Below, piece by piece: positions 1 to 64,000 of a stretch of 64,000 nucleotides of DNA. Within the stretch, counting starts at the first letter, position 1; the number at the start of each line of letters is the position of its first letter. Origin of the DNA: Alistipes sp. dk3624 (lineage in GTDB: Bacteria; Bacteroidota; Bacteroidia; Bacteroidales; Rikenellaceae); the NCBI RefSeq assembly GCF_009557455.1, contig NZ_CP045651.1, positions 620,001 through 684,000 of the forward strand, in the 5' to 3' direction. The notes beneath the pieces are model-generated. The model did no database searches and was not told the DNA's origin. It worked only from the letters and a program-made list of their open reading frames with translations. The translations under genes and the position numbers were made by a program.

Positions 1-208
1 GATCGTAAAAATAAACGTCGCCGCGGGCGACCGGGTAACCGACGGAGATACCCTGATCGTATTCGAAGCGATGAAAATGCAAAGCAACCTGAAGGTAGTC
101 GGCGATTGCACCGTCCGCGAAGTGCTGGTCTGCGAAGGTGATCCGGTCGCTACGGGCCAACCGCTGATAAAACTCGATATTTTAACCAACGACCAAAACA
201 ATGAATAA
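1..208 (+). CDS. Biotin carboxyl carrier protein, C-terminal part
   Basis: This is the 3' end of a gene entering from outside the window; its frame is read from base 2. The visible 68 residues form a biotinyl domain with the attachment motif EAMKMQ, whose lysine is biotinylated, followed by the second half of the barrel ending in PLIKLDIL. Such small carrier proteins hand carboxyl-biotin to a carboxyltransferase. The stop codon (206-208) overlaps the ATG of the carboxyltransferase at 201, which indicates translational coupling within one acyl-CoA carboxylase/decarboxylase operon. The upstream biotin carboxylase or membrane subunit is not visible, so carboxylase versus sodium-pumping decarboxylase cannot be decided from this fragment. 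Confidence 0.93.
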   Translation, partial: IVKINVAAGDRVTDGDTLIVFEAMKMQSNLKVVGDCTVREVLVCEGDPVATGQPLIKLDILTNDQNNE

Positions 209-1733
209 CGATAAGATCCTAAAAGATTTCCTCGCGAAAGACAAAGCCGCTGAACTCGGCGGCGGAACCCGAAAAATCGAAAAACAACATCAGGCCGGCC
301 GAATGACCGCCCGCGAACGCATTGAGACGCTGCTCGACAAGGGCACCTTCGTGGAATTCGATAAATTCGTCACGCACCGCTGCACGAACTACCACATGCA
401 GCAGGAGAAAATTCCGGGCGACGGGATCGTCTCCGGATACGGCAAGGTCGACGGGCGTCCGGTGTACGTCTACGCCTACGACTTCACGGTCTTCGGTGGA
501 TCGCTGAGCCTCACCAACGCCGGCAAGATCGTAAAAGTGCAGACGATGGCCCTCAAGAACGGGGCACCGATCATCGCGCTGAACGATTCCGGGGGCGCGC
601 GCATTCAGGAGGGCGTCGACAGCCTGACCGGTTATGCCAACATTTTTTTCCAGAATACGATTGCATCGGGCGTCATCCCTCAGATCTCAGCGATCCTGGG
701 CCCTTGCGCCGGAGGCGCATGTTACTCGCCGGCGCTGACCGACTTTATTTTCATGGTGAACGAAAAAAGCCACATGTTCGTCACGGGCCCCGACGTAGTG
801 AAAGCCGTCACCCATGAAGAAGTTTCCAAGGAAGAACTCGGGGGCGCTTACACACACAACAGCAAAAGCGGCGTAGCGCACTTCCTGGGTAACTCAGAAG
901 AAGAAGTGCTGATGGGCATCCGCGAGTTACTGAGTTTCCTGCCGTCCAATAACCTCGAAGACGCGCCGGCACGACCGGCCGTGGACGATGTCCGTCGGGA
1001 AGACGAACGCCTGACGGATCTGATCCCTTCCGACCCCAACGTACCTTACGACGTGAAAGAACTGATCGAATCGGTGGCCGACGACAACTATTTCTACGAA
1101 ATCATGCCGCATTTCGCCAAGAACGTGGTGATCGGCTTCGTCCGCATGGGCGGGCGTACGGCGGGAATCGTAGCCAACCAGCCGGCATTTCTGGCCGGGG
1201 TGCTCGATATCGACGCATCGGACAAGGCGGCCCGGTTCATCCGTTTTTGCGACTGTTTCAATATCCCGATCATCACGCTGGAAGACGTCCCCGGGTTCCT
1301 TCCCGGCTGTACGCAGGAACACAACGGCATCATCCGCCACGGAGCGAAAATCGTTTACGCCTACATCGAAGCCACCGTGCCGAAAATCACGCTCATTCTT
1401 CGCAAAGCTTATGGCGGAGCCTACATCGTCATGTCGAGCAAACAGACCGGTTCGGACGTGAACCTCGCCTACCCGATGGCCGAAATTGCCGTCATGGGTG
1501 CGCAGGGAGCGATCAACATTCTCTACCGCAACGCGGACGACGACCGGAAAGCGAAAGAGCTCGAAGAATATGCCGCGAATTTCGCCAATCCGTATCAGGC
1601 TGCCGAGAAAGGATATATAGACGAAATCATCCTTCCCCGCCAGACCCGTTTCAAACTGATCCAGGCCCTGGAAATGACCCAGAGCAAACTGAGAACCAAT
1701 CCGCATAAAAAGCACGGCAACATGCCATTGTAG
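201..1733 (+). CDS. mmdA: Acyl-CoA carboxyltransferase (MmdA/PccB family)
   Basis: This 510-residue protein has the normal length for the carboxyltransferase subunit of propionyl-CoA carboxylase or methylmalonyl-CoA decarboxylase. It has two crotonase-fold halves. The N half carries SGGARIQEGVDSL and the oxyanion-loop segment GPCAGGACYSPALTDF; the C half carries the CoA-site segment AYGGAYIVMSSK and AYPMAEIAVMGAQGA. The enzyme moves a carboxyl group between biotin and propionyl-CoA/methylmalonyl-CoA in the cytoplasm, a step of the succinate-propionate pathway common in gut Bacteroidota. The start at 201 overlaps the biotin carrier gene by 8 bases. MmdA and PccB are not separable from this sequence alone, so the symbol is the usual one for the phylum, not proof of decarboxylase function. 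Confidence 0.93.
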   Translation: MNNDKILKDFLAKDKAAELGGGTRKIEKQHQAGRMTARERIETLLDKGTFVEFDKFVTHRCTNYHMQQEKIPGDGIVSGYGKVDGRPVYVYAYDFTVFGGSLSLTNAGKIVKVQTMALKNGAPIIALNDSGGARIQEGVDSLTGYANIFFQNTIASGVIPQISAILGPCAGGACYSPALTDFIFMVNEKSHMFVTGPDVVKAVTHEEVSKEELGGAYTHNSKSGVAHFLGNSEEEVLMGIRELLSFLPSNNLEDAPARPAVDDVRREDERLTDLIPSDPNVPYDVKELIESVADDNYFYEIMPHFAKNVVIGFVRMGGRTAGIVANQPAFLAGVLDIDASDKAARFIRFCDCFNIPIITLEDVPGFLPGCTQEHNGIIRHGAKIVYAYIEATVPKITLILRKAYGGAYIVMSSKQTGSDVNLAYPMAEIAVMGAQGAINILYRNADDDRKAKELEEYAANFANPYQAAEKGYIDEIILPRQTRFKLIQALEMTQSKLRTNPHKKHGNMPL

Positions 1734-1747
1734 TTGCCAAAAGCCGA

Positions 1748-2494
1748 ATGAACGGGAAAACAGACCACCCCGACAGAATACTTTCGGAAACACGTAACGG
1801 AGACTCCTGTCCGTTCGAAGACCGGAGTGAACCCGCGCACGGACATGTTTCGTCCCCCGCGGACCGCGACAACGAGGCCCTGGCTTCGGAAGAACAGGCG
1901 AAGCTGACGCCCGGTACAGTCGTCGAAATTTTAAAGCAGGGCAACAGGGATTTTGCCGGTGGAGCCCTAACGGTACGGAACAATACGAAAAGGATACGGG
2001 AAGCCGCCTTGTGGCAATATCCCAAAGCGGTTATCCTTTCCTGTATCGATTCCCGGATTCCGGTGGAAGACGTATTCCATCGCGGTATCGGAGAGCTGTT
2101 CGTGGTGCGGATTGCCGGCAATTATGTCAATGCGGATGTGTTGGGCTGCCTCGAATTCGCCTGCAAGGTATCGGGCGCGAAATTGATCGTCGTATTGGGT
2201 CACGAACACTGTGGCGCCATAAAATCGGTCATCGACCATGTCCAGCTCGGTCATGTCACCGCCATGTTGTCGAACCTGCAACCCGCCGTAGCCCGCGCCA
2301 ACGAAACATTCCGGGGAGAAAAAAATGCATCCAATCCGGAGTATGTAAAAGAAGTGTGTATTCGCAATATACAACATGCGGTTCGAGGAATCCGCTCGGG
2401 AAGCGATATTCTGAAAAAAATGGAAGACAAAGGAGAAATCGGAATCGTCGGCGCCATCTACCACATGAAAACGGGAGCCGTTACTTTTTTATGA
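1748..2494 (+). CDS. Beta-class carbonic anhydrase
   Basis: This 248-residue protein interconverts CO2 and bicarbonate. The zinc-site motifs are complete: CIDSR (C99, D101, R103) and GHEHCGA (H152, C155). The catalytic domain begins near residue 53 (LTPGTVVEILKQGNRDF), so there is an unusual hydrophilic extension of about 50 residues with no signal peptide character; the true start could be later, though I see no better ATG before the domain. It lies 14 bases after the carboxyltransferase gene on the same strand. The link is plausible because carboxylases consume bicarbonate, but co-transcription is inferred from spacing only. Confidence 0.9.
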   Translation: MNGKTDHPDRILSETRNGDSCPFEDRSEPAHGHVSSPADRDNEALASEEQAKLTPGTVVEILKQGNRDFAGGALTVRNNTKRIREAALWQYPKAVILSCIDSRIPVEDVFHRGIGELFVVRIAGNYVNADVLGCLEFACKVSGAKLIVVLGHEHCGAIKSVIDHVQLGHVTAMLSNLQPAVARANETFRGEKNASNPEYVKEVCIRNIQHAVRGIRSGSDILKKMEDKGEIGIVGAIYHMKTGAVTFL

Positions 2495-2603
2495 GATGTT
2501 GCGCCCGCGTGTTTATCGAACGTTTATCGCAGGAGCCTGTCGTCAACACATGCCGTACAGGCAACCCCGTCCGGGATTATCCGTTCCCTTTCCGTATCCG
2601 TAA

Positions 2604-2990
2604 AAAACGGACCGCGTTACCGACGTCCTCGACCTGCTGCCGAACAGCAACATGACCCTGTGCGGCGATTCGCTCTACGTTTACAGCACCGAATGGAGCT
2701 GGATCACCAACAAAAACACGATCACCTACGCCATCGTCGATACGAAAACCAAGCGGGTCGTTTCGCGCAATTTCATCCGGGACGGAACGGACAAAACGAT
2801 TCAGATCCCTTACGGCGTAGCCGTCAATCTCGACACGCGGGAGATATTCGTAACCGATGCGAAAGATTACGTGACGCCCGGCACGCCGAATTGTTTCGAT
2901 CCGGACGGAAAAAAGAAATGGTCCGTCACGACCGACGATATCCCCGCGCACATCGCATTCACCTACCAAAAATTACGGCCGCTCGAATAA
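2604..2990 (+). pseudogene. Truncated DUF5074/YncE-like beta-propeller protein remnant
   Basis: An open frame follows an in-frame TAA at 2601-2603 and reads about 128 residues, with no start codon before the ATG at 2652. The segments CGDSLYVYSTEWSW, YGVAVNLDTREIFVTDAKDY, CFDPDGKKKWSV and the ending DIPAHIAFTYQ look like the last blades of the Bacteroidota surface beta-propeller family that carries a DUF5074-like domain. The usual N-terminal signal sequence and earlier blades are missing: bases 2495-2600 show no related coding sequence in any plus-strand frame. I read it as a decayed 3' end left by a deletion. A short functional gene starting at 2652 (112 residues) is possible but unlikely. 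Bases 2991-3168 hold only weak dyads. Confidence 0.65.
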
Positions 2991-3168
2991 TCGCGCAACG
3001 ATTGCGACCGGTGAAGCAATCGCGGGCACACCCGCCCGATCGGAAAACCCGCCAGCGATCGAACGGGCGGAACAGGAAAAGATTTTTGCAGACCGAATAG
3101 TATTTTTCCTTTTTTTTAACGATCTTAGTCGTCTGACTTTACAAACCAACCGACTAACCGATCCGAAC

Positions 3169-6100
3169 ATGAACAGACTAAGCCCCAAACGGCGGTTGCT
3201 GTATGCCGCTTTTTTACTGTTTCCTTTTGCTTCCCTGACAGCGCAAGTACCTATCGTACCTCCGGCGGACGAGCTGAACAAGCCGTTCGGCGAAAGCGAC
3301 GAAGAGGCTTTCGCGTCCCCCCCGAAAGTTTTTTATCCGGAAACATGGTTCCATTACATCGGGGGCAACGTATCCCCGAAAGGAATTACCGCCGACCTGG
3401 AAGCGATCGCGGCGGCCGGCTTTTCTGGAATACAACTGTTCCACGGACAGTTCGGCGGCGTTTGGCCCGGCACGGAATCGCAGATCGCCTGCCTCAGTCC
3501 GTTGTGGGACGATGCCGTCCGGCATACCGCAGAGGAGTGCAAGCGGCTGGGACTGCGCTTTACGATGCAAGGATGTCCCGGCTGGGCGATGGCGGGCGGC
3601 CCGTGGATCAAACCGGAACAGGCGATGCGCCATCTGGCATGGAGCCGGACGGACGCCACGTCCGGGGCCAGCAACGTAACGCTGCCCGTCCCGCAGCCGA
3701 GCGAAGAGGAGTGGCGGGATTACCGCGATGTGGCGGTCATCGCTTTCCCGACCCCGACGGACGACACCGGGAAACCGCTGGAACCGGAGGACGTCCGGAG
3801 CAACCGAGCTGGCGACTGGAAAAAATTCATAAAAGGAGAAGCCGACGCTCCGATGCAACTTTCGCCGGCGGGGGAAAACGATCCCAACTGGGTGGAAATC
3901 ACATTCCCCGAAGAAACGGTCGTTCGGACGGTCGAATTCCCGTCGGTCAACAGCCTGACCCATGCCTGGTGTTACGAACCGGGAGTCGAACTGACCGTAC
4001 AGGCGATCCTGCCGTCCGGCAGCGCCGAGGATATTCTGCACACTTACCTACCGCAGGGTAGCTGGCAGGACGACCGTCCCGTCTCGCTGGCCTGCACGGA
4101 AACGGAAGGAGTCCGGAAATACCGGATCGTTATCAGGAACGAACACGACATGACCCTGCAATCCCTCCGGCTGTTTTCGGCGGCCCGTAAGAACAACTGG
4201 GAATCGGAAGCCGGCTGGACGCTCCGCAGCATCGAGCGGAACGGACAATCGGCCGAACAATCTCCCGACACGTACGTGAAAATGTCCCGGATCATCGACC
4301 TGTCCGACAAACTGAACGAAGACGGCTCCCTCGATTGGAAAGCGCCCGAAGGAAAATGGACCGTCCTGCGGATCGGTCACGTAAATACCGGCATGAAGAA
4401 CGGCCCCGCCCCGGCGGAAGGCACCGGATGGGAGTGCGACAAACTATCGACGGCCGGTTCCGACGCGCAGTTCGACGGATATATCGGCCGGCTCGCCAAA
4501 TCCGGCGGCCCCCTGGCCGGAGGACTGCTCAACGGCGTGTTGTTCGACAGTTGGGAATGCAAAACCCAGACATGGACGCCGGAAATGGAAAAAGAATTCG
4601 TCGAACGCACGGGCTACGGCCTGCGAAAATGGATCCCGGCCCTGTTCGGTTACGTGATCGACACCCCGGAAGAGACCGCGCGCTTTCTGAACGACTGGCG
4701 GAGGGTCGTCGGCAACCTCTTCGCCGAAAACTTCTTCGGCAACATGGCGCGACGGGCCCGGGAACAAGGCCTGTCGATCTCGTACGAAACCGCCGCCGGC
4801 GATATTTTCCCGGCGGACATCCTCGAATATTACAAATATGCGGACGTCCCGATGTGCGAGTTCTGGCAACCGTTTTCCGAAGGGTACGTAGGCTCGCTGA
4901 ACTTCAAGCCGATCAAACCGACGGCGTCGGCAGCCCGCCTGTACGGCAAACCTCGCGTCGCGGCGGAATCCTTCACCTCGTTCGCCCATACGTGGGACGA
5001 GCATTTCCAGATGCTCAAAGAAGTTGCGAACGTCAATACGACGGAAGGGGTCACCCACCTGATTTTCCACACTTACACCCACAATCCGCAGGTCGGCTTC
5101 CCGCCTCCCGGCACCTCTTTCTCCGGAGCGGGGATCGGAACGCCTTTCCTACGGGGACAGACCTGGTGGAAATACATGCCCGAATTTACGACTTACCTGG
5201 CGCGCTGCGGCTACCTGCTCGAACGGGGAAAACCCGTCTCCGACATCCTGTGGTACCTCGGAGACGAGATCGACCACAAGCCCGACCAGGAGATCCCCTT
5301 CCCGGCGGGATTCAAATACGACTACTGCAACACCGACATCCTGCTGAACCGCCTGAAGGTCGATAACGGCCGGATCGTTACGCCCGAGGGAATCGGATAC
5401 CGCGTCCTGTGGCTGCCCGAAACCACCCGGATGCTGCCCGAGACCGCCGAAAAGCTGTATGCGCTCATAAACGACGGAGCGACCGTCATCGGAAACGCCC
5501 CGCAGGGTCCGGCCACGTTGATCGGCGGAAAAAAAGCCCGAAAACGGCTGGATACGGCCGCAGCGAAAATCTGGGGCAACTCCGCTCCCGGCATCCGCAA
5601 CGTGGGAAAAGGCCGGATCGTCGCCGGCATATCGCTGGACGACGCGCTGAAACGACTGGCGATCGAACCGGACGTAAATGCGCCGGAAGTCCTGTGGCTG
5701 CACCGGACGACCGACCGGGCCGACTGGTATTACGTCTGCGCGCCCAAAGGAAAAGGTTTCCGGGGGACGGTGGACTTCCGGTGTAGCGGAAGGGTACAAC
5801 TGTGGGATCCGGTAAGCGGAACCGTCCGCGACGTACCCGCCGAGCCGAAAGACGACCGGACGCGCGTCGGCATCGACCTGCCCGCGGCGGGCTCCTGCTT
5901 CGTCGTCTTCCGAAAGGACGGTTCGAAGGCTCCCCGGATCGAAGCGCCAGAAGTCGTATCGACCCAAACCCTGACCGCCCCGTGGGAACTCAAATTCCCG
6001 GAAGGCTGGGGAGCGCCGGTTTCGGTCGAACTGGTCGATCTGAAACCGTGGAAAGACCTGGATATTTCCCCCGAGGGCAAAGCCTTCTCCGGAACGGCCG

Positions 6101-6438
6101 AATACAACTCCGCGTTCGAAATCGGGCCGGTGAAAAAAGACCGGCATTACATCCTCGACCTGGGAGACGTGGAGCGCATCGCCGAAGTCTATGTCAACGG
6201 AGAGTTCGTCCGCACGCTCTGGACGCCGCCTTACAGCCTGGATATAACGGACCGCGTCCGGGATGGTAAAAATTCGATCACGGTAAAGGTGACCAACACC
6301 TGGTTCAACCGGCTGGTATACGACGCCGCCCGGCCGGAGAGCGACCGCAAAACCTGGGTGCTGAAATGGCCGGATAAAAACGCTCCGCTCAAAGAGAGCG
6401 GCTTGCTGGGCCCCGTGTCGATCCGCACCATGCAATAG
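3169..6438 (+). CDS. Secreted GH106-type alpha-L-rhamnosidase
   Basis: This 1089-residue protein starts with a clear signal peptide (RRLLYAAFLLFPFASLTAQ, cleavage near residue 26), so it is exported to the periplasm or cell surface. The catalytic barrel begins with WFHYIGGNVSPKGITADLE and AGFSGIQLFHGQFGG, typical of the large GH106 family that removes terminal L-rhamnose from pectic glycans. A C-terminal jelly-roll domain (about residues 940-1080) carries YVNGEFVRTLWTPPYSLDIT, the galactose-binding-like module usual for the family. Length fits the family. It is a single gene, followed by two hairpins that end it against the convergent GH3 gene. GH106-related enzymes of other specificity exist, so the substrate is inferred. 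Confidence 0.85.
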   Translation: MNRLSPKRRLLYAAFLLFPFASLTAQVPIVPPADELNKPFGESDEEAFASPPKVFYPETWFHYIGGNVSPKGITADLEAIAAAGFSGIQLFHGQFGGVWPGTESQIACLSPLWDDAVRHTAEECKRLGLRFTMQGCPGWAMAGGPWIKPEQAMRHLAWSRTDATSGASNVTLPVPQPSEEEWRDYRDVAVIAFPTPTDDTGKPLEPEDVRSNRAGDWKKFIKGEADAPMQLSPAGENDPNWVEITFPEETVVRTVEFPSVNSLTHAWCYEPGVELTVQAILPSGSAEDILHTYLPQGSWQDDRPVSLACTETEGVRKYRIVIRNEHDMTLQSLRLFSAARKNNWESEAGWTLRSIERNGQSAEQSPDTYVKMSRIIDLSDKLNEDGSLDWKAPEGKWTVLRIGHVNTGMKNGPAPAEGTGWECDKLSTAGSDAQFDGYIGRLAKSGGPLAGGLLNGVLFDSWECKTQTWTPEMEKEFVERTGYGLRKWIPALFGYVIDTPEETARFLNDWRRVVGNLFAENFFGNMARRAREQGLSISYETAAGDIFPADILEYYKYADVPMCEFWQPFSEGYVGSLNFKPIKPTASAARLYGKPRVAAESFTSFAHTWDEHFQMLKEVANVNTTEGVTHLIFHTYTHNPQVGFPPPGTSFSGAGIGTPFLRGQTWWKYMPEFTTYLARCGYLLERGKPVSDILWYLGDEIDHKPDQEIPFPAGFKYDYCNTDILLNRLKVDNGRIVTPEGIGYRVLWLPETTRMLPETAEKLYALINDGATVIGNAPQGPATLIGGKKARKRLDTAAAKIWGNSAPGIRNVGKGRIVAGISLDDALKRLAIEPDVNAPEVLWLHRTTDRADWYYVCAPKGKGFRGTVDFRCSGRVQLWDPVSGTVRDVPAEPKDDRTRVGIDLPAAGSCFVVFRKDGSKAPRIEAPEVVSTQTLTAPWELKFPEGWGAPVSVELVDLKPWKDLDISPEGKAFSGTAEYNSAFEIGPVKKDRHYILDLGDVERIAEVYVNGEFVRTLWTPPYSLDITDRVRDGKNSITVKVTNTWFNRLVYDAARPESDRKTWVLKWPDKNAPLKESGLLGPVSIRTMQ

Positions 6439-6454
6439 ATCCGGATGCGTAAAC

Positions 6455-6530
6455 GCGACAAACCATCGCAGATTCCGATGGTCTGTCGCTTCCAGAACGA
6501 AGGCCGGCGTCCCGATGGACGCCGGCCTTC
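6455..6530. terminator. Two-hairpin bidirectional terminator region
   Basis: Between the convergent GH106 and GH3 genes lie two stems. The first (6455-6489) pairs GCGACA and ACCATCG with CGATGGT and TGTCGC, with one mismatch. The second (6499-6530) is a perfect 14-bp stem with loop CGAT. There is no long T run, so termination strength is uncertain, but the position suits a shared terminator. Confidence 0.6.
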
Positions 6531-6551
6531 GTCATAACCGTTTCGGAAAGA

Positions 6552-9113
6552 TCAGAAACGCACCTTCGCGCTCCGGCGGATATCCCGCGAGGAGTGACCG
6601 GCTTCGATCGTAAACTCGTCCGAATCGCGCACCCAGGCGCGGCGATCGGGATTCCAGTACGAGAAAGCGTCCTTATCGAGCGTAAAAGTCACTTCGCGGC
6701 TTTCGCCGGGCTTGAGGAAGACCTTGTCGAAGGCTTTCAGTTCGTGAACAGGACGCGTATAGCGGCAGTTTTTCTGTCCCACATAAATCTGAACCACTTC
6801 GGCCCCGTCGCGCGAACCGGTATTTTTCACATGCAACGTCACGACGCAGTTATCCCCGTCTTTTTTCACTTTCATCTTCGAATAATCGAAAGTCGTATAA
6901 CTCAATCCGTAACCGAATTCGTACCGGGGCGTCACCCGTTTCGTATCGAAGTAACGGTAGCCGACCATCAGGCTGTCTTCGTAATTGACGTTGTCCACGT
7001 CCTGCGTCGCCAGTTCGTAAACCGGGGAATCCTCCAGCCGCTCCGGCCAACTGAACGTAAGCCGACCTGAAGGATCGGCGTCGCCGAAAAGGATATCGGC
7101 CATCGCGGTTCCCCCTTCCATACCGGGGAAAAACATATCCAGCACCGCCGGCACGCGGTCGATCCACGGCAGGTCGATCGGAGCCCCGTGCATCAGCACG
7201 ACGATCGTCTTGCCGTTGATCGCCGAAACCTGACGGATCAGTTCGGTCTGCCCCTGCGGGAACTGCATCGACGTCCGGTCGCGCCCTTCGCAATCGAGGT
7301 TGTGGTCGGTGCCCCCTACGAAAACGATCGCATCGGCATCGGCCAACTGCTCTCTATACGGGGCGATCTGCCCGGCAATGATATCGGCATCGCTCGGCAT
7401 GGCCCATTCCAAGCGCAGCGAAGGATTGTCTTTGGCCCAATAATTCATCTCCGTAGCGTTTTTTCGACCGTCGGGCGACTGCGAATAGTCGATCCGGACG
7501 TCGTAGGTCTTGCCCGCCTCGAAAAAGAACATCGCCGTATTGCGCTGCGGGACGCCCGCTTCTGCGTTGCGTACCGCCTGGGCCCCCATATCGCTGACCC
7601 ACAGTTCGGCATGGTCGTCGGTAATCAAGCGCAGGGTATAGTTTCCGGTAACGGGAGCTTTGAGCTTACCTTCGACGGTAGCATGCACGTATCCGGGCTC
7701 GATTTTTCCCGGGACGGGCGATGCGTTGAACCAGGTGAAATCGACGACCGGCTCGATACGTTCCTGCTGCACGTCGCCGCTGCCCTGTTTGCGGTAAACG
7801 GCCGTAACGCCGTTGCGTCCGTCCTTGCCGACCCAGCACTCGTTCGGGATCGGCTGGAATTCCGAATCCCCGGTCAGCGGCAGGTAGGCCAAGTCGGCCT
7901 TGCCGGCCAGTTTGGCTTCCAGACCCTTGAGCGGCGTAGTCTCGTACACGGCCTGAGCGCCCGAACTTCCGCCGAGTCCCAGCACGCAGAAACGCTGGGC
8001 GCAATTGGGACCGATCAGCACGACCTTCTTCGTCTTGTCGATATCGAGCGGCAGCAAACCGCCGTCGTTTTTCAGCAGCACCATACTCTCTGCGGCAGCC
8101 CGGCGGGCCACCTGCTGATTCTCCGGCGTATTGAGCGCAGCGCCCGCCTTCATATCCTTGTGATCGAGCATACCGGTTTTCCACTTCACCCAAAGGATGC
8201 GGCGCACCATCTCGTCGAGCACCGACTGCGGCACATCGCCGCGGGCTACGGCGTCCATCAACGGTTTTCCGAATTTGATCGTTTCGAAATCGCCCCACGG
8301 CATATCGATATCCAGTCCGGCCAGAGCCGCTTTCTCGGTAGAACGGGAGTGGCAGAAATCGGTAAGCACCAGTCCCTTGAAACCCCATTCGCCCTTCAGC
8401 ACATCGTTGAGCAGCCACCTGCTGTCGCTGCACAGGTCGCCGTTCAGTCCGTTGGCCGCCGTCATGCACCCCCACGGGTCGCCCTCTTCGACCGCTATTT
8501 CGAAACCGCGCAGGTAAATTTCGCGCAGCGTCCGCTCGTCTACGTTGCTCATGTACCAATTGCGATTCAGGTCGCGGCCGTTCGCCGCGAAGTGCTTGAT
8601 GCAGGCCGAAACGCCTTCGCTCTGTATCCCGCGCACCTGTGCGGCGGCGAGCTTCCCGCTGAGGAAAGGATCTTCGGTCAGGTATTCGAAAAAGCGCCCG
8701 CCCAGCGGATCGCGGTTGATGTTGAACGCAGGGCCGAATACCATGGATATGCCGTTGGCCCGGCTCTCGCTGCCGATCACGCATCCGGTCTCTTCGACCA
8801 GCGCGGGATTCCACGTAGCGGCCAACCCCAACCCGGACGGAAATACCGTCACCGCACCGGCGCGTATGCCCCGGGGACCGTCGGCCGCGTACATGGGCAG
8901 AATCCCCAGCCGCGGAACGCCCGGCAGCACCACCTCGCCGAACTTGTCTCCGCCGAAACACAACCGCACCTTCTCTTCGGGCGTCATCCGCTCGATCGCA
9001 TTCTGAATCCGCTCCTCGATCGGAATGTTCGGATCGGCGATCACTTCCGGCTGGGCGGACAACGTCCCCCCGCAGCACAGCAGCAAGCCGATCCCGCATA
9101 ACAATTTCTTCAT
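6552..9113 (-). CDS. Secreted GH3 beta-glycosidase with PA14 domain
   Basis: This 853-residue protein begins with a signal peptide (MKKLLCGIGLLLCCGGTLSAQ). The GH3 N-terminal barrel is seen in MYAADGPRGIR, the CIKHFAANGRDLNR segment and the nucleophile motif GLVLTDFCHS (D252). The second GH3 domain is interrupted at about residues 430-590 by a PA14 module (PVTGNYTLRLITDDHAELWV), which in this family shapes the substrate pocket. A fibronectin III-like domain closes the protein (about 770-845). Beta-glucosidase, beta-xylosidase or related activity is expected. It is the last gene of the minus-strand xylose block, 105 bases after the symporter, which makes xylo- or xyloglucan oligosaccharides the best substrate guess. 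Activity cannot be fixed from sequence. Confidence 0.9.
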   Translation of the reverse strand: MKKLLCGIGLLLCCGGTLSAQPEVIADPNIPIEERIQNAIERMTPEEKVRLCFGGDKFGEVVLPGVPRLGILPMYAADGPRGIRAGAVTVFPSGLGLAATWNPALVEETGCVIGSESRANGISMVFGPAFNINRDPLGGRFFEYLTEDPFLSGKLAAAQVRGIQSEGVSACIKHFAANGRDLNRNWYMSNVDERTLREIYLRGFEIAVEEGDPWGCMTAANGLNGDLCSDSRWLLNDVLKGEWGFKGLVLTDFCHSRSTEKAALAGLDIDMPWGDFETIKFGKPLMDAVARGDVPQSVLDEMVRRILWVKWKTGMLDHKDMKAGAALNTPENQQVARRAAAESMVLLKNDGGLLPLDIDKTKKVVLIGPNCAQRFCVLGLGGSSGAQAVYETTPLKGLEAKLAGKADLAYLPLTGDSEFQPIPNECWVGKDGRNGVTAVYRKQGSGDVQQERIEPVVDFTWFNASPVPGKIEPGYVHATVEGKLKAPVTGNYTLRLITDDHAELWVSDMGAQAVRNAEAGVPQRNTAMFFFEAGKTYDVRIDYSQSPDGRKNATEMNYWAKDNPSLRLEWAMPSDADIIAGQIAPYREQLADADAIVFVGGTDHNLDCEGRDRTSMQFPQGQTELIRQVSAINGKTIVVLMHGAPIDLPWIDRVPAVLDMFFPGMEGGTAMADILFGDADPSGRLTFSWPERLEDSPVYELATQDVDNVNYEDSLMVGYRYFDTKRVTPRYEFGYGLSYTTFDYSKMKVKKDGDNCVVTLHVKNTGSRDGAEVVQIYVGQKNCRYTRPVHELKAFDKVFLKPGESREVTFTLDKDAFSYWNPDRRAWVRDSDEFTIEAGHSSRDIRRSAKVRF

Positions 9114-9218
9114 TTTCCGTATTTTATTTTAAACGACTTAATCTCCGTTTCGCCGGCTGTCCCCTCCGCCGCGATGAAACGGCATTGCTGCGGACAAGAC
9201 GTTCCGCCGGCAGAACGA

Positions 9219-10625
9219 CTATTTTTTAAACAACTTCTCCATCTCCTCCAGCGACTTTCCTTTCGTTTCGGGGACAAATTTAACCATAAAAAACGCGGAG
9301 GCCAACCCCATCAGCGCATAAATCCAGTAAGCGAACCCGTGGTGGAAATGCTCGATCAGGTAGCTCGATTTGTCCATCATCGGGAAAGTCCAGGACACCA
9401 CGTAATTGGCGACCCACTGCGCGGCAACGGCCAACGCCATGGCCTGACCGCGGATCCGGTTGGGAAAAATCTCGGACAGCAGCACCCAGCAGACCGGCCC
9501 CCACGACATGGCGAACGAAGCCGTATAACACAGCATGGCGGCCAGCGAAAGCCATCCCATATGCTGCGTATAGAAGGTGAGTCCGAGCGTGACCATACTG
9601 ACGGCCATACCCAGACTGCCGATAATCATCAACGGTTTGCGACCGAAACGATCGACCGTAAATATGGCCAACACCGTAAAAGACAGGTTAATCACGCCTA
9701 CGATAATCGTCTGGGCCAGGGCCGCGTTGGTACCCATGCCCATACTGCGGAAAATCTCCGGAGCGTAGTACAGCACCACGTTGATCCCCACGAACTGCTG
9801 GAATACGGAGAGCAGGACGCCGATCACGATCACGGCGGCGCCGTAACTGAACAGCTTCGAGCGGACGGAACCCGCGAGCGACCTGCGAATGTCCCGCACC
9901 TCGGCATCCGTATCCGTCGCGGGATCCACGCGGCGCAGGATCGCCGCGGCTCTTCGATCCTGTCCTTTCATCACCAACCACCGCGGACTCTCGGGAACGC
10001 AGAAAATCAGCAGCAGCAGGCAGGAAGCCGGAATCACCTCGGACAGGAACATCAACCGCCAACCGGTCGTCGTAAGCCACTGCTCGTCCCCGCTCAGCGC
10101 AATGCCGTAATTGACGAAGTAGACTACCAGCATTCCGAAAATAATGGCGAACTGGTTCCACGAAACCAGGCTGCCCCGCCGGCCGGCCGGCGCCATTTCG
10201 GCAATGTACATCGGCGACAGCATCGAAGCCAGCCCCACCCCGATACCGCCGATGATCCGGTAGACGATGAAATGGGGCAGGAACTCGTGCGGATCGCCGT
10301 CGCCGAATCCCATTTCGGGATAGGCCGACCCGACGGCCGAAACGATAAAAAGGACGGCGGCCGCCATCAGGCTCCGCTTACGCCCCAGCCGGGTAGCCAT
10401 CACTCCGCCGATCAATCCGCCGATCACACAGCCGATCAGGGCGCTCGACACGGCGAAACCGAGCAGAGAACTGGCCGCCGTTTCGTCCAAGCCGAGCGGT
10501 ACGACGAAATTGAGATCGAGGTATTTCACCGTCCCCGAAATCACCGCCGTATCGTACCCGAACAACAATCCGCCCAAGGTAGCCACCAGCGTCAGAAATA
10601 TCAGATAACCGTTGCTTTTATTCAT
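9219..10625 (-). CDS. xylE: Sugar/H+ symporter of the major facilitator superfamily (xylose type)
   Basis: This 468-residue, roughly 12-helix transporter belongs to the MFS sugar porter family. Its signatures are GGLLFGYDTAVISG at the N terminus, RLGRKRSL after helix 2, PESPRWLVMKGQ in the central loop, DRFGRKPLMIIGS, and PETKGKSLEEME at the end. I place the start at the ATG at 10625 (MNKSNGYLIF) because the longer reading frame would begin in the region just after the xylA stop and adds 23 hydrophilic residues not seen in the family. It sits 73 bases downstream of xylA in the same direction, so D-xylose import is the natural role. Arabinose or another sugar is possible. Confidence 0.9.
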   Translation of the reverse strand: MNKSNGYLIFLTLVATLGGLLFGYDTAVISGTVKYLDLNFVVPLGLDETAASSLLGFAVSSALIGCVIGGLIGGVMATRLGRKRSLMAAAVLFIVSAVGSAYPEMGFGDGDPHEFLPHFIVYRIIGGIGVGLASMLSPMYIAEMAPAGRRGSLVSWNQFAIIFGMLVVYFVNYGIALSGDEQWLTTTGWRLMFLSEVIPASCLLLLIFCVPESPRWLVMKGQDRRAAAILRRVDPATDTDAEVRDIRRSLAGSVRSKLFSYGAAVIVIGVLLSVFQQFVGINVVLYYAPEIFRSMGMGTNAALAQTIIVGVINLSFTVLAIFTVDRFGRKPLMIIGSLGMAVSMVTLGLTFYTQHMGWLSLAAMLCYTASFAMSWGPVCWVLLSEIFPNRIRGQAMALAVAAQWVANYVVSWTFPMMDKSSYLIEHFHHGFAYWIYALMGLASAFFMVKFVPETKGKSLEEMEKLFKK

Positions 10626-10698
10626 TTTCTTTTCAGGTTCATTTTGGACGAAAGGCGGGAGCGCAACGGAAAATTCGCTGCGCTCCCGCCTCACGGCA

Positions 10699-12012
10699 TT
10701 AGATATACATCGAAAGCAGTTGCTCGTATTTTTCCTGTTTCCCGCTGACGGTCGCGGGTTCTCCGGCCGCAGCGGCCAGATCGCGCAACGCCTCGAGGGT
10801 CAGCTTTCCCTGTTCGAATTCGGCGCCTTTGCCGCTGTCGAACGAAGCGTAGCGCTGCTTGCGCCACTGTTCGAGCGGCGAATCGCGCAGGATCGTATCG
10901 GCGATCAACAAAGCCCGGGCGAAGGTGTCCATCCCGGCGATGTGGGCGATGAAAAGGTCTTCCGCGTCGGTCGAATTGCGGCGGGTCTTAGCGTCGAAAT
11001 TCACGCCTCCCGAACCGAATCCGCCGTTGCGTAGGATCACGAGCATCGCCTCGACGGTCTCCTGCAGGTTGATCGGAAACTGGTCGGTGTCCCAACCGTT
11101 CTGCGCGTCGCCCCGGTTGGCGTCGATACTGCCCAACATCCCCGCATCGGCCGCACATTGCAGTTCGTGCTCGAAGGTGTGACCGGCCAGCGTGGCGTGG
11201 TTGACTTCGATATTCACCTTGAAGTCCTTGTCCAGGCCGTAGTGACGCAGGAAGCCGATCACGGTTTCGGTATCGTAATCGTACTGGTGTTTGGTCGGTT
11301 CCATCGGCTTGGGCTCGACGAGGAACGTCCCCTGAAACCCGTTTTTACGAGCGTAGTCGCGGGCCAGGGTCAGCATCGTCGCCAGGTGCTCCTTCTCCCG
11401 TTTCATATCCGTATTGAGCAGAGACATATACCCTTCGCGGCCTCCCCAGAACACGTAATTTTCGCCTCCGAGAGCGATGGTCGCGTCGATCGCGTTTTTG
11501 ATCTGCACGGCCGCGCGCGAAACCGCCGCGAAGTCGGGATTGGTCGCCGCGCCGTTCATGTACCGACCGTTACCGAACACATTGGCCGTCCCCCACAGCA
11601 ACTTTACGCCGGTCTCCCGCTGCTTCTGCCCGGCATACTCCACGACAGCCTGCAAATTCTTCTCGTATTCGGCTACGGAGCCGCCTTCGCGGACGAGATC
11701 GACATCGTGAAAGCAATAGTACGGAGCGCCGATTTTCACGAAGAAATCGAAAGCCGAATCCATCTTGACCTTCGCCTGCTCCACCGGATCGGCGATACCG
11801 TCCCACGGGAAACGATGGGTGCCGCCTCCGAACTGATCGCTGCCGTCGGCGCAGAACGAATGCCAGTAAGCGATCGCGAAACGAAGGTATTCTTTCATGG
11901 TCTTGCCCGCCACGACCCGGTTCTCGTCGTACCAGCGAAACGCCAGCGGATTTTTCGAATCGGGCCCTTCGTACCCGATCTTGCCGAATTTTGAAAACAT
12001 GGATTCCATCAT
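10699..12012 (-). CDS. xylA: Xylose isomerase
   Basis: Converts D-xylose to D-xylulose in the cytoplasm using two divalent metal ions. The 437-residue protein matches the usual 435-440 of the long class II family. Diagnostic segments include [19 protein letters not shown] at the start, FHDVDL carrying the catalytic histidine, [18 protein letters not shown] with metal-binding glutamate, and [19 protein letters not shown] chose the ATG at 12012 ([13 protein letters not shown]); 12009 and 12000 are in-frame alternatives. Upstream in-frame codons to 12285 lie inside xylB and are rejected. It follows xylB by 38 bases and precedes the symporter, forming a complete xylose entry pathway. Confidence 0.96.
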
Positions 12013-12050
12013 CGTTTGATTCGATTTAGTATTGTTTTTAAAGATAAATT

Positions 12051-13556
12051 TCAAACTGAAGTTCCGTGCGACGCGCGGCCGAGCCGGTTTTCCAGTTCGG
12101 CTTTCCAGCGCGCGTATCCCCGTTCCAACACATCCCTGTCCGCAGGATCGGGACGCACTTCGTCGATCTTGCGGAGCGACGCGAACGTCTCTTCCCGGGA
12201 AGCGTACAGTCCGGCGCCGAGAGCCGCGCCCCGGGCGGCGCCCAAAGCCCCGTCGGTATTGTACAATTCGATGTCGGCGCCGCACAGGGTAGCCAACGTC
12301 TGCCGGAACACGGGACTGAGGAACAGATTCGCATACCCGGCCCGGATCACCCGGAGCCGCAACCCGGTCTCCCGCATGACGTCCATCCCGTAGCGGAACG
12401 CAAAAGCTATCCCCTCCTGCGCGGCGCGGAGCAGGTGGAAACGATCGTGCCGGTTGAGATCCAGCCCGATCGCTTCGGCCCCCGTATAACGGTTTCCGAG
12501 CATACGCTCCGCCCCGTTGCCGAAAGGCAGCATCAACACGCCTTCGCTACCGACCGGAATCTCCGCGCACCGCCGGTTCACTTCCGGATAACTCATATCC
12601 GGGACCGTCGTTTTCTTGACCCAGGCGTTCAGGATACCCGTACCGTTGATACAAAGCAGAACGCCGTAGCGCGGCCGCCGCGGCTCGTGATTCACATGCA
12701 GAAACGTATTGACCCGCGAAAACCGGTCCGGCCGGGGAACGTCGGTCACACCGTAAACCACGCCGGAAGTGCCTCCCGTAGCTGCCACCTCCCCCGGATC
12801 GAGCACGTTCAGCGAAAAAGCGTTGTTCGGTTGATCGCCCGCACGGTAAGAGACCGGCGTACCCGCTTCCAGGCCGAGATCGGCCGCGGCGGCCGCGTCC
12901 ACCCGAGCCTGTATGCCGATGGACGGATGCGCCTGAGGAATCGTCCTCGGGTCGATCCCGTAATAACCGGCGACGAAACCGGCCGGCTTATTCTCAGTGA
13001 AGTCCCACAAAATCTGCTCGGACAGTCCGCTGCGGGTCGTAGACATTTCTCCCGTCAACCGGTACAGCACGTAATCGCCGGGCAGCATGAAACGATGCAC
13101 TCCGGCAAAAACTTCCGGCTCGTTCTCCCGCACCCAGGCCAGTTTGGAGGCCGTAAAATTTCCGGGCGAATTCAACAGGCGTTCCAGACAGCGATCGTGT
13201 CCGAGCGCGTCGAACGCTCGATCCCCGATCTCCACAGCCCGGCTGTCGCACCAAATAATGGATTTTCGCAACGGCTCGCCCGCCTCGTCGAGGCACACGA
13301 GTCCGTGCATCTGGTACGTGATTCCGATCGCTTTCACGGTGCCGGCCCCTCCGGCCCGCGCGACGAGCGTCCGCACCCCTTCCCGCACGTAATTCCACCA
13401 CATCCGGGGATCCTGCTCGGCCCATCCCGGCTGCGGCGCGTCGATCGGCATTTCAGCCGAAGGCAGCGTCACGGCCCCGGCACACTCGCCGGTCGCCACG
13501 TCGAGCAGCGAAACCTTGACCGAAGAGCTGCCGACGTCAATACCTAATGTTTTCAT
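12051..13556 (-). CDS. xylB: Xylulokinase
   Basis: Phosphorylates D-xylulose to xylulose 5-phosphate for the pentose phosphate pathway. The 501-residue FGGY-family kinase opens with the phosphate-binding loop [16 protein letters not shown]. It carries the dimer and sugar-site region [13 protein letters not shown], the ATPase-fold segment [13 protein letters not shown] and the C-terminal [13 protein letters not shown] and [18 protein letters not shown] start at the ATG at 13556 (MKTLGIDVG), only 13 bases after the GH95 stop; the longer frame to 13598 would overlap GH95 and adds no conserved sequence. Position between GH95 and xylA supports co-transcription. Confidence 0.96.
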
Positions 13557-13569
13557 CCCGTTCGTACTA

Positions 13570-16041
13570 TTATTCCGCAAACGACAGGGTGTAGACACGC
13601 CCCGTCTCGGTTTCTATATCGTATGTATATTTCGTCGGCAACGCCACCGGATGCAACGGCGCGCCGGGAGCGATCACCGGCGGATTGATCCGCTGAAGGG
13701 CGAACAGCGGATTCGGATTTTCGCCTTCGGCAGCGCGGAAACCGCCCCCTTTGCAAGAGCGCAGCGCCGAAGACGAGCGCACGCGGCAGTTCCCCCCGAT
13801 CGTGGAGCGGATCACGGCCCGCGTCAGCCGGCCGCCGTCCCACTCCATCCGCACGATCTCGAAACCGCCCCGGGCCCGCAGGCCGCACACCCGTCCGCTC
13901 CGCCATACGTCGGGAAGCGCCGGCAACAGGTCGATCACCCCGTCGTGGCTTTGCAGCAGCATCTCGGCGATGCCGGCCGTACAGCCGAAATTTCCGTCGA
14001 TCTGGAACGGGGGATGCGCATCGAACAGATTGGGATAGGTTCCGCCCGATTCGAAAGATTCGCCCTCCGGCGAGATCTGGTCGGTAATCAGCTTGTAGGC
14101 ATGATTTCCGTCCAGAAAACGGGCCCACAGGCAAACCTTCCAGCCCATCGACCATCCGGTCGAAGCGTCGCCCCGGTGAATCAACGAAGTGCGGGCCGCA
14201 TCGAAAAGATCGGGAGTCGTATAGGCCGAGATCTGGCGTCCGGGATAGAGCCCCCACAGGTGGGAAACATGCCGGTGACGATCTTCGGGATTGTCCCAGT
14301 CCTGCTGCCACTCCTGCAACTGTCCCCAACTACCCACCTGCATGGGAGCGAGCCGGGAACGCTTTTCCCGAAGCTCGCCGGCAAGATCCGCATCGCAGCC
14401 GAGGGTTTCCGCCGCTGCGATCGTATTGGAGAACAGGTCGAAGACCATCTGGTTGTCCATCGTCGCGCCGCTGACGACGGCATGGTGGATTCCCGCCTTC
14501 GCCGGAGTGTTCTCGGGAGAAATCGACGGCACGCAGACCAGCCAGCCGTGCTCGGGCTCCTCGGTCAGAAAATCGAGGAAAAACTCGCAGGCCCCTTTCA
14601 TAACGGGATATACCTCCGCCAGGTAGACCGTATCGCCGCTGAACAGGTAACGATCCCACAAATGCTGGCAGAACCAGGCGTTCGACGTAGGCCACATCCC
14701 GCTGAGCGGGGTATCGACCATTCCGCTGATGCGCCAGATATCCGTATTGTGATGGGCCGTCCAACCCCGGGCGCCGTACATTCCGGAAGCCGCCTGACGC
14801 CCCGTAACGCTCAGGTCGCGGATCAGGTCGATCAGCGGGCCGTGCAGCTCGGACAGGTTGGTCGCTTCGGCGGGCCAGTAATTCATTTCGGTATTGATGT
14901 TGATCGTGTATTTGCTGTCCCAGGCAGGAAACGTCTGGTGGTTCCAAATGCCCTGCAACGTGGCCGCCTGTCCTCCGGGCTGCGACGAACAGATCAACAG
15001 GTAGCGGCCGAACTGGAAGTACAGCGACACCAATTGGGGATCGAAATGCGTGGCAAACTCGCGAACCCGCGCGTCGGTCGTCTTGGCGGCCTGGGCATTG
15101 GCGCCCAAATCGAGCGAAACCCGTTCGATCCACGGACGGTAAGCGGCGATGTGATCCGCCCGCAACCGCTTGTAAGACTTCTTTTTGGCCTGAGTCAAAT
15201 AAGCCTCGGCCCGGGAGACCGGATCGCCGGAAATATCTTTGTAATCGTTGAAATTGGTTGCGATCGAAACCAGGATCGTAACCGCATCGGCTCCGGTCAC
15301 CGTAATTCCGGCGCTGTCGGCGACCGTCGTTCCGCCCTCCGGAGAAATCTCCGCGACCGTACGGTACTCCACCTGGCCGGGGATCGTTTCATGGCCGTCG
15401 GTTCTGCCGTCGATCAGCAGCCGGTCGTTCCCCTGCGTGGTTACCCGGTAGTTTTGCATCGGGGTAGCGAACGAAATCCGGAACGAAATCCGGCGCCGTT
15501 CGGAAGCCGTCAGCCGCACGACCGCCACCTGATCGGAAAAGGAAGTAAACATCTCCCGCTTATAACGTATCCCATCGACGGCGTAGCCGACCGTAGCCGT
15601 GGCCGTAGCCAGATCCAGATCCCGGTAAAAATCCGAAACGTTCCGATGCCCCGGAAAGTCCAGCAACAGCGAACCGGCCGTCTGATACGGCATACCGTGC
15701 GAGGCGTGCAAAGAGAAATTCTCGTCGCACAGGTCGAAAGCCTCTTTGTAGCGTCCTTCGAAAATCAGCCGTCGCACTTCGGGCAACGCTTCCCGGGCGG
15801 CCGGATTGACGTTGTTGTGCGGACCTCCGGCCCAGATCGTCTCTTCGTTGAGCTGCAGCTCCTCGCGTCCGCAGCCCCCGTATACCATAACGCCCAGGCG
15901 GCCGTTGCCCAGCGGAAGCGCCTCTTCCCAGCGGGAAGCGGGTCGGTCGTACCAAAGGGACAACGTCCCGGGATTCGGGCCGGCCGCCAGCTTTCCGCAA
16001 AAGCAGGTTGCGCCCAGTAAAAACAAACAAACGTATTTCAT
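13570..16041 (-). CDS. Secreted GH95 alpha-L-fucosidase/galactosidase
   Basis: This roughly 823-residue protein has a signal peptide ([21 protein letters not shown]). It then shows the GH95 N-terminal beta domain ([35 protein letters not shown]) and an (alpha/alpha)6 barrel with the family segments [16 protein letters not shown] and [20 protein letters not shown]95 enzymes release alpha-1,2-linked L-fucose, and some release alpha-L-galactose from complex xylans. It is the first enzyme gene of the xylose block, which is unusual for a fucosidase; this favours action on xyloglucan or glucuronoarabinoxylan side chains. An in-frame ATG four codons earlier (16053) is an alternative start. The gene lies 13 bases before xylB and 56 after the NUDIX regulator. 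Confidence 0.92.
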
Positions 16042-16097
16042 CGCGGTCGACATTTATTTAAGTATCAAAACGGGTTATGCAAAACGTCGTTCCGAAG

Positions 16098-16844
16098 CTA
16101 AAGCTGCCAGTTGATAAAATTGAGCCGGAATTTCTGCCGGACGTCTTTCTGGTACTTCTGCTTATCGAACGTGTAATACGCAGCCGGCTTGTGAGATACG
16201 TTTTTCTCTTTCTCGCCGGTTTCGCGGATGTAGCCGGACGACAACACTTTCTTACGAAAATTCCGGTTGTCGATCTCGATCCCCAAGATAGCCTCGTACA
16301 GCATCTGCAACTGACGCAGCGTAAACCGGCTCGACAGCAGTTCGAACGCGATCGGCTCGGTCATCAACTGCCGGTTGAGCATCTCCAAGGCCTGCGCGAG
16401 GATCGTTTTATGATCCATAGCCAGCCGGTTGACCGATTCGACGTCGAACCACCGCGCGCCTTTGTCCGCCGCGCAGGCGATCAGCCGGCCGTCCAGCTTG
16501 ACCAGCGAATAGTAGGCCACCGTGACCACGCGGGTCGTATTCACGCGATAGTATTCGTTCAACCAACGCAGTTCGTCTCCCGAAACCCGATCCGGCCGGG
16601 AAAACACATGAAGCTGGCGCAGGTAGATATCGCGCGTGGACGTGTATTCGGCCAGCGTACGGTAAGCCGAAGTACGCAGATCTTCGTTCTCGAAGATCAG
16701 GTTGCCCGGCAACTTGTAATCGACGATCTTTTCGCCTCGGCCATCGACGAACTCTCGTTCGACGAGCAGCACTTTGAGCGAATGACCGTCGAAACCGAAA
16801 ATAACGCAATCCACCGACAGGGAATGATTCGTTTGCGGAGACAT
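16098..16844 (-). CDS. NUDIX-fold transcriptional regulator of pentose genes
   Basis: This 248-residue protein has an N-terminal NUDIX-like domain (SVDCVIFGFDGHSLKVLLVER, ending before residue 150) and a C-terminal winged-helix region. The latter holds the segments LSSRFTLRQLQMLYEAILG and DNRNFRKKVLSSGYIRETGE, as in the NrtR/AraR/XylR regulators of Bacteroidota. The Nudix box is degenerate (LPGNLIFENEDLRTSAYRTL in place of GX5EX7REUXEE), which fits effector binding, not hydrolysis. It is the first gene of the minus-strand xylose block, so it likely controls xylB, xylA and the symporter in response to a pentose. I choose the ATG at 16844 because the alternative ATG at 16875-16877 falls inside the apparent -7 element. 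An 11-bp direct repeat in the promoter suggests autoregulation. Confidence 0.88.
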   Translation of the reverse strand: MSPQTNHSLSVDCVIFGFDGHSLKVLLVEREFVDGRGEKIVDYKLPGNLIFENEDLRTSAYRTLAEYTSTRDIYLRQLHVFSRPDRVSGDELRWLNEYYRVNTTRVVTVAYYSLVKLDGRLIACAADKGARWFDVESVNRLAMDHKTILAQALEMLNRQLMTEPIAFELLSSRFTLRQLQMLYEAILGIEIDNRNFRKKVLSSGYIRETGEKEKNVSHKPAAYYTFDKQKYQKDVRQKFRLNFINWQL

Positions 16845-16874
16845 GGCTTCGTTTTTAATGACCGGCGAGGAGGT

Positions 16875-16905
16875 CAAAGTGTAATCTATACGCTATCTAT
16901 ACAAA
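16875..16905 (-). promoter_or_regulatory. Promoter and direct-repeat operator of the NUDIX regulator
   Basis: Reading the minus strand, TTTG (16902-16905) is followed after 19 bases by ACACTTTG (16875-16882), which agrees with the Bacteroidota -33/-7 layout only in its TTTG cores. The spacer holds two exact copies of GTATAGAT (16895-16902 and 16884-16891) spaced by AGC, an 11-bp period that puts both on one DNA face. This is a plausible operator for the adjacent regulator. Confidence 0.5.
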
Positions 16906-17078
16906 AATAGCAACCCGCAATCACAAATCCAAACTTATCGTACACAATACGGTAACAGAACCGTTCACACACAACAAGAATCTAATTATCAACAAATAAT
17001 AGCGAAGGCGTCTGCACATTGCAATACGTTTAGGGGATGCCGACTCCGTTATTTATCCCGCCGGATACGCCGAAAAAC

Positions 17079-17114
17079 GCAGCGACCGAACCGCGATTGC
17101 GGTTCGGTCGCTGC
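17079..17114 (-). terminator. Strong rho-independent terminator after the GH63-like gene
   Basis: A perfect 16-bp inverted repeat (17079-17094 with 17099-17114) closes a 4-base loop. Read on the minus strand it is followed by GTTTTT (17073-17078 region). It lies about 80 bases after the stop of the GH63-like gene and isolates it from the downstream NUDIX/xylose block. The rest of 16906-17196 shows no gene. Confidence 0.88.
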
Positions 17115-17196
17115 GCCGGCTCCACGTCAGAATCCCGGCAAACCTCCGGAACGCGGCTTTGGCAACCCGGCGCTTCCGGCATCGAAACGATTTCCG

Positions 17197-18597
17197 TTAA
17201 TAGCCGCCCGGCGACAGTTGCGTACTGATCGGGCGCGGATTGTCCGAAGCCGGGAATTCCAGACCGAAAAGCTCTTTTCCCAACGGCCGGAGCGAAGAGC
17301 CGTCCAACTTGCTCGGATCGTACCCCGTTTCACACTCGAAAGGCATCAGGTAAGCCAGCGCCGACCACCCCCAGAAACGTTTCAGGCCGAGTCCTTCGCC
17401 GCTCTCGCCGTTGTAGAATTCCCGCGTCACCTCGTTGCGCCGATAGACCAGCTCGACGGTCTTGCGAGCCAGTTCGCGGGCGATGTCCGCGTACCCGTAG
17501 TCGATCAGTCCGTGCATAATCATATAGTTGGTCGGAATCCACGTCGAACCCCGCCAATTGCAGCCCCAATCGCGGATATCCCCCTGCACGTAGTCGGGTT
17601 CGGTCTTGGCGTAACAGGCTATCGGAAACTCGATCCAGAACTCTTCGGGATTGGTCAGGTGCTCCTTGACCAGCCGTTCGGCGCGGCGCGGGGAGACGAT
17701 GCCCGCCCACAACGGCAGGAATCCGGCCGCGGATTTCACCTTCACCAGTTCCCCCGTATGTTCGTCGCGGTCGTAATAAAATCCGTCCCGCTCGTCCCAA
17801 AAAACCGTATTGATCTTATCGGCCAGCAAAGCGGCGCGCACGCCGAGTTCCCCGGCCTTCTCCGTCTTACCCAGCCGTTCGGCGATCAGTTGCATCGCCT
17901 TCAGTTCGCGGTAAACATAACAGGCAAGATCGACTCCCTCGTAACGGAAATCGTCCAACTTGCCCGCCCGACTGATCTGGTTGTCCATGCCGCTGTGATC
18001 GGAACTGTTCCAGACCGGCAGTCCGTTCCGGTCGAAATCGCAGTACCGCGTCCAGTAGTCGATGCTCAGCATCAACTGATCGAAATACGAAATCCCTTTG
18101 AATGCGGGTCCGATCTGCACCCTCCCCCGGTCGCCTTTCTCTTCGAGCCACGTATAATCTCCGGTCTGCCGCGAACCCAGTTCGGCGATCTGCGCCAGAA
18201 ACGGTTTGAAATGCTGACGTTCGCGTTTCTCGATCAGCGTGCGGGCGATGAACCCGTTGACGCACTGTTGGTTCAGAAAACTTTTCAGGTTCGTAAAACA
18301 GTAATCCGAAATTCCGAAATAGCTCATATAGAGATTCTCGAAATAGAGATCCCAGTCGTACATCTCGTGGTACGCATATCCGGTCAGCAACTTCCGGTTG
18401 TCGGGTTCGTACAGCACGATGCCTTTGTCGGCTATGTCGCGGTTCACCTCGTCGATCCGCGCCGCAAATTTCCGCGCGTCGTCGATCTTATACTCCCGAA
18501 CCACCTTTTTTACCAGTTCTTGACCGGACTGACTCCGTCCCCCTAAAGATACGGTACAGCAAACGAATAACAAACAAACGAATCGGAACGTTCTCAT
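17197..18597 (-). CDS. Secreted GH63-like (alpha/alpha)6 glycoside hydrolase
   Basis: This 466-residue protein opens with a signal peptide (MRTFRFVCLLFVCCTVSLGG). The body is an (alpha/alpha)6-barrel like mannosylglycerate hydrolase/GH63 glucosidases: YAYHEMYDWDLYFENLY, then NSSDHSGMDNQ with D205 in the position of the family general acid, WGCNWRGSTWIPTNYMIMHGL, and a late acidic segment REFYNGESGEGLG that would supply the base. The enzyme probably hydrolyses an alpha-linked glucose or mannose unit in the periplasm, but the substrate is unknown. The start at 18597 follows an A-rich GAAGAA leader; an upstream in-frame ATG at 18630 adds 11 residues that would spoil the signal peptide. It stands alone, divergent from the large hybrid kinase and ended by its own terminator. 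Confidence 0.82.
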   Translation of the reverse strand: MRTFRFVCLLFVCCTVSLGGRSQSGQELVKKVVREYKIDDARKFAARIDEVNRDIADKGIVLYEPDNRKLLTGYAYHEMYDWDLYFENLYMSYFGISDYCFTNLKSFLNQQCVNGFIARTLIEKRERQHFKPFLAQIAELGSRQTGDYTWLEEKGDRGRVQIGPAFKGISYFDQLMLSIDYWTRYCDFDRNGLPVWNSSDHSGMDNQISRAGKLDDFRYEGVDLACYVYRELKAMQLIAERLGKTEKAGELGVRAALLADKINTVFWDERDGFYYDRDEHTGELVKVKSAAGFLPLWAGIVSPRRAERLVKEHLTNPEEFWIEFPIACYAKTEPDYVQGDIRDWGCNWRGSTWIPTNYMIMHGLIDYGYADIARELARKTVELVYRRNEVTREFYNGESGEGLGLKRFWGWSALAYLMPFECETGYDPSKLDGSSLRPLGKELFGLEFPASDNPRPISTQLSPGGY

Positions 18598-18945
18598 TTC
18601 TTCTGAAATTTTATTATAACAAGACGGCAAAACGGTTTCGCCGGAAAAAACGAATCATTCCGGAAGCCTCGCAATCGTTGCAATTTCCGGAAAACACCGG
18701 CCGGATCATCCGTTTGGGAAACAAAAATCGAATCGTCCGTCCGATAAATCGCAACAATTTTACAAAAATTATTTTAAAAAACTATCTTTACGCTCGGATT
18801 ATAACAAAAACAAACGTAACGGCATGATAACATGCCCAATGAATAGACTCGTCGATTTCGCAGCCGGGCGAAGGGATCTGTTTCCCCGCAGAAGATACAG
18901 ATCCGCAGCCGTGCCGACAAAACCGTTTTTTCAGCTCCCTGCGCC
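18598..18945. other. Divergent intergenic region with paired TTCCGGAA palindromes
   Basis: This 348-base region separates the GH63-like gene from the hybrid kinase and holds no gene. Two copies of the palindrome TTCCGGAA lie at 18658-18665 and 18685-18692, flanking the small dyad GCAATCGTTGC. TATCTTTA at 18783-18790 is a reasonable -7 box for the kinase gene, with no clear -33 TTTG. The leader from there to the ATG at 18946 is about 150 bases. Confidence 0.5.
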
Positions 18946-21900
18946 ATGAAGATCTCCAAACCCTTAAACGAATCCCTCCCGGCCGAACAAGCCGCGGAAT
19001 TATACCGGTCCATTCTCGGAACGTTGCCGCTGACGACTTTTCTGTACGACCGAAACAAGAATCTCATCGAAGTTTACCATCCGTCTTCCGTATCCATCGA
19101 GAAATACCGCATAGAGTCGTACATAGGCAGCAATATCATGGATTACATCAACGACGAATCCTCCCTGCTGCACGACCAGTTCGTGAAGTTCAACGAAATT
19201 TTCGACCGGGTGCTGGCGACCGGAGAACCCGGGCGATTCGAATACGAAGTGGACGGCGAATACATCGAATCGGGAGTCGCCCCGCTCGGCGAAAACCATG
19301 TCATCTCTTATGTGCGCAACACGACCCCGGCCGTCAAAAAACAACTGGAAACCGAACGCATGATCCGGAACGAACTTTCGCTGGCCATGACGGTCGGAGG
19401 GCTCACTTCCTGGAGTTTCGACGTGGAAAAAGGGATTATTTCGACCAAACACGATAACGAGGTGATCGGAGACCGCCTGACTTACGACGAGTTCCTCGCC
19501 CGGATCGACCCGCAGTACCGCCACCGGGTATCCGAACTGTTCGGGAAAATAACCGGCGGGGAAACCGACCGGGCCGAAGCGACTTTGCCGATCACCGACA
19601 TCCACGGCAAACAAATCTGGATCAACGTACACGCCATGGCGCAGGAATACGCGCCCGACGGAAAAGTTTCGGTTATCGTCGGCTCGCAGAAAGACGTTAC
19701 GCGGGAACTGGCCGATAAAAACGGCCGCGAGGAGCTGCTCAAACAGAATGCGCTGATCATGAACAACGCCGCCTGCGGCTTCGTCTACATCACGCCCGAT
19801 TACCGGGTGGCCTGGGAAAACACCGCCCATGTGCTGCCGCCCGAATTCGACGACGGCACCCGCTTTTTCGAGGTCGGCGAGCCGTGCTACAAAAACGAAC
19901 ACCGGATGCAAAATTCGCACACCCGGAAATTCGTCGAAGCGGCATTCCGGGAAAAAACCGTGCAGCGCATCGAAAAGAGGATTCAATCGCGGATATGGAT
20001 CGACATGACGGCCAGTCCGGTTGTCGCCGGCAACGGAACGGTGGAAGGCGTCGTACTGAAAATCGAAAACGTCACCGAACGCGTGTCGCTGCGGAACGAG
20101 TATGAAAACCTGTACCGGCAAACCAAAACCATTCTGGACTCGCTGCCCGTAGGCGTCGAGGTTTACGGAACGGACGGGCGGCTTCTGTTCCTGAACGATA
20201 CCGATTACCGGATCTTCGGGCTCGACAAAGAAAATTTCGACCTCTCGCGGATCAACATCCAGGACAATCCGAACCTGCCCATCGAAATAAAAGAAGGCGT
20301 GACGAAAGGAATGAATACCCATGCGACCTTCGCTTACCATTTCGACGCGGTGAAAGACGCCGGCTTCTACGCTACTTCGCAGGAGGGCGTCCTGCGGATC
20401 GAATGCGACGGGCATCCCGTGATCGACGCTTCCGGACGAATCGAAAATTACGTTTTCATCGTCCGCGATGTGACTGAACAGGAACATACCGACGACGAAC
20501 TCCGCCAAAACAAACGCAAGATGGAACTGGCAATGCAGGATGCCGACATCATGCTCTGGGAGTTCGACGTACGGCAAAGACTCTTTTTCAGCGACAACGA
20601 ACCGCTCAACGGCTACGATCATGCCCGACCGCTCACTATCGACGACTACCTGAGTTGCATCTATCCCGGAGACGAAGCCCCCGCCCTGGAAACCCTGCAA
20701 AAGATGTGCGCGGGGGAAGCCTGTTCTTTCAAGTTCGACGTCCGGATCAAACTTCCCGGATACCCCGACGAATGGCAATATTGCACCATCAACGGCTCCT
20801 CTTATCAGAGGGACGGAGAAGGGAAGGCGACGAAGTTCATCGGCACGCGCAAAAACAATACGGAACTCCAAAAAAAGAAACAACTGCAGGAAACCATCCT
20901 CAACAGCATCCCCGTCTCGATCCACATCAAAGACGTCGACGACAATTTCCGCTACGTTTTCTGCAACGACGAGAGCAAACGCCTGTTCGGCACCAGCGAA
21001 GATACGACCACTTACGACGTGATGGATCCCGACAAGGTGGCCCGTATCGAAAAGACCGACAAGGAGGTCTTCGCCACCGGCAAGCCCTATTTCGGACTGG
21101 AGCATATCGAACTGAAAGACGGACGCGTCTACGACACGCTCGTCCGCAAAAGCGTCGTTTACGACGACGGCAGGTGCCTGCTGCTGAACGTCCGCTGGGA
21201 TCAAAGCCTGCAGAACGACCTCGAACGCCGCGCCAAAGTGCTCAACATCACGATGGAGGCGATGAATGCGTACACCTGGTTCTACGAACCGGAGAAGGAC
21301 AAGATCAGTTTCGGCGAAGGTTCCGACAAGTTCGGACGCGATATTTTACACTCCGATTCACTCGAAAAATTCATACGTTTCATTCATCCGGACGAACGAA
21401 AACTCTTTATGGAGTCCATCCGGAGGCTGATCCGTAACGAGACCGACGAATGGAACGTGGAGTACCGGGCCGATCTCCGCAACAGCGGCGTTTACGAATG
21501 GTGGCAAACGCGCGGCATGCTCGAAACGACCCTGCGCGACGATATCCCATATACCTATATGTTCGGCATGACGATCAACATCGAGGAACACAAGCAGACC
21601 GAATTGACCCTTTTGAAGAACCGCGAGGAATTGAACCACCTGATCCGACAAAACGAAATGGTGCTCAACAACGCCAACTCCGGCCTGGCGTACATCTCTA
21701 CGGATTACATCGTCCAATGGGAAAATATCTCGATGTGTTCGGCCAGTCTGTCGCACAAAGCCTACCGGAAAGGCACGATCTGCTACCAAAGCACCCGCGG
21801 CCGCACGTCGCCCTGCGAAAACTGCGTCATGCAGCTTTCGATGCGCTCGCGTCAGATGGAACAGGCCAAATTCACGTTCGACAACGGACATACGGTCGAA

Positions 21901-23112
21901 GTATTCGCAACTCCCGTATTCAGAAGCGACCGGACGATCGACGGAGTCGTAGTCCGCATAGACGACGTGACCGAACGCGAACGGATGATCAAAGAACTGA
22001 AACAGGCCAAAGCGCTCGCTGAGCAGTCCGACAAACTGAAATCGGCTTTTCTGGCCAACATGAGCCACGAGATCCGTACGCCGCTGAACGCCATCGTCGG
22101 ATTCTCCGGCTTGTTGATGGAAACGACCGAACAGCAGGAGAAGGAGGAATACATCAAAATCATCCATATCAACAACGAACTGCTGCTGAAACTGATCAAC
22201 GATATTCTGGATTTGTCGAAAATCGAATCGGGATCGGTCGAACTGCAATACGAGGACTTCGACCTGTCGGAATATTTCGACGACATGGTGACCTCGATGA
22301 AACAGCGCATGACCAATCCCGGCGTACGGCTGATAGCAAGCAACCCCTACTCCGGCTGTAAAGTCAGGCTGGACAAGAACCGTATCGCCCAAATCATGAC
22401 CAACTACGTGACCAACGCGATCAAATACACCCGGAAAGGATTTATCGAGATGGGGTACGAATCGAAAGACGAAGGCATCCGGCTCTACGTGAAAGACAGC
22501 GGCATCGGAATCCCGGAAGATAAAAAGCACAAAGTATTCCACCGTTTCGAAAAGCTGGACGAATTCGCCCAGGGAACGGGTCTGGGCCTTTCGATCTGCA
22601 AGGCGATCGCCGAATCGATGGGAGGCTACGTAGGGTACGAATCGCGCTACGGCGAAGGATCGCTTTTCTGGGCCGTGTTGCCTTGCAATGCCGAAGTCCA
22701 GCCTTTTGAGAAGCAATTGGACTCCCTGACCGAAACGCCGGATATCCCCGAACGTAAAACGATCCTGGTCGCAGAGGATATTCCGAGCAATTACCGGCTG
22801 GTTTCGGCCCTGCTGGAGAAGCGCTTCGACCTGATCCATGCGAAGAACGGCCGGGAAGCCGTGGAAATCGCCGGGAGCGGGCGGGCCGACCTGGTGCTGA
22901 TGGATATGAGAATGCCCGTGATGGACGGGCTGACGGCGACCGCGGAAATCAGGAAATTCGATCCGGAGATCCCGATCGTCGCCCTGACGGCCCACGCTTT
23001 CGACACGGATCAGTTGGCAGCGCTCGAAGCCGGATGCAACGAATACCTCCTGAAACCCATCGACAAGACGAAACTCATGGCCGTACTGCGAAAATACTGT
23101 CATAAACCCTAA
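18946..23112 (+). CDS. Multi-PAS soluble hybrid histidine kinase
   Basis: This 1388-residue protein has no signal peptide or membrane segment, so it senses inside the cell. Roughly seven to eight PAS/PAC units fill residues 20-1010; their boundaries are marked by DVTRE, VTERVSLRNEYENL, VRDVTEQEH and DDVTERERM. A HisKA domain follows with SHEIRTPLNAIVGFSG (H1041), then a HATPase domain (about 1130-1245, DSGIGIPEDK and GTGLGLSICKAI). A C-terminal receiver (about 1265-1385) carries LVLMDMRMPVMDG (D1320). There is no DNA-binding output domain, so the phosphoryl group must pass to another partner that is not encoded next door. No heme-ligand assignment is possible by eye. The start at 18946 is the first ATG of the frame with plausible spacing. 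Confidence 0.92.
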   Translation: MKISKPLNESLPAEQAAELYRSILGTLPLTTFLYDRNKNLIEVYHPSSVSIEKYRIESYIGSNIMDYINDESSLLHDQFVKFNEIFDRVLATGEPGRFEYEVDGEYIESGVAPLGENHVISYVRNTTPAVKKQLETERMIRNELSLAMTVGGLTSWSFDVEKGIISTKHDNEVIGDRLTYDEFLARIDPQYRHRVSELFGKITGGETDRAEATLPITDIHGKQIWINVHAMAQEYAPDGKVSVIVGSQKDVTRELADKNGREELLKQNALIMNNAACGFVYITPDYRVAWENTAHVLPPEFDDGTRFFEVGEPCYKNEHRMQNSHTRKFVEAAFREKTVQRIEKRIQSRIWIDMTASPVVAGNGTVEGVVLKIENVTERVSLRNEYENLYRQTKTILDSLPVGVEVYGTDGRLLFLNDTDYRIFGLDKENFDLSRINIQDNPNLPIEIKEGVTKGMNTHATFAYHFDAVKDAGFYATSQEGVLRIECDGHPVIDASGRIENYVFIVRDVTEQEHTDDELRQNKRKMELAMQDADIMLWEFDVRQRLFFSDNEPLNGYDHARPLTIDDYLSCIYPGDEAPALETLQKMCAGEACSFKFDVRIKLPGYPDEWQYCTINGSSYQRDGEGKATKFIGTRKNNTELQKKKQLQETILNSIPVSIHIKDVDDNFRYVFCNDESKRLFGTSEDTTTYDVMDPDKVARIEKTDKEVFATGKPYFGLEHIELKDGRVYDTLVRKSVVYDDGRCLLLNVRWDQSLQNDLERRAKVLNITMEAMNAYTWFYEPEKDKISFGEGSDKFGRDILHSDSLEKFIRFIHPDERKLFMESIRRLIRNETDEWNVEYRADLRNSGVYEWWQTRGMLETTLRDDIPYTYMFGMTINIEEHKQTELTLLKNREELNHLIRQNEMVLNNANSGLAYISTDYIVQWENISMCSASLSHKAYRKGTICYQSTRGRTSPCENCVMQLSMRSRQMEQAKFTFDNGHTVEVFATPVFRSDRTIDGVVVRIDDVTERERMIKELKQAKALAEQSDKLKSAFLANMSHEIRTPLNAIVGFSGLLMETTEQQEKEEYIKIIHINNELLLKLINDILDLSKIESGSVELQYEDFDLSEYFDDMVTSMKQRMTNPGVRLIASNPYSGCKVRLDKNRIAQIMTNYVTNAIKYTRKGFIEMGYESKDEGIRLYVKDSGIGIPEDKKHKVFHRFEKLDEFAQGTGLGLSICKAIAESMGGYVGYESRYGEGSLFWAVLPCNAEVQPFEKQLDSLTETPDIPERKTILVAEDIPSNYRLVSALLEKRFDLIHAKNGREAVEIAGSGRADLVLMDMRMPVMDGLTATAEIRKFDPEIPIVALTAHAFDTDQLAALEAGCNEYLLKPIDKTKLMAVLRKYCHKP

Positions 23113-23161
23113 ACCGACGCGGGACCGGCCGCCCGCAAAAAAACAAAACACCGTTTCGCCT

Positions 23162-23863
23162 ATGAAAAACATTACATGCTGTCTCAGCATCCTGTCCGGA
23201 CTTCTGCTGCAATCCTGCGACATCACGAGGATGGAAACCCCCGCCTATAAAACAGACAGGGCGAGCACGAGAACATACGAAAATCTTATCTTTTACGAGG
23301 TACTGACCGACGGGCAGCAGTACGACGCCGCCCGGCTGAGCCTGATCGCGTCGAATATCCGGAAAAACACCGACGTAAAATACACCGCTCTGTTCATCGA
23401 ATACAAAGAATACGGATCGGCCCCTTCTTACGCGGCGACTTCGATGAACGGGGACTCGGTCGTCACCAGGCTGAAATCCGGGGAAGAGACTCGAAACGGA
23501 CAGGAAACCGATGCGCCTCCGGCCGATTCTTCGGTCGATTCCCTGAACGAGCCGGAGCAAAAGACCGAAACGGCCGACAGACGCAAGCAGCCGTCCGACT
23601 CGGACGACAAAACGGTACTGGGCCGTTTCAGGGATCAGTTTTCCAGCGTTTATACCGTTTACGAACAAGGCGGCAGACATTATCTCGACAATGCTTTCGC
23701 GGACGGTTCCCACAGCTTGCAGGAGTTGGAAGTTCGGACGAGGAACGGCGCCAAAACATATCATGCGGCGGATTCCCCGGATGAATTCTACGTAATCCGG
23801 AACGGAAAATTCTACTGTTACGACCTGGACGGCAATTTAGGCGTCGTATACGATCCGTACTAA
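23162..23863 (+). CDS. Predicted lipoprotein of unknown function
   Basis: I do not recognise this 233-residue protein. The first 19 residues (MKNITCCLSILSGLLLQSC) form a lipoprotein signal with lipobox LQSC, so it is probably anchored in a membrane facing the periplasm or surface. A hydrophilic, low-complexity central stretch (about residues 95-160, rich in E, D, S, P) separates two small regions: an N part with YENLIFYEVLTDGQQYD and a C part with YVIRNGKFYCYDLDGNLGVVYD. It lies 49 bases after the hybrid kinase on the same strand, close enough for co-transcription. Function unknown. Confidence 0.75.
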   Translation: MKNITCCLSILSGLLLQSCDITRMETPAYKTDRASTRTYENLIFYEVLTDGQQYDAARLSLIASNIRKNTDVKYTALFIEYKEYGSAPSYAATSMNGDSVVTRLKSGEETRNGQETDAPPADSSVDSLNEPEQKTETADRRKQPSDSDDKTVLGRFRDQFSSVYTVYEQGGRHYLDNAFADGSHSLQELEVRTRNGAKTYHAADSPDEFYVIRNGKFYCYDLDGNLGVVYDPY

Positions 23864-23897
23864 TTAAACGAATATTTCCCATTCGACGAAAAAACCG

Positions 23898-24974
23898 ATG
23901 ATCTTCTTGATTATACTCGCGGTACTGACCGGAACGACCGCCGCCGTACTGAACCACCCCTCCTTCGGCCGGGCGCCGCGAGGCGAACGACTGGAACGCA
24001 TCGGGCGTTCGCCGAACTACCGCGACGGCAAATTCCATAACATCCACCCGACGCCCATTACGACGGCGGAAAAAGGCGGCCTGAGCGGGATATGGCATTT
24101 CTTGTTCGGTAAACGGCGCGATCTGAAACCCGAAAACGACCTACCGACCGTAAAAACCGACCTGCACGGGCTCGACCGGAACGAAGAAACGGTCGTATGG
24201 TTCGGGCATTCGTCCTATTTTATCCAGAGCGGCGGCAAGCGGTTCCTCGTCGATCCGGTACTGACGAACCGTCCCCCGATGTCGCTCATGTTCCGGCCGT
24301 TCAAAGGCACGGACGTCTATACGCCCGACGACATTCCCGACGTCGACTTCCTGATCGTCACCCACGAACACTGGGATCACCTGGACTACAACACGGTAAA
24401 ACGGCTGAAAAACCGCGTCGGAAAGGTCGTCTGCCCCCTGGGCGTAGGCGAACATTTCGAATACTGGGGATTCCCGCCGGAGCGCATTGCCGAAATGGAC
24501 TGGTACGACACGCTGTATGCGGACGACCGGCTCGCGATACACTGCCTGCCCGCCCGGCACTATTCGAACCGGATACTAAAAAGGGATCGGACGCTGTGGG
24601 CCTCGTTCATGATAGACGGCCCGCAGCGGATTTACCTGTCGGGAGACGGCGGCTACGACACCCATTTCGCGGAGATAGGCGAAAAATTCCCCGGCATCGA
24701 CCTGGCCGTCATGGAGAACGGGCAATACGACCGGGATTGGCGTTACATCCACCTGATGCCCGACGAACTGGTCCGGGCGATCGACGATCTGAAACCCCGA
24801 ACCGTACTTACGGTGCACAACTCGAAGTATGCGTTGTGCAAACACCCGTGGCACGAGCCGCTGGACAACATCCGCAAAGCATCGGCCGGCCGGCCGTACC
24901 GACTTCTCACGCCCCGGATCGGTGAAAAAACGAGTCTTCGCGATACGGTCGCCACGAGCGGCAAATGGTGGTAA
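23898..24974 (+). CDS. Metallo-beta-lactamase-fold hydrolase (UlaG/NAPE-PLD-like)
   Basis: This 358-residue protein has an N-terminal hydrophobic segment (MIFLIILAVLTGTTAAVL), probably a membrane anchor. The MBL fold carries the metal motif THEHWDHLD (H156, H158, D160, H161), preceded by WFGHSSYFIQ and LVDPVL and followed by PARHYSNR and LSGDGGYDTHF. These features match the broad UlaG/RomA/NAPE-PLD-like group, which acts on phosphodiester or lactone substrates; the substrate is not deducible here. It follows the lipoprotein by 34 bases. The gene is closed by a large palindrome at 25004-25043. Confidence 0.88.
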   Translation: MIFLIILAVLTGTTAAVLNHPSFGRAPRGERLERIGRSPNYRDGKFHNIHPTPITTAEKGGLSGIWHFLFGKRRDLKPENDLPTVKTDLHGLDRNEETVVWFGHSSYFIQSGGKRFLVDPVLTNRPPMSLMFRPFKGTDVYTPDDIPDVDFLIVTHEHWDHLDYNTVKRLKNRVGKVVCPLGVGEHFEYWGFPPERIAEMDWYDTLYADDRLAIHCLPARHYSNRILKRDRTLWASFMIDGPQRIYLSGDGGYDTHFAEIGEKFPGIDLAVMENGQYDRDWRYIHLMPDELVRAIDDLKPRTVLTVHNSKYALCKHPWHEPLDNIRKASAGRPYRLLTPRIGEKTSLRDTVATSGKWW

Positions 24975-25003
24975 GGACGGAGCGAACCGGGCATCCGGTT
25001 TCG

Positions 25004-25043
25004 AAGCGGGCCCCGGTCTTTTCGAAAAGACCGGGGCCCGCTT
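25004..25043 (+). terminator. 40-bp perfect palindrome, probable terminator
   Basis: A perfect 40-bp palindrome centred on TTTTCGAAAA, with GC-rich arms (AAGCGGGCCCCGGTC and complement), lies 30 bases after the MBL gene stop. It can fold as a 16-bp stem with a loop of up to 8 bases. It is followed by TACCCTT only, so the U tract is weak. Termination between the MBL gene and the efflux operon is the simplest reading. Confidence 0.65.
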
Positions 25044-25176
25044 TACCCTTCCTGCTCCATCTACAAGGTATGCCGCAATGCGGAACGGAAGATTCCCCCG
25101 GGATTCCGAAACAGATCGGCTCAACCTCATCCCCGGAACATCCTACCCGGCGCCTTTTTGTCCTAAAAATCATGTA

Positions 25177-25206
25177 AAACGGACGCTTATGTCCGTTTCC
25201 GGACAC
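25177..25206. promoter_or_regulatory. Overlapping inverted repeats, candidate activator-binding site
   Basis: Arms AAACGGAC (25177-25184) and GTCCGTTT (25191-25198) form an 8-bp inverted repeat with 6-base spacer. It overlaps a second dyad TGTCCG-TTTC-CGGACA (25190-25205). They end about 45 bases upstream of the sigma-54-like promoter, a usual place for the binding site of an NtrC-type activator such as the one encoded in this operon. Confidence 0.55.
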
Positions 25207-25248
25207 CCGCACAAAAGACAACAAACTGACTAACAAAACACAACATTC

Positions 25249-25265
25249 CAGGCATTCCTATTGCT
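25249..25265 (+). promoter_or_regulatory. Sigma-54-type promoter of the efflux operon
   Basis: The sequence CAGGCATTCCTATTGCT has GG (25251-25252) and GC (25263-25264) exactly 10 bases apart. It matches the -24/-12 consensus (YTGGCACGNNNNTTGCW) at the key GGCA and TTGCT positions. It lies 27 bases before the ATG at 25292, and the operon encodes a sigma-54 activator, which strengthens the call. Confidence 0.68.
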
Positions 25266-25291
25266 GTCACACCCCGTACAAAAGACAGAAT

Positions 25292-26545
25292 ATGGATCGG
25301 GAAATACCTGCCGAAGTAAAAAAACAAAAAATGCTGAAACGACTGCTGCGGCTCGCCGTCACGGGAACCGCGGCGACGGCCGCGCTGCTCATTCTGTCCC
25401 GAGTACTGGGAAACGACCTGCATGAGAACGAACTTTTCATCCGAAAAGTCGACCGGGGCCCGATCGAGATCAGCGTCAGCGCATCGGGCAAACTGATGCC
25501 GCTGCAAGAGGAGATCATCGTCACCCCGATCAATACCCGGATTCTGGAAGTATATAAAAATCCGGGGGATTCGGTAGACGAAGGAGACCCTCTCCTCAAA
25601 CTGGAACTCGCCTCGGTAGAAACGGAATACCGGCAGAAACTGGACGAACGCGAGATGATGAAAAGCAAACTGGAACAGGCCCGCGTCCGGCTGAACGGCA
25701 CGATCTCCGAACTGGAAATGCAGCGCCGGGTAAAAAGTATGCAGGCAAAACAGTTGTATACGGATCTACAGGACGAACGGTACCTCGACAGCATCGGCGC
25801 CGGCACGCCGGACAAGATCCGCCGCGCCGAACTCAACTACGAAGAGACGAAGCTCGAACTACAACTACTGGAACAAAAGATCGAAAACGAACACAAGAAC
25901 GCCCGAGCCGAACTCCGCGTGCAAGAACTGGAACTGGGCATCCTGGACAAAACGCTCGAAGAGAAAGCACGTCTGCTGAAAGACGCCCGGATACTGTCGC
26001 CGCGAAAAGCGACCCTGACCTTCATTAACCGGCAGATCGGATCGCAGGTACCCCAGGGAACCCAGGTCGCGGTCGTTTCCGACCTGACCCGCCTCAAGGT
26101 CGACTGCGAAATAGGAGACCAACACCGTGAAAAACTGTCCGTCGGGGCGAAAGCTGTCATCAAAACCGGGGATACCGAACTCCGGGGAACCGTCGTTACG
26201 GTCACGCCTTCGGTTACCAACGGCATCGTCTATTTCACGGTCGTTCCGGACGAGGCCGACCACCCGGGCCTGCGGAGCGGTCTCAGCGTCGACATCCACG
26301 TCCTATACGGATTGCGGCAAAACGTGCTGCGCATCCCGAACGGTACGTTCTTCAAATACGGGCCGGGACTTTACGACCTTTGGATCGTACGGGAAGGACG
26401 CGCCGAAAAACGGGAAGTATCGCTGGGCGAAAGCAGTTACGAATATGTAGAAATCACGGACGGCCTGAACGAAGGCGACCGGGTCATCCTCTCCGACATG
26501 GAACGCTATAAAGATAAACAAACGCTCAAAATACGCAAAAACTAA
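25292..26545 (+). CDS. HlyD/MacA-type periplasmic efflux adaptor
   Basis: This 417-residue membrane-fusion protein connects an inner-membrane ABC transporter with a TolC channel. A short cytoplasmic N terminus precedes one membrane helix (about 25-42). The split biotinyl-lipoyl domain (VSASGKLMPLQEEIIVTP ... SVDEGDPLLKLEL) flanks a long coiled coil (about 105-220, rich in E, K, R, L, Q). Then come the beta-barrel region (VDCEIGDQHREKLSVGAKA) and a membrane-proximal domain ending in LNEGDRVILSD. It is the first gene of an operon with ATPase, two permeases, TolC and a two-component pair, behind a sigma-54-type promoter. Cargo is unknown. Confidence 0.9.
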   Translation: MDREIPAEVKKQKMLKRLLRLAVTGTAATAALLILSRVLGNDLHENELFIRKVDRGPIEISVSASGKLMPLQEEIIVTPINTRILEVYKNPGDSVDEGDPLLKLELASVETEYRQKLDEREMMKSKLEQARVRLNGTISELEMQRRVKSMQAKQLYTDLQDERYLDSIGAGTPDKIRRAELNYEETKLELQLLEQKIENEHKNARAELRVQELELGILDKTLEEKARLLKDARILSPRKATLTFINRQIGSQVPQGTQVAVVSDLTRLKVDCEIGDQHREKLSVGAKAVIKTGDTELRGTVVTVTPSVTNGIVYFTVVPDEADHPGLRSGLSVDIHVLYGLRQNVLRIPNGTFFKYGPGLYDLWIVREGRAEKREVSLGESSYEYVEITDGLNEGDRVILSDMERYKDKQTLKIRKN

Positions 26546-26566
26546 CTCACCTAAAACGAACACGAA

Positions 26567-27235
<669 letters not shown>

Positions 27236-27252
27236 CCCCAAACGAGCGAACT

Positions 27253-28524
27253 ATGTACAAGACCTACTTCAGACAAGCCGTCGGGATGCTGAAACAGAAT
27301 CCCTTCATCAGCGTCATCTCGATACTGGGAACGGCGCTCGCGATTATGATGATCATGACGATGATCGTAACATTTCAAATCAAAAACGCCTCGGTCGCCC
27401 CGGAAGCCTTTCGAGACCGCACGCTGTACCTCGTCTCCTTTGCGGTACGCGATACCAGCGGAGGAAACAAGAGTTATCAGAGCTACGGCGGCCTTCCCTA
27501 CGACGCCCTGAAAAACTACATCGTCCCCGCGATGAAAACTCCGGAGCTGGTCGTCGCAACAGTCAATAACGTCGCCGTCGTAAAAAGAGAAGGGGCAAAA
27601 GATGCCCTGTACCAGTCCGTCCGGGGAACTGACGCCGATTACTGGAAACTCTATACCCATACGTTCACCGCAGGAAAACCGTATGCCCGGGAGGATTTCG
27701 AATCGGGAATCCGGACAGCCGTGCTGTCGGAAACCATGGCCAAAATGCTATTCAAAGGGGAGGATCCGATCGGGAAAAACATCGAAATCGATTTCAACTC
27801 CTACCGGGTAACCGGCATCGTACGGAACGTATCTCCGCTGTTCCAGGAGGCTTATAGCGAAGTATGGATTCCCTACACTGCGAGTCCCGGCTACGAACGA
27901 AGTTACTACGACGTCATGCTGCTGGCGCGGAACACTGCCGACTTCCCGAAAATACGGGAAGAAGTAAACGAGGCCAAACGGAAACTCGACTTCGAGAAAT
28001 CGCCGAAATTCGTGGACTTTGCCGGTCCCAGAGACCACCGGGCACTGGCGACAGTCAGCGCCCGGGGAACTACTTCGGAACAGATAAGCGACTACGCCCG
28101 GAAAACGCGCCGCAGAACCGTTTTCCTGTTCGCCGTCATGCTGCTGGTTCCCGCCCTGAACCTTTCGGGATTCAGCCTCTCGCGCATCCGCAAAAGGATG
28201 GCTGAAATCGGTATCCGCAAAGCGTTCGGAGCCAAACGGCACGTCATCCTGATCCAGGTGCTGTACGAAAACCTAATCACCACGCTGATCGGCGGGATCA
28301 TCGGGCTTGGACTCTCTTACGGGATCGTTTTCGGAATGCGCAAATGGCTGCTCGGCATCCCGGCCGACGGCAGCCTTCCGCTGAACGCCCTCGTCTCCGG
28401 CACCACGTTTCTGGCCATTTTCGTCGTATGCCTCGTACTGAATTTGATTTCGGCCGGCGCGCCGGCTTACCGGGCATCGCGGATGAACATCGTCGATTCA
28501 CTCCATCAAAACAACAGAAAATGA
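27253..28524 (+). CDS. MacB/FtsX-type ABC transporter permease, first copy
   Basis: This 423-residue protein has the FtsX/MacB topology: one helix near the N terminus (about residues 20-42, ISVISILGTALAIMMIMTMI), a large periplasmic domain with the MacB_PCD-like stretch EDFESGIRTAVLSETMAKMLF, and three C-terminal helices. The cytoplasmic coupling segment IRKRMAEIGIRKAFGAKR is typical of the family. It ends in an ATGA overlap with the second permease, so the two are probably made in equal amounts and form a heterodimer. The transported compound is unknown. Confidence 0.92.
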   Translation: MYKTYFRQAVGMLKQNPFISVISILGTALAIMMIMTMIVTFQIKNASVAPEAFRDRTLYLVSFAVRDTSGGNKSYQSYGGLPYDALKNYIVPAMKTPELVVATVNNVAVVKREGAKDALYQSVRGTDADYWKLYTHTFTAGKPYAREDFESGIRTAVLSETMAKMLFKGEDPIGKNIEIDFNSYRVTGIVRNVSPLFQEAYSEVWIPYTASPGYERSYYDVMLLARNTADFPKIREEVNEAKRKLDFEKSPKFVDFAGPRDHRALATVSARGTTSEQISDYARKTRRRTVFLFAVMLLVPALNLSGFSLSRIRKRMAEIGIRKAFGAKRHVILIQVLYENLITTLIGGIIGLGLSYGIVFGMRKWLLGIPADGSLPLNALVSGTTFLAIFVVCLVLNLISAGAPAYRASRMNIVDSLHQNNRK

Positions 28525-29780
28525 CACGACATATTTTCAAAATCATTTGGAACGAACGCCGGGGCAACGCATGGCTACTGCTCGAATACACGGTCGTCTT
28601 CTGTATACTCTGGTTCTGCTGCGATTACGGCTTCTCGCTGTACCGCAGTTACTATGCAGAAAACGGAATCAACGTCCGGCACACCTACCGCATTCAGTTG
28701 AGCAAACGGGCCGACCTGCCCGAAACCGACCGGTACGCCACGCTGCGGACCTTAAAGGAACGCATCGAACGCTATCCCGGCATAGAAACCGTCGCATTCG
28801 GAAGCTGGAGTCTTCCCTACGGAGGCAGTTACGCGCAGAATGGATTCGTAGTCAATTCCGATACGGTCGGCGGACGAAAAATATGCAATACGCAGGAAGT
28901 GCATGTAACATCCGACTTTTTCAACGTTTTCAGGATCGACCTGCAACAGGGAAAGCTGTTCGACGGCACCGATCCGAAAGCGGCGGTCATCTCGCCGTTC
29001 GATGCAAAAGGCAGGCTGTTCGGATCTTACACGGAGTTCCACGAACCGATCTCCGAAATACATACCGTGCTTCCGTCGTGGGGCGACTCGTCGTTCGCCC
29101 TGCATGTGACCGGAATCACGAAACCGGTAAGAATCATCCGTTACGGAAGCAATCCGATGTCGCTCGTATTCCATCCGCTGACCCCGGAACGCGCCGACCC
29201 CACACAGGACATCATGGTACGGATACGACCCGAAGCCGAAACGGATTTCGCGGAAAGGTTTACCCGCGACATGCGCGAGCAATTCACCATAGGTCCCTAC
29301 TTCCTGCTGTCGGTCACCCCGATCGAAAACGAGAAAAAAGCGAGCGACGAAAGTACGTTTTACCACATGAAAGGCGTATACGCCATCATCGGATTTCTGG
29401 TAATCAACGTATTCCTCGGACTGCTGGGCAGCTTTTGGTTCCGGGTACAGGCCCGCCGCAGCGAGATCGGCCTGCGTGTGGCGATGGGTTCGTCCAAACG
29501 AAAGGTGAGGCGTATGATCGTCTCCGAAACCCTGCTGTTGCTGAGCATGGCCTGCGTAATCGGCACGGCCGTATGCCTGAACCTGTCGAAAACAGACCTG
29601 GTCGAAGCGATCGGAATTCCGATCGCCAACCGTGCGGCATGGGGTATCGGAGCCGAGCAGGACGCGATCAATTTCGCGGCGACGTCCGTATTCCTCGCGA
29701 TCGTCTCGGTGTTCGCCGTATGGTATCCCGCCCGACAGGCGTCCGAAGTCCCGCCGGCAGACGTTCTGCGGGAAGAATAA
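28521..29780 (+). CDS. MacB/FtsX-type ABC transporter permease, second copy
   Basis: This 419-residue partner starts at the ATG at 28521, sharing ATGA with the end of the first permease; a longer frame from 28344 lies wholly within that gene and is rejected. It has an N-terminal helix (WLLLEYTVVFCILWFCCDYG), a periplasmic domain, and C-terminal helices with the coupling segment RRSEIGLRVAMGSSKRKVRRM. It differs clearly from the first copy in its periplasmic half, so this is a heterodimer, not a recent duplication. A 13-bp perfect hairpin follows the stop before the TolC gene. Confidence 0.9.
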   Translation: MTRHIFKIIWNERRGNAWLLLEYTVVFCILWFCCDYGFSLYRSYYAENGINVRHTYRIQLSKRADLPETDRYATLRTLKERIERYPGIETVAFGSWSLPYGGSYAQNGFVVNSDTVGGRKICNTQEVHVTSDFFNVFRIDLQQGKLFDGTDPKAAVISPFDAKGRLFGSYTEFHEPISEIHTVLPSWGDSSFALHVTGITKPVRIIRYGSNPMSLVFHPLTPERADPTQDIMVRIRPEAETDFAERFTRDMREQFTIGPYFLLSVTPIENEKKASDESTFYHMKGVYAIIGFLVINVFLGLLGSFWFRVQARRSEIGLRVAMGSSKRKVRRMIVSETLLLLSMACVIGTAVCLNLSKTDLVEAIGIPIANRAAWGIGAEQDAINFAATSVFLAIVSVFAVWYPARQASEVPPADVLREE

Positions 29781-29788
29781 CGCAACCG

Positions 29789-29822
29789 GGATCGTCCGCC
29801 GCGTTTTCTCGGCGGACGATCC
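29789..29822 (+). terminator. Intra-operon hairpin between permease and TolC genes
   Basis: A perfect 13-bp stem (29789-29801 with 29810-29822) with an 8-base loop lies nine bases after the second permease. No T run follows. It may attenuate read-through into tolC or protect the 3' end of the upstream message. Full termination is not supported by the sequence. Confidence 0.5.
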
Positions 29823-29904
29823 ATTCCCCAAGCCGGAAATCCGCGAAGGGCGCAACGCATACAATCCGGCCGGAAAATACACAAACACATTTATTCGGAA
29901 AAAG

Positions 29905-31386
29905 ATGAAACGGATATACAGTATCATCGTCCCGATTCTGGGCTTTTGCCTCGCCCGGGTCCATGCGCAAGATACGGTACGGCTCGAACTGACCGAAGCC
30001 ATCCGGTTGGGAAAAGAGCGTTCGGTTCAGGCCAAAGCTGCCGAAAGCGAATACCTGTCCGCTTACTGGGCCTACCGGACTTACCGGACGGAACTGCTGC
30101 CGGAAGTCGTCCTGAGCGGAACCGTTCCGTACTACTCCAAATCCTTCAATACGAGGCAAAACGAAGACGGAAGCTGGAACTACGTCGAAAACAATTACAA
30201 CCGGATCGACGCCGGGATTTCCGTCACGCAGAACATCCCGTGGACAGGCGGAAAAATCACCGTAGGGAGCAGCTTCGAGCGGCTGCGCCAATACGGGGAC
30301 GGGGACTACACCCACTACCGGTCGATCCCGGGAACCATTACGCTCGAACAACCCCTGTTCGGCTTCAACCGTATCAAATGGCTGCAACGGATCGAACCGG
30401 TGAAATACCGGGAAGCTTCCCGAAAGCGCATCAGCGACCGGGAAGAAGTGACGCTGACGGTGATCCAGTACTATTTCGACCTGCTGGCCGGCCAGACCAA
30501 CCTCGACATTTCGGTGCAGAACCTGGACAATGCGGAACGTCTCTACGGAATCACCGAAGCCCAGCACCGTATCGGCCGCCAGTCGGAGATCGACCTGATG
30601 CAGATGAAACAGACCCTGCTGAACGCGCAGTCCGCCCTGACCGACGCGCAGATATCGCTCGAAGCCCGGATGTTCCAGTTGCGTTCGTTCCTCGGAATCG
30701 ACGAAAGCGTCGTATTGCAGGCCGTCGTTCCGTCGTTCATCGCCGAACGTATCCCGACCCTGCGCTACCGCGAAGTGGTCGAACTGGCCCTGCAAAACAA
30801 CCCGTTCACGCAAAACATCCAAAAAAGGATGCTCGAAGCGTCGCGCAACGTCAGCCAGGCCAAAGCCGACCGGTGGAACGTCAACCTGTTCGCTTCGTTC
30901 GGCTTGTCGGGAACGGCCGACGCCTTCTACCGGGCGTACAGTTCGCACAACCGCCGCAACGACCAGGTGATCTCGGTGGGGGTCAGCATCCCGATTCTGG
31001 ACTGGGGGAAGCGAAAAGGGAGAGTCCTGGTAGCCGGGGCCGACAAAGAAGTGACCGAATCCCGGATCGAGAAAGAGAAAATGGATTTCAGCCAGAACGT
31101 TTTCCTGCGCGTACAGTACTTCAATAACCAGCCCCGCCAACTGCAACTGGCTCGGGAGCGGGCCGACCTCGCGCAAAAACGGTACGACACCTCCGTAGAG
31201 GCTTTCGTGCAGGGAAAAATCGACATCCTCAACCTGAACGACGCGCGTTCGTCGAAAGACGCGGCGCTGCTGAATTACATCGAGCAAATGCACTGGCTCT
31301 GGAGTTATTACTACCAGATACGCAGCCTCACGCTGTACGATTTTATCGGCGGCCGGCCGCTGACGGCGGAATACGACCCCGGGTAA
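29905..31386 (+). CDS. TolC-family outer membrane efflux protein
   Basis: This 493-residue protein has a signal peptide (MKRIYSIIVPILGFCLARVHAQ) and two repeats of the outer membrane efflux domain. The helical repeats include LTEAIRLGKERSVQAKAAE and the corresponding second-half segment VVELALQNNPFTQNIQKRMLEASRNV. The family beta-strand region contains VSIPILDWGKRKGRV. It forms the trimeric exit duct for the ABC pump encoded upstream. I use the ATG at 29905; the open frame extends upstream to 29632, inside the permease gene, and that part is not coding here. The gap to the permease is 124 bases and contains the hairpin. Confidence 0.92.
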   Translation: MKRIYSIIVPILGFCLARVHAQDTVRLELTEAIRLGKERSVQAKAAESEYLSAYWAYRTYRTELLPEVVLSGTVPYYSKSFNTRQNEDGSWNYVENNYNRIDAGISVTQNIPWTGGKITVGSSFERLRQYGDGDYTHYRSIPGTITLEQPLFGFNRIKWLQRIEPVKYREASRKRISDREEVTLTVIQYYFDLLAGQTNLDISVQNLDNAERLYGITEAQHRIGRQSEIDLMQMKQTLLNAQSALTDAQISLEARMFQLRSFLGIDESVVLQAVVPSFIAERIPTLRYREVVELALQNNPFTQNIQKRMLEASRNVSQAKADRWNVNLFASFGLSGTADAFYRAYSSHNRRNDQVISVGVSIPILDWGKRKGRVLVAGADKEVTESRIEKEKMDFSQNVFLRVQYFNNQPRQLQLARERADLAQKRYDTSVEAFVQGKIDILNLNDARSSKDAALLNYIEQMHWLWSYYYQIRSLTLYDFIGGRPLTAEYDPG

Positions 31387-31471
31387 CGGTACCCGGAAAT
31401 TGCGTTCCTCGGTCGGATACTCCGTCGAATATTATTATATTTACCTGAATTTTTAATCGAGAAACAACCGT

Positions 31472-32830
31472 ATGATCCTGATTTGCGACGACGACGCGAC
31501 CATCCGTTCTTCACTGTCCCTGGTGCTGAAACGCGCCGGCTACGAAGTCGCTTCGGCGGAAAATCCGCACGAAGCGCTCGGCTTCGTGCGCGGGCAATGC
31601 CCCGAACTGATCCTGATGGACATGAACTACTCGAAAACCACGACGGGGGAAGAAGGACTCGAACTGCTGCGGAAAACAAGAGTTTTCTGTCCGGACGTCC
31701 CGGTCATCCTGATTACCGCCTGGGGATCGATCGGCCTGGCCGTCCGGGGCATCCGGGCCGGGGCTTTCGACTTCGTAACCAAACCCTGGAACAACCTCGC
31801 ACTGCTGAATACGATCCGAACGGCGATCCAGGTCAACGAAGAGAGTAAAGAACAGGCCCGCCCGGCGGAAAGCACTGCGAAGACGGTATTCCGACGCGAA
31901 CGCATCATCGGCCGGTCGCCGCTGCTGACGCAAGTGCTCGACACGGCTTCGCGCATCGCACGCACCACGGCGCCCGTACTGATTACCGGCGAAAGCGGCA
32001 CGGGCAAGGAGCTGATCGCCGAAGCGATCCACCAGAACAGCAAGCGCAGCAAGTCGCCTTTCGTCAAAGTCAACCTGGGCGGAATCTCCCAGTCCTTGTT
32101 CGAAAGCGAAATGTTCGGCCATAAAAAAGGCGCTTTCACCGATGCTTTTTACGACCGTACCGGTCGCTTCGAAACGGCCGACAAAGGGAGCATTTTTCTC
32201 GACGAGATCGGCGAGCTGGACATGGTCAGCCAGGTAAAACTGCTGCGGGTATTGCAGGATCAGACTTTCGAGCCGCTCGGCGACAGCCGACAAAAACAGG
32301 TGGATACCCGAATCATCAGCGCCACGAACCGCAACCTGCAGGAGATGGTGCGCGACGGCTCGTTCCGCGAAGACCTGTTCTACCGGATCAACCTGATCAC
32401 GATCCGTATGCCGGCCCTGCGGGAGCGTCCGGACGATATTCCGCTGTTGGTCGATCACTTCGTCGGTCTTCAGCGGGAACTGAACGGCATCCGTGCGGTG
32501 GAAGTTTCGGCCGAAGCGATCGACTACCTGCAAAAACTTCCCTACCACGGCAACATCCGCGAACTGAAAAACCTGGTAGACCGGACGATCCTGGTATCGG
32601 ACAAAAACGTCCTGACCGATCGGGATTTCAAGGCCCAATACTCCGAAATATCGTCCGCAACGGCCGCGTTCGATTCGGTGCATTCGCTGGAGGAAATCGA
32701 AAAAAACATGATCCGCAAAGCCGCCGAACAATTCGGGAACAACCACACCAAAATCGCGACGGCGCTGGGACTAAGCCGGCAGGCGCTTTACCGCCGGCTG
32801 GAAAAATACGGCATCCGTCTGCCGGAATAA
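31472..32830 (+). CDS. NtrC-type sigma-54-dependent response regulator
   Basis: This 452-residue protein has the classic three domains: receiver (residues 1-120, phospho-acceptor D50 in LILMDMNYS), AAA+ domain (about 143-370) and a Fis-type helix-turn-helix (about 415-450, HTKIATALGLSRQALYRRL). Walker A is GESGTGKE (173-180) and Walker B lies in GSIFLDEIGELD (239-250). The sigma-54 contact loop reads GAFTDA (220-225) in place of the canonical GAFTGA. It probably activates the sigma-54-type promoter in front of the efflux adaptor, and its partner kinase follows 10 bases later. TATATTTA at 31436-31443 could be a separate -7 box. Confidence 0.95.
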   Translation: MILICDDDATIRSSLSLVLKRAGYEVASAENPHEALGFVRGQCPELILMDMNYSKTTTGEEGLELLRKTRVFCPDVPVILITAWGSIGLAVRGIRAGAFDFVTKPWNNLALLNTIRTAIQVNEESKEQARPAESTAKTVFRRERIIGRSPLLTQVLDTASRIARTTAPVLITGESGTGKELIAEAIHQNSKRSKSPFVKVNLGGISQSLFESEMFGHKKGAFTDAFYDRTGRFETADKGSIFLDEIGELDMVSQVKLLRVLQDQTFEPLGDSRQKQVDTRIISATNRNLQEMVRDGSFREDLFYRINLITIRMPALRERPDDIPLLVDHFVGLQRELNGIRAVEVSAEAIDYLQKLPYHGNIRELKNLVDRTILVSDKNVLTDRDFKAQYSEISSATAAFDSVHSLEEIEKNMIRKAAEQFGNNHTKIATALGLSRQALYRRLEKYGIRLPE

Positions 32831-32840
32831 GTCCGTCGCC

Positions 32841-34139
32841 ATGAAATCGAAACGACTTTTCTGGCTGTTGGCCGCACTGGTCTTCGGATCGCTGATTACG
32901 ACCGGAATCCTGTTTTCCGACACGCACCCTGCCCTGTTTTGGACGATGGAGGGGATTGCCGCGTTGTCCCTGATCCTGTTCGTCTCCCTTTACCGGCGAT
33001 TGATAAAGCCTTACCATATCCTGCTGAACGGAATGGAACTGCTCAACGAACAGGATTTTTCGAACCGGCTGCGCCTGGTAGGCAACGACGAAGCCAACCG
33101 GCTGATCGAAATTTTCAACCGCATGATGACCGAACTGAAAAACGAACGGTTGCAGGTGCGCGAGACCAACCGCTTCCTCGACCTGTTGATCCGGGCCTCT
33201 CCGCAGGGCGTCGTCATCCTGGACTTCGACGAACGCATTTCCGAGATCAATCCGGCGGGACTTAGACTACTGAAAATCAACGATATCGAGACGATCAAAG
33301 GGAAAAAGATCGGAGAATCCGATTTCAAACTGGCCGCCGACCTGGCCGGGTTGGAATCGGGGGACGACCTGATCGTGCGCATCCCCGGACAAGCCATTTA
33401 CCGCTGCGTCCGTTCGTCGTTCGCAGACAGGGGATTCGACCACCCTTTCATCCTGATCGAGGAATTGACCCGCGAGCTGATGCGGATCGAAAAGGCCTCC
33501 TACGAACGGATCATACGGATGATGTCGCACGAAGTCAACAACTCGATCGGAGCGATCGGGGCCACGCTGAACGTCGTCTCCGACATTCTGCGGCAAACCC
33601 AAGACAGCGACTGGCAGGACGTGCTTCCGGCGGTTTCGGCCTCGTTCGAGCGCTGCGGGAACCTGGCCCGATTCACCAGCAAACTGGCGGACGTCGTACG
33701 AATCCCCGAACCCGTGCGAGCCGACCTTTCGCTGAACGAACTGGTGCGGTCGGTCGACGCCCTGACCCGGATCGAATGCCGGAAAAGAAACATCTCCCTG
33801 TCGCTGTCGCTCGCCGATCCGGACACGATCATCCGGGCGGACGGCATCCAGTTGGAACAGGTACTGGTCAATATCGTAAAAAACGCTTACGAAGCGATCG
33901 GACACGACGGCAGAATCCGAATCGTCACCACTGCGGATCCTCCGTCCGTAACGGTCGAAGACAACGGCCCCGGAATCCCGGAAGAGATTCGGAAGCAACT
34001 GTTCACGCCCTTTTTTACAACGAAACCGTCCGGTCAGGGAATCGGCCTGATGTTCGTGCGCGAGGTGCTGAACAACCACCGCATGGCATTCAGCCTCACC
34101 TCGCAAAACGGGTGCACCCGATTCGAAATCTCGGTCTGA
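32841..34139 (+). CDS. Sensor histidine kinase (NtrY/AtoS-like), partner of the NtrC-type regulator
   Basis: This 432-residue membrane kinase has two closely spaced N-terminal helices (about 7-25 and 33-50) with almost no periplasmic loop, so it senses in or near the membrane. A HAMP-like linker (NRLRLVGNDEANRLIEIFN), a PAS domain (about 110-215), a HisKA-type dimerisation domain with MMSHEVNNSIGAI, and a HATPase domain with VEDNGPGIPEEI and GQGIGLMFVREVL follow. The H-box with VNNS fits the NtrB/NtrY/AtoS group that works with NtrC-type regulators. It lies directly after the regulator and closes the efflux operon. Confidence 0.92.
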   Translation: MKSKRLFWLLAALVFGSLITTGILFSDTHPALFWTMEGIAALSLILFVSLYRRLIKPYHILLNGMELLNEQDFSNRLRLVGNDEANRLIEIFNRMMTELKNERLQVRETNRFLDLLIRASPQGVVILDFDERISEINPAGLRLLKINDIETIKGKKIGESDFKLAADLAGLESGDDLIVRIPGQAIYRCVRSSFADRGFDHPFILIEELTRELMRIEKASYERIIRMMSHEVNNSIGAIGATLNVVSDILRQTQDSDWQDVLPAVSASFERCGNLARFTSKLADVVRIPEPVRADLSLNELVRSVDALTRIECRKRNISLSLSLADPDTIIRADGIQLEQVLVNIVKNAYEAIGHDGRIRIVTTADPPSVTVEDNGPGIPEEIRKQLFTPFFTTKPSGQGIGLMFVREVLNNHRMAFSLTSQNGCTRFEISV

Positions 34140-34238
34140 CCGCCCGAACGCACATCTCTCCGGAGCCCCCCCTGCGAACGAAGCGGGTGGCTCCGACAGT
34201 CGCAAATCTTGCGGCGCGGTCAATCGCGCCGGACGGGA

Positions 34239-34270
34239 TTTGGTTTTATTCCATCTATTTTATAATTTTA
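34239..34270 (+). promoter_or_regulatory. Bacteroidota-type promoter for the isomerase-GH78 pair
   Basis: TTTG (34239-34242) is separated by 20 bases from TAATTTTA (34263-34270), seven of eight bases of TAnnTTTG, and lies 85 bases before the isomerase ATG. Upstream (34160-34200) there is a GC-rich dyad that may end the kinase transcript. Confidence 0.6.
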
Positions 34271-34354
34271 CAAGACCCGGAGCGACCTTTTTCCGGGTCG
34301 GATCTTACAACCGAAGTACATCGGATCCTATAAAAACTACTAAATTTAAAACCT

Positions 34355-35326
34355 ATGAAAAACAAGTATTCGGTAATTTTAGGCAACCTGGGCAATACCT
34401 GCGACCGTTTCTGCAAAAGTTACAAAGACAATCCTTCGACCCTCGAAATGCTGTCGCAGGCGGTTAAGATCCCGCATGTGGAAGGAATCGAGCTGGTCGG
34501 CACATGGGACATCGGCCCGGACAACGTCAAAGAGATGAAAAAACGCTTCGCCGATTACGGCGTACAGTGCGTATCGATCATCCCGGACGTTTTCGGCGAC
34601 AAGGCATACGGGAAAGGCACGCTGACCAGTTCCGATCCGGCCGTCCGGCAAAAAACGCAGGACTACCTGCGCCAGATGAGCGAAGTGGCCCTCGAAATGA
34701 ACTGCGGCATCCTGAACATGTGGATGGCGCAGGACGGCTACGATTACCTGCTGACCACCGACTACGACCAGAAACGGGAGTGGCTGAAAGAAGGAACCGC
34801 CCGGCTGGCCAAAGAGTTCCCGACGCTGAAGTTCGCGCTGGAATACAAGCCCAAAGAGCCGCGCAATTTTTCGTTTCACGCCCGCATGAGCGACACGATC
34901 CTGGCGGCCAAAGAGACCGAATGTCCGAACGTCGGCGTCACGATCGACACCGGACACGGATTCGTAGCCGGCGAAAACGTAGCCGAAGCGGTCGTACTGG
35001 CCAAACGGGCCGGCGACCTGCTGTTCCACATGCATTTCAACGACAACCACGGCGCATGGGACGACGATATGATCGTGGGCAGCGTCCACAGCACCGTTTA
35101 CGTAGACCTGATCTACTGGCTGAAAAAAACCGGCTACGCCGGGTGGCTGTCGATGGACCAGTACCCGTACCGCGAAAACGCCGTCGACGCGATCGCCGAG
35201 AGCATCGAATGGGTAAGGCGTTTCGAAGCGATCGTCGACGATCATTTCGACGAAATAGACCGGCTGGTAAAGCTGAACGACGCGGTAGCGACCTCTCGGT
35301 TCATGCGCAAAGCGCTGTTCGGCTAA
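34355..35326 (+). CDS. TIM-barrel sugar isomerase/epimerase (AP endonuclease family 2 fold)
   Basis: This 323-residue cytoplasmic protein has the xylose-isomerase-like TIM barrel. Metal-binding or catalytic positions are visible in FALEYKPKEP (glutamate), VTIDTGHGF (aspartate, histidine), HMHFNDNHGAWDDDM (histidine, aspartates) and LSMDQYPY. The EYKPKEP and DDDM segments recall L-rhamnose/D-tagatose-type isomerases, and the gene directly precedes an alpha-L-rhamnosidase, so rhamnose isomerisation is an attractive guess. Hydroxypyruvate isomerase-like or other ketose epimerase activity is equally allowed by the fold. It shares the promoter at 34239-34270 with GH78, which starts 36 bases after its stop. 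Confidence 0.82.
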   Translation: MKNKYSVILGNLGNTCDRFCKSYKDNPSTLEMLSQAVKIPHVEGIELVGTWDIGPDNVKEMKKRFADYGVQCVSIIPDVFGDKAYGKGTLTSSDPAVRQKTQDYLRQMSEVALEMNCGILNMWMAQDGYDYLLTTDYDQKREWLKEGTARLAKEFPTLKFALEYKPKEPRNFSFHARMSDTILAAKETECPNVGVTIDTGHGFVAGENVAEAVVLAKRAGDLLFHMHFNDNHGAWDDDMIVGSVHSTVYVDLIYWLKKTGYAGWLSMDQYPYRENAVDAIAESIEWVRRFEAIVDDHFDEIDRLVKLNDAVATSRFMRKALFG

Positions 35327-35362
35327 ACGGTAAAATATCCGAAACGATTGAAGAATAACCGA

Positions 35363-38062
35363 ATGAAGAAACAATTGCTTTACGGCATCGGCCTGCTGCT
35401 GGCCGGATGCCTCGGAATGATGCAGGCGGCAGGCAGGCAAGCTCCGGCCGCCGACCTGCGGATCGAAGGCCTGCGCTGCGAATACGCGACCGACCCGATC
35501 GGACTGGACGTCCGGTCGCCGCAGTTCAGCTGGCGCACCGAATCGCAACGGCGGGGCGTATTACAATCCGCTTACCAGATCGTCGTCGCCCGGTCGCAAG
35601 AAGAACTGGCACAGGACAACGGCGTTTGGAACAGCGGCCGAATCGAATCGTCCCGATCGGCGGGCATCCGCTACGAAGGCCCCGCACTCTCGAGCAAGGA
35701 ACGCTACTACTGGAAAGTACGCGTCTGGACAACCGACGGAGGACAAAGCGACTGGTCGGCGGCGGGATCGTTCGAAATGGGACTGCTCGACGAAAAGGAT
35801 TGGGTATCGGACTGGATCGCGTACGTACCCGGAAAACCCGGCCGGATCATCTATTTCAAAGGAACGTTCTGCCAGCAGAAAGAGGTCGAAAAAGCCCGGC
35901 TGTATATCTCCGGGTTGGGTTACTACGAAATGTACATCAACAACCGCAAGGTCGGCGACCATGTGCTGGACCCGGCCCAGAGCAGTTATGACAAGCGGGT
36001 CTACTACGCCTCCTACGACGTAAAAGACTACCTGTCGCAGGAGAACGTGCTGCTGGTAGCCGTCGCCCCGGGCTGGTACGGGATGCCGAAGCTGCGGATG
36101 CAGATGGAAATCGCCTACACGGACGGCAGCGCAACGACGCTGACGGCAAACCACCTGAGGGCCGTAACGACCGGCCCGACCGTCTATTCGACGGTCTTCG
36201 ACGGCGAGTTGTACGACGCGCGCCTCGAAGCGCCCGACATCTACAAGCCCTTCGTGCCGGCCGGCCTGATGAACAAGGACTGGGGGCTGGCCCATATCGC
36301 CGACTCGCCCGGCGGGAAAATGGTGTCGCAAAAAATGGAACCCATCCGGGTAGTGGATACGCTGACCCCGAAGATCATCACAGAACCGAAGCCGGGAGTC
36401 TACGTTTTCGATACCGAACAAAACCTCGCCGGATGGGCTTCGTTGACCGTCGAAGGGGAGCGGGGCCGCGAAATCACGTTGAAATTCGCCGAAACGCTGT
36501 ACGACGACGGACTCGTAAACCAGGAGAACCTGCGGAATGCGAAGGCGACCGACACCTACATCCTCAAGGGCGAAGGCGTCGAAACCTGGGAACCTAAATT
36601 CACCTACCACGGATTTCGTTACGTCCAGGTCGAAGGCCTGCCGCACGCTCCGAAAGTCGGGGACATCCGGGTAAAAATCGTGCGCAATGCAGTGGCTCCG
36701 GTCGGGAAATTCCATTGCAGCAACGAACTGCTGAACCGAATACACCGGATGGTCGTGGCCACCGAAGCGAGCAACCTGCACGGCGTGCCGACCGACTGTC
36801 CGCAGCGCGACGAACGGATGGGCTGGCTGAACGACCTGACCGTCCGCATCGAACAGGCGGTGTACAACTTCGACTTCTCGCGTTTCTACGCCAAATTCAT
36901 CGACGACATCGCCGATACGCAACACGAAGACGGGACGATCACCTGCGTAGCCCCGTACCGCTTCGGAGCGCGGCCGGCCGACCCGGTATCGGCCAGCTAC
37001 CTGCTGCTCGCGTGGAAATCGTACGAATATTACGGCAACCGGAACATCATCCGCGACCATTATGACGGCCTGAAAGGATGGGTCGATTACCTCGCATCGC
37101 GTACCCAAGACGGGATCGTCGATTATAGCTATTACGGCGACTGGTCGCCGCCGACCCAGTTCGCCGCAGCGCCCGGATCGGCCGTATCGCGGGACACTCC
37201 GGGCCAGTTGATGTCGACCGGTTACCTGTACTACTGCGCCTCGATGCTTTCGAAAATGGCGGAACTGACCGGCCACGACAGCGACAAAGCCCGCTACGCG
37301 CAGCTCGCCGAACGGACGGCCGAAGCGTTCAACCGGACATACTGGAACGAACAGACCGGCGGATATGCGGCCAATAACCAAGCCGCCAATTCGTTCGCGC
37401 TGTTTCTGGGTATCGTCGACGAAACGCGTATCCCGCGGGTCGTGAAAAATCTGGCCGACGACGTCGAAAAACACGACTACCACCTCACGACGGGAAACCT
37501 GTGCACGAAATACCTGATGGAGATGCTAACGCGCTACGGCCACGCCGAAACCGCCTACCGAATCGCGACCCAGACGACCTATCCCAGTTGGGGATACATG
37601 CTCCAGAACGGCGCGACGACGCTGTGGGAGCGATGGGAATACGCCACCGGCGACGAGATGAACTCGCACAACCACCCGATGATGGGTTCGATCGACTCGT
37701 GGTTCTACAAATACCTGCTGGGAATCGTGCCCGACGCCGAACATCCCGGTTTCGACCGGTTCACCATTCACCCCTATGTAGTCGACGACTTGGAATTCGC
37801 CGAAGGAGAGTTCAACTCGGTAAAAGGGATGATCCGCAGCGGTTGGAGCAAAAAGAACGGGGTGTTGTCGCTGAACGTAACGATTCCGGCCAATTCGGTC
37901 GCTACGGTGTACGTGCCCTCTTCGCGCGTAGGAAGCATCACCGAGAGCGGTAAAAACGCGGCGAAAGCGCCATCGGTACGGTTCCTCGGAGAACAGGACG
38001 GCTGCGGCGTCTTCGAAGTGGGATCGGGGGACTATCGTTTCCGGTCAACACTGAAAAAATAG
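35363..38062 (+). CDS. GH78 alpha-L-rhamnosidase, probable lipoprotein
   Basis: This 899-residue enzyme begins at the ATG at 35363; an in-frame TTG at 35348 is less likely. The signal region MKKQLLYGIGLLLAGC ends in the lipobox LAGC, suggesting surface or periplasmic anchoring. Domains in order are: a fibronectin-like N domain (GLRCEYATDPIGLD, SPQFSWR), the GH78 beta domains (ARLYISGLGYYEMYINNRKVG), the (alpha/alpha)6 barrel with GVPTDCPQRDERMGWLND carrying the acidic catalytic centre, and a C-terminal beta domain after TTLWERWEYATGDEMNSHNH. It releases L-rhamnose from plant glycans or flavonoids. Pairing with the isomerase suggests one catabolic route. Confidence 0.93.
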   Translation: MKKQLLYGIGLLLAGCLGMMQAAGRQAPAADLRIEGLRCEYATDPIGLDVRSPQFSWRTESQRRGVLQSAYQIVVARSQEELAQDNGVWNSGRIESSRSAGIRYEGPALSSKERYYWKVRVWTTDGGQSDWSAAGSFEMGLLDEKDWVSDWIAYVPGKPGRIIYFKGTFCQQKEVEKARLYISGLGYYEMYINNRKVGDHVLDPAQSSYDKRVYYASYDVKDYLSQENVLLVAVAPGWYGMPKLRMQMEIAYTDGSATTLTANHLRAVTTGPTVYSTVFDGELYDARLEAPDIYKPFVPAGLMNKDWGLAHIADSPGGKMVSQKMEPIRVVDTLTPKIITEPKPGVYVFDTEQNLAGWASLTVEGERGREITLKFAETLYDDGLVNQENLRNAKATDTYILKGEGVETWEPKFTYHGFRYVQVEGLPHAPKVGDIRVKIVRNAVAPVGKFHCSNELLNRIHRMVVATEASNLHGVPTDCPQRDERMGWLNDLTVRIEQAVYNFDFSRFYAKFIDDIADTQHEDGTITCVAPYRFGARPADPVSASYLLLAWKSYEYYGNRNIIRDHYDGLKGWVDYLASRTQDGIVDYSYYGDWSPPTQFAAAPGSAVSRDTPGQLMSTGYLYYCASMLSKMAELTGHDSDKARYAQLAERTAEAFNRTYWNEQTGGYAANNQAANSFALFLGIVDETRIPRVVKNLADDVEKHDYHLTTGNLCTKYLMEMLTRYGHAETAYRIATQTTYPSWGYMLQNGATTLWERWEYATGDEMNSHNHPMMGSIDSWFYKYLLGIVPDAEHPGFDRFTIHPYVVDDLEFAEGEFNSVKGMIRSGWSKKNGVLSLNVTIPANSVATVYVPSSRVGSITESGKNAAKAPSVRFLGEQDGCGVFEVGSGDYRFRSTLKK

Positions 38063-38112
38063 GCCGGGCCGGAGATCGCGCCGGAAAACGGCGAACGGCC
38101 GGACCGAAAGAT

Positions 38113-38160
38113 TCCGGATTCCCGTATACCTTGAGGGTAAAACGGGGATCCGGACTTTTT
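38113..38160 (+). terminator. Rho-independent terminator after GH78
   Basis: A 13-bp stem with one mismatch (38113-38125 with 38142-38154) is extended inside by TACC/GGTA around loop TTGAG. It is followed by CTTTTT (38155-38160). It lies 50 bases after the GH78 stop and faces the convergent alkyltransferase-like gene. Confidence 0.85.
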
Positions 38161-38206
38161 ACGCACCGGGCGACCGGCAAAGCAGATTGCACCTGTTACC
38201 GGACAT

Positions 38207-38551
38207 TTAAGGCATTTCGATCTCTTTACAGGGGTCCCAGAAAACCTTCCTCCAACCGACGATCCGGTCGCCGGCGACCTGCACGCCCTCCGATTCGAGC
38301 AGTTCACGCATCCGGGACGGGCTGCCGAAAGCATGACTGCCCGAAAGCCGTCCCTGGCTGTCGACGACCCGGTGGGCCGGAATGCGGGCTTCGCCGCAGC
38401 TTCCCAGGATACGCCCGACCAGCCGCGCCCAGCCGGGACGGCCCAAAGCGCGCGCAACGGCCCCGTAGGAAGTGGCCCGTCCCCGGGGAACCGCAGCGAC
38501 GATCTGACAGACCGCCTGCCTCAACTCGCTGAAATCGGATTGCTGCATCAT
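38207..38551 (-). CDS. Alkyltransferase-like protein (MGMT fold without active cysteine)
   Basis: This 114-residue protein is the DNA-binding domain of the O6-alkylguanine-DNA methyltransferase family: VPRGRATSYGAVARALGRPG (helix-turn-helix and arginine finger region) and IPAHRVVDSQGRLSG. In true methyltransferases the motif is PCHRV; here alanine (A59) replaces the alkyl-accepting cysteine. The protein therefore cannot perform the suicide transfer and is best called an alkyltransferase-like protein, which binds O6-alkylguanine and flags it for nucleotide excision repair. Length fits ATL proteins (about 100-120). A good promoter lies at 38690-38721. Two adjacent ATGs (38551, 38548) are possible starts. 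Confidence 0.88.
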   Translation of the reverse strand: MMQQSDFSELRQAVCQIVAAVPRGRATSYGAVARALGRPGWARLVGRILGSCGEARIPAHRVVDSQGRLSGSHAFGSPSRMRELLESEGVQVAGDRIVGWRKVFWDPCKEIEMP

Positions 38552-38918
38552 TTTTCCGTATCGTTCAATCGACGGCGATTCGCCGCCTCAAAATTCCGGC
38601 GAACCGCTTCGAACCGACATTCCCCGAAAACCGCCGGGCGGCGGATACGCACACCGCTCGATGACTTTCCAAAATCAGATCAATCGTCATAAAAATACAC
38701 ATCCGAACGGTAATATACAAACATTTTTCCGATGGAATGCTCCGATATACCCCGATTCGCACATCCCGCAGCGAACGGCATACGCGAACGAAGGTCGGGA
38801 CGGAAGACCGGTCCGTACGAAAAGGGAAGCGATCGCCTGCGGACGGCCGCCTCACATCGGAGAACGTTGCGGTTATCGGACTCAGAACCGGCAGGCAAGC
38901 CGAAACGTCCGGCGGATT
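38552..38918. other. Non-coding region between the ATL and RclA-like genes
   Basis: No supported gene is present. It contains the ATL promoter (38690-38721), a leader of about 130 bases and, on the RclA side, about 200 bases after the RclA-like stop with no clear terminator. A 42-codon frame ending at 38565 cannot start at its ATG because that ATG touches the -7 box. Confidence 0.55.
38690..38721 (-). promoter_or_regulatory. Bacteroidota-type promoter of the ATL gene
   Basis: On the minus strand TTTG (38718-38721) is followed after exactly 20 bases by TATTTTTA (38690-38697), seven of eight bases of TAnnTTTG. It implies a 5' leader of roughly 130 bases before the ATG at 38551. Confidence 0.65.
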
Positions 38919-40289
38919 TCAGACGAACAGGTCGTTCAGCGCTTCGCTGACGCTCGGGTGCGTGAAAACGAAATCGCGAAGAAAAGCGGCAGTGCGTCCG
39001 GATTTCATCGCCACGGCGACCGTATTGATGACCTCGCTCGATTCGGGACAAAACAGCGTACATCCCAGAATCCGGTTCGTGCGGGCGTCGATCACCGCTT
39101 TCAACAGGCCGTCCGTCTCGCCGATGGTCCGCATCCGGGGAATCGAAGCGACGGCTATCCGGTTGACCCGGACATCCAGGTTGTTCCGCCGGGCCGTCTT
39201 TTCGGTAATGCCGATGTGCGACAACGGCGGGTCGATGAATACGGAGTAGGCCACCGGATTGCGGTCGCCGGTTTTCCGCACCGCCGCGCCGAACAGGTCG
39301 TCCCGGATAATCCGGTAATCGTCCAGCGAAATGTAAGTGAACTGGAGTCCCCCCTTCACATCGCCGATCGCGCGGATATTCGGATTGGACGTCCTCAGCC
39401 GATCGTCCACGATGACGGCCCCGCGCGAATCGACCTTTACGCCGGCAGCTTCGAGATTCAGTCCTTCGGTCGCCGGCCGGCGGCCCGCAGCGATCAGTAC
39501 GGCGTCCGCTTCCAGTTCCCCGACCCGGCCCTCCCCGGCCTGCCGCCAGGATACCTTCGCCGCCCCGCCGGAATCGCGCACGGACAATACGTCGGCGCCC
39601 GTTCGGAAAACGATCCCCTTTTTCTCAAGAGTCTCCCGGACGCTGTCGGCGACATCCCGGTCTTCCCTCGGCATCAGCACAGGCCCCCCTTCGAACACCG
39701 TCACTTCCGAGCCGAAAGAGGCGTACATGGAGGCGAATTCGAGCCCGATGTACCCGCCGCCCACGATCGCCAGCCGGCGCGGCAACTCCTTCAGCTCCAT
39801 GATCGACGCGCTCGTATGGACGAAACGGCTCGCAGACAGCCCGTCGATCGGCGGCAGGACGGTCTCGGCCCCGGTATCGATAAAGATGTATTTCGCTTTC
39901 AGCACCTGCCTGCCTTCCGCGCCCTCCACCGAAACCTCGTCCGGGGAGACGAACGAGCCGACGCCGGTATAGACCGCGATCCCCGGACGGTCGGCCAGGT
40001 TGTGGTAATTCCGGTCGCGCAACGACGAAACGACCTCTTCCTTGACCGCGACGGCCCGGCGGTAAAACTCTTTTTTCCGGTCGAACGGAAGTTCGAGGCG
40101 CATGGCCGCCGCTTTCGCCTGGTGTATCAGCGTTTTGGTCGGAATGCATCCGGTATTGATACAAGTTCCGCCGTACATCTTCTCGGAACGTTCGACTACG
40201 GCCACCGTCCATTCGCGTTTGGCCAGTTCGACGGCTAAGGTCTTTCCGCCTTTGCCGAAACCGATAATAATCGCATCATAAGTCTTCAT
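38919..40289 (-). CDS. rclA: RclA-like pyridine nucleotide-disulfide oxidoreductase
   Basis: This 456-residue flavoenzyme belongs to the mercuric reductase-like branch typified by E. coli RclA. It has an FAD site (IIIGFGKGGKTLA), the redox disulfide GGTCINTGCIPTK (C43, C48), an NAD(P) site (LAIVGGGYIGLEFASMY), and a second FAD contact (NIRAIGDV). A C-terminal dimer domain ends in FTHPSVSEALNDLF, where the usual HPT motif reads HPS. RclA reduces Cu(II) and protects against hypochlorous acid. The gene overlaps the DUF417 gene by 14 bases, the same partner as in the E. coli rcl operon, which supports the assignment. General disulfide reductase function remains possible. Confidence 0.85.
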   Translation of the reverse strand: MKTYDAIIIGFGKGGKTLAVELAKREWTVAVVERSEKMYGGTCINTGCIPTKTLIHQAKAAAMRLELPFDRKKEFYRRAVAVKEEVVSSLRDRNYHNLADRPGIAVYTGVGSFVSPDEVSVEGAEGRQVLKAKYIFIDTGAETVLPPIDGLSASRFVHTSASIMELKELPRRLAIVGGGYIGLEFASMYASFGSEVTVFEGGPVLMPREDRDVADSVRETLEKKGIVFRTGADVLSVRDSGGAAKVSWRQAGEGRVGELEADAVLIAAGRRPATEGLNLEAAGVKVDSRGAVIVDDRLRTSNPNIRAIGDVKGGLQFTYISLDDYRIIRDDLFGAAVRKTGDRNPVAYSVFIDPPLSHIGITEKTARRNNLDVRVNRIAVASIPRMRTIGETDGLLKAVIDARTNRILGCTLFCPESSEVINTVAVAMKSGRTAAFLRDFVFTHPSVSEALNDLFV

Positions 40290-40884
40290 CGCCGTTGTTT
40301 TTTTGTTCGTTCAATAGCCTTCTGGCCGATTCGGAGAGCAGGATCACCGCCCCGGCCAAAATCGCGATATCTTTGACGACCAGCCTCCCCGCCCCGCTCA
40401 GCAGCGGAAATCCGTGCTCCGCCCCGAGGTCGGGAACCCACGCTTCGGGAGTCGTCGCAAGGAACGACAGGGTGCCGACAGTCATCAGGATTGCAAGGAT
40501 TGCACCAACAAGGCCCGCTTTCGGAAAAAACATGCCGAGAAACGCCAGCACCCCGATCCCCATAATCAGGACGCCCAGTCCGCGCGAGAACCCGTACGTA
40601 TTGTTCGCCGTATGCCAGTCGCGTTTAGCCGGGTCGAATTCGCCCTCGCGGAGCTTGTAATCCCTGTATTCGGGCGCGGATTTCGTATAGAAGAAGCTCA
40701 TGAAAGGGCTGTTGGCGACGAAAGGGACGATCCCTTCGGCCTCGTAATTCCAAAATTTCAGGCCGCCGATCCAGACGAAGATCACGAAGATAGCGACACG
40801 CATCAGGCCGATGCCCAGTTTCCGGCAGCCGGCAGTCAATCTCAGCGAACCGACGTAAAGTTTTTTGAGTTCCGTCATCATCAT
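40276..40884 (-). CDS. rclC: DUF417 inner membrane protein (RclC-like)
   Basis: This 202-residue protein has four predicted membrane helices (about 22-40, 98-116, 122-142, 165-185) and the DUF417 signatures FVWIGGLKFWNYEAEGIVPFV and NSPFMSFFY. In E. coli this family member is RclC, part of the reactive chlorine response. The start is the first of three consecutive ATGs at 40884, preceded by GAGAA; upstream in-frame codons to 40968 lie before the promoter's -7 box and are excluded. Its stop lies inside the start of the RclA-like gene. A promoter of the phylum type lies just upstream (40911-40941). Confidence 0.87.
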   Translation of the reverse strand: MMMTELKKLYVGSLRLTAGCRKLGIGLMRVAIFVIFVWIGGLKFWNYEAEGIVPFVANSPFMSFFYTKSAPEYRDYKLREGEFDPAKRDWHTANNTYGFSRGLGVLIMGIGVLAFLGMFFPKAGLVGAILAILMTVGTLSFLATTPEAWVPDLGAEHGFPLLSGAGRLVVKDIAILAGAVILLSESARRLLNEQKNNGDEDL

Positions 40885-40910
40885 TTCTCTTTTGAGGTTT
40901 AACGATGATG

Positions 40911-40941
40911 CAAAGATCCGCCGTTTACGCCGGCCGGTAAA
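40911..40941 (-). promoter_or_regulatory. Promoter of the rclC-rclA pair
   Basis: On the minus strand TTTA (40938-40941) is followed after 19 bases by GATCTTTG (40911-40918), seven of eight bases of TAnnTTTG. It lies 27 bases before the DUF417 start and excludes longer start choices for that gene. Confidence 0.6.
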
Positions 40942-40975
40942 TGGCGATTCTGCCGGATGTGTTGGCAATTATTCC

Positions 40976-41803
40976 CTATTTCCGGCTCCGGTATTCCGAA
41001 ATGCTTTTCCCGGTCGCCCCTTTGAAGAACCGGCTGAAAGAGGCCGCGTCTTCGAATCCGAGGATACCGGCGACCTCCTTGGCGCTTTTCGAAGTATAGA
41101 GCAGCAAACGCCGGGCTTCGGCCTGCGTCCGGTCGCGGATGACCTGCAACGGCGACGGCAGGCCGTAAACGGCGAAAAGATTCGACAGCGTTTTCGGGGA
41201 GCGGTGCAGCAGAAGGGCATACTCCTGCACCTGCTTCTTTTCACGGAAGTACCGGTCGACCAGCACATAGTACCGGCGGACGATGTCGAACTGCCGTTCG
41301 CTGCCCGCCCCGGCTGCGAACCGTTCCCGCGCCATGCGCGTACAAGTAATGATAAAACGTTTCAACAGAATGCGCAGCATCTCTTCGCGCAGGTTGTCGG
41401 CGACGGCGTACTCGGCAGCTATCCGGTCGGTGATCTCATGCAGCGCTTCCGACTGTCCGGCGGTCAACTTCAGCCGCATAACGTCCGACGATCCGTTGAA
41501 CAGCAGGCCGTTGCACGACACTTCGTCGTCGTGCCCGTAGATGCAGTAAAAATCGCTGTTGAACAGCAACGCCAGATACTCTGCGCCGGACTCCCCGAAT
41601 TCGATCCGGTGCAACGGAGTGAGCGAAACGATCTCGCCGGCGGCGAGTTGCGTTTCCACATGGTCGATCACGAGAGTTAGCGTCCCGCGCTGCACCCAGA
41701 TGAATTTATACAGGCTCCGGTCCCGGCGCAGCACCGGATCGGCATGAAAGCTGCTGGTCATCGCGACGACTCCTTTCAGACGGGTGGTAACGCTGTAATC
41801 CAT
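40976..41803 (-). CDS. AraC-family transcriptional regulator (position of RclR)
   Basis: This 275-residue regulator has an N-terminal cupin-like sensing domain (LTLVIDHVETQLAAGEIVSLTPLHRIEFG) and a C-terminal AraC double helix-turn-helix (VQEYALLLHRSPKTLSNLF and SAKEVAGILGFEDAASFSRFFKGATGKS). It ends 91 bases before the rclC start on the same strand, so it likely controls that pair. E. coli RclR senses HOCl through cysteines C21 and C89. This protein has few cysteines (one in FYCIYGHDDEVSCNG, for example), so the sensing mechanism need not be the same. The start at 41803 (MDYSVTTRLKG) follows a TATCTTTA box at 41825-41832; the longer frame to 41902 has no support. Confidence 0.88.
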   Translation of the reverse strand: MDYSVTTRLKGVVAMTSSFHADPVLRRDRSLYKFIWVQRGTLTLVIDHVETQLAAGEIVSLTPLHRIEFGESGAEYLALLFNSDFYCIYGHDDEVSCNGLLFNGSSDVMRLKLTAGQSEALHEITDRIAAEYAVADNLREEMLRILLKRFIITCTRMARERFAAGAGSERQFDIVRRYYVLVDRYFREKKQVQEYALLLHRSPKTLSNLFAVYGLPSPLQVIRDRTQAEARRLLLYTSKSAKEVAGILGFEDAASFSRFFKGATGKSISEYRSRK

Positions 41804-41824
41804 AGGGCTGCTGTTTTCCGATAG

Positions 41825-41832
41825 TAAAGATA
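41825..41832 (-). promoter_or_regulatory. -7 box of the AraC-family regulator gene
   Basis: TATCTTTA on the minus strand, 22 bases before the ATG at 41803, fits TAnnTTTG in seven of eight bases. No convincing -33 TTTG is present at 19-21 bases. Confidence 0.45.
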
Positions 41833-41917
41833 AGCATAATCCGCCGATAAAACCGCATCTTTCGGGACAGCGCAACCCTCCGTTGCGGGAAAAACGTCCC
41901 ATTCGGGCGAAAATGAT

Positions 41918-41925
41918 TACCTTTG
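41918..41925 (+). promoter_or_regulatory. -7 box of the membrane protein gene at 41950
   Basis: TACCTTTG matches TAnnTTTG fully and lies 24 bases before the ATG. No clear -33 element at the usual distance. It makes the in-frame TTG at 41923 an impossible start. Confidence 0.5.
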
Positions 41926-41949
41926 CAGTCGTTCCCGAAAAACACGGCT

Positions 41950-43002
41950 ATGAACATTCGCCCCCCCGAAACCCGGCTGTTTGCAGATCCGACGAAAAGA
42001 AAAAGATACCTTTTCGCCCTGACAATGATCCTGCTGATGGTAGCGGTCGCCGAACTGTCCGGCGAAAAAGAGATCATTTTCCCGGAAATGGCAGCCCTCA
42101 CGATCGGCATGTGGATAGTCGACAAGCAGGTATGGCGGGTCAGCCGCGCGCGGATGGTGGCGCTGATGACCGCAGGCGCCGTAGCCGGAGTCTGCATCGT
42201 GCGCTACTCGCCGCTGCCGCTGATAGCCGACATCGCGGTTTCGTTCGCCTTTACGGCCGTATGCCTGATGCTGTTCCGCGCTTCGCTGCCCCCGCTGATC
42301 TCGGCGGGCATGCTGCCGATCCTGCTTGGCACCGACAGTTGGATCTATCCGGCGGCCGTACTGACGATGACCCTGACCGTAGCGGCCGGGCAACGCCTGA
42401 TGGAACGGGGCCGCCTGCGGACGGCAGCCGATTTTACGCCGGCTGCAACGGAGTGGAAAAAAGAGACGCTCCGTTGGTTGTTCCTGCTCAGCACGATTCT
42501 AGTCGTCGCGGCCGTTCCGGTCTATACGTCGAACCTCTATTTCATTCTGCCGCCGCTGATAGTCACCTACGTCGAATTCGCCGGATCGAAAGCGGGCTTC
42601 CGAAACCGGCCGGTTCAGATCTTCCTGCTGCTGACGGCCGCCGCTTTCCTGGGCACGCTGTTCCAGTGGGCCGGGCACGTCCGTATGCAATGGCCCGAAT
42701 GGGCGGTAGCGCTCGCGGTCTTCACCAGCCTGTTCCTGCTGTTCGAACGCATCGGCAAATTTTTCGCTCCGGCCGGAGCGGTCGCGCTGATCCCGATGAT
42801 CGTGCCGCAGGAAGACCTACCGCTACTGCCCTTCGAGATCGCCGCCGGCGCAGCCCTGTTTATCGCCGCGGCAATGCTGCTGTTCCAGCAATGTTACCGG
42901 TGGCAGCGGGCTCAGTTGATCGTTTGCCTGGTTCCGGTTCCGCTGCGGAAACACCTGAACCGGGACGGACGCCGGATGCGGAAAGCGGTACGGAAATTTT
43001 AG
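41950..43002 (+). CDS. Multi-pass membrane protein of unknown function
   Basis: I do not recognise a specific family for this 350-residue protein. It has about nine to ten hydrophobic segments (for example FALTMILLMVAVAEL, ALMTAGAVAGVCIV, IADIAVSFAFTAVCLMLF, IFLLLTAAAFLGTLF, FEIAAGAALFIAAAMLLF) and a basic C terminus (RKHLNRDGRRMRKAVRKF). The two-block layout of helices recalls HPP or FUSC-type permeases, but diagnostic motifs are not clear. It is divergent from the AraC-family regulator, 146 bases away, and could be a target. Its stop codon overlaps the stop of the convergent hybrid kinase. Confidence 0.75.
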   Translation: MNIRPPETRLFADPTKRKRYLFALTMILLMVAVAELSGEKEIIFPEMAALTIGMWIVDKQVWRVSRARMVALMTAGAVAGVCIVRYSPLPLIADIAVSFAFTAVCLMLFRASLPPLISAGMLPILLGTDSWIYPAAVLTMTLTVAAGQRLMERGRLRTAADFTPAATEWKKETLRWLFLLSTILVVAAVPVYTSNLYFILPPLIVTYVEFAGSKAGFRNRPVQIFLLLTAAAFLGTLFQWAGHVRMQWPEWAVALAVFTSLFLLFERIGKFFAPAGAVALIPMIVPQEDLPLLPFEIAAGAALFIAAAMLLFQQCYRWQRAQLIVCLVPVPLRKHLNRDGRRMRKAVRKF

Positions 43003-46000
43003 ATCAGCGTCATCCGGGACTGCAACATGTCCAGTATCTGCCCTTTCAACTGTTTCGCATTGATCGGCTTGGGCATGTAACCGTCGAAACCGTTCTGCAT
43101 CACTTTCTGCTCGTCCGACGCGAAAGCGAAGGCGGTGACAGCGAGCACGGGCACGTCGGAAGATATTTTACGGATCTCGCGCGTGGCTTCGTAACCGTCC
43201 ATCACCGGCATATTGAGATCCATCAGCACCAGGTGCGGCCGGTATTGTTCGAATAATTCGACGGCCTCTTTTCCGTTCCACGCATGTACCAGCCGGTAAT
43301 CGTGCCGGAGAATGGTTTCGAACAGTCTGTAATTACTGTCGTCGTCCTCGGCGATCAGGACGGTCAGTTTGTCTTTTTCGACCGCCACGAGCGGACGCTC
43401 TTCCGGCTCGTCCTCCGGCCGGAGCGTGGCCGGCGTATAAGGGATCGTGAACCAGAACGTCGAACCTTTGCCCTCTTCGGACTCCACGCCGATCCGTCCG
43501 CCCATGTGCCGGACGATCGTATGGCAGATCGAAAGGCCGAGACCGGTGCCCTGTTCGAAGTGGTTCAGCTTGACGAACCGTCCGAAAACGCTGTCTTTCT
43601 TATCCTGCGGAATTCCGCAGCCGGTATCGGTCACGTAACAATAGATCTCCTGACCGCGCAGTTCGTAGCCGAACCGGATACTTCCCTGCTTGGTAAATTT
43701 GATCGCATTGGATATCAGATTGATCAACAATTGGGAAAGCCGGTTTCTTTCGGAGCGAATAGGACATTCGGCCAAGGGCCGTTCGAACGCCAGCTCCACC
43801 CGATCCGTCTTCAGGCGCATCCGCATCACGCGTTCCTTCTCCTGCATCAGTTCGTTCAGATCGAAATCCGAATAGACGAATTCGAGCGTTCCGGCTTCGA
43901 TCTTCGACAGATCGAGAATGTCGCCGATCAACTGCAACAACAATGCGTTGTTGTTCTCGATAATGCCGACGTACTCCTGCTTCTCCTGCTCCGAATCGGA
44001 CAATGCCAGAATCCCCGAGAAACCGACGATCGCATTCAGCGGCGTCCGGATTTCGTGGCTCATATTAGCGAGGAAAGCCGACTTGAGCCGGTTGGACTCT
44101 TCCGCCCGGTCTTTGGCCGACATCAACTCTTGCTCCATCTTCTTCCGCTCGGTAATCACCTGCGACGAACCGACCAGCACCAGCGGTTTGCCCGATCCAT
44201 CCCATGTCTCGACGGCCGCCTGCGCCTCCACCCACTCCTGCCGCCTACCCCGGCCTTCGCCGACGATCACCCGGTACTCCTCCTTCACTTTCGCTACCCG
44301 GCCTTCCGCCAAATCCCGGTAAGCGCGGCGCACCCTTTCCCGGTCTTCCCGGCGGATTTTGGCGAAATACTGCGTATCCGGCACGGAAAGCTGCTCTTCC
44401 CGGACATCGCCGTCCAGTCCGCCCAGTTCGATCGGCCGGTTCACATCGCACAGAATGGTGCGTTCCCGCAGGTTCCACTTCCACGGAACGATGCTGGCTA
44501 TCTCCAGGGCCATCGACAACTTCTTGTTCGTAGTGGAAAGTTTCTGCTGCACGTCGTGAAGCTGGGTGCTGTCCAGGCAAAATACGTCTATAATTCCCGG
44601 CATATGCGAACAGCACAGCACCACCTCGTAGAACGTGTCGATCGACTTAAAATAGTAAGTAAAAGTAATGCTCCGCCGTTCGGCGATCGCGATCCGGATA
44701 AAATGCAGGAATTCGGGCATCGACTCGGGAAAAATTTCGCTTCCCTTCTTGCCGATAATTCGCTCCTTGGGATAGAACGACCGTTCGAAAGACCGGTTCA
44801 CGTCGCAGAACACGGTATCGACCGGATCGCCGGATTCGTCCAGCACTACACGCTCCTGCATGTATATGATCGGCATGTTGTCGAACAAGTTCGTATAGTT
44901 TTCACCGATCTGGATCTCCCGCAGTTGCGCCTTACTGAGTTTTTGTAACATGCGGTTGCGCTTCGACTGAAAAAGAAGCAGGGCGACGACGAAAAGAACG
45001 ACCGTCCCGAAAAGGACGTACTTGTACTGCTCGAAAAAAGAGGGAGGCCGGTTGTAAACCACCGCCCCTTTCGGCGTATCGGCCAGAGAAAACCCGTTGC
45101 CGACCAGCGATTCGTAATTGAACGTAGGAATGCCCCGCGGAAAATAAAACGGAATATCCCGCGGCTGACGACCGGCCAGCACCCCGGAAATGGTTTCGAT
45201 CAACTTTTTATTGAACGCTTCTTGACTGTAAACGAAACCGCCGACGATACCGTTGGAATCCCTGATCCCCGACGGATGCAATGAAAAAAACGGCAGGGCG
45301 AACGTGGTGATTCCCCGGTAAGCGTCCGTCATCAGCACGGTATTGCCCACGAAGTTTTTTTTATACCACCAGGACGAATAGAGTACGCCCGTGGTTTTCC
45401 TGTCGATCGTTTTCAAAGAATCGAACAACTGCCCGGTCGTCATGTCCGCCGCGGAAAAATAACGGTAGCTTAGTTCCGGATAATCCGTCCGCATCAGTTC
45501 GGAGAGTTCCTGTTCGTCCTGCCGGTTGATATACAAGTCGTCGCCCAGGAATACCAGCTCTTTCATTCCCGGAATCATCCGGCGCATCAGATCGACGCTC
45601 TGTCGCAGAAAAACGGGCGTTTGCAAGACCGTCAGGTTGTACTCCGAAACCAATTCGGACAACGGGGTTCTCTGATCGGGCGGAATCGGATTTCGCTTCA
45701 GATACAGGCTGTCCGTTCCCACATACTCCTTGTCCGCGCAAAAAAGGATCGGAATGTCGCCCCAGTGTTTTTTTACATCTTCCAGCAATATCTTCGCCGG
45801 GTTCCCGATCAACAGCAGCATCCGGGGCGGGTGTTCCCGGTAATTCGCGAACAGCCTCCGCTTGAACTCGGTCGCCAGCGTATCGTTGTCGATCAACAAC
45901 ATGTTCATGTATTCGGAATACACGTTCAGGTTCTCGATCCCGGCGGCCATGTTGATGACAGGAATAATGATGTCGTTGCTCCATGCGGAGGCCTCGGCAT

Positions 46001-46139
46001 AAACGCTGACGACCAGCATATAATCGGTTCCCCGACCCTGCTGTTTTCCGAATCCGGGAAAAACCGCGAGCAGGCAAAAAACAAAAAGCAATCCGCCCTT
46101 TATCAGGCGAAACAAACGGACATCAGGCCTATCTATCAT
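42999..46139 (-). CDS. Hybrid histidine kinase with periplasmic binding-like sensor domain
   Basis: This 1046-residue kinase starts with a signal or anchor segment (GGLLFVFCLLAVFPGFG). A periplasmic region of about 340 residues resembling the ABC_sub_bind/peripla-binding type I fold follows (MLLLIGNPAKILLEDVKKHWGDIPILFC, MIPGMKELVFLGDDLYINR, GIVGGFVYSQEAFNKK). One membrane helix (about 375-392) is followed by two PAS-like units, a HisKA domain (SHEIRTPLNAIVGFSG, H695), a HATPase (TGCGIPQDKK, GTGLGLSICHTIV) and a C-terminal receiver (HLVLMDLNMPVMDG, D974). It lacks a DNA-binding domain, unlike the phylum's usual polysaccharide hybrid sensors. It is divergent from the GH39-like gene. Confidence 0.92.
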   Translation of the reverse strand: MIDRPDVRLFRLIKGGLLFVFCLLAVFPGFGKQQGRGTDYMLVVSVYAEASAWSNDIIIPVINMAAGIENLNVYSEYMNMLLIDNDTLATEFKRRLFANYREHPPRMLLLIGNPAKILLEDVKKHWGDIPILFCADKEYVGTDSLYLKRNPIPPDQRTPLSELVSEYNLTVLQTPVFLRQSVDLMRRMIPGMKELVFLGDDLYINRQDEQELSELMRTDYPELSYRYFSAADMTTGQLFDSLKTIDRKTTGVLYSSWWYKKNFVGNTVLMTDAYRGITTFALPFFSLHPSGIRDSNGIVGGFVYSQEAFNKKLIETISGVLAGRQPRDIPFYFPRGIPTFNYESLVGNGFSLADTPKGAVVYNRPPSFFEQYKYVLFGTVVLFVVALLLFQSKRNRMLQKLSKAQLREIQIGENYTNLFDNMPIIYMQERVVLDESGDPVDTVFCDVNRSFERSFYPKERIIGKKGSEIFPESMPEFLHFIRIAIAERRSITFTYYFKSIDTFYEVVLCCSHMPGIIDVFCLDSTQLHDVQQKLSTTNKKLSMALEIASIVPWKWNLRERTILCDVNRPIELGGLDGDVREEQLSVPDTQYFAKIRREDRERVRRAYRDLAEGRVAKVKEEYRVIVGEGRGRRQEWVEAQAAVETWDGSGKPLVLVGSSQVITERKKMEQELMSAKDRAEESNRLKSAFLANMSHEIRTPLNAIVGFSGILALSDSEQEKQEYVGIIENNNALLLQLIGDILDLSKIEAGTLEFVYSDFDLNELMQEKERVMRMRLKTDRVELAFERPLAECPIRSERNRLSQLLINLISNAIKFTKQGSIRFGYELRGQEIYCYVTDTGCGIPQDKKDSVFGRFVKLNHFEQGTGLGLSICHTIVRHMGGRIGVESEEGKGSTFWFTIPYTPATLRPEDEPEERPLVAVEKDKLTVLIAEDDDSNYRLFETILRHDYRLVHAWNGKEAVELFEQYRPHLVLMDLNMPVMDGYEATREIRKISSDVPVLAVTAFAFASDEQKVMQNGFDGYMPKPINAKQLKGQILDMLQSRMTLI

Positions 46140-46195
46140 AATAAACTATATACAAACCTCTTAACATTCGACCTCATTGCGCGCACAATGATATA

Positions 46196-46203
46196 CAAAT
46201 ATA
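46196..46203 (-). promoter_or_regulatory. -7 box of the second hybrid kinase gene
   Basis: TATATTTG on the minus strand matches TAnnTTTG fully, 56 bases before the kinase ATG. The nearest TTTG upstream (CAAA at 46218-46221) is only 14 bases away, shorter than the usual 19-21. Confidence 0.45.
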
Positions 46204-46283
46204 TACCTTTATTCTTGCAAAATGCACGATACGAGTTTTTTTATAATCCACCGGGAGCCGTCCCGCCCGGGATTTCGAACGCA

Positions 46284-46344
46284 ATAGGGCTGGAATATGT
46301 TTTAAACGGGTTTTCTCCATACAAAACTTCCGTAAAAGCCCTAT
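46284..46344. repeat. Long interrupted inverted repeat in the kinase/GH39 divergent region
   Basis: Nested complementary blocks run outward from loop CTCCATAC: GTTTT/AAAAC, ACGG/CCGT, TTTT/AAAA and ATAGGGC/GCCCTAT. Small bulges interrupt the arms. The dyad centre is near 46318, about 60 bases upstream of the GH39 -7 box. It could be an operator or a structured element; function unknown. Confidence 0.5.
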
Positions 46345-46352
46345 CGCTTCGG

Positions 46353-46384
46353 TTTCGCGGAACGAATGAAATTCCGTATCTTTG
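46353..46384 (+). promoter_or_regulatory. Promoter of the GH39-like gene
   Basis: TTTC (46353-46356) is followed after 20 bases by TATCTTTG (46377-46384), a full TAnnTTTG match. It lies 16 bases before the ATG at 46401 and 31 before an alternative ATG at 46416, so the later start may be the real one. Confidence 0.62.
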
Positions 46385-46400
46385 CAATAAATCCGGAACA

Positions 46401-47849
46401 ATGAAAAACCGTCGCATGAAAAAAAAGACGATCCTGAAATACCTGCTCGCCGTTCTGGCGTGCACCGGATTCGCAGCCGCCGCACGGGCAGCCCTGCAAG
46501 ACGTCGTTTCCGGGGAAGACCGGCAGACGACGATCCGGGTCTATCCGAGAGAGTCCGCCGGAAAGATCAAACCGGTGAACGGCGGCAACCTGGCCCCGCC
46601 GCTCGAAGACGAAGAGATGCCCGGATGCAACCTCCGCGAAGCGTTCGCCGGAATGCACATCCCGATCACGCGGCTGCACGACGCTCCGCTGGAGAATCCC
46701 GGCATGAGACTGGTCGATCTTCCGCTGATCTTCGCGAATCCCGAAGCGGACGCGGAAGATCCGGACAACTACTATTTCGCCCAGACGGACGACTATATTG
46801 CGAATTGCATCGCGTGCGGCACGGAAGTCTATTACCGGCTGGGAACCTCGATCGAGCACAGCGTCAACAAATATTTCGTGCACCCGCCCGAAGACGTGCG
46901 AAAATGGGTCGACGTCGCATCGAACGTCATCCGTCACTACACGGAAGGAAAATGGAACGGGTTCCGTTACGACATCCGTTACTGGGAGATATGGAACGAA
47001 CCCGATCTGGGCCCGAAAATGTGGACCGGGACGTTGCAGCAGTTCAACGACTTCTATGCGCAGGCGGCGACCGAACTGAAAAAACGCTTCCCGCACCTGA
47101 AATTCGGCGGGCCAGGGCACTGCGCCTTCGGCGAACAGGCGGTCAGGGATTTCGCAGGGAACTGCGCCCGTCACAAAGCGCCGCTGGACTTCTACTCGTT
47201 CCACTACTACTCGCCCACCGATACCGAATTACTGCAAATGGCCGTAGACGCACGCCGGTATCTGGACGAATGCGGCTATCCCGAGACGGAGATCCACTTG
47301 AACGAATGGCACTACAACCCGTACGGCGGAGCGCTGTGGAACATGGGCCCGGCGGAGCAGAACGAAGCGATCCGGTTCATGCGCGGACTGGAATCGGCGG
47401 CTTTCCTGAACACGGTGATGATCGGCTGGCAGGATACGCCGCTCGACAAAGGATTCTACTACACGGTCACCACGACGCGCTGGGGCGTATTTGAAAACCG
47501 GACGCCGGTCAAAACTTACTACGGCATGAAAGCGTTCGGCGAGTTGACCGCCTATCTCGAACGGGTACGCACCGAAACGGACGGTATGCCCGCCGGAAGC
47601 CGCGTGCTGGCCGGCACGGACAGCCTGGGCAACCTGGCGATCCTCGCCGCCTGCTGGAAATCGGGCCCCCGCGAGTTCACGCTGGACATCGATGGCATCG
47701 GGAAATTCGCCCGAACCGAAGTATTCCTGCTCGACGAAACGCACGACCTGAGCCGGGTGTTCGAAACCGGGCGGACGGCAGGTCCGTTGAAGATCGGGAC
47801 GGTTTCCGACTCGGGCGTGATCCTGATCCGGCTTTCGAAAAACGACTGA
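46401..47849 (+). CDS. Secreted clan GH-A glycoside hydrolase, GH39-like
   Basis: This 482-residue protein has a signal peptide (MKKKTILKYLLAVLACTGFAAAARA, from the alternative start at 46416). The catalytic TIM barrel shows WEIWNEPD with the acid/base glutamate (E200) and EIHLNEWHY with the nucleophile glutamate (E302), the arrangement of retaining clan A enzymes. The pattern and length are closest to GH39 beta-xylosidases/iduronidases; GH30 or GH5-like enzymes are less likely. A small beta domain ends the protein (LDIDGIGKFARTEVFLLDE). The promoter is phylum-type and lies very close. It is followed after one base by the DUF2284 gene, though a functional link is not obvious. The substrate is unknown. 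Confidence 0.82.
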   Translation: MKNRRMKKKTILKYLLAVLACTGFAAAARAALQDVVSGEDRQTTIRVYPRESAGKIKPVNGGNLAPPLEDEEMPGCNLREAFAGMHIPITRLHDAPLENPGMRLVDLPLIFANPEADAEDPDNYYFAQTDDYIANCIACGTEVYYRLGTSIEHSVNKYFVHPPEDVRKWVDVASNVIRHYTEGKWNGFRYDIRYWEIWNEPDLGPKMWTGTLQQFNDFYAQAATELKKRFPHLKFGGPGHCAFGEQAVRDFAGNCARHKAPLDFYSFHYYSPTDTELLQMAVDARRYLDECGYPETEIHLNEWHYNPYGGALWNMGPAEQNEAIRFMRGLESAAFLNTVMIGWQDTPLDKGFYYTVTTTRWGVFENRTPVKTYYGMKAFGELTAYLERVRTETDGMPAGSRVLAGTDSLGNLAILAACWKSGPREFTLDIDGIGKFARTEVFLLDETHDLSRVFETGRTAGPLKIGTVSDSGVILIRLSKND

Positions 47850-47850
47850 C

Positions 47851-48438
47851 ATGTACCGAACCGAAGAGACCGCCGCGACGATCCCGGCCGGGGAGTACGT
47901 CGCCCGCTACCGGAACGCTGAAAAATTCATCGTATTCTGCCAAGCATGTTCCCGCTACGGCGCCTGCTGGGCCTGTCCGCCGCACGGATTCGATGCGGAC
48001 GAATACCTGTCCGGATACCGCACGGCGTTGATCATAGGCACACGGATCATCCCCGAGCCGTCCGCCCGCGCCGAATGCGCGACGCCGGAACAAGGCCGGC
48101 AGGCGGGACAGCGGATGATCGTCGAAGTCCGGCGGACGCTCGACGCCCGGCTATTGGAACTCGAACGGAAATATCCGGGCAGCCGCGCTTTTTATGCCGG
48201 AACCTGCCACCTGTGCCCGGAAGGGACATGCGCCCGGAGCGAAGGCCGGCCGTGCCGCTATCCCGACCGGATACGCCCTTCGCTGGAATCCCTCGGTTTC
48301 GACATCGGGAAAACCGCGTCGGAATTGCTGGGCATCGAACTGAAGTGGAGCGAACCCGGATCGTCCGGACTGCCCGAATATTTCACACTGGTCAGCGGCT
48401 TTTTCTCCAGCCGCCCCGCAAACGACGGATCATGGTAA
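47851..48438 (+). CDS. DUF2284 cysteine-rich protein
   Basis: This 195-residue cytoplasmic protein matches DUF2284, a predicted metal-binding family of anaerobes. Conserved cysteines cluster in CQACSRYGACWACPPHG and in CHLCPEGTCARSEGRPC, spacing that suits an iron-sulfur cluster or zinc. No biochemical role is established. Its stop overlaps the next gene by 7 bases, so it is translated together with the Dph6-like ATP-pyrophosphatase. It begins one base after the GH39-like stop, suggesting a three-gene message. Confidence 0.85.
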   Translation: MYRTEETAATIPAGEYVARYRNAEKFIVFCQACSRYGACWACPPHGFDADEYLSGYRTALIIGTRIIPEPSARAECATPEQGRQAGQRMIVEVRRTLDARLLELERKYPGSRAFYAGTCHLCPEGTCARSEGRPCRYPDRIRPSLESLGFDIGKTASELLGIELKWSEPGSSGLPEYFTLVSGFFSSRPANDGSW

Positions 48439-49148
48439 GCGGGAAGCGCGAAAAAGCCGTTTTCAACTGGAGCGGAGGAAAAGATTCCGCGCTGGCGCTG
48501 TACAAGGCGCAGCAGAGCGAAGCCTACGAAATCGTATCGCTGCTGACGACCGTGAACCGCGACAACGCGCGCTCGTCGATGCACGGCATCCCCGTCGGAC
48601 TGCTTCGTCGGCAGGCCGACAGCATCGGCCTGCCGCTCTACACGATAGACCTCGCGCCGGACGGCACGATGGAGAACTACGAAGAGGCGATGGCGGCGGC
48701 GGTCGGACACTTCAGGGATACGGGCGCCGATCGTTTCATTTTCGGGGATATTTTCCTGCACGACGTGCGCTCCTACCGCGAAAAGCAACTGTCGCCCTAC
48801 GGCATCACGGTCGTCGAACCGCTGTGGGGCAAATCTTCCGCGGAAATCATGCGGGAATTTCTCGCCTCGGGCCTGCAAACCGTGATCGTCACGACGACCG
48901 CCGACCGGCTCGGCCGCGACTTCATCGGGCGGCGAATCGACGAAACGTTCGTACGGGACCTGCCCGACGGCGTCGACGTATGCGGCGAAAACGGCGAGTA
49001 CCACACGTTTTGCTACGCCGGCGGTCCGTTCCGCACGCCCGTGCAGTTCGCGCTCGGCGAACCGTTGCAGCGCAGGTACCCGGTCAAACTGGACGACGGC
49101 ACGGTAAAAAACTACGCCTACTGGTTCGCCGACATCCGGGAAGGCTGA
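48432..49148 (+). CDS. Dph6-like ATP-pyrophosphatase (adenine nucleotide alpha hydrolase family)
   Basis: This 238-residue protein carries the PP-loop SGGKDSALAL (residues 14-23) of the adenine nucleotide alpha hydrolase superfamily. It also carries the motif region GENGEYHTFCYAGGPF seen in the diphthine-ammonia ligase (Dph6) group. Bacteria make no diphthamide on EF-G, so the true reaction must be a different ATP-dependent amidation or transfer, not known to me. The start at 48432 overlaps the DUF2284 gene. Other members of the family act in B12-related or tRNA modification contexts, but nothing here decides between them. Confidence 0.85.
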   Translation: MVSGKREKAVFNWSGGKDSALALYKAQQSEAYEIVSLLTTVNRDNARSSMHGIPVGLLRRQADSIGLPLYTIDLAPDGTMENYEEAMAAAVGHFRDTGADRFIFGDIFLHDVRSYREKQLSPYGITVVEPLWGKSSAEIMREFLASGLQTVIVTTTADRLGRDFIGRRIDETFVRDLPDGVDVCGENGEYHTFCYAGGPFRTPVQFALGEPLQRRYPVKLDDGTVKNYAYWFADIREG

Positions 49149-49397
49149 TCCGCCCGCGCGCACCTACCCTATCGTTCTCCCTCGCCGGCAACAATACCTA
49201 CCTCCGGGTATTGCTTTAAACGGACGATTTTACTTTTTTTACTCCTTAAAACAACGGGGCCGCAGGTTATTGCACACTATTTGCACAGAACCGATATCCG
49301 GAGCGTCGCGGCGACGGAGAGCCGCGCATCCGCCGCACGGGCACGGAACGCCAGCCTGCAACCGCGTCCGACATGGAAAATCAAACCGCATAAGACT

Positions 49398-50147
49398 ATG
49401 AAAAAAATCGTTTTGCTCCGACACGGAGAAAGCACCTGGAACCGGGAAAACCGCTTTACCGGCTGGACAGACGTCGACCTGACCGAAAAAGGCGTCGCCG
49501 AAGCCGACAGGGCCGGCGAATTGCTGAAAAAAGAGGGTTTCGCATTCGACAAAGCCTATACTTCGTACCTTAAACGCGCCGTCAAAACGCTCGACCGCGT
49601 GTTGGACAAGCTCGACCAGGACTGGATCCCGGTCGAAAAGAGCTGGCGGCTGAACGAAAAGCATTACGGTATGCTGCAAGGACTCAACAAAAGCGAGACA
49701 GCCGCCAAATACGGCGACCAACAGGTGCTCGTCTGGCGACGCAGCTACGACATCGCACCCGATCCGCTCGCCGAGGACGATCCGCGCAACCCGCGTTTCG
49801 ACCCGCGCTACCGGCTGGTTCCGGACGGGGAACTGCCGCGCACCGAATCCCTGAAAGAGACGATCGAACGGATCATGCCGTACTGGCAGTGCGCGATCTT
49901 TCCGAACCTGAAAATGGCCGACCAGTTGCTGGTCGTCGCGCACGGCAACAGTCTGCGGGGGATTATCAAGCATCTGAAGCGCATTTCGGACGACGACATC
50001 GTCAACCTGAACCTGCCGACGGCCGTACCGTACGTCTTCGAATTCGACGACCGGCTGAATCTTACGAAGGATTATTTTCTCGGCGATCCGGAAGAGATCC
50101 GCAAACTGATGGAAGCCGTCGCCCGCCAGGGTAAAAAACAACAATAA
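49398..50147 (+). CDS. gpmA: 2,3-bisphosphoglycerate-dependent phosphoglycerate mutase
   Basis: This 249-residue glycolytic enzyme interconverts 3- and 2-phosphoglycerate. It carries [10 protein letters not shown] with the phospho-histidine H9 and E11, the dPGM segments [13 protein letters not shown] and [31 protein letters not shown], and the second catalytic histidine in [15 protein letters not shown]. Length equals the family norm. I start at the ATG at 49398; an upstream extension of the frame to 49281 is not homologous. It lies 19 bases before fbaB, so two glycolytic steps are probably co-transcribed. The 249-base gap before it holds a weak 7-bp hairpin near 49188-49210 and no gene. Confidence 0.95.
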
Positions 50148-50166
50148 ATTTAAACCGTTATAGAAT

Positions 50167-51219
50167 ATGAGCCAGATCATCAATTTATTGGGAGACAAAA
50201 CCGAGTATTACCTGAATCACGTTTGCCGGACGATCGACAAGTCGCTGATCCACATCCCGTCGCCGGACACGGTCGACCGGACATGGATTCCGTCCGACCG
50301 CAACGTCCGCACGCTGTGCAGCCTGCAAACGCTGCTCGGCCACGGCCGGCTGGCCGGCACGGGCTACGTGTCTATCCTGCCGGTCGATCAGGACATCGAA
50401 CACACGGCCGGCGCGTCGTTTGCTCCGAACCCGGTCTATTTCGACCCGGAAAACATCGTCAAACTGGCAATCGAAGGGGGCTGCAACGCCGTAGCTTCGA
50501 CGTTCGGCAACCTCGGCGCAGTGGCCCGCAAATACGCGCATAAGATACCGTTCATCGTCAAGCTGAACCACAACGAGTTGCTGACCTACCCGAACACGTA
50601 CGACCAAGTGCTGTTCGGATCGGTCGACGAGGCGTGGAACATGGGAGCCGTCGCGGTCGGCGCGACAATCTATTTCGGTTCGGAGCAGAGCCGACGGCAG
50701 TTGGTCGAAATTTCGGAAGCCTTCGAACGGGCGCACGAACTGGGTATGGCGACGATCCTGTGGTGTTACCTGCGCAACGGCAGTTTTAAAAAAGACGGCG
50801 CCGATTACCACGCGTCGGCCGACCTGACCGGGCAGGCCGATCACCTGGGCGTCACGATCAAGGCCGACATCGTCAAACAGAAACTGCCGACCAACAACGG
50901 CGGGTTCACCGCGCTGCATTTCGGCAAAACGAACGAAAAAATGTACATAGAGTTAGCGTCCGACCATCCGATCGACCTGTGCCGCTACCAGGTGGCCAAC
51001 GGTTACATGGGCCGCGTCGGACTAATCAACTCCGGCGGCGAATCGCACGGCGTATCCGATCTGAAAGACGCCGTCATCACGGCCGTCGTCAACAAACGCG
51101 CCGGCGGCATGGGGCTGATCAGCGGACGCAAAGCGTTCCAACGCCCGATGAAAGAGGGCATCGCGTTGCTGCACGCGATTCAGGACGTTTACCTCGATCC
51201 CGGCATCACTATTGCATAA
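50167..51219 (+). CDS. fbaB: Class I fructose-bisphosphate aldolase (DhnA/FbaB type)
   Basis: This 350-residue archaeal-type class I aldolase cleaves fructose 1,6-bisphosphate to triose phosphates through a Schiff base. The segments [32 protein letters not shown], and the lysine-bearing [19 protein letters not shown] (about 228-246) are typical, as is the phosphate-binding [12 protein letters not shown] region. Length matches E. coli FbaB. It follows gpmA directly and is ended by a hairpin at 51261-51296. Confidence 0.95.
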
Positions 51220-51260
51220 TCTACCGGCAATAGGTTCCGGCAAATCCGCTGAATAATTCA

Positions 51261-51300
51261 AACCGGCATCCATCGAAAAATCGCTGGGTGCCGGTTCTTT
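51261..51300 (+). terminator. Terminator after fbaB
   Basis: Arms AACCGGCATCC (51261-51271) and GGGTGCCGGTT (51286-51296) pair in 10 of 11 positions around a 14-base loop. CTTT follows. It sits 42 bases after the fbaB stop and faces the convergent ygbA gene. Confidence 0.7.
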
Positions 51301-51397
51301 ATGCCGTTCGTTCCGGAAAACCGTCCCCCGCGATCTCCGAAAACGGGATACCCGCCGCAGGACATCGCCTTACGAAAAGCCGCTACGACCCGGAAAA

Positions 51398-51724
51398 TTA
51401 CCGGCCGCCGAAAAGCCGCAGACGGCAGAGCAAGTGCCCGAACGCATCGAGCGGACGATACCACAGCAGGCGGGGACCCGCATAACGCATCACGCACCGC
51501 ATCCGTTCCCGCATGGATATTTTGTAGCAATGAACGGGGCATTTCTTGCAAACCGGTTTCCTGTCGCCGAACCGACAGCAATCCAACCGGACAACGGCAT
51601 ACGCGAGCAATTCCCGACACTCCGGACAAAGCTCCCGGTTCCCTTCCCGGTGGATACAGTAAAAACGGATCATCCGCTCGACGACCCGCTTCTCATAGTT
51701 TATCCGCCCCCCCGGAAAAATCAT
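51398..51724 (-). CDS. ygbA: YgbA family protein (nitrous oxide-stimulated promoter family)
   Basis: This 108-residue cysteine-rich protein matches the YgbA family: MIRFYCIHREGN, LCPECRELLAYA, CKKCPVHCYKISMRERM and VMRYAGPRLLWYRP are all present in the family order. Two CxxC pairs suggest metal or redox chemistry. In enterobacteria ygbA is induced by nitric oxide through NsrR and helps recovery from nitrosative stress. The start is set at the ATG at 51724; the frame can extend to a TTG at 51763. It lies alone, convergent with fbaB. Its relation to the RIC/hemerythrin gene 5 kb away is suggestive only. Confidence 0.88.
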   Translation of the reverse strand: MIFPGGRINYEKRVVERMIRFYCIHREGNRELCPECRELLAYAVVRLDCCRFGDRKPVCKKCPVHCYKISMRERMRCVMRYAGPRLLWYRPLDAFGHLLCRLRLFGGR

Positions 51725-52165
51725 ACGTCCGATCTTACAATCACTCAACTCGCTGCAAATCAATTATCCACAAATCTCGAATACGGCACCGTACAGAAAC
51801 GATCATTACCGCCATACCCGTTTTCCAAACCGCCCGGACATCTCGCAATTCCGCCGTACCAAAGCATTTTGTACAAATATAATCAAATTGTACGGATATT
51901 TGTATTTTATCCGGACGCTGTTTACTCCCGTCTCCGGGAAATACCCTCGCCGCATAACATGCTATTTTAGAAACGGAAACCGTCACGGCCCCGTTCCGAA
52001 AGAACGGTTCCGACTGACAGAAAACTCATTTATCCCGGACCGAATGCAGTATCCCCGACACCGTACAGCGCTAAAAATTTTAGTCACTTTCACTATTATT
52101 TTTCATTTAGATCCAAATACTTAAGAAATTCGGACCGAAACCGATCCGACCAATTATCGATATGT
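51725..52165. other. AT-rich divergent intergenic region with palindromes
   Basis: This 440-base region between ygbA and the small gene at 52166 has no supported gene. It holds the perfect palindrome TTTGTACAAA (51868-51877). On the minus strand TATATTTG overlaps this area as a possible -7 box for ygbA. A dyad CTAAAA-A-TTTTAG lies at 52071-52083, and a CCGTTC/GAACGG hairpin near 51994-52011. These are candidate sites for a stress regulator. Confidence 0.45.
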
Positions 52166-52372
52166 ATGCATTCTATCAGTTATTTAATCAGAGCAAAAGA
52201 AATCCAGGACTTTGCAGCACAATTTTACGAACCGGGACGGCACGACAAATGTTACAAACAGGTTTGGCTGAAACACGTATTTCCTAAATACGGCTTCAAC
52301 TACGATACGTTCCTGCGTTACATGCGCGTGGACACCAGTTGTCTCGAAGAACTTCTGGTCGAACAGGAATAA
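52166..52372 (+). CDS. Small conserved Bacteroidota protein
   Basis: This 68-residue protein has no recognised domain. It is rich in aromatic and basic residues (FYEPGRHDKCYKQVWLKHVFPKYGFNYDTFLRYM), with a pattern that looks like a compact helical DNA- or protein-binding unit. Base composition and codon use match neighbours. I have seen similar short proteins in this phylum but can give no function. It precedes another small conserved gene by 18 bases, so they may be co-transcribed. Confidence 0.65.
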   Translation: MHSISYLIRAKEIQDFAAQFYEPGRHDKCYKQVWLKHVFPKYGFNYDTFLRYMRVDTSCLEELLVEQE

Positions 52373-52390
52373 AACCGACCGACAGCGGCT

Positions 52391-52663
52391 ATGGCGATCC
52401 AGGATTTCCATTTCGTTCCGGGAGAGCTGTATCTTTTCTCCCTCGATCCCCGGCACCACGACCCGGACCGCTGCCTGTGGGGAATTTTCGACAAACTCGA
52501 AAACGGGAACGTCGTTCTGGAGGTCATGACCGACGGATTGACCCGATTTTACAGGGACGCCTGCGTCCCTCCCGAATACGTATCCGTCAGGCGGGCGACC
52601 CGCAACGAACTCAAAGATTTCTATTTCAGTTACGGGCACCGGAGCGGGAGAACCGGAGAATAA
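52391..52663 (+). CDS. Small conserved hypothetical protein
   Basis: This 90-residue acidic/aromatic protein (FHFVPGELYLFSLDPRHHDPD, GIFDKLENGNVVLEVMTDGLTRFY, YVSVRRATRNELKDFYFSYG) has no recognised domain, no signal peptide and no membrane segment. The alternating hydrophobic pattern suggests a small beta-rich fold. It starts 18 bases after the 68-residue gene and ends 74 before the AsmA-like gene. Function unknown. Confidence 0.7.
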   Translation: MAIQDFHFVPGELYLFSLDPRHHDPDRCLWGIFDKLENGNVVLEVMTDGLTRFYRDACVPPEYVSVRRATRNELKDFYFSYGHRSGRTGE

Positions 52664-52737
52664 AATCTTCGGCAGATAATCCGCATCGTCGAATATCTCA
52701 TCCATCGACCGGCGATTTGGACAGGAATTTGCAAGCT

Positions 52738-54432
52738 ATGCATTTTATTCGTAAAATGCACAGAATTATGGAAACTACCGAAAGAAAACCGCGTTTCAGA
52801 AAAATCGTCCGGACGGCGGGGATCGTCGTCGTCGCCGTCCTGCTGCTGCTTGCGGGCGCAAACCTCTGGATCGGCCGGATCGTCCGGCAAAAGATCGAAA
52901 AAGAGGTCGCCGAGCAGACCGGCGGAACGTGCCGGATCAGCATCGACCGGGTGCGTTTCAATCCGGTCGGCCGGTCGATGCGGCTCAAAGGCATCGTCCT
53001 GACGACCGACAGCTTGCTGCTCGCAAAACGACATCCCGGCCTGCGGATGTTCCGGCTCACCGCAGCACAGCTTTCGATCGGCGGAATCCGCCTGACGCAA
53101 CAAGACGGAGACCGGACGCCGACGATCGCCGAAATCGAAGTGTCGGCACCGCACGTCGACATCGTCCGCAACTTCAGCGACTCGGTTCCACCGGTCGACT
53201 CGCTGCAACGGGCATCCGGACAGACCGTCCGGACGATCGGCATCGGCCGGCTCCGGATCGCGGACGGCTCGGTAACGTACTGCGAGATCCGGAACGGACG
53301 GCAGACATGCCATACGTTGCGGGGACTCTCCGTACAAACCGACGATTTCCGCCTGAACGCCGGGAATGCGAACGACAGCGGATGGCTCGACAACGGCATC
53401 CGCACTTCCGTCGAATCGGTAAACTATCAGCTCGACGAAGGAGCGGTCGCGTTGCAGGCCGATACGCTGATAATCGACACCCGCAAAGGCGAATGCTCGG
53501 TAGCGGGCGTCCGCCTGTTGCCGCAATACCCGAAAAGCGAATTCGCCTCGCTGGTAGCAGGCCATCCGGACTGGACGCAGGTCGTCGCAGGCCGGATCGC
53601 GTGCACGGGAGTGGACTATCCCGAGATCGCGCGGAACAAAAAGCTGAAAATCGACAGCGTATGGATCGGCAACGTGGAAATCGGCAGCTTCAAGAACCGA
53701 CAGATCCCGCAAAAACAGCGCATCAAACCGCTCTTTTACCAATCCCTGCAAAAACTCTCTTTCGGAGTGGAAGTTCGTAGAATAAGTTTCAGCGACATTC
53801 GCGCCGTGTACGAAGAACTGTCGGCGACGGGAACCGTTCCGGGTACCGTCACCTTCGACAGTCTGAGAGGCGACCTGTACGGACTCGCCAACGCCGCCTC
53901 GCCGGAACATCCGCGCATCACCCTGAAAGCCAGCGGGCGACTGATGAACCGGGGAGTCTTACAGGCGACCTTCCTGCTGCCGGCCGATTCGCTGGACGAC
54001 CGTTTCGAAGTGGACGGAAAGCTCGGCCCGATGGAACTGCAGGCGATGAACCGGGCGATCGAACCGCTGGTGAACGCGCGAATCAATACGGGGCGAATCG
54101 ACGGAATGAATTTCCGCATCGCAGGAGACTCTCGTCAAGCCGACGTACAATTACTACTGCTGTACGACAGCCTGAACGTCTCGCTAATGAAACAGGAGAA
54201 AGACGGGCCCAAGGCCCGCCGGTTGCTTTCGGCCATCGTAGACGACCTGTTGATCCGCACCGGCAATCCGGAAGACGGAGTGACCCGCACCGGCGAAGGC
54301 GCGACCGAACGGGATCCCTACCGCTCGCAGTTCAACTACCTGTGGAAGTCGCTGATGCCGGGTATCAAACAGACGGTCGTCGGACACGGAACGGTCGTCA
54401 AAAGACACCGCCACCGGGACGACCGGCGATAA
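52738..54432 (+). CDS. AsmA-like inner-membrane-anchored periplasmic protein
   Basis: This protein of about 564 residues has a single N-terminal helix (about 26-45, IVVVAVLLLLAGANLWIG). A long beta-rich region typical of the AsmA/DUF748 kind follows: IEKEVAEQTGGTCRISIDRVRFNPVGRSMRLKG near the start and RDPYRSQFNYLWKSLMPGIKQTVVG at the end. Such proteins form bridge-like grooves linked to lipid movement or envelope assembly. In-frame ATGs at 52738, 52756 and 52768 are all possible; I give the longest. It converges on the AI-2E family gene with a 16-base gap. The exact subfamily is uncertain. Confidence 0.75.
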   Translation: MHFIRKMHRIMETTERKPRFRKIVRTAGIVVVAVLLLLAGANLWIGRIVRQKIEKEVAEQTGGTCRISIDRVRFNPVGRSMRLKGIVLTTDSLLLAKRHPGLRMFRLTAAQLSIGGIRLTQQDGDRTPTIAEIEVSAPHVDIVRNFSDSVPPVDSLQRASGQTVRTIGIGRLRIADGSVTYCEIRNGRQTCHTLRGLSVQTDDFRLNAGNANDSGWLDNGIRTSVESVNYQLDEGAVALQADTLIIDTRKGECSVAGVRLLPQYPKSEFASLVAGHPDWTQVVAGRIACTGVDYPEIARNKKLKIDSVWIGNVEIGSFKNRQIPQKQRIKPLFYQSLQKLSFGVEVRRISFSDIRAVYEELSATGTVPGTVTFDSLRGDLYGLANAASPEHPRITLKASGRLMNRGVLQATFLLPADSLDDRFEVDGKLGPMELQAMNRAIEPLVNARINTGRIDGMNFRIAGDSRQADVQLLLLYDSLNVSLMKQEKDGPKARRLLSAIVDDLLIRTGNPEDGVTRTGEGATERDPYRSQFNYLWKSLMPGIKQTVVGHGTVVKRHRHRDDRR

Positions 54433-54448
54433 GCGGCCGTCCGCCGGT

Positions 54449-55480
54449 TCAGGATTCCGACGGCGGCAGCAACCGGTATTCCTTGTAATAGATCCGAATC
54501 AACAGCAGGAAGGCGGAGATCAGCAGCGGCCCGAAAATAATCCCCCAGAAGCCGAAAAGCGGAATCCCGAGGATCACCCCGAAAATCACGATCAGCGGGT
54601 GGGTATTGGAGATCTTCTTCATCAGGATGATCCGGCACAGGTTGTCTACGTTGGCCACGATCAGTATGCCGCACGCGATCATGATGATCCCCATCCAGAC
54701 GCTGTCGTCGAAAATCATATAAACGCCCATCGGCACGGTGACGATCGCGGTGCCGACCATCGGTATCAACCCGCAGACGGCCGTCACGAAAGCCCAGAAG
54801 ACCGCATTGTTGACGCCCAGCGCCCAATAGACCAGAAAGGAGGCCGCCGCCTGCGCGAACATGACCAGCGGAATGCCGACGGCATTGCTGAAAATAATGC
54901 TCTTGACTTCGCTGCGAATCACCTGCTGGCTATGACCGCGGAACGGCAGGTAGCGGTTCGCGCTTCGTTCCATAGTCCGAGCGTGCAGCAGCATGAAATA
55001 AAGGATCACGAGCATCATGAACACGTTCGCTGCGAAACTGTAAGTCGTATTGAGCAGCATCGAGGCCATTTTCGTGATCGTCCCGCCGGAACCTTTGACG
55101 ATATTTTCCGGCACGATCGCAAAGCCCAGCAGATGGTTCGCCCGCCGGAGCAGTTCGTTGAAAACGTCGACGATTTTCGAGGTGTCCACGTTCGGGATCT
55201 CGGAGGCGATCACCTCGAAAATCAGAAATCCCAGCCCGGACAGCAGCAGCGTCGTAGCCAACACCAGCATCAGCGAGGCGACCCAGGGCTTCCAGTTCCA
55301 GCGCTCGGTCAACCGGAACAGCACCGTCCGCAACACGACGTACATCGTGATCGCCCCGAGGAACGATCCTACGAAAAATTGGAGTTGTGTAAAAATTACC
55401 AGCCCGATCGTAATCAGGATGCCGATATAAAGCAGTTGCCGGAAAAAAGCGTTGTTTTTCCCTATCGTTCCGTCTGTCAT
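54449..55480 (-). CDS. AI-2E family transporter (PerM-like)
   Basis: This 343-residue membrane protein has the AI-2E/PerM layout. N-terminal helices (LLYIGILITIGLVIF, FVGSFLGAITMYVVL, WVASLMLVLATTLLLSGLGFLIFEV) are followed by an extracytoplasmic loop and helices including MLVILYFMLLHA, GVNNAVFWAFVTAVCGLIPMVGTAIV and HPLIVIFGVILGIPLFGFWGIIFGPLL, the family signature end. Members export autoinducer-2 or act as sodium/proton antiporters; the substrate here is unknown. A good promoter with an inverted repeat in its spacer lies at 55513-55545. Confidence 0.9.
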   Translation of the reverse strand: MTDGTIGKNNAFFRQLLYIGILITIGLVIFTQLQFFVGSFLGAITMYVVLRTVLFRLTERWNWKPWVASLMLVLATTLLLSGLGFLIFEVIASEIPNVDTSKIVDVFNELLRRANHLLGFAIVPENIVKGSGGTITKMASMLLNTTYSFAANVFMMLVILYFMLLHARTMERSANRYLPFRGHSQQVIRSEVKSIIFSNAVGIPLVMFAQAAASFLVYWALGVNNAVFWAFVTAVCGLIPMVGTAIVTVPMGVYMIFDDSVWMGIIMIACGILIVANVDNLCRIILMKKISNTHPLIVIFGVILGIPLFGFWGIIFGPLLISAFLLLIRIYYKEYRLLPPSES

Positions 55481-55512
55481 AGCTCTAAGAATGGATATTG
55501 CGGATCACTCCG

Positions 55513-55545
55513 CAAATATTTCACCAATTTTTCGGTGAAAGCAAA
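55513..55545 (-). promoter_or_regulatory. Promoter with inverted repeat before the AI-2E family gene
   Basis: On the minus strand TTTG (55542-55545) is followed after 21 bases by AATATTTG (55513-55520), seven of eight bases of TAnnTTTG. The spacer contains the inverted repeat TTTCACC/GGTGAAA (55519-55525 with 55534-55540). A regulator bound there would block RNA polymerase. Confidence 0.55.
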
Positions 55546-55602
55546 AACAAAACGAAAAATCGGGACGATCCGGACGGAACGGCGATTCCGGGCGGCGGGG
55601 AA

Positions 55603-56217
55603 TTACCCGGCCGCGACGGTCTCTCCGATCTCGTCGAGTTCGACCAGCTTGTTGACGATCGCATAGATGGTCAACCCGGCCGGACTGTGTATCCGCAATT
55701 TGCCGGCGATGTTGCGGCGGTGGGTAATCACGGTATGCGCCGACAGGCACAACCGCTCGGCGATCTGCTTGTTGGTCATCCCCTTCACCACGCAGACCAC
55801 AACGTCTTTTTCCCGCGGACTCAGCAGGTCGCGCCGGGATTCGGGTTTTTCGTCCCGGTTGGCGAGACGGGACAGTTTGAGCCGGATCTGTTCGGCCGTA
55901 TCGTACAGGGAGATCGTCTCGTCGTAGATCCTCAGCGACAGGGCGTCGGCCAGCGCACATTGCAGGGCCACGCATTTCATCGTCTCGCACCCCGATTCGT
56001 GCCGGATGCGCTGCAACGAAAAAAGCCCCGGCAACGCCGGATTCACGATCAGGATGTCGGGCTTCTGCCAGCAAAGCGACTTGACCAGTTGTTCGGGATC
56101 GGCGATCTCCACGACGCTCACATTCAGTCCGGGTAGCCGTTTCAGCACCGCAAGAAGACCGCTGCGGATAATCTGCGAAGACTCGGCTACGGCTATTTTC
56201 AACGAAACGCTCATCAT
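55603..56217 (-). CDS. LuxR-family regulator with degenerate receiver domain
   Basis: This 204-residue NarL/FixJ-like protein has a receiver-like N domain (LKIAVAESSQIIRSGLLAVL to about residue 125) and a C-terminal LuxR helix-turn-helix (LLSPREKDVVVCVVKGMTNK, IAERLCLSAHTVITHRRNI). The phospho-acceptor position reads ILIVNPALPG, with N59 where aspartate is expected, and the acidic pair after strand 1 is AES. It is therefore unlikely to be switched by phosphorylation and may respond to another signal or to the partner encoded upstream. Its ATG overlaps the hemerythrin gene stop (ATGA, 56214-56217). MMSV (56217) or MSV (56214) may be the start. Confidence 0.88.
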   Translation of the reverse strand: MMSVSLKIAVAESSQIIRSGLLAVLKRLPGLNVSVVEIADPEQLVKSLCWQKPDILIVNPALPGLFSLQRIRHESGCETMKCVALQCALADALSLRIYDETISLYDTAEQIRLKLSRLANRDEKPESRRDLLSPREKDVVVCVVKGMTNKQIAERLCLSAHTVITHRRNIAGKLRIHSPAGLTIYAIVNKLVELDEIGETVAAG

Positions 56218-56909
56218 TGCGAACCGTTTTTACGCTCCAGTTCCACGACCGCCGGAACGAACAGGTGGTCTTCGATCCGATTGTGCGAAGCCAGGTCGCG
56301 CTCGCACGAAAAAATATCGAACAACGCGCTGTTGAGTTCGTTGCTGCCGCTGCCCGGATAGTAGCGGATCAGGATGTTCTTCAACTCCGTCAGCCGGGCC
56401 TCCACCTGATCGTGCTGTCTCCGGAAAATATCGATCCTGTACCGTCCCTTCTTACGCCCTTCGAGCAAAGAACGGACATAAGGAAAAACTTTCTCTTCTT
56501 CGTAAAGCATGTGCCTGCGCACCTCAGCCGCATATTCATCGAAAAAACGGAGCACGGCGAACGAAACGTCGCCGTGATCGCTGCCGAGCGCATCGGCCAG
56601 TTCGCGGCGGATCACCGGCAGACGAAAATCCAGGAAATAGGCGTGCGAATTCTGCAAGTACCGTACGAGCGCTCCGACCGACAGCGGAGCATCGGCCGGA
56701 GCGGCTGATTCGTCCTCGTCCAACAGCAGGTTCACGACGGCCAGAAAAGTCGGCGTATCGACCCCGTTGTCCGCGCACACCTGCGCGATATCCTTGTCGC
56801 CGAACCCGAGCGAAATACCGAACCTGCTAACTACCAGAAGAATCGGATAGTTTTCACAGATCAGGTCGCCCATTTTGTCGGTTTCCTTATATTGACTGAG
56901 TCTGTACAT
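56214..56909 (-). CDS. Hemerythrin-domain protein (RIC/YtfE-like)
   Basis: This 231-residue protein has a short ScdA/DUF1858-like N-terminal region (ENYPILLVVSRFGISLGFGDK). A four-helix hemerythrin fold follows with ligands visible at H89, H133, E137, H166, H209 and H215 (in RRHMLYEEEKVFPYV, RRQHDQVEARL, ASHNRIEDHLFVPAVVELE). RIC/YtfE proteins repair iron-sulfur clusters after nitric oxide or peroxide damage through a di-iron site; an O2- or NO-sensing role is the alternative. The start at 56909 (MYRLSQYKETDKMG) follows TATCTTTA (56945-56952, minus strand); the longer frame to 57041 is not supported. It is coupled to the LuxR gene by a 4-base overlap. Confidence 0.88.
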   Translation of the reverse strand: MYRLSQYKETDKMGDLICENYPILLVVSRFGISLGFGDKDIAQVCADNGVDTPTFLAVVNLLLDEDESAAPADAPLSVGALVRYLQNSHAYFLDFRLPVIRRELADALGSDHGDVSFAVLRFFDEYAAEVRRHMLYEEEKVFPYVRSLLEGRKKGRYRIDIFRRQHDQVEARLTELKNILIRYYPGSGSNELNSALFDIFSCERDLASHNRIEDHLFVPAVVELERKNGSQ

Positions 56910-56944
56910 GGCATGAGTCTTTTGACGGATGGGAGCATTCGGCG

Positions 56945-56952
56945 TAAAGATA
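56945..56952 (-). promoter_or_regulatory. -7 box of the hemerythrin-LuxR pair
   Basis: TATCTTTA on the minus strand, 36 bases before the ATG at 56909. A similar TATCTTTAC string occurs before the first hybrid kinase and the AraC-family gene. No clear -33 element. Confidence 0.45.
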
Positions 56953-56998
56953 GCGTTTTTCTCCGGAAACGCGAAGTCCGGCACGCCGCCTCCGCCGG

Positions 56999-57358
56999 TC
57001 ATAGGGCGAACCGGCTCCGCTGCCGGCAAAAGCGTTCGCACTGCTGGATGATATCGTAACCGAGCATGGCCCCCAGCATGAAATCCTGCTCCGGGGTGAG
57101 CCGGTTCAGCGGCTTGTCGATAAAGGCCCGCACCGCATCCAAACAGGCGCGTTTTCCGAAATAAAGGTTCACTTTATTGTCCGTCACTTCCTGAATCAGG
57201 TACTCGATCCGCTGCCCCCGAAGCCGTTCTGCCACCAGCGCGGCGCAGGTCGGGCACATCGTGCAGAGCACCAGATTCCGAACTCCTTTCTTGAATTCGT
57301 AAATCTGGTGCATGAAGATTTTCAGTTCGCCGAAACGGACGTAATCCTGTTCGCTCAT
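56999..57358 (-). CDS. DUF2023 protein, flavodoxin partner
   Basis: This 119-residue protein matches DUF2023: FGELKIFMHQIYEFKKGVRNLVLCTMCPTC, then VNLYFGKRACLDAVRAF and LTPEQDFMLGAMLGYDIIQQCERF. It is cytoplasmic, with a possible metal-binding CTMCPTC near the N terminus. The family is found in this phylum next to flavodoxin genes, as here, where its ATG overlaps the flavodoxin stop (57355-57358). A role in flavodoxin electron transfer is inferred from the pairing only. A longer frame to 57892 in the same register overlaps flavodoxin and is rejected. Confidence 0.85.
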   Translation of the reverse strand: MSEQDYVRFGELKIFMHQIYEFKKGVRNLVLCTMCPTCAALVAERLRGQRIEYLIQEVTDNKVNLYFGKRACLDAVRAFIDKPLNRLTPEQDFMLGAMLGYDIIQQCERFCRQRSRFAL

Positions 57359-57855
57359 ACCCCTTCCTCTTTCAGTACCGCGATCCATTGCTTCAGGTGT
57401 TCCGACGAAACGGCTTCCGAGTCCGCCTCGTCGATAGCCAATCCGACGAACTTTCCGTCCTCGCACACTTTCGAATCGGTAACGGAATAGTTCTGCGGCG
57501 CGTAGGCTCCGACGAACCGACATCCCGTCCCGGCGAGCTCCTCGCGCAGAATCCCGACGGCGTCGCAGAACGTATCGGGATACATGCTGCTGTCGCCGCA
57601 TCCGAACAGTGCCACGCTCTTCCCGGACAGATCCTGCCCTTTGAGCCCTTCCAGAAAACCGAACCAATCGTCCTGCAACTCCCCGCATCCCCATGTGGAG
57701 GAGCCCAGCAGCAGGCAATCGTAACGCTGAACCGCATCCGCCGCCGCGCCGGCCACATCGTGCACGTCCGCCGCGGCGATTCCCAACTCCTCCGCGATGC
57801 GGCCGGCCAAAGAACCGGTAGTCCCGGTAGTGCTTCCGTAAAATATTCCTTTCAT
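57355..57855 (-). CDS. fldA: Flavodoxin
   Basis: This 166-residue long-chain flavodoxin carries FMN-bound low-potential electrons. The phosphate loop is GSTTGTTGS (residues 7-15). The isoalloxazine loops are SSTWGCGELQDDW and FGCGDSSMYPDTFCDAVG, and the long-chain insert is present (QNYSVTDSKVCEDGKFVGLAID). I start at the ATG at 57855; the TTG at 57861 is unlikely. TACTTTTG (57881-57888, minus strand) is a full -7 match 25 bases upstream. In many bacteria flavodoxin replaces ferredoxin under iron limitation; no Fur-like box is obvious here. Confidence 0.93.
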   Translation of the reverse strand: MKGIFYGSTTGTTGSLAGRIAEELGIAAADVHDVAGAAADAVQRYDCLLLGSSTWGCGELQDDWFGFLEGLKGQDLSGKSVALFGCGDSSMYPDTFCDAVGILREELAGTGCRFVGAYAPQNYSVTDSKVCEDGKFVGLAIDEADSEAVSSEHLKQWIAVLKEEGV

Positions 57856-57880
57856 TTCCAAATTTGTTTTTCGTTTGATG

Positions 57881-57888
57881 CAAAAGTA
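57881..57888 (-). promoter_or_regulatory. -7 box of the flavodoxin-DUF2023 pair
   Basis: TACTTTTG on the minus strand matches TAnnTTTG fully and lies 25 bases before the flavodoxin ATG. No -33 TTTG at the usual distance. Confidence 0.5.
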
Positions 57889-58025
57889 GCAAACCGGCCC
57901 CGGCGGAAAAATACCCAGAAAAAGCGAAAAAAGAGAGCCCCGATACCTAAAACCGTCAACCGAGGTCCGTTCCTTGCATTACCAACGCCTTAGAAAAGAG
58001 TGCCGTAAAAAGGGCGTTTCGCAAA

Positions 58026-58063
58026 GTAACCGTTTCGTAACAATCGCTTAACGGGAGCGTAAC
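58026..58063 (+). promoter_or_regulatory. Four-repeat Pho box upstream of pstS
   Basis: Half-sites GTAAC (58026-58030), GTAAC (58037-58041), TTAAC (58048-58052) and GTAAC (58059-58063) recur with an exact 11-bp period. PhoB/PhoP operators consist of such tandem half-sites about one helical turn apart. They end 10 bases before a -7-like TAATATTG (58074-58081), covering the place of the -33 element, as expected for an activated promoter. Confidence 0.78.
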
Positions 58064-58113
58064 AACAAACCCCTAATATTGCAACATCAATTTAACGACT
58101 AAAATTTCGAGAA

Positions 58114-59160
58114 GTGAAAAAATTGATTCTCATCGCATTGGCCGCCGTTCTGGCCGCCTGCGGACAATCTCCGAAAGGGAGCGGCCGGGAAAAACTGGCC
58201 GGCGCGGGCGCAACGTTCCCGCTGCCGTACTATAATCTTGCATTCAAGACCTATCGCGACAGCGTTCCGGCGGAAGTCTCCTACGGCGGTATCGGAAGCG
58301 GCGGCGGCATCCGCAGCCTGAAAGACCGGATCGTCGATTTCGCCGGCAGCGACGCCTACCTGACCGATGCGGAAATGGCCGCGATGCCCGACAGCGTGAT
58401 CCACATCCCGACCTGCATGGGCGCCGTGGTAATGGCCTACAACCTGCCGGGCGTGGAAAAATTGAAACTGACCGGCGAACTGGTGGCCGATATCTACCTG
58501 GGTAAAATTACCCGCTGGAACGACGCCCGCATCCGCGGGATCAACCCCAGCGTACAGCTTCCCGATCTGGAGATCCATCCGGTATACCGTTCCGACGGCA
58601 GCGGCACGACTTTCGTATTCAGCGATTACCTGACAAAAGTAAGCCCCGCATGGAAAGAGACGATCGGGGCCGGCAAATCGCTCGAATGGCCGGCCGGCCT
58701 CGCCGCCAAAGGCAATCCCGGCATATCGGGGACAGTCAGCCAGACCGAAGGGGCCGTCGGCTACATCGGGTCGGAATACGCTTTTGCACAGCATATCAGC
58801 TACGCGAGCCTGCAAAACAAGGCGGGCCGCTTCATCGACCCGACCCTCGAAAGCATCTCGGCAGCGGCCGCGGGCGACCTGCCGACCGACACGCGTTGCA
58901 TGATTACCGATCCGGACGCGGCGGACGCTTACCCGATCAGTTGCTTTACGTGGATTCTGCTGTACAAGGAACAAGGCTACGACAAGCGCACCCGCGAACA
59001 GAGCGAAGCCCTCGTCGACTTGCTCGGATGGATGCTCGGCAGCCAAGCGCAGGATCTGGCCGGCAAGGTCAATTACGCCCCGCTGCCGCAACAGGTGATC
59101 GACAACGGGCGCGCACAACTGGGCACAGTTACGTATAAAGGAGAAAAACTGCTGAAGTAA
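58114..59160 (+). CDS. pstS: Phosphate-binding lipoprotein PstS
   Basis: This 348-residue protein binds periplasmic phosphate for the PstCAB transporter. The signal MKKLILIALAAVLAAC ends in lipobox LAAC (C16), so it is membrane-anchored. Ligand-site segments are GAGATFPLPYYNLAF, YGGIGSGGGIRSL, and YRSDGSGTTFVFSDY. The start is GTG (58114); I see no in-frame ATG that would keep the signal peptide. It overlaps pstC by one base (TAATG). The upstream Pho box makes phosphate-starvation control by the PhoB-like regulator encoded in the same operon very likely. Confidence 0.96.
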   Translation: MKKLILIALAAVLAACGQSPKGSGREKLAGAGATFPLPYYNLAFKTYRDSVPAEVSYGGIGSGGGIRSLKDRIVDFAGSDAYLTDAEMAAMPDSVIHIPTCMGAVVMAYNLPGVEKLKLTGELVADIYLGKITRWNDARIRGINPSVQLPDLEIHPVYRSDGSGTTFVFSDYLTKVSPAWKETIGAGKSLEWPAGLAAKGNPGISGTVSQTEGAVGYIGSEYAFAQHISYASLQNKAGRFIDPTLESISAAAAGDLPTDTRCMITDPDAADAYPISCFTWILLYKEQGYDKRTREQSEALVDLLGWMLGSQAQDLAGKVNYAPLPQQVIDNGRAQLGTVTYKGEKLLK

Positions 59161-60026
59161 TGATCCGCACAGCCGCACGCGACCGTATTTTCAAAGGACT
59201 GCTGCTGGCGGCGGCGGCCGCCATCATACTGATCTGCGGGGGAATGTTCTACTCGCTGATCAGCGGAGCGGCGCCGGCGTTCGACCATTTCGGCTTTTTC
59301 CGCTTCATCGCCTCGTCGGACTGGAACCCGAAGACCGGCTCCGAAAGCTACGGGGCGCTGCCGTTCATCGCGGGGACCGTGCTGACTTCGCTGCTGGCCA
59401 TGCTGTTCTGCCTTCCGCTGTCGCTGCCGGTCGCCCTTTTCACCGGCGAATATTTCCGGGGCCGGCGGATCGCGAAAGTAATCGGTACGGTGATCGACCT
59501 GCTGGCCGGCATCCCGTCGATCGTCTACGGGCTGTGGGGATTCTACGTGATCCGGCCGGTGATCGTCGACCTGGGACTGTCGTCGCAGGGATTCGGCATC
59601 CTGACCGCATCGGTCGTACTGGCGATCATGGTGATCCCGTATGCCGCGTCGCTCAGTTCGGAGTTTATCTCGATGGTGTCGCGCGAACTGAAAGAAGGAG
59701 CGTACAGCCTCGGCGGAACGCGGCTCGACGTGATCCGCCGCGTCGTCTTTCCGGTCGCCGGGTCGGGTATTTTCGCCAGTTACGTGCTGGCGCTCGGGCG
59801 TGCGCTCGGCGAGACGATGGCCGTCACGATGCTGATCGGTAACACGAACCTGATTCCGACCGGCCTGACCGCCACCGGCAACACGATGGCCAGCGTCATC
59901 GCCAACCAGTTCGGCGAGGCCGACGGGCTGAAGCTCAGCTCGCTCGTCGCCATCGGGCTGCTGCTTTTCATTATCACCGCCGTAATCAACCTGATCGGGC
60001 GGCTCATTCTTCGTAAATTCCGATAA
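59160..60026 (+). CDS. pstC: Phosphate ABC transporter permease PstC
   Basis: This 288-residue permease has six membrane helices. The BPD_transp_1 coupling region is SLSSEFISMVSRELKEGAYSLGGTR followed by GRALGETMAVTMLIGN, the usual EAA-type loop of PstC. The pore segment LLAGIPSIVYGLWGFYVI is family-typical. It pairs with PstA in the inner membrane and starts on the last base of the pstS stop codon. It ends 2 bases before pstA. Confidence 0.96.
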   Translation: MIRTAARDRIFKGLLLAAAAAIILICGGMFYSLISGAAPAFDHFGFFRFIASSDWNPKTGSESYGALPFIAGTVLTSLLAMLFCLPLSLPVALFTGEYFRGRRIAKVIGTVIDLLAGIPSIVYGLWGFYVIRPVIVDLGLSSQGFGILTASVVLAIMVIPYAASLSSEFISMVSRELKEGAYSLGGTRLDVIRRVVFPVAGSGIFASYVLALGRALGETMAVTMLIGNTNLIPTGLTATGNTMASVIANQFGEADGLKLSSLVAIGLLLFIITAVINLIGRLILRKFR

Positions 60027-60028
60027 CT

Positions 60029-60907
60029 ATGACGATAACGGTTCCTAAATCGCGGACGCGGTTCCGCAAGGCGAAAGAACGGGCGTTCTTCTACGTGGTC
60101 TGCGGATTCTCGCTGCTCACGGCCGTCCCGCTGCTGCTGATCATCTGGGAAGTGGTGCGCAAGGGATACCGGCAGATCTCGCTGTCGTTCTTCACCGAGA
60201 ACGCGCCGAGCACGCTGGACGCGATGCTGGCCAAAACGGCCGGCGAGTCGATCCCCGGAGGCATCGCGAACGGCATCCTCGGCACGCTGTCGATGACGCT
60301 GATCGCGGCGCTGATCGCGATCCCGTCGGGGATTCTCGCAGGAGTTTACCTGTCAGAAAAGCGTAAAACGGCGTTCGCAGGCATCGTACGTTTTCTGACC
60401 GAACTGCTGCAAGGCACCCCGTCGATCGTGATCGGGATCATCGCCTACGCCTGGATCGTCGTACCGCTGGGCAGTTACTCGATGCTGGCCGGCAGCGTGG
60501 CGCTTGCCGGAATCATGCTGCCGCTGATCGTCCGCTCGACCGAGGAGACGCTGAATATGCTGCCTTCACCGCTGAAAGAAGCCGGGCTGGCGCTCGGAGC
60601 GCCTTACCGCTCGGTCGTGATGCGTATTCTGGTGCCGTCGGCTTTCGGCGGGATGTTCACCGGCATCCTGCTGGCCGTATCGCGGGCGATGGGCGAAACC
60701 GCCCCGCTGATGCTGACCGCGCTGGGCTGCGCAACGCTGAACTTCGACCCGCTGCACCCCACTTCGGCCGTTCCGCTGCTGATCTGGGAGTTCTACAACG
60801 ATCCGAACCTCGTCGACCTGATCTGGGGCTGCTCGCTGCTGCTGCTGATCCTGACGCTGGTGCTGAATATCATTGCCAAACGAATCGCTGCAAAATGGAA
60901 AATCTGA
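60029..60907 (+). CDS. pstA: Phosphate ABC transporter permease PstA
   Basis: This 292-residue permease has six helices. Family segments are ELLQGTPSIVIGIIAYAWIVVPLGSYS, STEETLNMLPSPLKEAGLALGA (EAA coupling loop) and VSRAMGETAPLMLTALG. It completes the membrane channel with PstC. Its end overlaps pstB by 13 bases, so translation of the ATPase is coupled to it. Confidence 0.96.
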   Translation: MTITVPKSRTRFRKAKERAFFYVVCGFSLLTAVPLLLIIWEVVRKGYRQISLSFFTENAPSTLDAMLAKTAGESIPGGIANGILGTLSMTLIAALIAIPSGILAGVYLSEKRKTAFAGIVRFLTELLQGTPSIVIGIIAYAWIVVPLGSYSMLAGSVALAGIMLPLIVRSTEETLNMLPSPLKEAGLALGAPYRSVVMRILVPSAFGGMFTGILLAVSRAMGETAPLMLTALGCATLNFDPLHPTSAVPLLIWEFYNDPNLVDLIWGCSLLLLILTLVLNIIAKRIAAKWKI

Positions 60908-61656
60908 AACTGCAAATAAACGACCTGTCGGTCGCCTACACTCCGGAAAAACTGGCCGTGAAACACGTCACGACGGGCATCCTCGAACGGACGATCACGG
61001 CGATCATGGGCCCGTCGGGCTGCGGTAAAAGCACGCTGCTGCGGGCGATCAACCGTATGCACGAGCTCTATCCGGACATCCGCGTAACGGGCGAAATCCT
61101 GCTCGACGAACGAAATATATTCAAAATGAATCCGATGGAGGTGAGACGGATGGCCGGCATGGTGTTCCAGCGGCCGAACCCGTTCCCGACGATGAGCATT
61201 TACGACAACGTGCTGGCCGGATACAAGCTGAACGGCATCCGGTTGTCGAAAGCGCAGAAGGACGAGATCGTCGAAACGAGCCTTACGAGCGTCGGACTCT
61301 GGAGCGAAGTGCGCGATTCGCTGTTCCGCAAAGGAGGATTCCTCTCCGGCGGACAGCAGCAACGGCTGTGCATCGCCCGCGCGATCGCGCTGAAACCCGA
61401 AGTGCTGCTGATGGACGAACCGACCTCGGCGCTCGACCCGATCGCGACGCACCGCGTCGAAGAGCTGATGCTCGAACTGAAAAAAGAGTTCACGATCGTT
61501 ATCGTAACGCACAATATGGCGCAGGCGGCGCGTATCTCGGACTACTCGCTGTTCATGTACCTCGGCGAGCTGGTCGAATCCGGCCGCACGCAAAACCTGT
61601 TCACCACACCGAAAGACAAACGGACCGAAGAGTACCTCTCCGGCCAGTTCGGATAA
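60895..61656 (+). CDS. pstB: Phosphate ABC transporter ATPase PstB
   Basis: This 253-residue ATPase energises phosphate uptake. It has Walker A GPSGCGKST (39-47), Q-loop MVFQRPNPFPTMSIYDNV, signature LSGGQ (150-154), Walker B VLLMDEPTSALDP and the switch histidine in VTHNMAQAARISD. The QRPNPFPTMSIYDNV segment is specific for PstB. It lies between pstA (overlapping) and phoU (13 bases after). Confidence 0.97.
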   Translation: MENLKLQINDLSVAYTPEKLAVKHVTTGILERTITAIMGPSGCGKSTLLRAINRMHELYPDIRVTGEILLDERNIFKMNPMEVRRMAGMVFQRPNPFPTMSIYDNVLAGYKLNGIRLSKAQKDEIVETSLTSVGLWSEVRDSLFRKGGFLSGGQQQRLCIARAIALKPEVLLMDEPTSALDPIATHRVEELMLELKKEFTIVIVTHNMAQAARISDYSLFMYLGELVESGRTQNLFTTPKDKRTEEYLSGQFG

Positions 61657-61669
61657 AAACACACCTATT

Positions 61670-62353
61670 ATGAACCGATTGAAAGACACCGTTTTAAAAC
61701 CGGTAGGCGACCAGTTCGACCGGCTGACCGAACTCATCCTGAGACAACTCTCCATCACCCGGCAACTGCTCGCGGGAAATTCGTCCGCCGAACTGCGCGA
61801 CGAACTGAACCGCAACGAAAGCGCGATCGACGGCCTGGAAGTCTCGATCCGCGACGAAGTGGTCAACGTGATCGTACTGCACGCGCCGCGCGCCTCGAAC
61901 CTGCGGATCATCATGGCCTGCTACGATACGACCTCGAATCTGGAGCGCATCGGCGACCTGATCCACAACGTCTACGAATTCACCGGCGGCACGGCCGTCA
62001 GCACCGGACTGTACCGCCGCAAAAGCGACGGACTGCTCAAAATGTTCGACCTGGCGGCGGATATGGTGAAAAACGTTATTTTTGCGATGAACTGCAGCGA
62101 CGAACGGCTGGCGCGCGAAGTGATCCGCAGCGACGACCGCGTGGACGAATGGTGGCGGCGGATTTCCGGCGAGTTGAAAAGCACGGGAACCCAGCGGACG
62201 CTGACGGCCGAAGAGATGGAAGGGATGCTGTCGGTTTTCGGCATCGCGAACAACCTCGAACGCATCGGCGACCAGGCGACGAACATCGCCGAGGCGGTGA
62301 TTTTCGTTACCGAAGGGAAAGACATCAAGCACACGGACAAAAACCTGTTGTAA
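61670..62353 (+). CDS. phoU: Phosphate signalling protein PhoU
   Basis: This 227-residue helical protein has two PhoU repeats, each with the metal-binding ERIGD motif: DTTSNLERIGDLIHNVYEF and GIANNLERIGDQATNIAEAV. It links the Pst transporter to the PhoR kinase and keeps the regulon off when phosphate is sufficient. Position between pstB and phoB is the normal one. It ends 2 bases before the phoB ATG. Confidence 0.95.
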   Translation: MNRLKDTVLKPVGDQFDRLTELILRQLSITRQLLAGNSSAELRDELNRNESAIDGLEVSIRDEVVNVIVLHAPRASNLRIIMACYDTTSNLERIGDLIHNVYEFTGGTAVSTGLYRRKSDGLLKMFDLAADMVKNVIFAMNCSDERLAREVIRSDDRVDEWWRRISGELKSTGTQRTLTAEEMEGMLSVFGIANNLERIGDQATNIAEAVIFVTEGKDIKHTDKNLL

Positions 62354-62355
62354 AA

Positions 62356-63039
62356 ATGGCAAAACGCGAGAAAATACTGGTCGTGGACGACGAACAGGAT
62401 CTGTGCGAGATCCTGCGCTTCAACCTCGAATGCGAAGGGTTCGCCGTCGAAACGGCCGAATCGGCCGAGCAGGCCCTGAAAATGCTGCCGGACGGCTACG
62501 ACCTGATCCTGCTGGACGTGATGATGGAAGGGATGTCGGGATTCCGGATGGCAGAAAAGGTGCGCAAGGAGCAGAAACTGCAAGTTCCGATCGTCTTCCT
62601 GACGGCCAAGGACACCGAAAACGACCTGCTCACCGGATTCAGCCTCGGAGGGGACGACTACATTCCGAAACCGTTCTCGATCAAGGAAGTGACGGCCCGC
62701 GTAAAGGCCGTGCTGAAACGGAGCGCCGCAGCGCCGGCCGATACGAACCGTACGATCGAACTGGGCGAACTGACGATCGATCCCGAAACCAAGAGCGCGA
62801 CGCTCGGCAACGAACACATCCTGCTGACCAAAAAGGAGTTCGAAATCCTTATGACGCTGGCGCGGACTCCGAACAAGGTTTTTTCGCGGGAGGATATTCT
62901 CGAACGCGTCTGGAAAAAGGAGTCCTACGTGCTCGAACGCACCGTAGACGTGCACATCACACGGCTGCGCAAAAAACTGGGAACGTTCGGCGAACGCCTG
63001 ACGAACCGTTCCGGATATGGATACTGCATCGAATTTTAA
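62356..63039 (+). CDS. phoB: PhoB-like OmpR-family response regulator
   Basis: This 227-residue regulator has a receiver domain (LVVDDEQDLCEIL, D54 in LILLDVMMEGMSG, conserved K in YIPKPFS) and a C-terminal winged helix (about 133-227, LTKKEFEILMTLARTPNKVFSREDILERVWKKE, VDVHITRLRKKLG). Operon context with pst, phoU and a PhoR-like kinase makes it the phosphate regulator, and the Pho box before pstS is its likely operator. The start at 62356 (MAKREKILVVDDE) is used; the longer frame lies within phoU. Confidence 0.94.
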   Translation: MAKREKILVVDDEQDLCEILRFNLECEGFAVETAESAEQALKMLPDGYDLILLDVMMEGMSGFRMAEKVRKEQKLQVPIVFLTAKDTENDLLTGFSLGGDDYIPKPFSIKEVTARVKAVLKRSAAAPADTNRTIELGELTIDPETKSATLGNEHILLTKKEFEILMTLARTPNKVFSREDILERVWKKESYVLERTVDVHITRLRKKLGTFGERLTNRSGYGYCIEF

Positions 63040-63058
63040 CCCGATAACCGATACCGCC

Positions 63059-64000
63059 ATGATGCGCCTGAGCTATCGAAAAAAACTGTTTTTTTACTTC
63101 CTGATCGTATTCGCCGTTTTCGCGGCGATCGTCGTCTTCGTCCAGCAAAACCGCGAACGAACCTTCAGAAACGACGAGTTCAAACGGGGAATGGACGTTT
63201 ACGCGACGCTGATCTCGAAATACATCGCCGAAAACCATCTGACCGCTCCGGATTCGATGTCCCGGCTTGACAGCCTGCTGCCGCTGCTGCCCCGGGATCT
63301 GCGGATAAGCATCATCGACCGGCGCGGCAACGTGCTGTTCGACAACGGCTCCGACGGAAAACCGATCGTCGAGAACCACCTGTCGCGGCCCGAAATCGCC
63401 CAAGCGCTGATCCGCGGCGGCGGAAGCCACATTCGGCACTCGGCAACCACCGGAAAAACTTATTATTACTATGCGCGGCTGTTCGGCAACGATTTCGTCC
63501 GGGTGGCGCTGCCTTACGACAACGCGGCGAAACTGAGCCTGAAAGCGGACGATTTCTTTCTTTATTTCATGTTGCTGCTTTTCTTTGTCGCGCTGATCTC
63601 GTTGCTGTACCTGTCCGACCGTTTCGGCAAGGCGGTCAGCGGATTGCGCGACTTTCTGGTCTCGACCGAGAACAACCGTCCCGATTTCGACAAGGTCAGA
63701 TTCCCGGATACCGAACTCGGCGAGATAGGCAACCGCATCGTCACCAATTACCGGCTGCTGCGCGAAAGCCGCAACCTGCTCGATACGGAACGTGAAAAAC
63801 TGATCCGCCACTTCCACTATTCGGACGAGGGAATCTGCATCTTTTCGCCGGACGGAGACAAAATTTATGCGAACTCGCACTTCATACAGCACCTCAACAC
63901 GATCCTCGACGAACCGACCTCCGACGCGACCGCAATTCTCCGGGCCAAAGATTTCGGCGACCTGCGCGAATTCCTGCAACGGCACCGGCCGGTCAACCCG
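63059..64000 (+). CDS. phoR: PhoR-like sensor histidine kinase, N-terminal part
   Basis: The gene runs off the window after 314 codons. It starts with ATGATG at 63059, 19 bases after phoB. The visible part has a membrane helix (about 10-28, LFFYFLIVFAVFAAIVVFV) and a periplasmic domain of about 130 residues (LPLLPRDLRISIIDRRGNVLFDNGSDGK is typical of this phylum's PhoR-like kinases). A second helix (about 163-182, FFLYFMLLLFFVALISLLYL), a HAMP-like linker and the start of a PAS domain (SDEGICIFSPDGDKIYANSHF) follow. The kinase core lies outside the window. The role is inferred from position behind phoB. Confidence 0.9.
   Translation, partial: MMRLSYRKKLFFYFLIVFAVFAAIVVFVQQNRERTFRNDEFKRGMDVYATLISKYIAENHLTAPDSMSRLDSLLPLLPRDLRISIIDRRGNVLFDNGSDGKPIVENHLSRPEIAQALIRGGGSHIRHSATTGKTYYYYARLFGNDFVRVALPYDNAAKLSLKADDFFLYFMLLLFFVALISLLYLSDRFGKAVSGLRDFLVSTENNRPDFDKVRFPDTELGEIGNRIVTNYRLLRESRNLLDTEREKLIRHFHYSDEGICIFSPDGDKIYANSHFIQHLNTILDEPTSDATAILRAKDFGDLREFLQRHRPVNP

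Follow-up and report, generated by a model that had tools for sequence, protein, structure and literature searches.

A predicted PhoB operator and promoter upstream of the pst-pho genes in an Alistipes genome: four half-sites at 11 bp, linked by 10 bp to a TAnnTTTG element, that recur in Bacteroidota

Introduction

Many binding sites of OmpR-family regulators are direct repeats of roughly 11 bp. The PhoP box of Bacillus subtilis consists of TTAACA-like half-sites at about 11 bp, usually four, in a Gram-positive promoter context, and in Escherichia coli PhoB contacts region 4 of the sigma factor. In the passages available, two or more repeats are given as the binding site of E. coli PhoB. Promoters of the Bacteroidota follow the consensus TAnnTTTG with TTTG near -33, according to the accessible parts of two studies (PMC7366714, PMC2483708).

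Within this phylum, the accessible text on Flavobacterium johnsoniae reports induction of TonB-dependent receptors and phoB by low phosphate (PMC8115612). A marine lipid-remodelling study that includes Flavobacteria places putative Pho boxes in plcP clusters, the excerpts available giving neither their sequence nor an indication that flavobacterial sites are among them. In Riemerella anatipestifer, the accessible sections report a DAP-seq motif for PhoP in which TTTAACA are the most conserved letters and which is similar to the ArcA motif, and the protein shifts promoters including one of a TonB-dependent receptor (PMC9603813). In the double mutant pstS was 8-fold higher (PMC5399024, excerpt), and Riemerella PhoP may not be the Pho activator. 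Neither a definition of the Bacteroidota operator nor a tie of a Pho box to a -7 TAnnTTTG promoter was found among the top-listed open journal papers, seen in part, to which the search was confined.

Here we describe a four-half-site array upstream of pstS in Alistipes sp. dk3624. It lies in the window, by which we mean the whole 64-kb stretch of DNA analysed.

Results

The array and promoter element upstream of pstS

The original prediction was that GTAAC, GTAAC, TTAAC and GTAAC recur at 11 bp before a -7-like element, and this arrangement was recovered exactly. The features of the locus are as follows.

58026..58030, + strand: half-site 1, GTAAC (read from the sequence and found by pattern search)
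58037..58041, + strand: half-site 2, GTAAC (read from the sequence and found by pattern search)
58048..58052, + strand: half-site 3, TTAAC, in the expected place of the -33 TTTG element
58059..58063, + strand: half-site 4, GTAAC, ending 10 bp before the -7 element, a gap that recurs in relatives
58074..58081, + strand: -7 element TAATATTG, TAnnTTTG with one mismatch
58114..59160, + strand: pstS, phosphate-binding lipoprotein, GTG start (TIGR00975, 348 bits, cut-off 205)
59160..60026, + strand: pstC, permease (TIGR02138, 283 bits, cut-off 196)
60029..60907, + strand: pstA, permease (TIGR00974, 225 bits, cut-off 193)
60895..61656, + strand: pstB, ATPase (TIGR00972, 352 bits, cut-off 343)
61670..62353, + strand: phoU (TIGR02135, 123.6 bits, slightly below the cut-off of 130.25)
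62356..63039, + strand: phoB, response regulator and proposed ligand of the array (NF053854, Bacteroidota PhoB, 337 bits, cut-off 270)
63017..64000, + strand: phoR, sensor kinase, cut by the end of the window (NF053855, 239 bits, positions 1-308 of 583)

The half-sites start at 58026, 58037, 58048 and 58059, an exact 11-bp period, and the three 6-bp spacers between them differ from one another. The sequence over 58074-58082 reads TAATATTGC, and the GTG start of pstS follows the -7 element by 32 bp. The seven genes from pstS to phoR share a strand, neighbours overlapping or lying no more than 13 bp apart, and are probably co-transcribed; the phoR score is below the NF053855 cut-off of 500 in a frame truncated by the window end. 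The locus combines several properties of a Pho box: direct half-sites at 11 bp, a 10-bp distance to a core promoter element, an encoded cognate PhoB and, judged by gene content alone, a position before phosphate-acquisition genes.

Of the two elements of the primary-sigma consensus, TAnnTTTG is represented by TAATATTG with its single mismatch, and TTTG at -33 was absent on inspection of 58040 to 58073; the assignment of half-site 3 to the -33 place follows from the -7 and -33 labels of the TAnnTTTG/TTTG consensus. An identical TAATATTG stands 10 bp after an array in seven other loci (L286, L288, L290, L291, L294, L297 and L357). A sigma-70 promoter scan of 57800-64000 gave no prediction at the array or the -7 site, as expected for a phylum with another promoter consensus.

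The array is located between pstS and a divergent flavodoxin gene (57355-57861, minus strand). Just upstream of the latter, TACTTTTG (57881-57888, minus strand) is a perfect match to the -7 consensus, and the flavodoxin promoter appears to be separate from the Pho array.

A search of the window for four half-sites, with up to 3 mismatches allowed, gave a single match, and none of 100 dinucleotide-preserving shuffles contained one. In the 3.02-Mb genome, the full pattern of four half-sites, 10 bp and -7 element (up to 3 mismatches) was matched at one place and its control at none. Patterns of only two or three half-sites showed no excess over the control across the genome (16 vs 17 and 19 vs 17), so that significance in the genome rests on the full array and not on shorter patterns. 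Elsewhere in the same genome (C1:227873-227910; L033, L037), an open frame contains a tandem repeat of 11 bp that mimics half-sites, a false positive to allow for in scans.

Conservation of the period upstream of pstS orthologues

Conservation of the repeat period before related pstS genes, the check that the original prediction had proposed, was borne out: in 13 of 30 Bacteroidota pstS orthologues, the 450 bp upstream contain an array with period 11 and 13 or more of its 16 positions matched, whereas none of the 30 has one at periods 8-10 or 12-16. In 100 rounds of mononucleotide shuffling of these loci, the mean count was 0.22 and the maximum 2. The 30 were the Bacteroidota loci out of 80 fetched by protein; L295, whose match begins 34 bases from the locus end, was omitted, L301, titled Ignavibacteria, was kept, and the near-identical loci L294/L297 and L300/L302/L305 were counted separately. 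Odoribacter laneus, Porphyromonas uenonis and Alkalitalea saponilacus are named examples that bear the array. The other 17 orthologues had no strong array (at least 13/16) within 450 bp upstream; in two of them, L293 and L298, an array lies 1.1-1.2 kb upstream instead.

When the test was widened to 44 of the 80 loci, at least 13/16 matches at period 11 were reached in 15, at period 15 in one, and at the remaining periods between 7 and 16 in none. Besides the 13 of Bacteroidota, the period-11 loci comprise one from a cyanobacterium (L326) and one from a metagenome-assembled genome with the title Treponema (L312), and these two speak against an array strictly specific to the phylum. In L312 an array with 13/16 matches lies about 169 bp upstream of pstS and is followed, after 10 bp, by TATCTTTT; either the contig is wrongly binned or the plan is not confined to Bacteroidota.

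Closer to the window, a protein search of family genomes for pstS homologues gave a match in 28 of 61. The array plan was kept upstream in L006, L013, L017 and L027, where PstS is only about 27-31% identical; L027 has TTAAC, GTAAC, TTAAC and GTAAC, then 10 bp, then TAATTTTG. In several other relatives the array lies about 1 kb upstream, before a gene that precedes pstS and was called porin-like from reading of translations and the Pfam tally.

At least one array of 13/16 matches or better, on either strand, was present in 37 of a set of 61 protein-fetched loci (L001-L030 and 31 of the 80 above). Among 50 assignments of a -7 element with a score of 5 or 6, a tally that counts shifted registers of one array separately, the gap to the array was 10 bp in 37, 21 bp (one half-site further) in 8, 8 bp in 3, and 7 and 19 bp in one each.

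Pattern scans of the phylum, order, family and genus

Genomes were scanned with TAAC four times at 11 bp, N10 and TAnnTTTG, the reversed pattern serving as the control; place and control totals were counted from printed rows. The original prediction had offered the site as a searchable operator model, and it proved to be one: at up to 2 mismatches the pattern matched 85 of 395 phylum genomes, in 64 of 171 genera, at 111 places in total, and the control gave 0. Two of these places (L192, L196) are plain tandem repeats. No match at this stringency was found in 310 of the 395 genomes, including all those of the heavily sampled family f19 (86 genomes, counted by hand).

At up to 3 mismatches, the window's family gave 110 places in 81 of 200 genomes and 18 of 22 genera (control, 9); one place, identical in sequence to another, was merged, leaving 109 family sites. 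The window's own site is present in both the family and the phylum scans. Matches occurred in 3 of 9 genomes of its genus at up to 3 mismatches. At the order level the 3-mismatch pattern is noisy: of 159 genomes, 79 had matches, at 133 places in all, and the control gave 62 places in 35. Absence of TTTG at -33 among pattern matches is uninformative, because the pattern itself fixes those bases.

The model NF053854 failed as a phylum-wide test of co-occurrence: its cut-off was passed in only 6 of 395 genomes, all of the window's order. Apart from the window's genome, none of the five other positive genomes showed an array when 2 mismatches were allowed; two of them, G429 and G546, were covered by the order scan and matched at 3 mismatches. 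In G429 the curated phoB starts 76 bp downstream of the array (L393).

Genes downstream of the arrays

Among open frames of 150 aa or more, the first began at a median of 31 bp after the -7 element in the family (107 frames) and 33.5 bp in the phylum (102 frames). Pfam matches in 108 scanned family frames comprised PHO4/Pit in 24, TonB plug in 20, Na/Pi cotransporter in 7, PstS-type in 7, Porin_O_P (phosphate-selective porin) in 5, DUF5690 in 4, a response regulator with an OmpR-type C-terminus in 2 and alkaline phosphatase in 1. In 107 phylum frames they comprised TonB plug in 50, PstS-type in 8 and Porin_O_P in 6, with single phosphate-related genes such as phytase-like and DUF47 also present (first 25 of 45 families). 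These counts are lowered by some scanned frames that are spurious readings in the wrong frame; four phylum loci without a downstream open frame (L185, L186, L200, L227) and one repeated family frame (L159) were left out.

Clustering of 215 downstream proteins at 90 bits or more gave 67 TonB-dependent receptors, 26 porin-like proteins, 25 Pit transporters, two PstS groups of 9 and 6, and 7 Na/Pi transporters, the names being taken from Pfam and reading of translations. The downstream-gene tallies are raw counts. The arrays also precede regulator genes at L163 and L167.

Pit/PHO4 transporters are usually regarded as constitutive. A PHO4/Pit gene behind the array (L050-L079, L096-L117, L159) was seen in many genomes, mostly of genus g22 of the family. 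Among the phylum hits L177-L285, the commonest first gene encodes a TonB-dependent receptor with a carboxypeptidase-regulatory-like domain, in the cluster of 67 drawn from both scans, and this cluster is a candidate phosphate or phosphoester receptor family. TonB-dependent receptors behind arrays fit the low-phosphate induction reported in the accessible text on F. johnsoniae (PMC8115612).

Four arrays (L232, L239, L246, L256) precede a CDP-glycerol glycerophosphotransferase-like gene, one cluster of 4, and Glyphos_transf was matched in 3 of the 107 phylum frames; from these gene assignments, the arrangement would suggest phosphate control of a step in surface polymer or lipid synthesis. Four others (L124, L147, L150, L174) precede a presumed DUF5690 membrane protein (4 of 108, a cluster of 4). 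In genome G067 two divergent arrays, L173 and L174, lie about 380 bp apart.

Half-site consensus and the regulon of the window's genome

Positions left free in the pattern were tabulated, with L192 and L196 omitted. Across 109 sites, TAAC is followed by A in 55 to 77%. The first TAAC is preceded by T in 71% of the 109, and at the other three T is again the most frequent preceding base (44 to 62%), G ranking second or close to it. These preferences yield the fuller half-site (G/T)TAACA.

A matrix trained without L192, L196 and the window's own site (L176) scored that site at 37.8 bits. The next window positions scored 0.5 (the array shifted by one repeat) and -3.4 (the next independent position), and across 30 mononucleotide shuffles of the + strand no position scored above 2.7. 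The matrix covered the window together with the fetched loci, and the genome-wide statement rests on the 3-mismatch pattern.

Contrary to the further phosphate-regulated genes that a genome scan had been proposed to reveal, no second strong site was found in the window's genome. The best matrix score around its Pit gene was 1.7 bits, with no convincing array; neither of its two porin hits has a convincing array; and a search for a Na/Pi cotransporter found none. On that basis, the strong operator in this genome serves one gene string, its own regulator included.

Two or three half-sites were rejected as a finder of the regulon of this genome, since counts were at the control level. Four weak candidates from that search are not claimed: L041 (23.6 bits), L087 (near C1:1177566, 20.6 bits), L084 (16.1 bits) and L080. 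By reading of translations, L087 precedes a calcineurin-type phosphoesterase-like gene and L080 a DedA-like gene; L087 is a possible second member of the regulon.

Proposed mechanism and alternatives

We propose, with a probability of about 0.88, that the pst-pho operon is controlled from this array as its Pho operator and promoter, with PhoB as activator in place of the -33 contact. The gene string, the curated PhoB, the period, the 10-bp gap and the scan targets all support the Pho-box reading of the original prediction, as does the binding of Bacteroides fragilis PhoB to its pst promoter fragment (PMC3547664). The orthologues and genomes that lack an array, the single strong site in the window's genome, the TAAC-type motif of Riemerella PhoP and the noise of the order scan weigh against it. 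Under phosphate limitation, PhoR would phosphorylate PhoB, which would bind the four 11-bp half-sites head-to-tail, probably as two tandem dimers. As half-site 3 covers the place of the -33 TTTG, PhoB would substitute for the missing -33 contact and recruit RNA polymerase with the primary Bacteroidota sigma factor. Since phoB and phoR belong to the same gene string, the switch would be self-reinforcing.

The number of working half-sites allows a variant of this proposal, compatible with it and in our view unlikely: PhoB binds, with only the two proximal half-sites functional and the distal pair accessory, or the array also represses at high phosphate. The minimum of two repeats described for E. 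coli PhoB in the passages available agrees with it, as does the degeneration of at least one of the four half-sites before the gap in some relatives (L286, L308). Distal half-sites in the phylum were matched about as well as proximal ones, a weak counterargument because the pattern demanded all four.

The identity of the ligand bears on a second alternative. The TAAC core alone is no proof of PhoB, because the Riemerella PhoP motif TTTAACA, as far as the accessible sections go, belongs to a regulator whose mutant had raised pstS. The array could then be an operator of another OmpR-family regulator that reads TTAAC at 11 bp (ArcA-, RprY- or Riemerella PhoP-like); the ArcA-like character of that motif and the rise in pstS on deletion of the system, both from excerpts, speak for such a regulator, and others exist in the window's genome, where the PhoB model has 21 matches, many covering only the receiver part. 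Against this, the regulator gene within the string is a curated PhoB, and blind scans fall before phosphate transporters, porins, PstS and PhoB itself, which leaves another ligand improbable. The least credible reading, a very slight possibility, is that the repeat arose by chance or tandem duplication and has no role in regulation, for although pure 11-bp tandem repeats do match elsewhere (L192, L196; a coding region at L033, L037), here the 6-bp spacers differ, shuffles give no such array and the layout recurs in relatives.

Discussion

Beyond the PhoB-activated operator of the window, it seems reasonably likely that one grammar, (G/T)TAACA four times at 11 bp followed by 10 bp and TAnnTTTG, serves much of the Bacteroidota, with PhoB replacing the -33 contact of a divergent primary sigma factor in the E. 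coli geometry, one TonB-dependent receptor family as the commonest target in the phylum, and often Pit in the window's family. If this is true, active phosphate uptake across the outer membrane would be a core of the Pho response in Bacteroidota. The pattern offers a specific, low-noise means of finding phosphate-controlled genes in a phylum with non-textbook promoters, and opens to experiment the question of how PhoB works with a primary sigma factor whose core promoter is unusual.

Comparison with known Pho boxes

The E. coli PhoB Pho box likewise consists of 11-bp direct repeats placed 10 bp upstream of the -10 element, according to the excerpts available (PMC1906773, PMC4415409), and likewise precedes pst and pho genes. 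It differs in its half-site, which is CTGTCAT-like in E. coli and (G/T)TAAC here, no half-site of the E. coli type being found; in the downstream element, a sigma-70 -10 hexamer as opposed to TAnnTTTG; and in the number of half-sites, which here is four. The B. subtilis PhoP box is alike in its TTAACA-like, approximately 11-bp, four-site plan and different in promoter context.

The cyanobacterial SphR box, in the passages available, consists of three or more CTTAACCT repeats, each 8 bp long and separated by 3-bp linkers, which gives an 11-bp period, and has the same TTAAC core. Set against CTTAACCT, the array agrees in period and TAAC core, and CTTAAC occurs only at half-site 3, where GG follows. 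A Pleurocapsales pstS locus reached 15/16 array matches in the period test. The SphR box belongs to another phylum and promoter type, and those passages do not describe a coupling to TAnnTTTG for it.

In the same phylum, Bacteroides fragilis PhoB binds a 512-bp pst promoter fragment, and pstC at low phosphate requires PhoB; the accessible text leaves its site in that promoter undefined (PMC3547664), in contrast to the defined array described here. For Riemerella PhoP, the accessible sections report neither a repeat architecture nor a link to pstS (PMC9603813), unlike the array here. The original prediction offered the half-site as part of a specific operator model for the phylum. Its core is not specific to the phylum, being shared with cyanobacterial Pho boxes and a Riemerella regulator; its coupling to TAnnTTTG looks specific. 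The array is a widespread variant, within the Bacteroidota, of a well-known kind of operator, and what the analysis usefully adds is its recurring 10-bp link to TAnnTTTG together with the list of its targets.
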